The position numbers and the translations under genes were made by a program. A stretch of DNA of 33,824 bases from a virus. The stretch is taken from the IMG/VR virus record IMGVR_UViG_3300027917_000109, positions 1-33,824 of that record; one strand, written 5' to 3'. Of the stretch, positions 1 through 33,824 are shown piece after piece. Within the stretch, counting starts at the first letter, position 1. Every line of letters starts with the position of its first letter. The notes beneath the pieces were generated by a model that was not told the origin of the DNA, searched no databases, and saw only the letters and a program-made list of their open reading frames with translations.

Positions 1-3000
1 GGCCTTCGGCAATCCGCTGGTCCTGCCACTCTCTCAGGTAGTTGATGTCGGCGAGCTGGCGCTTCGTCATCTTCTTGACGCTGAACTGCGCGAGGTATGC
101 ATCGAGCATTGCGACAAAACCGCCGGATCGCTTGCGGCCCTCCTTCTCTGCTCTGATCGCGTCGGCGCGGTCTGCCTTTGCGAGCTTGTCGCGGAGCGGT
201 CCTTTCTTTGCGGCCTTTCGCAGCTTTTCCATGTGCTTGACGCCGCGCTCTTTCGCCTTCTTTGTTGCGCGGTACATCGCCATGTGGATCGTCTGGTAGA
301 GCTTCTCGTCGTAGGCCCCGCCAAGATCCCCTTTCTCAAGAAGCCTGCGGCACTCTCTCGCATGCTTCTCTGCCTGACGTTGATGCTTGATCGGATCGAG
401 GTCTTTATGTTGCACGCTCAGGACTTCAAGTGCTGCCTTGCGTCTTATGACTGATGGATCGAACTGCCTTCTGGTCTGGGCGAGCGTGGGATCGAGCTGG
501 CGCCTGATGAAGCGCAGCTCGGACAGAAGGAACTTGATCGCGTCTGGGCCCTGTACTGCATCGAACGAAGCGAGCACCATCGCGTCGTCGTTTTTCATGA
601 GGTTGCCAAAGCGCACGTCGAGCTGCCTGTTGACCTCCTTCTCAAGGATCTCGTTGTAGCGCGGGGCACGCCGGAGCGCCTGCACCATCGCGTCCGCGGA
701 GTCGAAGCCGAACGACTTGGCGATGTACTCCGGCGATGCGTTCTGACCGAGCAGCCCGCGTTCGGCCTTCGAGGTGACGGCTGGGAACACGGAGACCTTC
801 AGGTCGCGCTGGTAGATGTACGGGTCCTTCTCGTTGCGCGTGCGCTGCCTCGACGGGATCTCGTCGACAACGTCCTTGCCCCAGCCCTCGATGAGTGCGT
901 CGAGCGAGATCCGCAGCGGCCTGCCCTGAGCATCCTTAAGGGAGCCTGGTAGCTTCTCGAAGCCGTGCATCGAGGCGTTTGTCAGGTAGCGCAGGAGACG
1001 CATGAGCGGATCGCGGGACAGCTCCGCTTCGACCTTCTCGGTGACGCGGGCCTTCTCTTCCTGCCACCACTCCTCGCGCTGCATCTTCTGGTCCCTGAGC
1101 AGCCGCGAGCGCAGTCGCCCTCTCGATGCTTCCTTGTGTCGCTCCGACGCTGCGATGTAGGCCTCGACCTCGCGCCGGGTCATCTGGTCCTTAAGGCGCT
1201 CCATCGGCTGCAGCGCGAGCTGCGCGTGAGCTGCCTCGATCTCCCGGTCGCTGGCGAGCATGCGGTCGAAAACGCCGCGGACCTCGTCACTGATCTCGAT
1301 CAGGCCACTGATGTTCTCGTAGACTTCAAGCATCCACTTGCGAATCTGCGAGAAGATCCCCTGCAGCTCGACGCTTGGTGCGCGCCCCTCGAAGAGGTAG
1401 GTCTCCCACGCCTTCGCGTAGACTTCCATCGGACCCTTCTCCGATGCGCCCTGTCGTGCAAACTCTCGCTGTACGGCCTTCATGTCGGCGCGGCTCGTGA
1501 TCTTCGGTCGCGCCGTGCCGTCCGGGTACTCCTTCGGCGTCTTCCTCTCGACGAACGAGATAAGTGACTCGTAGTCCTTCTTGACCTGCTTCGACGCGCC
1601 GTCCGACTCGTACAGGTCAGATAGCATGTCGAAGTAGAAATGCCCCATCTCATGCAGCGGCGTCGTTGGATCCGAGGCCTTGAACAGCTCGATCATCGCC
1701 TCGGTGCCGCCGCGAGACATGAGATACGCCCCCCTTGGCATGTTCTCTTCCTCTGGGAGCTTCGGCTGTTCGAGGCGGTCAAGCTCCTCGGCCTCGGTGA
1801 CGATGCCGGGACGCACCGGCCTGATCTGCGGGATCTGCAGCTTCCTGAACCTGCGCTTTGCCCTGAACTTCTGCCCGGCCTCTGTCTGCGTTTTGCCGTG
1901 CCTGATTCCGAATCCCGTGACCTCTTCGGCGAGCCTGTACATGTAGCTCGCGAGTCCCTTGCGCTGGGCTACAGGGAGAACGAGCACCTGCTCTGGAAGA
2001 AGCTGCCCTTCTCCTGGCCTCACGACCGTCGGCAGGACGAACGTCACGTCTCCAACCATGCGCCCCATGTCGTCTGTCGCAAGGATCTCGAAGCTGTAGT
2101 CGCTCAGGCGGTTCATCGTGTAGTTGAGAGAGGCAAGCTCCTGCGTCGGAGCTGCGGCCTTCGCGATGGAGCCGAAGTCCCTGGTGGGCTGCGCTGCCTG
2201 CTGCGCGCTCTCCTGGAAGAGTGCGAGCTGCTCGGCCTCGTCGGTGCGCGTCACGGCGATTGGATCAGGCGAGCCCATGATGTCGTAGCCCGAGGATGCC
2301 CTCGTGCCCTTCTGCGTGACATCGGAGTCGAGCACCTCGCCTTCGACCTGCACCGAGTCGAAGATCGCGACGATGCTGGCGTCCTTGTTCCAGTAGCCCT
2401 TGTAGCCCAGGTCCTGGATATCGGTCTCGATGTCGCGGTAGATCGTCTGCTGGTCCTTACCAGCGTGCTTCTGCGCGAGCCCGAGCGGATCCTCGATGAT
2501 GTCGTAGACCTCGCTGGGCGAGATCCTCACGAAGTAGCGGTGCTGCCCGAGCCCTCTCTCTCTCTTATAGCCAGGGACTCCGAAGAACGTGCGGCGAGGC
2601 GCACCGGCATCGACACGAGCGCGCTCGGTCGCGTTCGCGATGTCGGTGCCGAAGAACTCGGGCTCGATGGATTCGAGTCCCGACTCGTGGCTCCAGTGTG
2701 TGAGAGGAACGAGCCCGTCGTTCCCTATCGGGAGCCCCGACTTCGCATTCCAGAGCGCATCTGTTTCTGGATCTCTTCCGAAGCCGGGTGCGACTTGTTG
2801 GAGCGGAGGGAGCGGCCCTTCTTTGGCGAAGTACGGGCCAGCTCCGACTTTGAACCTGTGTCGGAGGTACGCTCGCCAGATCGGTTGATAAAGCTCACGG
2901 ACGGCGACTCGCTGTAGATCGGGTCGTCCGGCGAGACCTCCCCGATCCCATGTCGCTTGAAGATCGCTCTCGCTCTTTCCCGAGAGATCGACGTAGTCGC

Positions 3001-6000
3001 CTTCTTGCGCGAAGAACTCGTAGCCATAGCCCTCTCCAACAGCCGCCGCCAGTGTACCAGCGAAGGCTTCGAGCTGCTCATCTCCGTACTGATCTGCCTC
3101 AAAGAACGAGCCGTCCAGGAAGCGGACGCCGCTCCTGTCGCCGTCGACCGTGAAGTTGATGCCGTCGGCCTTGGCCTCGGGGTTCACCTTCTTGTACAGC
3201 TCCAGGATCTCGTCGGTCGTGAACTTGCTGCCGTCCGGCTTCGTGACGCGCACGCCGAATTGCTGGCCGTCGTACTTCGGCTGCCCGGTGACGATGGCGT
3301 CCTGCAGGAGCGCGTGCCCCATCACCTCGCCTACCTGGGCAGCCGTCTCCAGACTCGCGCCGGGGAGCTTGATCTCGATGGTGGGCTCCGCGCCCTCCCA
3401 GGTGCCGATGGTGACTCGGGCGACGTGCGGGATCCCGGCTGCGCGCAGGAACTTGATCTGGCCGTCGCCGTCGGTGATCCCGTTCAGGATCGCCTCGTTG
3501 TAGCTCATCAGGGCTTCGAGGGAGGTGCCCTCTGGGAAGCCGAAGCCCCTGGCGTTCCCTGGCTTCGTCGAGACAAGGATCGCCGGTCCACGAGCCTCTG
3601 CGCGCTCCTTCAGGGCCTCGGTGAAGGTGAGCGTATCCCAGGGCTCGGCGTGCTCAGACTTGAACGACGGCGGGTCTGCGGACGACAGCGCGGCCGTGAG
3701 CGAGTTCTCCTTGTCGAAGCTGCCCTCGGCCACCATCTCCTTGATGGTCTCGATCTCCCGGCGCGAGCGCGTCACGGCAGACTTCCACGTCCCAGCACGT
3801 TGCTTGCCGGTTCCCTTCGCCGGGCTGAGGTTCTTCCTCGACCAGAACCAGAGCGCGGCCTGCATCTCTCGGGGCTGCACGCCGAATTGCTCGGCGAGCG
3901 CGGTCGTCAGCCACATCGCGTAGCGGATCTGATTCGAGCGCCGGAAGCTCGCGGCGTCGCGCTCGGTGCCGCTCTTCTTGTCGATGTCCCTGTAGTTGAA
4001 CCCGAAGAGCCGGGCCATGTGGACATCCTGCACCGTGTAGGGCGTGAACTCGTTGAGCCCGGCGACGCGCACCGTGTTCATGTAGGTCGAGACCTTGAGG
4101 CCCATGCCCGCCGTCGTTTTGAACGTGCCGGTGGTGTACGCCTTGATGATCATCTCGACCTGTCGGCCGGTGACCTTGAGCTTGGTGCCGTCCTTCTTCT
4201 TGATCGCGTTGGGCCCGAGGAGCGCGGCACCAAACTCGTTCCACTGCGTCACCGGATCGATCTGCCTCGCGATGGCCATGACGTGCAGCGTGTCGCTGAG
4301 GTTCTGCTCGACGCTGTTCTGCTGCGAGGTGATCCCGAAGATGATCGCAGCCTCCTGCAGGTTCGCCTGACCGACGAGGTCCGCGAGGCCCTCACCGAAG
4401 TCCTGGTACCAGCGCATCGCGGCTCGATCTTCGAGCGCTTCCTCGGCGGCCTTCACGAGGTAGTCCCAATCGCGGGCCTTGACGTTGCGGTCGAGAGTCT
4501 TGGCTTTGCCTTTCCTGGCGCGTGGCGCACCGGGCAGCCGTGCGAGCATGCGGGAGGTCAGCGTCTTACCGGCACGCCTCGCTCGTTGCAGTGCCTTCTC
4601 CAGTTCGATCTCGACGTGCCCGAGCGGGAGGTTGCGAACGTCTTCCTCGACCTCGCCGACGCGGTACTGGTACGCGCTCGTCTGGTAGTAGCGCTCGACC
4701 GACTCGACGCTCGACTCCGACGGCGGCTGCTGCAGCGAATCCATCTCCCCGGTGTGCTGGGCGTAGGCGATGTATGTCGAGTCCGGCAGCCCCCGCATCA
4801 TGCTCGCGATGCGCGCCCCCGAGGTCCTGACAGCGTCAATCACGACGGCGCCCTTCGGGGCCTCGCGCACCTTCGGCACCGGGTGCTGCGCCTCGGCGAT
4901 ACGTCCCTGCAAATCGACCATCTCGCGCCACAGGGCCCGTCGCTCGTCTGCCGGGAGAACGTCCTTCTGCAGCACGCCCACGCCCTGAGCGGTCATGTCT
5001 GTGGCGAGGCGAGACTCGATCTCCTCGGCGCGGTCCTTCATCGCCTGGATCTCCTCGGTCTCGGGGACCACGAGGTCCTCGCCTGGAGTCCAGTGCTTGT
5101 AACCCATGTGCTCCAGCTCACGGGCCAGCGCCATGTTCGCGCCCGTCATGTCTGGCGCCGCCACGATGGTCGCACCTCTCGCGAGCTGGGTGGCGACGAG
5201 CTTCGCGGCCTTGGTCGCGGCCATCTGGTTTCCGGTCCTCAGACCATGGACAACCTCGCGGGCCTCTTCGTCGTACCGCACCATCGCCTTGCCCATAGGC
5301 GTAGAGGTGGGCTGCGGCCTTAGGAGCTTCGCCATCCTGACCTTGTATGCGCGGATCATGGCGGCGGCCTCGCGCCCACTCCTCTGGATCTGCGTCCCCA
5401 GGACCTTGCCGTGAACCATCGCCGCGACGTGCGCCTGAATCTCGCTGCCGGTTGCGCGCAGCGCCTCGGGCCACAGCGCGTTGTAGGCGCGGCGTTCGTT
5501 CTCGTCGAGCCCGGCCACATCCTTCTCGATCTGCTGCGCCGCCTCCTCGCCTTCGAGCGCGAGGACCTCCTCGACCTTCTTGTCGAACGTCTGCTCGATG
5601 GCCTCGTTGACTTCCTCGGTCGCAGCCTGAAGCTCGGCGATGGTCGAGTCCTCCTGGTAGAGCTTCGTGTGGTTCATCAGGGCTGCTTCCATCTCTGTGC
5701 CGGACAACTTCGTGAGCCACTGAGAGAGCGGGATCACGAGGTCGCCTCTTCCACCCAGGTTGGAAGCCTCGTCGAACTGATCAGTCGAGCCCATGATCTC
5801 TTTCCATGCGTCTCGTGGGCTCACTGCTTGATGCGTGCCTTTGCGCTTTTTATTCAGCGCCTCGACGGCCTCGACGAACTCCTGGAACGGGACGAACACG
5901 TCGTTGCTCGCGCCGTCCTTCTCCATGGTCTGTTCGAGGAGGTGGCGGTGGACCGCTGGCAGCTTCTTGCGGATCTCGACGGCCTCGGCAATGTCAGAGT

Positions 6001-7474
6001 ACATCGAGAGCCTAGCCTTGTTGATCGCGGCGCGGCGCTGTTGTCGCCTGATGTTAATCGGGTCGGTGACGGTCGCGCCGAAGCCGCCGAAAACGGCACC
6101 CGTCAAAATGGTGCCCTCGAAAGTCGACAGCGCGATGTCCCAAACGCGAGCGAGGTTTTCTTCAAGCGTTGAAGTCTGCCACTCCGGCGAGGTCCTCTCT
6201 TTGACGTATGTCTCCTGCGCGATCTGCAGAACCTCTTGTGCTATCTCGACTGGAATCTCGGTGACGATCATCCCGGCGTGGCCGATGCCGTAGCGCTTCA
6301 CGGCCTCCTGCCAGCCCTCGCGAAGCATCGCTTTCTTGATAGATGTCCCTGCGATTCTTTTCCAGACGTTCCTTCCTCCGAGAGCGCGGAACGTCGCTCC
6401 TGTCGGGATTAGCTCCAGCGCACCGATTGCGGCGCCAGTGAGATGCGAAGACCTGTAGGCGACATCAGGGTCGACGCGCTCGCCGTTTGGGCCGACCATG
6501 TTGATCGTGTCGAGGTAGATCGTGCCGCCTTCGATTGTAGAGCTGAATCCGAAAGCCAGGACCCCTCCGGCAGCCCATGCGATGACATCGTCGATTGGAA
6601 TCGGAGTAAGAGCTGCTGCAGCAGCAGGAGCAGATCCGGCAGCGATAGCGCCAAGGGAGAACGGCATCATCTGGATGCCCTTCGTCCAGATGCGCTTGAA
6701 TTGTGTTTCGGCGCGCTCGCCAAGACCAGCCAGACGACTGATGTCTTGAGTGAACGGCATCAGCAGGTCACGCCAATGAATGCCTTCTGCGAGTGGGTCG
6801 ACGAATACCTTCTCTTGTCTACGCTTCAGTCTCTCGGCTCGCTCTTGCATCTCAGGAGTGCCGAAGCCCTCTCTCGTGATCGCACCGATTACACCGTATT
6901 CGAGTTGCGCCTCACCCTTGAGAGCCTCGCCTACACCGGCCTTTCCCACCCACTCAAGCAGCGAGAGCTTTTCGAGATCCTTGTCGAAGATCAGCGCTCC
7001 AGTCTGCGGATCCTCGTGCATCATTCTGACCAGCTCTGGCGACTGCCTGATGATCTTGTCGAGGTCTTTGGAGTCTCGCTTCTCGATCTGCTCCAGCCGG
7101 TCGATGTTCTGCCTGACGTATGTCGCGTTGTAGTCTGGGTGATTCTCAAGGATGCGCCTGACGCGCATCTCCATCTCTGGATCCTGCGACGCTGAATACG
7201 ACAAGACGGCACGCAGACGATCTTGCGTTCTCCCGCCTACCCGCATTGCGTAATCGCGGATTCTGTTTGCTCTGCGTCTGGTATCTGGCGTCGGCGGGAT
7301 ATATTGCGGCAGCTCCCTGCTCTCGGTCATCTCCGTGGAGACGTTCTCGGGAACAGGCGCGTACTCGCGGGTCTCCAGCTCCTCGATGGCCTCTTCACGC
7401 TTTCGGCGTGCGCGTTCTATCTCTTCAGGGTCAGTGACCTCTTGGATGTCGCGAAGTTCTCGAAAAACGCTCAT
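1..7474 (-). CDS. Giant polyvalent internal virion (ejection) protein, partial
   Basis: I translated this frame codon by codon from the ATG at 7474 to the window edge and met no stop, giving at least 2,491 codons; the 3' end lies outside the window. The ATG overlaps the upstream stop (ATGA). By position after two internal virion proteins it corresponds to T7 gp16, which enters the host with the DNA. The N-terminus (about 1-250) is charged. Ala/Gly-rich hydrophobic stretches near residues 271-312 and 448-475 could cross membranes. A segment near 1590-1720 starts LTHWSHESGL and contains FFGTD, reminiscent of large polyvalent protein-associated domains. Residues about 1770-1870 look GNAT-like (VLPVAQRKGLASYMYRL). 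A zincin-like HEMGH sits at about 1941-1945. The remainder is helical and Lys/Arg/Glu-rich. Coding is certain; the role is inferred from synteny and the domain names are tentative. Confidence 0.85.
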   Translation of the reverse strand, partial: MSVFRELRDIQEVTDPEEIERARRKREEAIEELETREYAPVPENVSTEMTESRELPQYIPPTPDTRRRANRIRDYAMRVGGRTQDRLRAVLSYSASQDPEMEMRVRRILENHPDYNATYVRQNIDRLEQIEKRDSKDLDKIIRQSPELVRMMHEDPQTGALIFDKDLEKLSLLEWVGKAGVGEALKGEAQLEYGVIGAITREGFGTPEMQERAERLKRRQEKVFVDPLAEGIHWRDLLMPFTQDISRLAGLGERAETQFKRIWTKGIQMMPFSLGAIAAGSAPAAAAALTPIPIDDVIAWAAGGVLAFGFSSTIEGGTIYLDTINMVGPNGERVDPDVAYRSSHLTGAAIGALELIPTGATFRALGGRNVWKRIAGTSIKKAMLREGWQEAVKRYGIGHAGMIVTEIPVEIAQEVLQIAQETYVKERTSPEWQTSTLEENLARVWDIALSTFEGTILTGAVFGGFGATVTDPINIRRQQRRAAINKARLSMYSDIAEAVEIRKKLPAVHRHLLEQTMEKDGASNDVFVPFQEFVEAVEALNKKRKGTHQAVSPRDAWKEIMGSTDQFDEASNLGGRGDLVIPLSQWLTKLSGTEMEAALMNHTKLYQEDSTIAELQAATEEVNEAIEQTFDKKVEEVLALEGEEAAQQIEKDVAGLDENERRAYNALWPEALRATGSEIQAHVAAMVHGKVLGTQIQRSGREAAAMIRAYKVRMAKLLRPQPTSTPMGKAMVRYDEEAREVVHGLRTGNQMAATKAAKLVATQLARGATIVAAPDMTGANMALARELEHMGYKHWTPGEDLVVPETEEIQAMKDRAEEIESRLATDMTAQGVGVLQKDVLPADERRALWREMVDLQGRIAEAQHPVPKVREAPKGAVVIDAVRTSGARIASMMRGLPDSTYIAYAQHTGEMDSLQQPPSESSVESVERYYQTSAYQYRVGEVEEDVRNLPLGHVEIELEKALQRARRAGKTLTSRMLARLPGAPRARKGKAKTLDRNVKARDWDYLVKAAEEALEDRAAMRWYQDFGEGLADLVGQANLQEAAIIFGITSQQNSVEQNLSDTLHVMAIARQIDPVTQWNEFGAALLGPNAIKKKDGTKLKVTGRQVEMIIKAYTTGTFKTTAGMGLKVSTYMNTVRVAGLNEFTPYTVQDVHMARLFGFNYRDIDKKSGTERDAASFRRSNQIRYAMWLTTALAEQFGVQPREMQAALWFWSRKNLSPAKGTGKQRAGTWKSAVTRSRREIETIKEMVAEGSFDKENSLTAALSSADPPSFKSEHAEPWDTLTFTEALKERAEARGPAILVSTKPGNARGFGFPEGTSLEALMSYNEAILNGITDGDGQIKFLRAAGIPHVARVTIGTWEGAEPTIEIKLPGASLETAAQVGEVMGHALLQDAIVTGQPKYDGQQFGVRVTKPDGSKFTTDEILELYKKVNPEAKADGINFTVDGDRSGVRFLDGSFFEADQYGDEQLEAFAGTLAAAVGEGYGYEFFAQEGDYVDLSGKSESDLQATWDRGGLAGRPDLQRVAVRELYQPIWRAYLRHRFKVGAGPYFAKEGPLPPLQQVAPGFGRDPETDALWNAKSGLPIGNDGLVPLTHWSHESGLESIEPEFFGTDIANATERARVDAGAPRRTFFGVPGYKRERGLGQHRYFVRISPSEVYDIIEDPLGLAQKHAGKDQQTIYRDIETDIQDLGYKGYWNKDASIVAIFDSVQVEGEVLDSDVTQKGTRASSGYDIMGSPDPIAVTRTDEAEQLALFQESAQQAAQPTRDFGSIAKAAAPTQELASLNYTMNRLSDYSFEILATDDMGRMVGDVTFVLPTVVRPGEGQLLPEQVLVLPVAQRKGLASYMYRLAEEVTGFGIRHGKTQTEAGQKFRAKRRFRKLQIPQIRPVRPGIVTEAEELDRLEQPKLPEEENMPRGAYLMSRGGTEAMIELFKASDPTTPLHEMGHFYFDMLSDLYESDGASKQVKKDYESLISFVERKTPKEYPDGTARPKITSRADMKAVQREFARQGASEKGPMEVYAKAWETYLFEGRAPSVELQGIFSQIRKWMLEVYENISGLIEISDEVRGVFDRMLASDREIEAAHAQLALQPMERLKDQMTRREVEAYIAASERHKEASRGRLRSRLLRDQKMQREEWWQEEKARVTEKVEAELSRDPLMRLLRYLTNASMHGFEKLPGSLKDAQGRPLRISLDALIEGWGKDVVDEIPSRQRTRNEKDPYIYQRDLKVSVFPAVTSKAERGLLGQNASPEYIAKSFGFDSADAMVQALRRAPRYNEILEKEVNRQLDVRFGNLMKNDDAMVLASFDAVQGPDAIKFLLSELRFIRRQLDPTLAQTRRQFDPSVIRRKAALEVLSVQHKDLDPIKHQRQAEKHARECRRLLEKGDLGGAYDEKLYQTIHMAMYRATKKAKERGVKHMEKLRKAAKKGPLRDKLAKADRADAIRAEKEGRKRSGGFVAMLDAYLAQFSVKKMTKRQLADINYLREWQDQRIAEG

Positions 7475-9726
7475 GGGCGCAGCCCCGTTCGCTCTTCGAG
7501 CACGCTAGATCGTGGCGACCAACCACTCAGTGCTTCGGCTTCATCGCCCCACCCGTTCTCGACCGCGTACAAGTACATCAGTTCCGGGTCCGTGTACATG
7601 CTCGTGCCCTTACCCTGGAGGTCCTCTCGTTTCCTGAACTCTTCGAGCTGCTCGTCGAGGGTGCCACGCTTGAACATCTCGACCACGTTCTGTTCTGTTG
7701 GCGGGATACCGTTGGCGTTCGCGATTCCCTCGGCCCAGGCGATGTCAGCGGCGCTCATTCCAGCATAGAAGGTCGCGGTGTCCACGGCCTGAACTGCATC
7801 TTGCTCGCGCTGCAGAGTCGTGCCGATGATCTCGTCCTCTGACTGCGCGATGTCGCTGATCAGGAAGCTCAGGCGATCCTCCGGGTCCGGCTTCGACATC
7901 GGATACAGGTAATCCTGCGCGTACTTCTCCTCGATGCGCCTCTTGTCCTTTCTGGACAGCGATTCGCTAAGATCGATGTCCAGGCTCTTCGCGACGACCA
8001 CCCTGTGGTGCTTCGGAATCTCGTCATACGGCTCGTAGAACTGCGTGACAGTGATATCTTCTGGGGCTGGAACTCCGGTTCTGAACTGCAGGTGGTACCG
8101 TCGCGGATCTGCTCCGACTTGTCGTTCGAGCCAATAGCCAGCAGCTTTATCGACGCGCTCGTAGATCTCGTCGAGAGTGAAGCGGCCCTTGTCGCGGTCC
8201 TTCTCCTCCTGTGCTATATCCGCGACAAGTCTCTGCGTCCAGACTTGTATGGTATCGACAGTGATCTCTTCATGTTCGGCGAATGGGAAATTGACTTCGA
8301 GCCTTGACTGCACCGAACTTTTAAGCTGCTCGATAGGCGTGATCGCTCCACGCATCTTCCTGGCTCGATCTTCCCACTCCTCGAAGTCCTGGTCGCTAAT
8401 TTCACCGGAGTCCGATGCTAGCGTACTGCCGTCTGGCGCTCCGCGGCCCTCGACGTAATCCAGGAACTCGTCTGGCCCCAACGACTCGACCCTGTGTCTG
8501 ACGTTCCTGTCTGTGTACTTCGGCCCGCCATGACCGGCTTGCTTCGCGAGCAGGTTCGAGTGGTAGGACCGCATTGCCTTGCGACCCTCCTCGTCCATGC
8601 GATCCCACAGCTCTGTCGGCACCTTGTCAGGCGGAATGCCCTGTTCGATGAAGTCTCTGAACGTCGTCTCTCGCGCATCGCGCATGTCGGCGGCGACGTT
8701 GGCGTCGTGCTCGTTGATCCTGTTGTGCCACGCATCGAGCGCGAGGTCGGTCTTCTCTGGGTCGACGCCGGGCGGGTACTGTTTGCGGATCGCGGCCTCG
8801 CCCTCCTGGCGCTGCTTGCCGGTGACCTTCGCTTCGAGGCTCCACTTCTGATTCTCGACCTGCTTCCCGATGAAGTCCCGAGTCTCGGCTGCGTCGGTGA
8901 TCCTGCCGAGCGAGCGCTCCAACGTGGCCTCGTCGGCCTCGGTTAGCGCCGGGCCCCACTTGTCTCGGTTGTCCTCCTCCTTGAGGCTGTCGAACTGATC
9001 GTTCGCCCACGAGACGAAGCCCTTGTTCGCGCTTCTGATCAGGCCCATCATGAATGCGTTCGAGCGCGCAATCACGATCTCCTGCCCTATGACCTTCTCG
9101 TCAGTGATGCCCTGCGCGACGTTGTAGTCGTAGACCAGCTCCTCCAGGTCACCCTCGGCTTTCATCATCGCTTCGCTGTCGAGCGGGCCGTTGTTCGCGA
9201 GCCTGACGATCTCGTTCGTCTTCTCGGCCTTGGCAGCATCGAACGACGCCTTCTCGACGACCCTGTTCTGGGCCGCCTCGTGACGATGCACGCTCAGCAT
9301 CGCGTTGCTCGCCATCGTAGGAAGGTACTTGTCTATCGCTGCGAGCTGGTCTGCCGTGACCGCGCTTGCGCGATGCTCCTTTACGATGTCGTCGATCCGC
9401 TCCTTGGTGATCTCGCTGACCGACCTCTCGTCTTCGCGCTCCCCTGTCATGTCCGCCAGAGCGTCGGAGCCCTTGCGCTGCTCGGCGTCGAAGACGGCCT
9501 TGTTGATCTCTACGCCCGCGGTCGACAGCGCCCCGTTGACCACCGCGTTGTCGGTCCTGGCCTTCTGCTGCTGCATGACCTGCATGTTGATGCTGGAGAT
9601 GCTGCTGGTGGTCCGCTGCAGCAACGCGCTCGCAGCCAGCGCAGCCTGGCCGCCGCGAGGCACGGTGACAGCCGGTGCGCCTTGACTCTGAACGCTGCCA
9701 ATCTGGTAGAGGGGTACCTTCGGCAT
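7471..9726 (-). CDS. Internal virion protein C (T7 gp15-like)
   Basis: This 751-residue protein starts at ATG 9726, preceded by AGAGGT at about 5 nt and 2 nt after the upstream stop. It is long, hydrophilic and mostly helical, rich in Glu, Asp, Arg and Ala, with no signal peptide or membrane segment. A Gln/Ala-rich N-terminus (residues 30-60) is followed by charged helices. Size and placement, between the small internal virion protein and the giant ejection protein, match T7 gp15, a periplasm-spanning ejection tube component. Assignment rests on synteny and size; no catalytic motif was recognised. The stop overlaps the giant gene's start by ATGA, suggesting translational coupling. Confidence 0.75.
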   Translation of the reverse strand: MPKVPLYQIGSVQSQGAPAVTVPRGGQAALAASALLQRTTSSISSINMQVMQQQKARTDNAVVNGALSTAGVEINKAVFDAEQRKGSDALADMTGEREDERSVSEITKERIDDIVKEHRASAVTADQLAAIDKYLPTMASNAMLSVHRHEAAQNRVVEKASFDAAKAEKTNEIVRLANNGPLDSEAMMKAEGDLEELVYDYNVAQGITDEKVIGQEIVIARSNAFMMGLIRSANKGFVSWANDQFDSLKEEDNRDKWGPALTEADEATLERSLGRITDAAETRDFIGKQVENQKWSLEAKVTGKQRQEGEAAIRKQYPPGVDPEKTDLALDAWHNRINEHDANVAADMRDARETTFRDFIEQGIPPDKVPTELWDRMDEEGRKAMRSYHSNLLAKQAGHGGPKYTDRNVRHRVESLGPDEFLDYVEGRGAPDGSTLASDSGEISDQDFEEWEDRARKMRGAITPIEQLKSSVQSRLEVNFPFAEHEEITVDTIQVWTQRLVADIAQEEKDRDKGRFTLDEIYERVDKAAGYWLERQVGADPRRYHLQFRTGVPAPEDITVTQFYEPYDEIPKHHRVVVAKSLDIDLSESLSRKDKRRIEEKYAQDYLYPMSKPDPEDRLSFLISDIAQSEDEIIGTTLQREQDAVQAVDTATFYAGMSAADIAWAEGIANANGIPPTEQNVVEMFKRGTLDEQLEEFRKREDLQGKGTSMYTDPELMYLYAVENGWGDEAEALSGWSPRSSVLEERTGLRP

Positions 9727-9728
9727 GT

Positions 9729-10232
9729 CTACCTCTTGACCTTCTTGTCGTCTGTGTCCGCTGGCCCGCCGCCCTGGCCGAGCTTGTACATTCCAGCGGC
9801 CGATGCAGCGCCACCGAGCAGCGTCATCCAAGGCATGATCTGCCCCATGAACTGCGCGTCCTGCGCCTCCGACCTGAACACGCTAGCCTGGATGTCGTGA
9901 CCCCTCGCGGCAGACGCTGCGTTGTTCTGCAGCGTGCGGGCGTCAAGCTCACCGAGATGAACCGTGCTCTCCATCACGCGAGCAGGGTCTCCCCTGCCGA
10001 TGATGGCACCGCCACCGGAGGCGGCTGCTTCCTGCCTCGCAGTGAGCTGGCCGACCCTCATGCGGTGCGCCGTCTCTTCTTTCATGCCGATGGCTCGCGC
10101 CCGGTCTGCTCTGTAGCTGGCCTCCCTCTCGTTGAACTTGGCAGCCGCTTCGGCTGCCTGGGAGGCACGCCTTTGCATATAGGCCTGAGTCATCGATGAC
10201 GCGATCATCAGCGGGACTGCGGCTGCGCCCAT
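9729..10232 (-). CDS. Internal virion protein B (T7 gp14-like)
   Basis: A 167-residue protein whose ATG at 10232 overlaps the upstream stop (TGATG) and follows AGGAG at about 7 nt. The first 25 residues are hydrophobic and alanine-rich. An Ala/Glu/Arg-rich helical centre follows (SQAAEAAAKFNEREASYRAD), then a second hydrophobic patch near 130-150 (MPWMTLLGGAASAAGMYKLG). Two amphipathic or hydrophobic segments around a helical core are typical of small podoviral ejection proteins that form a pore in the outer membrane. Synteny (GNAT-like gp13, then this, then the gp15-like gene) supports the call; sequence alone is only suggestive. Confidence 0.7.
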   Translation of the reverse strand: MGAAAVPLMIASSMTQAYMQRRASQAAEAAAKFNEREASYRADRARAIGMKEETAHRMRVGQLTARQEAAASGGGAIIGRGDPARVMESTVHLGELDARTLQNNAASAARGHDIQASVFRSEAQDAQFMGQIMPWMTLLGGAASAAGMYKLGQGGGPADTDDKKVKR

Positions 10233-10690
10233 CACATTCTCCTGATCACTGCGCCGACGAACGGTCTGCCCGTCACCTGGTGCGGCGCGGGTGGAGCCAC
10301 CTCGAACCCGAGCCACTCGGCCCAGCGGACTGCCTTGCAGTAGTCGGCGTCGATGAAGGCGAAGAGGCCCGCTGGGCATCGCCTGCTGAACTCTGCGATG
10401 ACGCGACGCGCCGTCTTCAGGAACGTCAGCTTGTTGCGCTCGATCCCGGTGCCGGTCAGCAGCCACGCCGACCCCGTGAGGCTCATCATGGGCCCGAGCA
10501 CGAGCCCCCAGACGGCCACCGGCTCGTCGTCGATGATCGCGACGTAGCTCAGGTCGCTCATCTTGATCGACTCGCTGAGTGCGTGAATGCCGCTGTTGAA
10601 CCCGGCACGGATAGCCTCCTCGTGATCCTCGTCTCTCATGAGCGCGGCGAGCGCGACCAAGTCAGACCCCGCTGGCTCGCGGACCTCCAT
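10232..10690 (-). CDS. GNAT-fold phage protein (gp13/DUF2833-like)
   Basis: A 152-residue protein with a GNAT-like layout. There is a beta-strand pair (LSYVAIIDDEPVAVWGLV) around residues 48-65. A middle helix is followed by AGLFAFID, then CKAVRWAEWLGFEV, the usual late GNAT helix and strand with the WLGF motif near residue 125. Podoviruses of the T7 group commonly carry such a protein (DUF2833, internal virion protein A) between the tail tubular and internal virion genes, exactly as here. I prefer the ATG at 10690, about 5 nt after AGAGG, over the in-frame GTG at 10696 that overlaps the upstream stop (GTGA). Acetyltransferase activity is not established; a structural or assembly role is as likely. 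Confidence 0.7.
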   Translation of the reverse strand: MEVREPAGSDLVALAALMRDEDHEEAIRAGFNSGIHALSESIKMSDLSYVAIIDDEPVAVWGLVLGPMMSLTGSAWLLTGTGIERNKLTFLKTARRVIAEFSRRCPAGLFAFIDADYCKAVRWAEWLGFEVAPPAPHQVTGRPFVGAVIRRM

Positions 10691-10692
10691 CG

Positions 10693-13600
10693 TCACCTCT
10701 CTTCGGTCTCAACGTCGACCTCGATGCTTGCCGCGAGGATCGTCACCGGCAACGGGTCGTCCTGCCTGAGAGCGATGGCGACCTCGCGCTCGATCACGTT
10801 GAACGGTCGAACGACGACGATCCCGCGGGCGGGGTTGACCTCGCCGTAGCCGCTCCGCACGTCACGCTGCTGGATCGGAACGAGAGATCCGAGGTGCTGT
10901 CCGACCTTGAGCCCGCGCCAGTTGTCAAGCTCAAGACCCACCTCGACTACGGTCTTGTTCCGCTTGCGGATCTCGCCGGGGTCCTGCGGGAACGACACCG
11001 GCAGCGTCTCGATGTCTGCCTGGATCGGCAGGCCAGCGCTGAGCCGCACGTAGTGGTCATCGAAGTTGAGGGCATTACCGGAGACCGCAGTCGGCGTGAC
11101 AACGCCGCCGTCACCGAGGACGTTCAGCGTCTCGCCTTCGAGGTGCGCGAAGTCGATGAACTGCTTGTAGCCGAATGCCCACTCTGCGCTGAAGGCGTTC
11201 TGGAGATCGGCGTGGACCGAAGTTCCGCCGTCAGCGTTGTAGAACGATTCGATCTCGCAGGTCACTCCGTTGCCTGCCGGGCTCATGCTCGTGATCTCCA
11301 GGCGAACCCAATGGTCACCGGAGACGATCTCGACCACCGCGCCGACCTCGGCCCCGGTCGGATCTGTCAGCCACGGGTCGCCATCTGGGTTGTCCCAATC
11401 GACGAGGTACGGGCTGTCGCCGACCTGCCACGTCGGGCTGCCTCCACCGGAGTAGTCCACTCGCGCCCTCGTGCTCTCGTAGCCATCGAAGAGGACGGGG
11501 TCTGCTGCGGCCCTTGCAGCCCACCTGCCGTCGTAGTGAACCGCGCTGTCGGCGAAGACGTGGTCCGCAACGTCGCCGAGTCCCTCTCGCGCCGCGAGCC
11601 TCTCGATGTAGCGCACGGGCTCGCCACCGTTGACGCCTGGGATCGTGCGCTTCACGACGACGTAGACCGCGTCCTCCCCGACCTCGGGCACGGTGCAGAT
11701 CGACTCGAACTCGTCGCGAGGCGTCACCTTCCTGTAGCCGGTGACGCTTTCCTCCTCGGTGATCGGCCCGGTCGTGTGGCGGGACCACGCCCACACATCG
11801 TGATCAGGCTCGTAGGTCATGCCGAGAAGCAGGCCGTCTCCGCGTACAGCCCACAGCACGGAGTGAGGCGTCTCTGCGTAGGCCCACTCCCTAAGACCGC
11901 TCGACTCGAACAGGTGCCGAGTCATAACAGTCAGGTCTTTGCCCTGGGCCAGAGCGCCAGTGAGCGGGTCGTGCTGAAGGTCGCGGACGATCCTTCCACG
12001 CTCGGTGCAGAAGATCACCGACCTACCGATGACGACCGGCACGACCCACGACGACCCGTACCAGCTATTAGGCCTGAGCGAGTAGTTGGTGGGCCCGATG
12101 GCCGCGTCGTCGACACCCTTCACGGTCCACTCCGCTCCAGCCGTGAAGCAGAGCAGGGAATTTAGTGGAATGAGTGCGCGCACCTCGTCGAGTCTGAGCG
12201 ACGACAGCGTGAGGACCATCGCGTCGTTCGCCTTTGCGATCAAGCTCTGGTCGAAGTTGTAGATGTCTCCGATGCGCGAGGTCTTGATGGTCGACGGCTC
12301 GCTGGCATCCGGCCCCTGGAAGTTGGCCATGACGAGGCGCTGCTGGAAGAAGCACACGGCGGACGGGTAGATGTTGGTCACTTCAGCTTGCGGCGCCGTC
12401 GGCTGCTCGATCCAATCAACGCGCAGCGGGGTGGTCGTCTGGGTGCCATACAGCGGGGTGACCGTCATCCTGAACAGCGTCCCGAGACCAGCGCCCGTCG
12501 GGATGTCAGGCGGGAACGGGATGTTGATCGCCTTGAACTTCTCGCCGACGTAGCGACCGCTCTGGACGTACTGCGTGACCGGACCCCAGACCGGCTTGTA
12601 GTCGTCGCCGACTCCGGTCACGTCGACCTCGATCAGGACGGTGGCCGCGCACTCACCGACGAGGTCGTAGGCCCAGTGGACCTCGTACCTGCTGTCGAAC
12701 GCCTCGTCCGTGGTGTCCTTGGTCGCGACGCTCACTCCCGCTACTGGAGCACCGAAGTCAACGGTGCGAGGCACGGGAGCCCCGATGCCTACAGACTGCT
12801 CAGTCACAATGAACGGGTCTCTCCCCTGTGGCGGCGTGTCCGTGTAGTCGGGCGCGTTTCCGCGGTCCTCGACATCCTGGCTCGCACCGGCTTTGATGGC
12901 TGCGTCTTGGATGTACCCGACGACGCCTTCCTCCCCACGGTAAAGGACATAGGTCGACGGGGTCTTGCCCTTCGCTGGGGGAACGATGGTGACTGAGTCA
13001 CGGGTGTCCGTGGCTCCGGGGTAGATGGCCCTTGGACCGGCAGGCGTGTAGTAGCTGGGTAGCGACTCGTTGCCATCGGAGTCGACAGCAGTCGCTGCCC
13101 ATGTGTGCTGGCGCTTATTCCCTCCAGTGCCAGTATCGCTCACAGCCGTGATCTGTGGCGGTGAGACCGGGCGCGTGATCGACAGCGCGGTCAGCGTCCA
13201 GCTATCGGTCGCGTACCGACGCAAGACGTAGGGCGGGTAGGCCGGGTGTACGAAGACCATGATGTCGTTGAACTGCGCGTACTGCAGCCGCTCCAGGTCG
13301 CCATCAGCCCACGGCGTGGGGATCTCGTTCCAGCCCTGGATGAAATAGCGGTCCGCGTCGTCCCACGTACCACCGGGCTCGTCCACCGTTGTGATGTTCT
13401 GGGAGGTGTTGGCAGCGATCACCGAGAAGTCGCCGAGGTCGGTGAAGTTCGACAGCGTCTTGCCGACGAGGGAGCCCGGCACCCAGAACCTGTTCACGTC
13501 GGTCATGCCGTCGTTCATCCAGTCCTTGGAGTCGCCACCGTTGTGGCGCCCCTCCCAGCCCCACACCTGAATGCCGTTGTTGATGAAGCGCATCCATCCT

Positions 13601-13845
13601 GGAGTGATCTGCAGCACGTAGGACAGGTCCGAGTTGAACACGAACGGCACGAGGCGCGTGTACTTCGTATGGTCCCTGACATCGGAGACGTACAGCGTGC
13701 CCGGCCTGTTCTTCGCTGCTCCTCCAGGCGTCGCGATGAAGTTGAGCATCGTGCGGAGCGACACGCCGTAGCGTGCGATGTCGGTGCGCCCGTAGATCTC
13801 GGGCGAGACCTCGCCCCCTGCGAAGTGCTGGCGAACGGTAGGCAT
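10693..13845 (-). CDS. Tail nozzle / tail tubular protein B-like
   Basis: A 1,050-residue protein starting at ATG 13845, which shares one base with the upstream stop (TAATG) and has GAGGGAG just before it. The opening (MPTVRQHFAGGEVSPEIYGR, then RTMLNFIATPGGAAKNRPGT) is the classic start of podoviral tail nozzle proteins. These sit beneath the adaptor at the end of the short tail. The rest is beta-rich, full of Gly, Asp, Thr, Trp and Tyr, and has repeated fibronectin-like stretches. At about 1,050 residues it is longer than T7 gp12 (about 800), consistent with inserted domains. It follows the adaptor gene directly. Confidence 0.88.
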   Translation of the reverse strand: MPTVRQHFAGGEVSPEIYGRTDIARYGVSLRTMLNFIATPGGAAKNRPGTLYVSDVRDHTKYTRLVPFVFNSDLSYVLQITPGWMRFINNGIQVWGWEGRHNGGDSKDWMNDGMTDVNRFWVPGSLVGKTLSNFTDLGDFSVIAANTSQNITTVDEPGGTWDDADRYFIQGWNEIPTPWADGDLERLQYAQFNDIMVFVHPAYPPYVLRRYATDSWTLTALSITRPVSPPQITAVSDTGTGGNKRQHTWAATAVDSDGNESLPSYYTPAGPRAIYPGATDTRDSVTIVPPAKGKTPSTYVLYRGEEGVVGYIQDAAIKAGASQDVEDRGNAPDYTDTPPQGRDPFIVTEQSVGIGAPVPRTVDFGAPVAGVSVATKDTTDEAFDSRYEVHWAYDLVGECAATVLIEVDVTGVGDDYKPVWGPVTQYVQSGRYVGEKFKAINIPFPPDIPTGAGLGTLFRMTVTPLYGTQTTTPLRVDWIEQPTAPQAEVTNIYPSAVCFFQQRLVMANFQGPDASEPSTIKTSRIGDIYNFDQSLIAKANDAMVLTLSSLRLDEVRALIPLNSLLCFTAGAEWTVKGVDDAAIGPTNYSLRPNSWYGSSWVVPVVIGRSVIFCTERGRIVRDLQHDPLTGALAQGKDLTVMTRHLFESSGLREWAYAETPHSVLWAVRGDGLLLGMTYEPDHDVWAWSRHTTGPITEEESVTGYRKVTPRDEFESICTVPEVGEDAVYVVVKRTIPGVNGGEPVRYIERLAAREGLGDVADHVFADSAVHYDGRWAARAAADPVLFDGYESTRARVDYSGGGSPTWQVGDSPYLVDWDNPDGDPWLTDPTGAEVGAVVEIVSGDHWVRLEITSMSPAGNGVTCEIESFYNADGGTSVHADLQNAFSAEWAFGYKQFIDFAHLEGETLNVLGDGGVVTPTAVSGNALNFDDHYVRLSAGLPIQADIETLPVSFPQDPGEIRKRNKTVVEVGLELDNWRGLKVGQHLGSLVPIQQRDVRSGYGEVNPARGIVVVRPFNVIEREVAIALRQDDPLPVTILAASIEVDVETEER

Positions 13846-14474
13846 TACTCCCTCGACTCGACGGTGGGCCCGTCGCGGTAGACCCCGATGTCCATGCCGA
13901 GCCACTGCACCGGCTCGCTCACGATGTTGAACCGTAGGGCCTCTTGGAACGCGACCTTCATTCCCGAGGCAGCGTCCTGCCGACGTTTGGTGTTGTTCGC
14001 GAGGGGCATGGCGATCTCGAACGCGATGAACCACGCGAGGTAGTTGGCGAACATCGGGTCGAGCTTCGTCTCGTCGGTCACGTTGAAGGTGTAGATCAGC
14101 TCCGCGTTGGCCGGGTCGATGTCGGAGTAGATCAGCTTCTTGTTGGTAGCGCCTTCCTCGATGGTGAACTTGATGATCGAGCCCTGCCGCGCCTCCTGCA
14201 TCTTGTCGACGAGGCGAAGGGGCGTGAGGCAGTCGGCGGGCCACAGGTACTGGTACGCCCACTCCGCTGGCGGGTCACCGGCCTCCTCGACCAGAGCGGC
14301 GCGCTTCCTCGCGAAGTTCCAGTCGGCCTTGGTGAGGGCCATCTGGAGGCAGTGCGCGTAGTAGAGCTTGCACATCGCCGCCTCGGTGCCGTCGTCGTCG
14401 ATGGACGAGATGAGGGTCTTCCACCCGATTCTGGTCAACGCGAGGTTGCAGATGTCGGTCTGGTCGAGGGCCAT
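13845..14474 (-). CDS. Tail adaptor / tail tubular protein A-like
   Basis: A 209-residue protein beginning MALDQTDICNLALTRIGWKT, a start very typical of the T7 gp11 (tail tubular protein A) group. A helical section with WNFARKRAAL follows at about 50-60, then YQYLWPADCLTPLRL at about 74-88, a conserved 'P.D.lr' element. This protein forms the ring joining portal and nozzle. The downstream nozzle gene overlaps by one base and the upstream gene ends three bases before this ATG. Confidence 0.87.
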   Translation of the reverse strand: MALDQTDICNLALTRIGWKTLISSIDDDGTEAAMCKLYYAHCLQMALTKADWNFARKRAALVEEAGDPPAEWAYQYLWPADCLTPLRLVDKMQEARQGSIIKFTIEEGATNKKLIYSDIDPANAELIYTFNVTDETKLDPMFANYLAWFIAFEIAMPLANNTKRRQDAASGMKVAFQEALRFNIVSEPVQWLGMDIGVYRDGPTVESRE

Positions 14475-14477
14475 GGT

Positions 14478-14861
14478 CTACTCCTCGGGTTGTCCGGCCG
14501 AGCCTGTCGCCCGGTGCGGCAGCTCCTCGGGATCGACTCCCGCTGCGCCGAGTCGCTCGGCCTCCTCTTCGTTCTCGATGTCCTGTGCCTCGGCCATGGT
14601 GTCGGCCTCTGGCGCGGTCGGCACCGAGGTCTTTGCCATGGCGCGTCGCGTTGACGGCGGCGGAGGGGCCCCGATTGCTGGCAGCGCCATGACGCGCTTC
14701 GGCAGCCCGCCGTGATACGGCACCCAGCTCTTGCCCGGCTTCTCCTTGGGGTTGAGAGGAGTGAACACCACCTCTGCCGGAATGAGCAGCCCGGCCCTGT
14801 AGATGCCGCCCCTGCTCGTGTAGTACCGCTTCTTCGGCGGATTCGGATTCCTTTTCGCCAT
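14478..14861 (-). CDS. Hypothetical Pro-rich phage protein between cement and adaptor genes
   Basis: A 127-residue protein of unrecognised function. The N-terminal 45 residues are basic and aromatic (KRNPNPPKKRYYTSRGGIYR) with a short beta-like motif. The middle is proline/alanine-rich and low in complexity. The C-terminus is acidic (ENEEEAERLGAAG). No enzyme motif, signal peptide or membrane helix is visible. Its place between capsid cement and tail adaptor suggests a virion-linked role such as a head-completion or short tail-associated protein, but that is inference. The Shine-Dalgarno is weak (AGAAGC). Confidence 0.65.
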   Translation of the reverse strand: MAKRNPNPPKKRYYTSRGGIYRAGLLIPAEVVFTPLNPKEKPGKSWVPYHGGLPKRVMALPAIGAPPPPSTRRAMAKTSVPTAPEADTMAEAQDIENEEEAERLGAAGVDPEELPHRATGSAGQPEE

Positions 14862-14887
14862 CAGCTTCTAGCCTCCATGCCCCAAAC

Positions 14888-14922
14888 AGGGCCCCGCCGC
14901 ACACCATGCACGACGAGGCCCT
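14888..14922 (-). other. Inverted repeat between cement gene and 127-residue gene
   Basis: AGGGCC (14888-14893) and GGCCCT (14917-14922) can form a 6-bp stem in the 78-nt gap between two head/tail genes. No U tract follows on the minus strand, so it is not a standard intrinsic terminator. It may be an mRNA stability or processing hairpin, or chance in GC-rich DNA. Confidence 0.3.
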
Positions 14923-14939
14923 CGCGTAGGGGTTCTTGC

Positions 14940-15407
14940 CTACCTTCCGTTCTCGGCGGCGAAGCCCGCACGGTTGGTCTGGTGATCGAGCACGACACCG
15001 GCCTGCACGCGCCCGGCCGTGAGGTCCGCGCCCGTGACGGTGGCGCGGATACCGATGAACTGCTTGGCCACGTCGGCAATCGGTACGGTCAGGTCGAGGA
15101 CCTTGCCGAGCGTGAGAGCGGTGATGGCGATGGGATCGGTCGTTCGCAGGACGACGGGAGCGTTCGCGAGCGTAGCGTCAACGTCTTCGACCAGCTCGAA
15201 CTCGATGCTCGCGCCGACGCCCACCGGCTGTTCCGTGATCCTGATGTCGAACTTGACCTTGTTCCCGTCGCCGAGGTGCGGTCGGACGCTCCCCATGTCA
15301 AGGCCCGTGCCCTCGTATGGAGAACCGGCCTGGGTCCACGGAAGATCCATGTCACCGTTGCCGTCCTCTGCACCATCAAAGCAAAGCAACAGGTTGTCGT
15401 AGTACAT
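14940..15407 (-). CDS. Bbp16-like capsid cement protein
   Basis: A 155-residue protein with ATG at 15407 behind AAGGAG. It opens MYYDNLLLCFDGAED, a start seen in the Bbp16 group of capsid decoration proteins from BPP-1-like podoviruses. It is beta-rich with repeating short strands (KVKFDIRITEQPVGVGASIE; VVLRTTDPIAITALTLGKVL), as expected for a jelly-roll cement subunit on the outer capsid. It lies directly after the major capsid gene, the same order as in BPP-1. Confidence 0.75.
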   Translation of the reverse strand: MYYDNLLLCFDGAEDGNGDMDLPWTQAGSPYEGTGLDMGSVRPHLGDGNKVKFDIRITEQPVGVGASIEFELVEDVDATLANAPVVLRTTDPIAITALTLGKVLDLTVPIADVAKQFIGIRATVTGADLTAGRVQAGVVLDHQTNRAGFAAENGR

Positions 15408-15437
15408 GCGTCAGTCTCCTTGTGCGTCGTCCACCGT

Positions 15438-16487
15438 CTAGGTGACGATGGTCTCCGCGGTCTTGAGTGCGTCGCAGGGAACGATGGGGATGCCCCTGAA
15501 CGTGGTGACGGGGCGGCCGTGCCACTCGCCCGGCGGGAACCAGACGTTGCCCTTCTGGACGATCTGGCGGTCGAGGGCGGTCAGCACGACGCGGTTGCAG
15601 TAGATGACGGTGTTGCCGGTGTCGAAGTCGCGGATCCGGTTGTACGCCTCGATCATGGCGTGGATGAGCCACTGCGTCGGAGGCACGCTGCCGTCACCGG
15701 CCGGGTCGAACTCGCTGGCGAGGACCTCGGGGTCGATGTTGCAGATGCGAGCGTGGTACCGCCAGTCCTCGATGCAGAGCCCGGTCCTCCAGGTGAAGTC
15801 CGTGCGGTACGCGAGGAACTGGCTGTTCGTGTCGGTGCCGTCGTCCTCGTACTCCAGGCCCATGTCGCGGATCTGGATGCCCGCCTGCGTGTTCTTCGGG
15901 TAGATGAGGTACGCGGTATCCTCGCCCCAGGTGACGAACCAGATGGAGTACTGGTCACCGGACGCGGTCCCACCGGAGATCCCGCCTCCACCGCTGGCAG
16001 AGTACGCGATGACGTTCTCGCTGTTGACATCGCCGGAGAGCGCGTCGAAGCGAGGAGTGAGCCCGAGGATCTGCTCGGGCGTGACATCGGTCGACGCGAA
16101 GAACAGGGCCTCGGCCACCGTGTTCGACATCGACGACATGAACGAGCGGTCGTTCTTCAGGCGGTACGCCGGTCCACCGGAGATGCGCGCCAGCTCCTCG
16201 TCGAGCACGGAGCGGCCCTTCAGCCGTCCGCACGTCTCGGTGATCTGGTCGTGCGTTCCCTTCGAGGGCGGCGTGCCCTGGTTGATCCGCACCCACGACA
16301 CGGACGGCAGCGCGGACTGGCCACCGAAAACGTGGCCGGTGTCCTGGTTGCCTTCCATGACCGGCGCGTCCTTGAGGATCGGGTTGCGCTGCATGAGCGT
16401 CTCGACGACCTTGAGGGTTCCGCCGTCGGGTCGCTTCATCTTCAACGCATCGATCAGCGTCGGGTACTGATTCGAGTCGAGTGCCAT
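15438..16487 (-). CDS. Major capsid protein (HK97 fold, BPP-1 type)
   Basis: A 349-residue protein starting MALDSNQYPTLIDALKM at ATG 16487. The length and the pattern QRNPILKDAPVMEGN then SVSWVRINQG (about residues 33-70) fit the podoviral capsid family that includes the BPP-1 capsid protein. A conserved block SIWFVTWG at 181-188, YPK at 196-198, then GIQIRDMG forms part of the A-domain-like region. The C-terminal part (VIYCNRVVLTALDRQI, PVTTFRGIPIVPCDAL) has the strand order common in this family. It is flanked by scaffold (upstream) and cement (downstream). Block 181-198 reappears in a small exported protein at 22520-22786. Confidence 0.92.
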   Translation of the reverse strand: MALDSNQYPTLIDALKMKRPDGGTLKVVETLMQRNPILKDAPVMEGNQDTGHVFGGQSALPSVSWVRINQGTPPSKGTHDQITETCGRLKGRSVLDEELARISGGPAYRLKNDRSFMSSMSNTVAEALFFASTDVTPEQILGLTPRFDALSGDVNSENVIAYSASGGGGISGGTASGDQYSIWFVTWGEDTAYLIYPKNTQAGIQIRDMGLEYEDDGTDTNSQFLAYRTDFTWRTGLCIEDWRYHARICNIDPEVLASEFDPAGDGSVPPTQWLIHAMIEAYNRIRDFDTGNTVIYCNRVVLTALDRQIVQKGNVWFPPGEWHGRPVTTFRGIPIVPCDALKTAETIVT

Positions 16488-16513
16488 TGTTCAGATCTCC
16501 TCGTGGAGGACGA

Positions 16514-17245
16514 CTACGGGTTCTTGAGTGAGCCGTCCTCGTTGTACATGGAGTCCCCGTAGAGTTCCCTGGCCGCGTCGGCGTCGGAGAGCTTGTCGCC
16601 CTTGCCGCCGCCCTGCTGGCCTCCCTCCCCGGAGACGTTGTCCTCGATGGCGAGCCCCTTCGCGGCGAAGTCGAGTAGCTTGACCAGACCGGGATTGCTC
16701 CCGATGCCGTAGTCGTCGTGCAGCAACTTCGCGACCTGCGCGGTCACCTCGGCCCCAACCTCCTTCGAGAACCGGGCGAGCATTCCGCTGATGCGCTTCT
16801 GCGTCGGCTCGTACTGATCGCCCAGCTCCTCTCGGAGAGCCTTGTCCTCCGCGGCTCGCTTCTCGATGAACGCTTCCGCCTCTGACTCACGCACCTTCTG
16901 GAATGCGTCGACCATTCCCTGTGCTTGCTCCTGCGACAGGTTGGCCTCCTTGAAGAAGGGTACTGCCGTGTCGACAAGCAGAGGGTCGAGTTCAACGCCC
17001 TCGGGTAGCGTAAAGTCCGTGTAGCTCTCGGGCGCACCGTCACCGGCCGCGCCCTTGTCACCACCTTTGTCACCGGCATCACCGTCGCCAGCCTTGCCAG
17101 CGTCGCCGCCAGCCTGACCGCCGTCACCGGCATCGCCGGTCTGTCCAGTCTTGCCTTCGCCTTCGCCTTCGCCTGCGCCGTCAGCTGCCGCTGCCGCCGC
17201 GTCCGAGACGATGCTTCCACCTTCTGCCGCTGCTCCTTCACTCAT
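16514..17245 (-). CDS. Capsid scaffolding protein
   Basis: A 243-residue acidic protein. The first 75 residues are low complexity, mainly Gly, Asp, Ala and Lys repeats of the GDAGDKGGDKG type. A compact helical part follows: FTLPEGVELDPLLVDTAVPF, then LSQEQAQGMVDAFQKVRESE, then the coiled GDQYEPTQKRISGMLARF. This organisation is typical of phage scaffold proteins encoded just before the capsid gene; scaffold is removed during maturation. I use ATG 17245, 6 nt after GGAGG, rather than the adjacent GTG at 17248. It overlaps the upstream gene by 8 nt. Confidence 0.85.
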   Translation of the reverse strand: MSEGAAAEGGSIVSDAAAAAADGAGEGEGEGKTGQTGDAGDGGQAGGDAGKAGDGDAGDKGGDKGAAGDGAPESYTDFTLPEGVELDPLLVDTAVPFFKEANLSQEQAQGMVDAFQKVRESEAEAFIEKRAAEDKALREELGDQYEPTQKRISGMLARFSKEVGAEVTAQVAKLLHDDYGIGSNPGLVKLLDFAAKGLAIEDNVSGEGGQQGGGKGDKLSDADAARELYGDSMYNEDGSLKNP

Positions 17246-17660
17246 CACTTGCCTCCTTGGGCGTGCCGCCCTTCTTGACCTGAGAGACCTCGCGCTGCAC
17301 CTGAGCCTCGCGGGTCAACCCCTCGTTGATCACCTTCATCAGCAGGGCTGGCGACGCCTGCTGCACTCGCTTCATCTGCCAGATGCCCAGGTTGCGGGCA
17401 CCCTCGCGGTGCATCGACTTGTGCGTGTTGCACTCGCCGCTCGATGTCTCGGCGTAGATCCCCTCGAACACCCTGGCTCGGTGAAGGAGTCGGAAGACGA
17501 GTCGCCTACCGGCAGGGAGGGCCAGCACCTCCTTGATGTCCGCCTCCTCCTCCCTCACCAAGAGTTGCTCACGCTTCTCCGCTCGCTTCAGTAGCTCCTC
17601 GTTGACGCTGTCGCCATCGGTGCCGTCGGCCGGGAACTCGAAGCTGTCGGCCCTGCTCAT
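17238..17660 (-). CDS. Bbp19-like phage protein
   Basis: A 140-residue protein whose ATG overlaps the portal stop (ATGA). The centre reads IKEVLALPAGRRLVFRLLHR (about 42-61), then an N-H/K pattern and REGARNLGIWQMKRV (about 85-99). That is the signature of the Bbp19-like domain found between portal and scaffold genes in many phages. Its molecular role is unknown; the location suggests head assembly. The start and end regions are charged and probably helical. Confidence in the family is good, in function low. Confidence 0.8.
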   Translation of the reverse strand: MSRADSFEFPADGTDGDSVNEELLKRAEKREQLLVREEEADIKEVLALPAGRRLVFRLLHRARVFEGIYAETSSGECNTHKSMHREGARNLGIWQMKRVQQASPALLMKVINEGLTREAQVQREVSQVKKGGTPKEASDE

Positions 17661-19420
17661 GCGGCCTCCTCAATGACCTGCGAGCCGTAGGCCTTCGCGA
17701 GCTGGCTGAGTGCGTTGTCGCCGGACACGTCGGCCTGCGACATCTGGTTCGCCGCGCTTCCCGCGTCCTTCGCGGCGGCGGCCATGACCTGAGCCTGCTG
17801 CGCGTCGATCTGCTTCTGACGCTGCACCCTGATCTGCTCGACCATCTTCTCGGCGCGGATCAGCTCGGGAGGCGTGCCCAGCATCTCGGCGTACCTGCGG
17901 GCGACCTCGTCGAAGTCGATGTTGTCGAGCACATCCGGGTTCGCGGCCGACAGCTCGACCAGGAACTGCGCCAGCCGCTCGATGGCAACGGTGCCGAGGA
18001 GCTTCTGAGCCTGCGCGAGGATCGAGATGTACTCGGTGCGGAAGGCCATGCCCTGGATGTCCTGCGGTGGCGTTGGCAACTCGCCGGTCGCCTCCAGCAA
18101 GTCGAGGATGCGCTCCATCATCGGGTCAAGCAACTCGTCGTGCATGCGCTCAAGCACCGGGCCGAGCTGCAGGAGCTTCTCTTCGTGACGCTCTTCGACT
18201 TCCCTCGCCGTCACGCCGGGCCGCATCGGGCTCGACGCCAGCATGAGGAAGAGGTCGGCGAAGAACGCGCCGTCGATCTTGTTCTGGGTGCTGAGGATCT
18301 CTTCGCGAGCCTCGCGCATCGCCGTCGGATGGATCTCGAAGACCGGCGTGACCTTCGAGTTGGCGTTCGAGTCGTCGGTCGGGTTGACGCCGCCCGGCAG
18401 CAGGGTCGCACCGCCACGGCTCATGAGGTCGGCTGGCGCGTTGACCGCGGGATCGACCACCTTGTCGAACATCTGGAGCTTCTTCTTCTCCAGGTGCTGG
18501 AGCTGCTTCATGTTGCCGAGCGCGCCCATCGCGGGCGAGTCACCGTAGGCGTTGTTCCCGGTCACCGACCAGCGAGCGATCATGCAGGGGAAGGTGCGGT
18601 AGCCCGACTCGCGCAGGAACTTGCCGCCTGACGCCTGGGGCTGCACCTCGTTGACGTTCTTCTCGTACCACACCGAGCGGTACTGCCAGCCACGGAAGAC
18701 GCGGCCTGGGTCTCGCTCGTCGTTGGGCTCGACGACGTGGACGACGGTCTGCGGCTGATCCAGCTCGTTGTTCGCGTACTGCGCCTGCACTCCGCGGCTG
18801 CAGTTGCTCAGCCCAAACTTCTTCACGAGCTGGTCGACGGTGTACTCCAGCTCACGGAAGATGGTGCGCGGTCGCTTGTTCTTGTCGAGCGCGATGAAGT
18901 ACGAGCCGACCGGCAGGTTCTCGAACCTGATGCCGTCCTCCTCGTCGGGCTCCACGAACACGCAGGTCGTGCCCCAGGCCCCGAGGTCCTCGTAGCACGT
19001 CGGCAGCGCGTTGTAGGCGTTCGACCTCGCGAGCGCGGTGCGGACGATGTCCTCGACCTCGGCCAGCCAGAGACGCACGTCGCGACGCTTCATCAGCTCG
19101 TTGGTGTCGAAGATGAACCTGAACCACGGCCTCGCCGGGCTCGTGATGCCAGCGTGCATGCCGGACGCCATCGTCCGGTGGGCGCGTGTCGGGTGGTCGT
19201 TGATCAGCCACTGGTTCTTCTTGCCACCCTGGTTGTAGTCCGAGGAGTCGAAGCGCACCCGGCGCGGCATGAGGTAGCGAGAGATCTCGCGGAGGTGACC
19301 TCTCCAGCTACTGAACTTCGTCTGCAGGTCCTTCAGCCGACGGTCGTATCGACCTCGCCGCGTGTTGACCGAACCGGCACCATACGGGTTGGCCACCGCC
19401 CTCTGAGCTGGAGCTGGCAC
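17657..19420 (-). CDS. Portal protein (podoviral head-tail connector)
   Basis: A 587-residue portal that forms the dodecameric DNA channel. The N-terminal part has LKDLQTKFSSWRGHLREISR and the 'YLMPRR' element seen in podoviral connectors. Next come DHPTRAHRTMASGMHAGITS and SPARPWFRF (about 75-100), conserved in the Head-tail_con family. GAWGTTCVFVEPDEEDGIRF follows, and the C-terminal helical stem ends in a Gln/Ala-rich tail (about 530-560). I chose the GTG at 19420, 5 nt after GGAGG and one base after the upstream stop, over the GTG at 19447, which has no clear Shine-Dalgarno. Confidence 0.92.
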   Translation of the reverse strand: MPAPAQRAVANPYGAGSVNTRRGRYDRRLKDLQTKFSSWRGHLREISRYLMPRRVRFDSSDYNQGGKKNQWLINDHPTRAHRTMASGMHAGITSPARPWFRFIFDTNELMKRRDVRLWLAEVEDIVRTALARSNAYNALPTCYEDLGAWGTTCVFVEPDEEDGIRFENLPVGSYFIALDKNKRPRTIFRELEYTVDQLVKKFGLSNCSRGVQAQYANNELDQPQTVVHVVEPNDERDPGRVFRGWQYRSVWYEKNVNEVQPQASGGKFLRESGYRTFPCMIARWSVTGNNAYGDSPAMGALGNMKQLQHLEKKKLQMFDKVVDPAVNAPADLMSRGGATLLPGGVNPTDDSNANSKVTPVFEIHPTAMREAREEILSTQNKIDGAFFADLFLMLASSPMRPGVTAREVEERHEEKLLQLGPVLERMHDELLDPMMERILDLLEATGELPTPPQDIQGMAFRTEYISILAQAQKLLGTVAIERLAQFLVELSAANPDVLDNIDFDEVARRYAEMLGTPPELIRAEKMVEQIRVQRQKQIDAQQAQVMAAAAKDAGSAANQMSQADVSGDNALSQLAKAYGSQVIEEAA

Positions 19421-19421
19421 G

Positions 19422-19646
19422 TCAGCCTCCGAGGTTGGCCCGGCCACCGCCGAGCGCGGCCGTACCGAGGAGCGAGGGCGGGCCGGACTGCTGCGCGCTC
19501 TGCGGCCCGCCCAGGATGGTGGACTGGAACCCGCTGCGGCCCTTCAGCCTCTGACGCGCTCGACGCCGGGCATCCAAGATCGCCGGGTCTGTGATTGTCG
19601 GGACGGGGAGCGGTTCCGGCTGCTTCGGTGTCGGGGGAGTGCCCAT
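19422..19646 (-). CDS. Small pre-portal protein
   Basis: A 74-residue protein between large terminase and portal. It starts at ATG 19646 behind AAGGAG. A proline-rich N-terminus (PPTPKQPEPLPVP) is followed by an Arg-rich helix (LDARRRARQRLKGRSG), then QSTILGG and SLLGTAALGG. The 'R..STIL.G ... LLG' pattern recurs in small proteins at this spot in many podoviruses and siphoviruses. Function is unknown. Its stop overlaps the Shine-Dalgarno of the portal gene. Confidence 0.75.
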   Translation of the reverse strand: MGTPPTPKQPEPLPVPTITDPAILDARRRARQRLKGRSGFQSTILGGPQSAQQSGPPSLLGTAALGGGRANLGG

Positions 19647-19656
19647 CTCGATCTCC

Positions 19657-21201
19657 TTACGCTGCCTCGCCGTCGGCGAGCGGGTCGTAGTCTGTCTTCG
19701 CTCTCTGCGCGTTGCGCTTGACGAACTTGCCGTCGTGGATCTTGCGCTTCGCGACGTGCGAGGCGAACGTGCATGCGAGCGCGTCGGCACGGTCGGGCGA
19801 GTCGTTGCCCTCGGCCTTCATGATCTTCTTGGACTCCAGGTACATCTTGTCGGTCGGCGTGAACTCCTTCTTGCGGCCGGTCAGCTGGTCGTGGAGGATC
19901 GGGTCGTCGGGGATGCGCCCGCCCTCCTTCATCCACTCGCGCATGGCGACCCACATCTCGGCGCCCTTGTAGAGGTAGGTGCGGGCCTTGCGCGGCGTGC
20001 CGCCGAAGCTGACCTTGAACACCGGGTGGCCGCGGTGGCTGAGGAAGTCGTAGACGCTGGCGCCGATGCCGGTGTAGTCGACGAAGATCGCGTCGACCGG
20101 GTCGCCGATGAGATCACGCTGCCTGCAGAACTCTGCGACCTCGCCCCCGAGCTGGTTGCCGTCAAGCCCGCGGTGGAACTGCCACTCCAGGCTGTAGGCG
20201 TCGACACCTCGGCGGAACGCGACCACGCTCTCGTCGTCGCCTTCGCGGGCCACGTCGACACCGACGATCAGCGGATCGAGGCGGTCGGCCCTGCCTTTGT
20301 TGTGGAACGCCGCTGCGTGGACGACATCGTTCGGGATCAGCTGCGTGGCAGCGCTGCGAGGGAACAGGCCACGGATGCGGACGCGAACGTAGTCGCTGTC
20401 GATGCCGTGGTCGTCGATGTCCTTCTGGATCTCGCGCTTGTTCGTGATGCGACAGGTGCGGGAGTCAACGTGCAGCGTGGACCAGCGGTGGCGCAGGCGC
20501 TTGAAGATCTTCTTGAAGTAGCCGGTGTTCGAGGTCGGGTTGCCGAAGACCAGGAACATCGGCTCGCCGGTCTTCATCGCACCGTCGCACACATCGAAGA
20601 CGGCCGCGGGAATGATCGACGCCTCGTCTAGGATGATGAACGCGGTGGAGTGCTTCGCGTGCAGGCCCTGGTAGGCCTCGGTCTTCTTCTCCTCCCAGGC
20701 CAGCCCGTCGACCCGCCACGTCGCCTTGTAGTGCTTGTGCCTCATCCACAGGTCCGCGAGCGAGATCTCGAACCAGTCGCAGCCCGTGTGCTCCTTGAAC
20801 ATGTTGTTCCACTTGATCAGCTCCTTGAACGTCTTGCCCTTCAGCTGCGGCTTCGAGTTCGCGGAGATGACGCCCTGGCACTCGGGCCGGGTCGCCATGA
20901 TCCAGTGGGTGATCATGCCGACGAAGGCGCCCTTGCCGATGCCGTGGCCTGACGCTGTCGCCTGCCTGATGGCCTCGACCGGGTCCTTGCCGTTGAAGTC
21001 GTTCTTGGTGACCTGCTCGCCGATCTCGACCAGCCGGTCGCGCTGCCAGTCCTCCAGCTGCGCGTCGGCGAGGTGCGTGCCCTCGACACCCCACGGGAAG
21101 CACGCGAGCACGAACCCGAGAGGGTCGAAGAAGTATTGCGAGAAGAACTCGGACAGCTCCTCGTCCTTGCTCTTCTCCTCGGCGTAGACGGCCTCGGCCA
21201 T
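19657..21201 (-). CDS. terL: Terminase large subunit
   Basis: A 514-residue packaging motor and nuclease. The ATG at 21201 overlaps the previous stop (TGATG). The ATPase half shows a variant Walker A, ASGHGIGKGA (about 83-92), and Walker B FIILDEAS (about 188-195) with the catalytic Glu. FLVFGNPTSNTGYF (coupling motif) follows. The RNase H-like nuclease half has its metal-binding acidics in GVDVAREGDD (about 314-323), FVDYTGIG (Asp about 375) and SPDRADAL (Asp about 473). All key residues are present. The length matches headful- or cos-type TerL proteins. It is separated from the small subunit by two small genes. Confidence 0.95.
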   Translation of the reverse strand: MAEAVYAEEKSKDEELSEFFSQYFFDPLGFVLACFPWGVEGTHLADAQLEDWQRDRLVEIGEQVTKNDFNGKDPVEAIRQATASGHGIGKGAFVGMITHWIMATRPECQGVISANSKPQLKGKTFKELIKWNNMFKEHTGCDWFEISLADLWMRHKHYKATWRVDGLAWEEKKTEAYQGLHAKHSTAFIILDEASIIPAAVFDVCDGAMKTGEPMFLVFGNPTSNTGYFKKIFKRLRHRWSTLHVDSRTCRITNKREIQKDIDDHGIDSDYVRVRIRGLFPRSAATQLIPNDVVHAAAFHNKGRADRLDPLIVGVDVAREGDDESVVAFRRGVDAYSLEWQFHRGLDGNQLGGEVAEFCRQRDLIGDPVDAIFVDYTGIGASVYDFLSHRGHPVFKVSFGGTPRKARTYLYKGAEMWVAMREWMKEGGRIPDDPILHDQLTGRKKEFTPTDKMYLESKKIMKAEGNDSPDRADALACTFASHVAKRKIHDGKFVKRNAQRAKTDYDPLADGEAA

Positions 21202-21497
21202 CAGTCCCTCAGCCCTGTCGCTCGGTCGACAGCCCAATCCCAGGCTCGACCGAGGAAGCTCCGGTTGCGCTTCTTCTTCTCGCGTGGCCTCGCACGCTGC
21301 GCCTCGACGACCATCGAGTGGTACAGCGCTCTGATGTCTCGCCCGGTCGTCGTGTCGTCGCCGTACTTGTAGTCGTGCTGCGCCGCCACGGGCCCACCCT
21401 GACCACTGACCTGTCGCTCGGCGAACATGGCCGCGGCCTCGGCGACCATCGACGCCTGTCCTCGCCTCTTCGCCTTCGCCCTGATCGACTCAGCCAC
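21201..21497 (-). CDS. Hypothetical basic protein between terminase genes
   Basis: A 98-residue protein with a GTG start at 21497, 7 nt after GGAGG, overlapping the upstream gene by 8 nt. It is strongly basic at both ends (ESIRAKAKRRGQ; ARPREKKKRNRS). The middle is QVSGQGGPVAAQHDYKYGDD. I do not recognise the family. Its position between the small and large terminase genes suggests a packaging accessory or nucleic-acid-binding role, but no motif confirms that. Confidence 0.6.
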   Translation of the reverse strand: MAESIRAKAKRRGQASMVAEAAAMFAERQVSGQGGPVAAQHDYKYGDDTTTGRDIRALYHSMVVEAQRARPREKKKRNRSFLGRAWDWAVDRATGLRD

Positions 21498-21666
21498 GGG
21501 CCTTCCTCCTCGCGTGCCTCCGAGCTGCGCCCTTTAGCGCCTTGTTCGCTGCGATCACTGCGTCGGCTGATGACCCACCCTTCGACTTCACGCTGTCGTA
21601 GACGTGCTGCCACTGTCTACGCTTCTTCGGCGTGTTGGCCCTCTTCGTGAACTTCTCGGCTGGCAT
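21490..21666 (-). CDS. Small basic phage protein
   Basis: A 58-residue, Lys/Arg-rich protein starting MPAEKFTKRANTPKKRRQWQ and continuing HVYDSVKSKGGSSADAVIAA. This 'TPKKRRQW.HVY.S.k' core with a following Ala/Asn helix is common in small phage and bacterial proteins of unknown role. Its ATG at 21666 lies 50 nt inside the small terminase gene, in another frame, and the Shine-Dalgarno is weak (GGGGG). Reality is supported by the recognisable core and the overlap with the next gene. Confidence 0.6.
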   Translation of the reverse strand: MPAEKFTKRANTPKKRRQWQHVYDSVKSKGGSSADAVIAANKALKGAARRHARRKARG

Positions 21667-22222
21667 CCCCGTTGCCCCCGTTGCGTAGTCTGCGTTCGCG
21701 AGCGCGAGCTTCGCGCAGGAGTGTCGCCACGTCCTTGCCACGGTGCTCGTGGACCTCGGTCCAGATCTTGAGGTACTTGCCGAGCAGTTCGAGGTGCTTG
21801 TCCTTCGACCAGAAGCGGAGCTTCTTCGTGGTCGACACCTCGGGGAACTCCTCGGAGCCGATGCTGCGCGTCTCGATGTCGATCCCGCTGATCGCCTTCT
21901 TCACGTCGAGCGGCAGCTCGGACAGGGGCTTGAGATTGCCGTGCTCGTCGAACGCCTCGGTCACGTCAACGAACGCGATCCGCATGCACTCGTCGAGGAT
22001 GCGTCGGGCGGTCACCTCGCCATGCGTCTCGATGCGCTGCATGCCCTGCGCCAGGAGCTTCCGAACTGAATCTTTCTGAAGCAGCTGGTACGCGCTCTGG
22101 TGCGGGTTCTTCCCGGTGCCCCCGGCCTCGGTGTAGGCCTTGCCTGCGTTGAAGTGGCTGAGGTAGTGGCGGACGAACGCCCGCTGGAAGTCGGTCGGCT
22201 TGCCGCTGCCAGGAGCTGCCAT
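21617..22222 (-). CDS. terS: Terminase small subunit
   Basis: A 201-residue protein with the typical small-terminase start KPTDFQRAFVRHYLSHFNAG and KAYTEAGGTG (helix-turn-helix, about 8-60). VRKLLAQGMQRIETHGEV and RILDECMRIAFVDV follow, then a middle domain. The C-terminus is highly charged, as in XtmA/Terminase_2-type subunits that recognise DNA for packaging. The ATG at 22222 has a weak AGGGG ahead of it and follows a GC-rich intergenic hairpin. It starts the head gene block. Confidence 0.9.
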   Translation of the reverse strand: MAAPGSGKPTDFQRAFVRHYLSHFNAGKAYTEAGGTGKNPHQSAYQLLQKDSVRKLLAQGMQRIETHGEVTARRILDECMRIAFVDVTEAFDEHGNLKPLSELPLDVKKAISGIDIETRSIGSEEFPEVSTTKKLRFWSKDKHLELLGKYLKIWTEVHEHRGKDVATLLREARARERRLRNGGNGDASREVHEEGQHAEEA

Positions 22223-22240
22223 CGAGGCCCCTAAAGCGAA

Positions 22241-22275
22241 GCCCGCCCCCTCCCCCTGGCCAGGAAGGGGCGGGC
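22241..22275 (-). terminator. GC-rich hairpin between accessory block and terminase
   Basis: GCCCGCCCC (22241-22249) pairs with GGGGCGGGC (22267-22275), a perfect 9-bp stem. The loop holds a second perfect palindrome, CCTGGCCAGG (22255-22264). It lies in the 95-nt gap before the small terminase gene. No T run follows on the minus strand, so it would be a Rho-assisted stop, a processing site or a translational element rather than a classic intrinsic terminator. Confidence 0.45.
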
Positions 22276-22317
22276 GTCGGGCCTCCGGTTCTGGTGCCGG
22301 TCGCGACCCCGGCGCTA

Positions 22318-22536
22318 TCAGGGTGCCTCAGATCCCTCCGGGCTGTCAAGTCCAGACTCGGCCCACCTCGGTGCCTCCTTCCAGGGGATGTCGGCCATGA
22401 TGGGGTTGGGCTCGCTGAAGATCCTCCTGGCCTCGTCGAGGATCGACTGGTACTCGATGCTCACCTCTCCTGGCTGGATGATCTCGGTGATCTCCACCCA
22501 CCGGACGCCGTCGGCCTTCTCAGGGAGTCTCTTCAT
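22318..22536 (-). CDS. Hypothetical acidic 72-residue protein
   Basis: The ATG at 22536 is 7 nt after GGGAGG and overlaps the upstream gene by 17 nt. The sequence has a short beta-like part (GVRWVEITEIIQPGEVSIE) and a helix (YQSILDEARRIF), then a Pro/Glu-rich tail. I do not recognise it. It is the last gene before the terminase hairpin and seems to form a pair with the exported protein just upstream. Confidence 0.6.
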   Translation of the reverse strand: MKRLPEKADGVRWVEITEIIQPGEVSIEYQSILDEARRIFSEPNPIMADIPWKEAPRWAESGLDSPEGSEAP

Positions 22537-22786
22537 CGAGCGCCTCCCTCATGACCGTGCTGCACATGTCTGCGGCCTTGGGGTACAGGATGAAGGTCTT
22601 CTGCTGGCCCCAGTGAACGAACCAGATGGACCTCTGCAAGGGCTGTAGCTCGGGGAGCCGGTACCACGGTGTGACCGGGATCTCATTCCAGATCCCATTC
22701 CGAGCCGACTGTAGCAGGGTCTCCGGCATCGCGGCCGTGCCCAGCGCCGCGGCGGCTGCCAGACCGATGAAGCTACGGCGTTTCAT
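22520..22786 (-). CDS. Small exported (Tat-like signal) protein with a capsid-like segment
   Basis: An 88-residue protein. The N-terminus KRRSFIGLAAAAALGTAAMP looks like a twin-arginine export signal (RRSF, then a hydrophobic Ala-rich run). Mature residues include WNEIPVTPWYRLPE, then SIWFVHWG (53-60) and YPK (68-70). The capsid protein of this phage has SIWFVTWG and YPK with identical spacing (17 residues from S to K), and the DNA is also similar (22607-22630 against 15924-15947). The ATG at 22786 follows GAGGT at about 6 nt. Function is unknown; periplasmic location is inferred. A remnant or repurposed capsid fragment is one reading. Confidence 0.65.
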   Translation of the reverse strand: MKRRSFIGLAAAAALGTAAMPETLLQSARNGIWNEIPVTPWYRLPELQPLQRSIWFVHWGQQKTFILYPKAADMCSTVMREALDEETP

Positions 22787-22821
22787 GCTCGACCTCGAAG
22801 TAGATCCTACCACCCACAAGG

Positions 22822-23445
22822 TCATTTGATCATCCCCATCTGTCTGGCTGCCTCCGTGGTGTACATCCTGAAGTCCTTCACCGCCCGGCCAGCGCGTCGG
22901 TCTTCCTCCCTCAGCTGCTTTGCCAGCTCCAGCTGTTCGCGCTGCCTCGTCGGGAGTTCCTTCAGGGAGGTGCGGCGAGTGCGCGCTCTCTCTCTTTCAC
23001 CTGATTCTCCTGATTCCCCCTGATTCTCTTCTGTGGCCCTCGGTTGGCCCTCAGTTGGCCCTCGGTTGGCCCTCCTCGTGCCCGACTGTTGGCCCCGGCT
23101 GTTGTTCGGGGACTGGTAAGCGTCGTAGTTCAGCCACGTTATGATGGTATAGCGGTTGGCCCTAGTGTTGGCCCTCACGGTGCCCGTCTCGACCAGGATC
23201 TCAATCGTGCGCCGGACCACCTTCCGTGACACCTTGCAGGCGGCGGCCACCTTCTGGGAGCTGATCACGGCCTCGCCGCGGTTGATCTCGATGGTCTCGT
23301 GGCCGTCCCACCACTTCGCCTTGCCGGGCTTCCACCGGGCCCGGTAGAGCAGCCAGAGGAAGACCTTGATCTGGGCAGGGGTGAGCGCCCAGGCCCACCC
23401 CTGGAAGAACTTCCTCGACAACGTGATGTAGCCGCCCTCGTTCAT
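22822..23445 (-). CDS. Winged-helix replication initiator-like protein
   Basis: A 207-residue protein. The N-terminal 100 residues form a winged-helix replication-type domain: GGYITLSRKFFQGWAWALTP, then AQIKVFLWLLYRARWKPG, a tryptophan-rich strand, INRGEAVISSQKVAAACKVS and KVVRRTIEILVETGTV (recognition helix and wing). RYTIITWLNYDAYQ follows and ends the domain. The C-terminal half is a disordered Arg/Glu/Ser linker and a basic helix. Such proteins (lambda O/DnaD-like) recruit host helicase to the origin. I choose ATG 23445 because the upstream part of the open frame overlaps the zinc-ribbon gene; its Shine-Dalgarno is weak. Confidence 0.75.
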   Translation of the reverse strand: MNEGGYITLSRKFFQGWAWALTPAQIKVFLWLLYRARWKPGKAKWWDGHETIEINRGEAVISSQKVAAACKVSRKVVRRTIEILVETGTVRANTRANRYTIITWLNYDAYQSPNNSRGQQSGTRRANRGPTEGQPRATEENQGESGESGERERARTRRTSLKELPTRQREQLELAKQLREEDRRAGRAVKDFRMYTTEAARQMGMIK

Positions 23446-23464
23446 CAGAATCTGCTGTCCATCA

Positions 23465-23611
23465 CTACCCCTCGTCCAGCGCGGCGAGGGCACGGCAGCG
23501 CGGGCATCGTTGCGGACGCTTGCCATAACAATCAACGGGCTCGTTTGCTTGCTCTTCTGAGCCAGCCTCGTACGCACCTCCGCAATTTCCACAAACGGTT
23601 ATGCAGGGCAT
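23465..23611 (-). CDS. Zinc-ribbon miniprotein, copy B
   Basis: A 48-residue protein with CGNC at 7-10, a single Cys at 28 and CPRC at 36-39, a likely four-Cys zinc ribbon. It is near-identical to the protein at 24085-24234; they differ only near the C-terminus (ALAALDEG against AAAALDKGE). ATG 23611 shares a base with the previous stop (TGATG), with GGAGGAG just ahead. Role unknown. The duplication flanks two other Cys-rich small genes. Confidence 0.75.
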   Translation of the reverse strand: MPCITVCGNCGGAYEAGSEEQANEPVDCYGKRPQRCPRCRALAALDEG

Positions 23612-23617
23612 CACTCC
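23491..23617 (-). repeat. 127-bp direct repeat, copy B (partner 24114-24240)
   Basis: Positions 23491-23617 match 24114-24240 with a single substitution over 127 bp. That difference is a silent GAT/GAC change in an Asp codon. Weaker similarity continues into the 3' end of each gene. The repeat covers most of the zinc-ribbon gene and its start/Shine-Dalgarno region. Confidence 0.95.
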
Positions 23618-23913
23618 TCCTTTTCCAGCGCGGCGAGGGCGCGCACCGCGTCCCAGAACTGCTCCTCGACGTGGGCGTGCGCCTCAACGACAGGATCAAG
23701 CCGCTCCATTGGAACGCTCTCTGCTGCTTCCATCAAACGGTTCCAGCGTAGCGCCGCCTCCACCACCCGCACCACGGCATCCTCGTTCTGCACAACATTC
23801 ACCTTCGCCGTCGCCCCCGGCTGCCTGTCCCGTGTCCTGTCGGTCGTGTGGACGTTGCAGTGCTGCGGCTCGCCCTTACCGCACGGACAGGACTTGAACT
23901 CGTCACTCGGCAT
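23611..23913 (-). CDS. Hypothetical Cys/His N-terminal small protein
   Basis: A 100-residue protein with a possible metal site at the N-terminus (SCPCGKGEPQHCNVH, about 8-22). A helical part follows: DAVVRVVEAALRWNRLMEAA and HVEEQFWDAVRALAAL. ATG 23913 has AAGGAG at about 8 nt and overlaps the preceding gene by 11 nt. Its 3' end shares the short 'A.ALE/D.GE' coding tail with neighbouring genes, where the codons double as the next gene's Shine-Dalgarno. Function not recognised. Confidence 0.6.
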   Translation of the reverse strand: MPSDEFKSCPCGKGEPQHCNVHTTDRTRDRQPGATAKVNVVQNEDAVVRVVEAALRWNRLMEAAESVPMERLDPVVEAHAHVEEQFWDAVRALAALEKEE

Positions 23914-24085
23914 CGCGGGGCTCCTTGTCGGGATATACAGGACCACATTGGACGGGCACGGGGCAGTACCGGCACGTCCCATCACACGCTGGATCGTGCT
24001 CGCTTGCGGTATGCCATCCAACGTCACCGAGCATCCCTTCGATAGCTACCCGCTGACCGCAACCAGCGCATTTCCCATCAGCCAT
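23903..24085 (-). CDS. Hypothetical zinc-binding 60-residue protein
   Basis: ATG 24085 shares one base with the preceding stop (TGATG). The protein has CAGC at 6-9 and CDGTCRYC at about 34-41 plus another Cys and two His residues, so a zinc-binding fold is likely. The pattern is seen in small phage zinc-finger proteins of unknown role. It is sandwiched between the two copies of the zinc-ribbon gene. Confidence 0.65.
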   Translation of the reverse strand: MADGKCAGCGQRVAIEGMLGDVGWHTASEHDPACDGTCRYCPVPVQCGPVYPDKEPRDAE

Positions 24086-24234
24086 CACTCCCCCTTGTCC
24101 AGCGCGGCGGCGGCACGGCAGCGCGGGCATCGTTGCGGACGCTTGCCATAACAGTCAACGGGCTCGTTTGCTTGCTCTTCTGAGCCAGCCTCGTACGCAC
24201 CTCCGCAATTTCCACAAACGGTTATGCAGGGCAT
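24085..24234 (-). CDS. Zinc-ribbon miniprotein, copy A
   Basis: A 49-residue protein with CGNC at 7-10, Cys28 and CPRC at 36-39. It is the partner of the gene at 23465-23611, almost identical through residue 40. ATG 24234 overlaps the upstream stop (TGATG), with GGGGGAG ahead. Too few aromatic or basic residues are present to call nucleic-acid binding confidently. The four genes 23465-24234 form one cluster of very small Cys-rich proteins. Confidence 0.75.
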   Translation of the reverse strand: MPCITVCGNCGGAYEAGSEEQANEPVDCYGKRPQRCPRCRAAAALDKGE

Positions 24235-24240
24235 CACTCC
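24114..24240 (-). repeat. 127-bp direct repeat, copy A (partner 23491-23617)
   Basis: Same element as 23491-23617, one mismatch in 127 bp. The two copies are 623 bp apart in direct orientation, so recombination between them would delete the two intervening genes and one copy. Confidence 0.95.
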
Positions 24241-24953
24241 CCCTCGTCCAGCGCCTCGCGGTGACTGGTGAGCATCTGAAGGTAGACCTCAGCACCGTGC
24301 CGCTCTAGCATTTCGTCCAGTCTCTCGGCCATCGCGCAGACCTTTCTCATAGCTCGGTCTACCCGCTCGTCGTCCTGTGACGCTCGTGCAGCCGTTAGCA
24401 CACGCTCGGCGCGCCTGACCCGAATTACCTGGGCCACAATATCCTCCGCCGCCTCGGCGCGGGCTTCGGCTTGCTCAGCACGATCATGCTCGTCGGCTGC
24501 ATTTGCGTGCTGCTGTTCAAGCTGCTTGTCCAGTGACGCGACCCGCTCCCGCAACCTCTCGCACTCCTCGCGGGCATCGTCGCGTTGCTTGCGGATCTCA
24601 ACCAGACCCCCTTTGACAGAGGCGTGAGCATCCCTGTAGCGCTTTGATTCCCTGCGGTCGGCGGCGAGGTCGGCTTCGAGTTTCCCGTACCGAGCAACCA
24701 CAGTGTTCCATGCGCCTTTCCAGCCGAAGCGGCTCATGTCGTCTTCACCAAGTAGATTTTCACAGCATTGTCGGAAGAACGTCTCCCGCTCCCTCACCAC
24801 CGGCTCGACGGCGCGGAGGATGGCGTCGGCCTGTCGCCGGTTCGCGGCCTCGACCTCTTCGCGCTTCTCGCGCTCGATCTGCAGCTCGCGCCTCGCGTCG
24901 GCCAGCAGGCCACGGCACTTCCCGAGATCGCCGAGCCTATCGAACAGTCCCAT
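24234..24953 (-). CDS. Coiled-coil protein
   Basis: A 239-residue hydrophilic protein, almost all predicted helix and coiled coil, rich in Glu, Arg and Ala (RRELQIEREKREEVEAANRR; CERLRERVASLDKQLEQQHA). A short non-coil insert, CCENLLGEDDMSRFGWKGAW, lies at about 63-82. I prefer ATG 24953, 9 nt after AAGGAGGT; an in-frame ATG at 24983 overlaps the upstream stop (ATGA) and would add 10 residues. No enzymatic motif. Comparable proteins are common and unexplained in phage early regions. Confidence 0.7.
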   Translation of the reverse strand: MGLFDRLGDLGKCRGLLADARRELQIEREKREEVEAANRRQADAILRAVEPVVRERETFFRQCCENLLGEDDMSRFGWKGAWNTVVARYGKLEADLAADRRESKRYRDAHASVKGGLVEIRKQRDDAREECERLRERVASLDKQLEQQHANAADEHDRAEQAEARAEAAEDIVAQVIRVRRAERVLTAARASQDDERVDRAMRKVCAMAERLDEMLERHGAEVYLQMLTSHREALDEGE

Positions 24954-24979
24954 CAGCTTGTACCTCCTTGACCAGATCC

Positions 24980-26029
24980 TCATCTCTCGACCGTAACGTA
25001 CTCGAACACAGACTCGCTCCGACCTCCTCTGTTCTTGCGCTTGAGCTTCAGCCACCCGGCTTCTCTCGCACGCACGATACCCTGGCGCGCTCCCTCGTTC
25101 GTCATCTTGAGGGCCTTCGCGCACTGGCTCGTGGTGCCCGTCTTGTTCCGCTTGAACCAGTCAACGACGCGGCTGGTGGTCGGGCCCGCGTCCTTCTTCT
25201 TCACCTTGGCCCGCTTCTCGCCGGGGATCGGGAAGAGGTTCAGTGGCGTGTGACTCGGCGAGTACCTGGTCATCGTGCGCCCGTCGAGCCACGCCTTGAG
25301 GTGACGCTGCACGCGGTCGTAGACCTCCAGCGTCGTGAACGACAGCCCGAAGTTGCGGCCTCGCATGAGGCCCTCGACGAGGGCGAGGATCCCGGCATCT
25401 CTCTTTTGCTTCGCCTCGCCGGTCACCATGACGTTCGCGAACCTGAGCAGATCCTCCTTGTCCTGGGTGTAGAACGCCCTCGCGATCACGGCCTTCGTCG
25501 CCACGGTGGTGACCCGGCCGCGCTTCCTGGGGAATGCGGCGATGGCAAACCTGACCGCCTCGATGTGCTTCGCGAGGAGCTTGTTCTGCTCGACGGGCCC
25601 GAGCTTCTTGGTCTGCTTGCACCCGTGGAACACGCGCAGCGTCACGGACGCGACATCGTTCGAGACCTCGCCGAACTTGCCGGTCAGGGTGGCGCGATCA
25701 GCGAAGGTTCTCTGGAGGTTGCAGTCGATGGTCTCCTGCGACTCCAACGGGAGGCCGGTCATCACCACCATCGGGAGCGTGACGCCCGCCTCGATGATGG
25801 CCCACAGCCGGTGCTGCCCGTCTACGAGGGTGCCCTCGCAGTTGAACGCGATGCCCTGGTGATTGAGGTGCCACTCACCTCGACGCATCTGCTCGGCGTA
25901 GTGGTCGACCGTGCCCTGCGTCAGCTTGCGATTGTGGACGTTGGCCTCCAGCCACTTCGCCGCAATCTCCGGGCTGACCATGATCAGCGTGGGCTCCTGC
26001 GGCGTCTTGGCTCGCTTCAGCTCTTTCAT
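24980..26029 (-). CDS. DGQHR/ParB-like protein with C-terminal winged helix
   Basis: A 349-residue protein. The N-terminal part has VSPEIAAKWLEANVHNRKLT, then GTLVDGQHRLWAIIEAGVTL (about 66-85), the DGQHRL motif of ParB/sulfiredoxin-like NTPase or nuclease folds. A long helical middle follows. About residues 290-330 (TTSQCAKALKMTNEGARQGI, then VRAREAGWLKLKRK) read as a winged helix. This phage family is widespread and unstudied; a DNA-binding, partition-like or regulatory role is plausible. ATG 26029 overlaps the preceding stop (ATGA). Confidence 0.75.
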   Translation of the reverse strand: MKELKRAKTPQEPTLIMVSPEIAAKWLEANVHNRKLTQGTVDHYAEQMRRGEWHLNHQGIAFNCEGTLVDGQHRLWAIIEAGVTLPMVVMTGLPLESQETIDCNLQRTFADRATLTGKFGEVSNDVASVTLRVFHGCKQTKKLGPVEQNKLLAKHIEAVRFAIAAFPRKRGRVTTVATKAVIARAFYTQDKEDLLRFANVMVTGEAKQKRDAGILALVEGLMRGRNFGLSFTTLEVYDRVQRHLKAWLDGRTMTRYSPSHTPLNLFPIPGEKRAKVKKKDAGPTTSRVVDWFKRNKTGTTSQCAKALKMTNEGARQGIVRAREAGWLKLKRKNRGGRSESVFEYVTVER

Positions 26030-26454
26030 AGTATGCTCCTGCGCCTCAGTGGGCGCTGTCGTTTATCGATCCAGACGACTGCATCTCTTCCGGTTCTTGT
26101 CCTCCTTGTGAGCCCGCTGTCGACTACAATGCCTCGATGGCACAGGTCGATCCTCCTGGGCCGTTGCGTGCTTGGGTTCATGTCAAGAGCTACCTGCATC
26201 TCGTCATCCGTAGCTCCACCCTCTCCGCGCTCCACGATGTACGCGAGCACCCTGGCCAAGCAGGTCTCGGCGTGAGCCTCGATCTCTCGCGCAGCCTTCT
26301 CGCTTGTGTCGCTGTCCCTGACCGAAGGCGTCTCAGCGTTGACCTCCTCGTCATGCTCTGCAACCAGCGCCCGCGTCGGGCACTCGTGCCCCGCGAGCCC
26401 TTCCTTCAGGCACCACATGCAGACGCTAGTCCGAGTCGGGGGCTTTCTCGACAT
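26026..26454 (-). CDS. Winged-helix protein with N-terminal Cys cluster
   Basis: A 142-residue protein. Residues 12-24 hold CMWCLKEGLAGHEC, a likely zinc site. Residues about 70-135 form a winged helix: ARVLAYIVERGEGGATDDEM, QVALDMNPSTQRPRRIDLCH (recognition helix), RGIVVDSGLTRRTRTGRDAV with the terminal VVW. The latter domain occurs in many phage proteins of GC-rich hosts. ATG 26454 has GAGGAG at about 7 nt and overlaps the upstream gene by 29 nt. Probably binds DNA; a role in replication or control is inferred. Confidence 0.7.
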   Translation of the reverse strand: MSRKPPTRTSVCMWCLKEGLAGHECPTRALVAEHDEEVNAETPSVRDSDTSEKAAREIEAHAETCLARVLAYIVERGEGGATDDEMQVALDMNPSTQRPRRIDLCHRGIVVDSGLTRRTRTGRDAVVWIDKRQRPLRRRSIL

Positions 26455-26602
26455 GGGCGATCTCCTCGTCGATCCAGTCCTTGTAGAGCATGAGGCTCTC
26501 GACCTTCTCGTCCTTCGTTCCACGAATGCCGCGCCACCTCCAGAGGAAGGTGTCGAACGCGGTCTTGTAGTGCTCGTACATCACGGGGCCCAGGACGGTC
26601 AC
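26426..26602 (-). CDS. Hypothetical 58-residue protein
   Basis: A small gene with a GTG start at 26602 that overlaps the preceding stop (GTGA) and follows GGAAGGAG. The translation VTVLGPVMYEHYKTAFDTFL continues WRWRGIRGTKDEKVESLMLY and ends acidic. It looks like a compact helical protein. Not recognised. Confidence 0.6.
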   Translation of the reverse strand: MTVLGPVMYEHYKTAFDTFLWRWRGIRGTKDEKVESLMLYKDWIDEEIAHVEKAPDSD

Positions 26603-26823
26603 GGATTCTCCTTCCCGTGAGCCTTCGACTGCGAGTAAGTGACGCTACCGTCGCCAAACACGTTCGCGACCAGCTTCTTGGTGCCGCACGTCCTCACGGA
26701 GACGTGGTCGCGTGTCCCGTAGTACCCGGTCGCGTTGATCAGTCGGTGCGCCTCGGAGATGGCCTCCGCTTCGGTGCCAGCCTTCGCGAGCATGACGAAG
26801 TAGATGTTCTTCTCGGCTATCAC
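26599..26823 (-). CDS. Hypothetical 74-residue protein
   Basis: A GTG start at 26823 overlaps the RusA-like stop (GTGA) and lies 4 nt after GGAGG. The sequence VIAEKNIYFVMLAKAGTEAE, then SEAHRLINATGYYGTRDHVS, VSVRTCGTKKLVANVFGDGS suggests an alpha/beta miniprotein. I do not recognise the family. A GTG rather than ATG start may keep expression low. Confidence 0.6.
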   Translation of the reverse strand: MIAEKNIYFVMLAKAGTEAEAISEAHRLINATGYYGTRDHVSVRTCGTKKLVANVFGDGSVTYSQSKAHGKENP

Positions 26824-27227
26824 TCGTCCTCCTCGATCTCGATGAGGATCCCAGGTGCGCGCACGGTGGGATCGTTGTCGGTGTCCCGAGCGAGCCTCTG
26901 CCTCGGCGGCAAGAGCGTGACCTCCCTGTCCGAGTCGTCCGCGATCAGCTTCGCCTTGACGATGCCATCGAGCGCGGACTTCATCGCGAAGATCAGGTTG
27001 TCGGGATCCATGCGGTTGCGGTTGCTGGGCCAGAACGCGGTGTACCGCAGCCTGACCTTCTTGAGCGGGCCGTTCAGCCTCGGCACCGCAGGGCTCTTCG
27101 CTGCGGTGAACGCCATCTTCTTGTAGGCGGCCTTCGCCTTCGAGACCTTCCAGTGCGAGCCGTGCTGTCGGCCGTAGTTGGCCTTCACCTCTTTCGGTGG
27201 GAGGCCGATGAACAGTGCGATCTTCAT
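26820..27227 (-). CDS. rusA: RusA-like Holliday junction resolvase
   Basis: A 135-residue protein. The diagnostic core is RMDPDNLIFAMKSALDGIVK (about 72-91) followed by AKLIADDSDREVTL (about 92-105), the conserved acidic residues of RusA-type resolvases. The N-terminus MKIALFIGLPPKEVKANYGR fits the family. Such enzymes cut four-way junctions, clearing recombination and replication intermediates before packaging. ATG 27227 overlaps the preceding stop (ATGA). It sits near the exonuclease, annealing and ATPase genes. Confidence 0.88.
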   Translation of the reverse strand: MKIALFIGLPPKEVKANYGRQHGSHWKVSKAKAAYKKMAFTAAKSPAVPRLNGPLKKVRLRYTAFWPSNRNRMDPDNLIFAMKSALDGIVKAKLIADDSDREVTLLPPRQRLARDTDNDPTVRAPGILIEIEEDE

Positions 27228-27442
27228 GCCTGCGTCTTCCGGCCTGGGTCACGGAAGAACTCGCCGCACCAGTCGTCGTCGGAGACGTAGGGCCAGTCCT
27301 TGGCGTACTCGTTGATCTCGATGGGACCGCGTGGCGAGTTGCGCCTGCACTGGTTGAGGTCGTTGGGCACCGTCGCGCAGAACACGCAGTCGAGGCACTT
27401 CGCCTTTCCGGTCAGCACCTCCATGCTTGGTATGTCACTCAT
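27224..27442 (-). CDS. Small Cys-rich (zinc-binding) protein
   Basis: A 72-residue protein with CLDCVFC (16-22), a further QCRRNSPRGP at 31-40, and DWCGEFFRDPG near the end. The 'C..C.f ... CRr.pP ... wP.v...dWCGeF' layout belongs to a small zinc-ribbon family seen widely in bacteria and phages; exact function unknown. ATG 27442 is preceded by AGGAG, and by the perfect hairpin at 27458-27485. Confidence 0.7.
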   Translation of the reverse strand: MSDIPSMEVLTGKAKCLDCVFCATVPNDLNQCRRNSPRGPIEINEYAKDWPYVSDDDWCGEFFRDPGRKTQA

Positions 27443-27457
27443 GTCGGTTGCTCCTGC

Positions 27458-27485
27458 GCCGGGGGCCACACTCGCAGCCCCCGGC
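27458..27485 (-). other. Perfect GC-rich hairpin between genes
   Basis: GCCGGGGGC (27458-27466) and GCCCCCGGC (27477-27485) form a 9-bp stem with a 10-nt loop. On the minus strand it is followed by GCGCAGGAG, the Shine-Dalgarno of the next gene, so it borders the ribosome binding site. No U run follows. It could regulate translation or stabilise mRNA. Confidence 0.45.
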
Positions 27486-27502
27486 CGGTGATCAGTGAAC
27501 GA

Positions 27503-28315
27503 TCAGTAGATGACCTGGACGAGCTTGCCCAGCTCGGTCTCGGACAGCTTCTCCATCAGGTAACCGGCGACGCGCTCCGCGGCGTCTCGGCGCCACGCCA
27601 GCCGCCCGGCGTCCGTGGGGAAGAGGCCGACCTGCGGGATGTCGCCGCGGCCCGGCCGCACCCGGAGGACGAACTCCACCGGGGGCTGCGGGATCTCGGC
27701 GAACGTCGCCATCGGATGGAGCTTCACCGGGTTCGGCACGGTCGCGTCGCCGACCAGGACGGCGCCTGTCTTGGTGGTCACTCGCTGCGTGACGCCGTCG
27801 TCGTTGGCCTGCTTCACGTCCTCGTTGACGATGTTGCCGATGACCTTCTTCAGCTGTTTGAGGTCGCCCTTGTCGGTGAAGACCTGCTGGATGTACAGCA
27901 TGAAGTCCTCGTGCTCCATGAACTGCTCGTCGTCCCACTCGTAGGGCGCGTGCGCCGTCGCCGAGAGGTACATCGGACGCGACATCAGCCCCATCTCTGG
28001 AACGGGCTCAGTCGTGACCGACGGGTTCTGCAGTTGCGGCGCCTGCTGCGCCTCGCCGAGGAGCAAGACCTCGGTCGGGCTCGCGACGTGCGCCATCACC
28101 TTCGCGCTGATCGGGTTGAGGTCGTCGATGTTCGCACGAACGTAGCCGACGAACCCCGTGAGGGTCGCGACGCCGAGGCTCGGGAACGCCGGGGGCGTGA
28201 CCCTGGTGTCGTAGAGCTTCTGCGTCGCGTAGTCGATGCCATTGACGTGGACGAGCTTGCCGTCGGCCGCCCGCGTCAGCCTCTCGATGGCCTGGATGAA
28301 CTCGGCGTTGATCAT
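27503..28315 (-). CDS. Conserved phage protein of recombination cluster
   Basis: A 270-residue protein that belongs to a phage family I recognise by pattern, not by function. The pattern elements are: PPAFPSLGVATLTGFVGYVR; the acidic QANDDGVTQRVTTKTGAVLV; PNPVKLHPMATFAEIPQPPV; and EFVLRVRPG near the end. Relatives occur next to a small 'replication terminator' type gene in many phages, as here. ATG 28315 overlaps the preceding stop (ATGA). No catalytic motif. Confidence 0.65.
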   Translation of the reverse strand: MINAEFIQAIERLTRAADGKLVHVNGIDYATQKLYDTRVTPPAFPSLGVATLTGFVGYVRANIDDLNPISAKVMAHVASPTEVLLLGEAQQAPQLQNPSVTTEPVPEMGLMSRPMYLSATAHAPYEWDDEQFMEHEDFMLYIQQVFTDKGDLKQLKKVIGNIVNEDVKQANDDGVTQRVTTKTGAVLVGDATVPNPVKLHPMATFAEIPQPPVEFVLRVRPGRGDIPQVGLFPTDAGRLAWRRDAAERVAGYLMEKLSETELGKLVQVIY

Positions 28316-28686
28316 ATCGGGATGTCCTCCTTGCCGCCCTCGATGACGGCGGGCTTGTTGGCCTCATCGAACTCCATCTGGACCTGCTTCGGGTTGTGCT
28401 CGACCATGACGTACTGCCCCTCGGTGCGAACGAAGTACGCCTCGGTCTCGGCGCCGGTCATCGGGCCGAGCTTCGAGCCGGAGAGGATGGTGATGGCGCC
28501 CACCTCTCGCTTCCCGGCGAGCGGCTTGAACCTGAACTTCAGGTTGATCTCGCGGGTGGCGTTCGCGTCCGTGTTCGGGTCCGCGATGTTCTCCAGCACC
28601 CGCTGCAGCTCGTGCTCGAACAGCTCGGGGACCGCGCCCCCGGCGATGTTCGAGATCGTGACAATCGGTCGCTTCTGCTCGGTCAA
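28312..28686 (-). CDS. Phage 'replication terminator protein' family, TTG start
   Basis: A 124-residue protein. The core ELFEHELQRVLENIADPNTD (about 21-40), ANATREINLKFRFKPLAGKR and KLGPMTGAETEAYF matches the small phage family often labelled 'replication terminator protein', a name without strong experimental basis. The start is a TTG at 28686, overlapping the exonuclease stop (TTGA) and 7 nt after GGAGG; there is no better ATG. TTG is rare in this window and may set low expression. Confidence 0.6.
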   Translation of the reverse strand: MTEQKRPIVTISNIAGGAVPELFEHELQRVLENIADPNTDANATREINLKFRFKPLAGKREVGAITILSGSKLGPMTGAETEAYFVRTEGQYVMVEHNPKQVQMEFDEANKPAVIEGGKEDIPI

Positions 28687-29321
28687 AACGATTCCTCCTT
28701 CTCCGCGGGCATGTGCCCGGCCTTGATCAGTTGCTCCTTCGCGGCCTCCAGCTCTTCGAGGAAACGCTCCATCGCCTTCGACAGCGCGGCGATGTACTTC
28801 TCGTCCCTGTTGACCCGGACGAGAGCGGGAGGCAGCAGGGGGTTGTACGACAGCGTGTCCCACCACTCTCTCTCGGTGATCCACATCGCGCCCTGCACCT
28901 GACCCTTGTACTTGTTGTCGATCATGCCGCGGCGCAGGTAGCCCATGTGGACCTTCGCAGTCGGGCACTTGATCTCCAGCCCGCCGTCGTCGCCGACGAG
29001 CCGGTCAGGGCTGCAGCCGATCTTGCCGTCGTCCGTGACGCAGAGGCCGACTCGCGTCGTCTCGCAGTCACGCTGCAGCTCGTAGAACTTGATGGCGTCG
29101 GGCTCCAGCTCCATGCCGCGCATGATCGCTTCGTCCATGTAGTCGTCTAGCGATCTGTTCAGCATCCACTCGGCGAGCAGCTCGTCGATGTACCCGACGG
29201 CCTGCGTGCTCAGGCTCAGCTTCGTCGGCTGGATGATGCGGCCGAATTGCGACGCGGTCGGGAGCCCTATCCGGTTGGCGAGCCACGTCGCTGTTCCCTG
29301 TTCGCCCGGCAGGATCTTCAT
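28683..29321 (-). CDS. YqaJ/lambda-type 5'-3' exonuclease
   Basis: A 212-residue nuclease of the PD-(D/E)XK group. The motifs RGMELEPDAIKFYE (about 68-81), IGCSPDRLVG (Asp about 106) and GLEIKCP (E-x-K about 116-118) are the catalytic triad region. It probably resects double-stranded DNA ends for annealing. ATG 29321 overlaps the ATPase gene stop (ATGA). With the Erf-type protein and ATPase it forms a recombination cassette. Confidence 0.88.
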   Translation of the reverse strand: MKILPGEQGTATWLANRIGLPTASQFGRIIQPTKLSLSTQAVGYIDELLAEWMLNRSLDDYMDEAIMRGMELEPDAIKFYELQRDCETTRVGLCVTDDGKIGCSPDRLVGDDGGLEIKCPTAKVHMGYLRRGMIDNKYKGQVQGAMWITEREWWDTLSYNPLLPPALVRVNRDEKYIAALSKAMERFLEELEAAKEQLIKAGHMPAEKEESF

Positions 29322-30592
29322 TCGTTCACCGCGACGACCGCGCCGTCTTCGATGACGATGCCGACCTTCCCGCTCTCGTCGACCTTCTCGATCCAGACTT
29401 GGTAGTCCTTCTCGGTAGCGAGGTCACCGAGCGCCTTCATACTGTCGGAGTCGAGAGCCGACCCGTCCTTGATGCGGATCACGCGGAGCTTCGGGTTCGC
29501 CGCCATGGCGATGGAGGCGCTGACGCGGAGCTGCTCGCTCGTGGATGCCTGCTCGAACGGGATCCCGTTGAGCGTGACGTAGCCGTCGCCGAAGCCGAGA
29601 CCCTCGACCGGCATCGGAGCGTTCGCGATGGCCTGTGCCTTGTCGTCGTCGCGCTGCCGCATCGCCGAGGTGAGCTTCTCCGACTTCTCTTCCTCCACCC
29701 TGGCGCGGCGCATGTAGTCGGCCTTCTTGTTGATCTGGTCGACGATGGCGTTCTGTTCCTCGGCGGCGTCGAGCTTGGAGCGAAGTTCTTCGACATCGAC
29801 GGCCTTGACCGGCGTCGGCATCTCGACGAGCTTGCGACGCAGCTCCATGGCGAGCTGTTCGTGCTTCGTCTGTTCATGCTCCTCGCGCTTCGCTGCCTCT
29901 CGGAGGTCGGCGGCCTTGCGCTTGCAGCCCTCGGCCAGCTCCTCGACTCCCTCGATGCGGGTGGCCAGCGCGTTCTTGTCGGCCTGCTGGCGCTCGCGCT
30001 TCGAGTTGATCTCGGCCGCAGCCGCCATCGCGTCCTTGATCGGGCCCGTGTCGATGGCCACGGCCTCGGTATCGGCCGGGACCTCGATGGACTCGGCCGA
30101 CGCACGCAGCCGCTTCGCCTCGCGGTTGATCTCCAGCCGCTTCATGTAGTCGACCTCGTTTGCTGTGTCGACCTCATCGAAGTCAAGCCCGGCGATGGCC
30201 TTGAGCTGTTCGAGCTGGTCGGCGGGCTTCTCGTTGACAAAGGCCAGAGGGTCGAACGTGAGGGCCCCGAGAAGCTCGTCGAGCATTCCCTGGGGCGAGG
30301 CGTACTTCGCGCCGTCTGCGCTCTTCACGGTGAGCTGGGAGCCGCTCTTGCTGATCTTCCGCTCGACCACCAGCTCCCCGAGGTCGAGCTTGATGCGGGC
30401 CTTCGAGGCACCCTTGCGGATCGGCACCGCCTGGATGTGCTTCGTCCCCGCGAGCGCCCACCACAGGGCGTCGAGCACGGACGACTTGCCCGCGCCGTTC
30501 TTCCCGGTGATGGCGACAACCGCACCGTCGGGAGTGATCTCGACGGCGCGGAGCTTCTTGACGTTCTCGGCAATCAGCGTGACTACCTTCAT
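29318..30592 (-). CDS. RecF/SbcC-like ATPase
   Basis: A 424-residue protein. Walker A GKNGAGKSS is at residues 30-38, after the typical start MKVVTLIAENVKKLRAVEIT. The middle (about 140-340) is helical and charged, a modest coiled coil. The end has an ABC-type signature, STSEQLRVSASIAMA, and a Walker B/D-loop-like part ending LRVIRIKDGSALD. It is shorter than SbcC/Rad50 (about 1,000) and resembles phage AAA ATPases paired with recombination nucleases. The ATG at 30592 overlaps the Erf stop (ATGA). Confidence 0.85.
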   Translation of the reverse strand: MKVVTLIAENVKKLRAVEITPDGAVVAITGKNGAGKSSVLDALWWALAGTKHIQAVPIRKGASKARIKLDLGELVVERKISKSGSQLTVKSADGAKYASPQGMLDELLGALTFDPLAFVNEKPADQLEQLKAIAGLDFDEVDTANEVDYMKRLEINREAKRLRASAESIEVPADTEAVAIDTGPIKDAMAAAAEINSKRERQQADKNALATRIEGVEELAEGCKRKAADLREAAKREEHEQTKHEQLAMELRRKLVEMPTPVKAVDVEELRSKLDAAEEQNAIVDQINKKADYMRRARVEEEKSEKLTSAMRQRDDDKAQAIANAPMPVEGLGFGDGYVTLNGIPFEQASTSEQLRVSASIAMAANPKLRVIRIKDGSALDSDSMKALGDLATEKDYQVWIEKVDESGKVGIVIEDGAVVAVNE

Positions 30593-31353
30593 GCGTTGTC
30601 CCTCTTCGCTTCGAGCGCGACGACCGCCTTGCGATGGTCGACAGCTCGGATATCTTCGTACTTGCCGACGCCCATGTAGACGAGGAACTTCTTCTCGTCC
30701 GCGCCGACCTCGACGGCGAGGGCCCGTAGGTCCGCGGCCTCGCTCTCGCTGATGGTCTCGGTGGATGGCGCGTCGTCGTCCGGGTCGCACGTCGTTAGTC
30801 CAAGGACCTGAACGAGCGACTGTCGGCGACCGTAGGAACCGGCCGAGCCGTACTTCTGTTGCGGGCTCATACCCGCCCTGCTCTCCAGTGGAGCGGAGAA
30901 CGTGGAGCTGGTGGAGTGTCCGTTGACGTGGCGCAGCGTGCAGACCGTCGTCATGCTGCTCTCGTCGTGAGTGCTGTCCCAGGTGTACGACAGCCCGACG
31001 GGGTGGAGGTACGGCGCGATGTGCTTGGCGATGTCTGCCAGCTCCGCGTAGCTGTACCTGACGCGAGAGCCAGCCGCGCTGAAGTCGGCCTTGCTCTTCT
31101 TCGGGACGGGCGGGCAGTCCTTCTGGAACTTCGCGAGCGCGTCGGCGAACTCCATCGCTGCACGTCGCATTGAAATCCTCTCTTCGAGGGCGACCAGCCG
31201 CTCCAGCGTCTCGACGGTTGCGTCCTTGTCGAGCGCCTTGTGGAGTAGCTGAGTGATGTCGGTGTCGCCACTGGTGGGGGCCAGCGCTTGCGTGCCAGCC
31301 CCCTCCGTGACAACCTCGCCCTGAACAACGTCCGGCTCGGTTGTCTTCTCCAT
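30589..31353 (-). CDS. erf: Erf-family single-strand annealing protein
   Basis: A 254-residue protein with the Erf core: AKFQKDCPPVPKKSKADFSA, then VRYSYAELADIAKHIAPYLH (about 105-124), a beta-rich segment, and YGRRQSLVQVLGLTTCDPDDD (as at about 180-200). Erf-type proteins anneal complementary ssDNA during phage recombination and circularisation. I use ATG 31353, overlapping the upstream stop (TGATG); an upstream in-frame start would add 14 residues and overlap the previous gene. The C-terminal region has a helical tail with YMGVGKYEDIR. Confidence 0.85.
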   Translation of the reverse strand: MEKTTEPDVVQGEVVTEGAGTQALAPTSGDTDITQLLHKALDKDATVETLERLVALEERISMRRAAMEFADALAKFQKDCPPVPKKSKADFSAAGSRVRYSYAELADIAKHIAPYLHPVGLSYTWDSTHDESSMTTVCTLRHVNGHSTSSTFSAPLESRAGMSPQQKYGSAGSYGRRQSLVQVLGLTTCDPDDDAPSTETISESEAADLRALAVEVGADEKKFLVYMGVGKYEDIRAVDHRKAVVALEAKRDNA

Positions 31354-31535
31354 CAGAGGTTCGCTCTCAGGACACCGAGGCGTCCCTGCGCCCACCGGAT
31401 GGCCTGATCGAGCTTCCGACCGGACAGCTCGGGATCGCCGACCTTCATCAGCTTCGTCCCGTGCATGATCTCGGCCGTCTGCATGTCCTCGATGAGCTTC
31501 TCCAGCTCGACCTGCAACGGATTCTTCTCGGGCAT
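31353..31535 (-). CDS. Hypothetical 60-residue helical protein
   Basis: ATG 31535 lies behind GGAGG. The sequence MPEKNPLQVELEKLIEDMQT and continuing AEIMHGTKLMKVGDPELSGR shows a Glu/Lys-rich helix and an ending RWAQGRLGVLRANL. It precedes and overlaps the Erf gene, so may be an accessory of recombination. Not recognised. Confidence 0.6.
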   Translation of the reverse strand: MPEKNPLQVELEKLIEDMQTAEIMHGTKLMKVGDPELSGRKLDQAIRWAQGRLGVLRANL

Positions 31536-31599
31536 ACTGCCTCCTTGCACCGCACTGCGGCGCTCATTGAAAATGAACCTGACGGTTGGAAGTCCTGAC

Positions 31600-32028
31600 C
31601 TAACGACTGGCCTGTCTAGCCACGGTAGCTTCATCGCGAACCCATCCAGTCCCCTGGCATGTGACACACCAGATCGGCTGACGGTTGAGGTAGAGAGACG
31701 AGAGCGTGGGATCGCTCGCCTTGAGGTACTCGACCACCTCGGCGTCAACGACGTACTCTCCCTTGCCATCACAGGTCGGACAGTCGCGTCCAACCTTGTC
31801 CCTTGTGTGCGCGATGAACCCGAGGGCGACCTCGCGAAAGCTCTTGCTTCCGGTAGCGATCTCGGCGTCGAGCGAGCCGATGCTTGCATCGGTGTAGCTC
31901 GACCTCACGGTCTCGACGATCTCGTTCGTGTGCGGCCTGCACATCTTCGTCGCTAGCGTGACGGCATCGCGCACTCGCCCGTACAGCCGACAGCCTTCGC
32001 GTCGGATTCGAGCGAGCCTACTCGTCAT
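31600..32028 (-). CDS. Protein with two CXXCXGXG zinc motifs
   Basis: A 142-residue protein. The start (ATG 32028, preceded by AGGAG) gives MTSRLARIRREGCRLYGRVR. The C-terminal half carries CPTCDGKG and CVTCQGTG, two copies of the DnaJ-type CXXCXGXG motif, enough for one zinc site. There is no J-domain HPD, so it is not a true DnaJ. Phages often have such proteins near early genes; function unknown. It is preceded by a hairpin at 32049-32101. Confidence 0.65.
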   Translation of the reverse strand: MTSRLARIRREGCRLYGRVRDAVTLATKMCRPHTNEIVETVRSSYTDASIGSLDAEIATGSKSFREVALGFIAHTRDKVGRDCPTCDGKGEYVVDAEVVEYLKASDPTLSSLYLNRQPIWCVTCQGTGWVRDEATVARQASR

Positions 32029-32048
32029 AACACCACTCCTGAAAGATT

Positions 32049-32101
32049 GGGGCGGCCACGTCTTGCCGGGTGGTCCCATTGACCTGTTCCGCAGCCGCCC
32101 C
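32049..32101 (-). terminator. Hairpin upstream of the CXXCXGXG gene
   Basis: GGGGCGGC (32049-32056) and GCCGCCCC (32094-32101) form an 8-bp stem in the 81-nt gap. The loop holds a smaller GGTC/GACC stem. On the minus strand AATCTTTC follows, only weakly U-rich. A partial terminator or processing element is plausible. Confidence 0.4.
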
Positions 32102-32109
32102 AGAGAAGG

Positions 32110-32256
32110 CTAGAACGGGGAGCCGTCGTCGAGGATGACCCCGGCGATGATCTTGATCCCGGTCTCGCCCCACTCGTAGAGGCGAGCCCCGATCTCCCCG
32201 ACCTCGATGATGCCCTTGGTCAGCGGGATCGCCAGCCAGGGCGGTAGAACGATCAT
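32110..32256 (-). CDS. Tiny hydrophobic protein (48 residues)
   Basis: An ATG at 32256, 6 nt after AAAGGAGG, opens MIVLPPWLAIPLTKGIIEVG, EIGARLYEWGETGIKIIAGV and ends ILDDGSPF. It is amphipathic or hydrophobic and could associate with membranes. The strong ribosome binding site and the tight packing with two membrane or exported proteins support a real gene; a lysis or membrane role is inferred. Confidence 0.55.
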   Translation of the reverse strand: MIVLPPWLAIPLTKGIIEVGEIGARLYEWGETGIKIIAGVILDDGSPF

Positions 32257-32271
32257 GGATCCCTCCTTTCA

Positions 32272-32394
32272 TTAGATGTTCGCGATCCAGATCCCGAGAG
32301 GGATCCCGACTGCCAGCCCGATTGCTGCGCCGATGGCGAACGTCTTGAACACCTCGAACCACTCGAACGGGTAGGCGCCGAGGATCATCTTCAT
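32272..32394 (-). CDS. Small single-span membrane protein (holin-like?)
   Basis: A 40-residue protein starting at ATG 32394, overlapping the upstream stop (ATGA). MKMILGAYPFEWFEVFKTFA is followed by IGAAIGLAVGIPLGIWIANI, one clear transmembrane helix (about 20-38). It is short for a holin but fits small phage lysis or exclusion proteins. No endolysin lies next to it in this window, so the holin idea is weak. Confidence 0.55.
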   Translation of the reverse strand: MKMILGAYPFEWFEVFKTFAIGAAIGLAVGIPLGIWIANI

Positions 32395-33041
32395 TTGAAG
32401 ATCCTGAACAGCGCCGTGATGCCGAAGCGCGTCTGCGGCGGCACGTCCGCGGTCGCGAACGGCTCCGGCCTCGCGCACCGACCGCCGCCGCACATCGGGT
32501 AGATCCAGTCGATGCTGGCGTTGGGATCGAACTCTTCGAGATCCCGCGTCACATCGACGACGAGGCTGGGAACCCAGGCACGCTTGTGCTGCCACTTCGG
32601 GTGCCACGCGCCCATGATCTTGAACGCGCTCGCCGAAGTCAGACCGCTGTCCCAGCCCGCACCGAGGCTCGCGCCATGCGTGGGCTTGAACTCCTGCTTG
32701 ATGTTGATCTCGACCTCTTCGCAGTAGAAGACCGGGATCTCCACCTCGGGCCCTTCCTCGGGGTGCTCGGTGTGCGAGAAGAAGCAACGCACGTTGTCGC
32801 TCGTCTCGATCTTCACCGGCACCGGATTGCAGATGCAGTCCGGCGCCTCCGGGCAAGGCGGAACCTCGGGGCACGGATTCGGACACTCAAGGTTGATGTC
32901 CGGGTGCGAGCACGGCTTCGGCTCGTAGTACACGAGCTTCGGCTCGTCGCCCGGCGAGCCCGCCACCGAACATGTGACAAGGTTGCTGATCACCAGCAAC
33001 ACCGCGAACACGAACACCAGACCGAACTCTCTTCCCGTCAT
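32391..33041 (-). CDS. Cys/Pro-rich exported, lipoprotein-like protein
   Basis: A 216-residue protein. ATG 33041 follows AGGAG. Residues 7-23 form a hydrophobic signal (GLVFVFAVLLVISNLV), then LVTC at 21-24, a possible but non-ideal lipobox with Thr before Cys. Residues about 55-72 are Pro/Cys-rich (CPEVPPCPEAPDCIC). The C-terminal half alternates hydrophobic residues and ends RFGITALFRIFK, which could form beta strands as in outer-membrane or envelope proteins. Function unknown: an outer spanin-like lysis protein or a superinfection-exclusion lipoprotein are alternatives. Confidence 0.6.
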   Translation of the reverse strand: MTGREFGLVFVFAVLLVISNLVTCSVAGSPGDEPKLVYYEPKPCSHPDINLECPNPCPEVPPCPEAPDCICNPVPVKIETSDNVRCFFSHTEHPEEGPEVEIPVFYCEEVEINIKQEFKPTHGASLGAGWDSGLTSASAFKIMGAWHPKWQHKRAWVPSLVVDVTRDLEEFDPNASIDWIYPMCGGGRCARPEPFATADVPPQTRFGITALFRIFK

Positions 33042-33072
33042 GGCCTGCTCCTTTCCCCCTGTGTAAGTTGAT

Positions 33073-33138
33073 GCCCGCCCGGCAATCCCGAACGCGGCCT
33101 CCCACCATGAAAGATTACGTTAGAACTTGCGGGCGGGC
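33073..33138 (-). other. Imperfect inverted repeat upstream of exported-protein gene
   Basis: GCCCGCCC then GCAA (33073-33085, one bulged G at 33081) pairs with TTGCGGGCGGGC (33127-33138), 12 bp. On the minus strand it ends about 30 nt before the ATG at 33041. Likely an mRNA leader hairpin; it lies in the same non-coding stretch as the structured RNA candidate. Confidence 0.45.
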
Positions 33139-33151
33139 ACAACAGTGTTGT
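33139..33151. promoter_or_regulatory. 13-bp dyad, possible operator
   Basis: ACAACA-G-TGTTGT is a perfect dyad around one central base. It sits at the edge of the structured element, downstream of the Xre-type regulator gene, and could be a binding site of that regulator. Not proven; no second copy was found nearby. Confidence 0.3.
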
Positions 33152-33267
33152 CGAGGTGCGCTCGAACCGGAGGGTTCGGACTGAGGGGAATCGACAGGCG
33201 CGGTGGAGGGAACCGCGAGGCAATAGACAGGTGGCCTGAAACGGCCGGGCGTGACGCACCTCGACAA
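33148..33267 (+). ncRNA. Candidate structured RNA: 13-bp closing stem with three hairpins
   Basis: TTGTCGAGGTGCG (33148-33160) is the exact reverse complement of CGCACCTCGACAA (33255-33267). Inside are three hairpins: CGAACC-GGAG-GGTTCG (33163-33178), CGCGGT-GGAGGGA-ACCGCG (33199-33217) and GGCC-TGAAAC-GGCC (33233-33246). A near-repeat AATnGACAGGnG precedes hairpins two and three. Read on the plus strand, U-G pairs could extend two hairpins and the closing stem, and the loops show GGAG. On the minus strand, in the sense of the operon, loops show CUCC and UCCCUCC. The strand is therefore uncertain. No clear own promoter was found. Confidence 0.45.
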
Positions 33268-33270
33268 TGT

Positions 33271-33486
33271 TCATGCGCTGACTCTATCGTTGCGAAGGAA
33301 GTAGCCCGCGTCTCGGTTGAGACGCTTGGCAATGACCGCGAGCTGCGTTGCGTTGGGCTGGGTCTTGCCCCACTCCCAGCGCTCGATGGTCGACAAGCTC
33401 ACGTCGAGGTGGACCGCCAGCTGCTCCTTGGACATGCCGATGTGCAGCCGGGCCCGCCTCAGCCTCTCGTGATTGAACTTCGCCAC
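33271..33486 (-). CDS. Xre/Cro-type helix-turn-helix regulator
   Basis: A 71-residue DNA-binding protein with a GTG start at 33486, 5 nt after GGAGG; upstream in-frame codons overlap the structured leader and are unlikely to be coding. Residues 19-45 are a classic HTH_XRE domain, SKEQLAVHLDVSLSTIERWE with WGKTQPN, continuing ATQLAVIAKRLNRD. It is the first gene of the leftward block and lies beside two divergent promoters, so it probably represses or switches them. The remaining C-terminus is too short for a cleavable CI-type domain, so a Cro-like role fits best. Confidence 0.85.
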   Translation of the reverse strand: MAKFNHERLRRARLHIGMSKEQLAVHLDVSLSTIERWEWGKTQPNATQLAVIAKRLNRDAGYFLRNDRVSA

Positions 33487-33510
33487 GTTCACCTCCGTTG
33501 TGCTGACCCG

Positions 33511-33612
33511 CCAGGGAATCGAACCCTGGACGCCCGAGCCTCGAATCCAGAGCGAAGCGCCTCTCACCCGTAGGATTCGAGGGGCGCGCTCCGGCGCGCA
33601 CCAGCCGAGCCA
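33511..33612 (-). other. Structured leader with tRNA T-arm-like hairpin
   Basis: Just downstream of the leftward promoter the minus strand can form GCGCGC-CGGA-GCGCGC (33584-33599), a 10-bp stem CCTCGAATCC/GGATTCGAGG (33539-33548 and 33573-33582), and CCAGGG-TTCGATT-CCCTGG (33511-33529). The last is shaped exactly like a tRNA T arm. An acceptor partner for the following GCGGGTC is missing and no acceptable anticodon arm was found, so this is not a standard tRNA gene. An alternative stem (33557-33565 with 33579-33587) competes with the 10-bp stem. Confidence 0.4.
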
Positions 33613-33617
33613 CATCG

Positions 33618-33646
33618 AATATACAGGCGAAACGGCGTCAGGTCAA
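33618..33646 (-). promoter_or_regulatory. Leftward sigma70-type promoter
   Basis: On the minus strand TTGACC (33641-33646) and TATATT (33618-33623) are separated by 17 bp, close to consensus. Transcription would begin near 33611, right at the start of the structured leader, and run into the Xre-type gene and the leftward block. Confidence 0.7.
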
Positions 33647-33657
33647 GCCTTTTTGGC

Positions 33658-33723
33658 CCTCATTTCTGAGGTTCATTTCTGCTTGACAATTATGTCTGGT
33701 GACGCCATACTGTCCATAGACAT
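33658..33723. promoter_or_regulatory. Candidate operator dyads between divergent promoters
   Basis: CCTCA-TTTC-TGAGG (33658-33671) is a perfect dyad. TCATTTCTG occurs twice in direct orientation (33660-33668 and 33673-33681), 13 bp apart. ATGTCT (33692-33697) and AGACAT (33718-33723) form an inverted pair around the rightward -10 region. These are reasonable binding sites for the Xre-type regulator, but which are used is unknown. Confidence 0.35.
33683..33711 (+). promoter_or_regulatory. Rightward sigma70-type promoter
   Basis: A perfect TTGACA (33683-33688), a 17-bp spacer and CATACT (33706-33711, four of six matches) precede a strong ribosome binding site and the ATG at 33743. The two promoters are divergent, with -35 boxes about 37 bp apart. 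Confidence 0.7.
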
Positions 33724-33742
33724 GATTCACACGGAGGAACCC

Positions 33743-33824
33743 ATGGCCAGAAAGATCACCCAGACCACCAGGACCACGACGAAGATGCACGCCGTCGAGG
33801 CCGCGAGACAGGCCCTCTACCATC
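33743..33824 (+). CDS. Start of a rightward gene (partial)
   Basis: Only 27 codons are visible: MARKITQTTRTTTKMHAVEA and ARQALYH. GGAGG lies 7 nt before the ATG, and a good promoter is upstream. The start is Thr/Lys/Arg-rich, so a small basic protein is possible. It is the only plus-strand gene in the window and likely the first gene of a divergent operon controlled with the Xre-type regulator. Confidence 0.6.
   Translation, partial: MARKITQTTRTTTKMHAVEAARQALYH

Follow-up and report, generated by a model that had tools for sequence, protein, structure and literature searches.

The question raised by this locus is what occupies a gap of 229 nt between the Xre gene and an exported-protein gene in a phage whose neighbouring genes are tightly packed. 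The window analysed is the whole IMG/VR virus record IMGVR_UViG_3300027917_000109, which has 33,824 bases and is classed as linear. According to the codon-model gene map, the minus strand carries all genes between the left end and 33.49 kb; 13 gene junctions measure exactly -4 bp (ATGA-type overlaps, the commonest junction type among the contig's genes), and gaps of more than 100 nt are few. The 229-nt gap is unusual because the minus-strand genes around it are packed in this way. The widest gap in the same map, at 23947-24233 (287 nt), contains short frames.

The right part of the contig encodes an ERF annealing protein, an AAA/SbcC-like protein and a YqaJ exonuclease, and beyond them an orphan protein with a signal-like N-terminus and then a small Xre/CI-like repressor. 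The repressor gene (HTH_3; 33271..33486, minus strand) has a GTG start and a strong ribosome site; a longer frame reaching 33615 is probably not its N-terminus. The downstream gene (32391..33041, minus strand), which has a strong ribosome site of its own, encodes a putative exported protein with an N-terminus that is signal-like or possibly that of a lipoprotein. Neither a family nor a relative of this protein was found in the family search and the viral contig search; adjoining the repressor, the gene is, by position only, a candidate for superinfection exclusion. A plus-strand gene starts near the right end of the contig, and promoter-like sites in both directions were found at 33.62-33.72 kb, with the minus-strand site located upstream of Xre. 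The best terminase matches in a profile search of viral and genome contigs were only ~44% identical, and the phage therefore appears as an isolated lineage in the collections searched.

A frame of 78 codons (33038..33274, minus strand) runs through the gap, and the sequence-only reading had named its translation and conservation as a protein as grounds against an RNA at this place. It might be a real small gene or a translated leader coupling Xre to the exported protein, in which case the stems described below would be incidental or would modulate the coupling; its ATGA overlap with both neighbours, the modal junction type here, speaks for such a role and against an untranslated gap. The composition of the frame argues otherwise. 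GC at the three codon positions is flat (0.59/0.61/0.63), compared with GC3 values of 0.69-0.94 in the reference genes, and the codon score of -0.51 per codon lies below that of every gene segment tested, the lowest of which scored -0.17. In codon usage and codon-position GC the frame is thus unlike this phage's genes. Its ribosome site (-2.4 kcal/mol) is the weakest of those compared, a Pfam search gave no match, and a separate strong ribosome site serves the downstream gene. We judged the frame non-coding, a translated product being unlikely, and the 229-nt gap is probably non-coding.

The gap holds two tandem predicted structures, which we call elements A and B in their order on the minus strand; the 78-codon frame spans both. 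Element A (33148..33267, minus strand) starts 3 nt past the Xre stop codon and comprises three hairpins within an exact 13-bp stem (14 pairs including one G-U). The left arm TTGTCGAGGTGCG (33148..33160) and the right arm CGCACCTCGACAA (33255..33267) are 94 nt apart and 100% complementary. Among perfect inverted repeats of the contig whose arms are at most 160 nt apart, this one is the longest, the runner-up having 11 bp; repeats of at least 13 bp arose at a mean of 0.1 per shuffled contig in 20 whole-contig dinucleotide shuffles. Read on the minus strand, hairpin 1 is GGCC-GUUUCA-GGCC (33233..33246), hairpin 2 is CGCGGU-UCCCUCC-ACCGCG (33199..33217) and hairpin 3 is CGAACC-CUCC-GGUUCG (33163..33178), so that no minus-strand loop contains GGA; on the plus strand the loops of hairpins 2 and 3 read GGAGGGA and GGAG. 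All three form on either strand in the isolated fold. A junction motif, CNCCUGUCNAUU on the minus strand, occurs at 33222..33233 and again, 33 nt away, at 33189..33200, both copies matching AATnGACAGGnG exactly on the plus strand. The repeat, the hairpins, the two plus-strand GGAG-type loops, the doubled motif and the location between the two genes had all been described from the sequence, and each was recovered here.

Folding of both strands gave element A a z-score of -5.9 on the minus strand, where 0 of 200 shuffles were as good, and of -3.8 on the plus strand. With the closing stem removed, the interior retained z-scores of -2.6 on the minus strand (1% of shuffles as good) and -1.2 on the plus strand. 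Together with the stem statistics and the lack of coding signal, these values support the earlier proposal of a structured non-coding RNA region.

Element B, absent from the sequence-only reading, starts 4 nt past element A on the minus strand (33067..33143). It is predicted as a rod-like hairpin of 32 pairs, seven of them G-U, with internal loops, and shows the strongest strand bias within the gap: its fold z-score is -4.4 on the minus strand and -2.6 on the plus strand, its energy is -42.4 kcal/mol versus about -31, and that of its interior -12.7 versus -2.1, the upper half collapsing on the plus strand. Because a G-U pair contributes only in the strand that is transcribed, minus would be the RNA strand for B, which agrees with the gene order, all neighbouring genes lying on that strand. 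Given these predicted folds, the RNA strand of the whole region is likely minus, and the plus strand, preferred initially, is the less likely one.

The choice of strand bears directly on the proposal that the region encodes a plus-strand RNA titrating CsrA/RsmA. Element A resembles titrating RNAs of the CsrB and RsmZ type in carrying GGA in the loops of two plus-strand hairpins, but it has no more than these two, probably on the wrong strand, where a sponge would have several ANGGA motifs in its loops. The sites favoured by CsrA are ANGGAN hexaloops carried by weak stems (PMC7652899), whereas the plus-strand loops of A (GGAG, GGAGGGA and UGAAAC) sit on G+C-rich stems of 4-7 bp, those of the two GGA loops being stable stems of 6-7 bp; the sole ANGGA-like site is AGGGA in the 7-nt loop, which does not have the preferred form. 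The promoter scan gave no plus-strand promoter directed into the element, the operon is on the minus strand, and B folds worse on the plus strand, its G-U pairs favouring the opposite one. A sponge for CsrA/RsmA is therefore highly improbable.

What the two structures do together is best accounted for, in our tentative view and at somewhat less than even confidence, by a cis-acting RNA processing or stability element between the repressor and the downstream genes. This reading fits best because two strong structures lie side by side, without a U-run, in a stretch judged untranslated that separates the repressor from the downstream genes. The gap would be the untranslated intercistronic region of a leftward, minus-strand phage mRNA and would fold as A, with its three hairpins under a 13-14 bp closing stem, followed by the 32-pair rod of B with its internal loops. 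In cis, A and B would allow the repressor message and the message of the downstream genes to meet different fates: either RNase III would cleave the long helices, in the manner of T7 R1.1 and the rpsO-pnp intergenic hairpin, or 3'-5' exonucleases would be stopped by these helices, which would stabilise the repressor mRNA. The analysis establishes the sequence, the absence of coding signal, the statistics of the folds and the bias towards one strand; transcription of the region, its cleavage or protection and a regulatory consequence are what we infer.

The structured RNA R1.1 of T7, 60 nt long and with an internal loop, comes from between genes 1.0 and 1.1 and is cut by RNase III (PMC6121014); the rpsO-pnp intergenic hairpin is a comparable case (PMC10126417). 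In common with A and B, both have long hairpins with internal loops in intergenic gaps of operons, on the mRNA strand; the long, nearly continuous helix in an untranslated operon gap that is expected of an RNase III site is predicted for both B (32 pairs) and the stem of A (13-14 bp). Unlike these sites, A is multibranched under one 13-bp stem instead of a rod, and there is no sequence relation. By analogy they may serve as the closest models for the action of A and B, and we do not claim membership. Literature searches on RNase III with phage early mRNA, and on put RNA, were mostly without result.

Besides the ATGA overlaps of the 78-codon frame and the failure to find homologues, two findings count against the processing or stability reading. 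In the computed optimum for A together with the downstream start region, the 13-bp stem is open, and forcing A costs 5.6 kcal/mol; the isolated fold is thus not guaranteed in the full mRNA, and stem A may compete with other predicted pairings in the full leader. Furthermore, a coarse scan (24 shuffles) gave z-scores of ~-4.8 for other segments of the contig, coding ones included, so that the fold statistics do not by themselves stand out in this G+C-rich contig. What carries the case is the length of the repeat, the non-coding gap and the strand bias.

Other functions for an RNA at this position were considered. By inspection of the sequence and a promoter/terminator scan, neither A nor B is followed by a U-run on the plus or the minus strand, and the two are thus not intrinsic terminators. 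The minus-strand loop UCCCUCC had been likened to an anti-Shine-Dalgarno sequence; as a translation switch, pairing of A to the downstream ribosome site does appear in the computed optimum, but shuffled interiors pair as strongly and the pairing carries no weight. The same C-rich loops, CUCC and UCCCUCC, could instead be seeds against purine-rich ribosome sites if A, perhaps with B, were a discrete trans-acting phage small RNA of the minus strand, excised from the operon mRNA or made separately. The compact closed fold exposing pyrimidine loops would suit such a molecule, as would the lack of an Rfam family; yet neither a promoter or terminator of its own nor homologues were found, a G+C-rich genome would have C-rich loops in any case, and A paired with the local ribosome site no better than shuffles did, so we regard a small RNA as unlikely.

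In the early operons of lambda and HK022, the nutR and put sites lie behind the first regulatory gene, nutR standing behind cro. Elements A and B are similarly placed, following the first regulatory gene and preceding those for recombination (ERF, YqaJ), which would suit an antitermination or transcription-control element in the early transcript. In contrast to those sites, neither boxA/boxB nor a put-like two-hairpin signature is recognisable in A or B by eye, and no partner protein was identified; this function seems quite unlikely.

Equally doubtful is a role at the level of DNA, either as clustered repressor or recombinase half-sites (GACA/TGTC copies) or as what is left of a small mobile element bounded by 13-bp inverted repeats. 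GACA-type motifs are repeated in A, the TGTCCATAGACA palindrome lies near the divergent promoters, and the arms of A could be terminal inverted repeats. Nevertheless, searches of the contig, of phages and plasmids and of 2.4 Mb of related loci found no second copy, a target duplication is not evident, as the flanks share only TG, the number of TGTCCATAGACA palindromes is within chance, and the G-U pairs of B argue for RNA. Element A thus shows neither the further copies nor the target-site duplication of a MITE. IS21-type terminal repeats were considered as well; the one candidate tested sits between genes for a terminase and a DUF4055 protein, so this idea was dropped.

The searches for relatives also bear on the claim that the layout matches no known RNA class, which holds only in the sense that Rfam gave no family at the gathering score; a sub-threshold scan returned only chance-level matches. 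Comparison of the gap DNA with phages, plasmids and 2.4 Mb of fetched related loci gave only short, chance-level matches, while the best protein relatives in the Xre, exported-protein, portal, ERF and terminase searches were 40-52% identical. Pattern scans of IMG/VR for the inverted repeat, the doubled motif and stem B found no similar DNA. The inverted-repeat pattern had eight matches, which by inspection look like coding coincidences, several of them in one terminase-like frame; the doubled CCTGTCNATT motif had 56, in mixed contexts and without a comparable closing stem; and the pattern for stem B had four, with interiors that do not match. No homologue was thus found in the collections searched, from which records very close to this one may have been withheld.

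We consider it very unlikely, though worth naming, that the repeated hairpin and CCUGUCNAUU unit of A in its perfect closing stem represents the first example of a kind of phage regulatory RNA not described before, acting with B on the switch between repressor and downstream early genes. A processing step as such would be ordinary phage biology, and surprise would come only from a demonstrated new RNA class. If a processing or stability element is the right reading, A and B would be an intercistronic RNA control point beside the repressor in a phage lineage for which the searched collections gave no close sequenced relatives, and would show how such a phage gets differing levels of repressor and downstream products from one transcript.

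Two features on the other side of the repressor gene may be added. At 33683-33722 a predicted plus-strand promoter, TTGACA-17-CATACT, adjoins the TGTCCATAGACA palindrome, which, lying between the divergent promoters, is a candidate Xre operator. The leader of the Xre mRNA (33504-33612, minus strand) resembles a degenerate tRNA, with a TTCGATT T-arm, a D-loop-like GGCTGGT and a 7-bp acceptor-like stem, and begins at the RNA start expected from the predicted promoter. ARAGORN detected no tRNA in this leader, its tRNA-Sec match scored 19.1 bits against a cut-off of 47, and its fold z-score is -1.5; it may be what remains of a tRNA or of an att site, or else a leader that mimics a tRNA.
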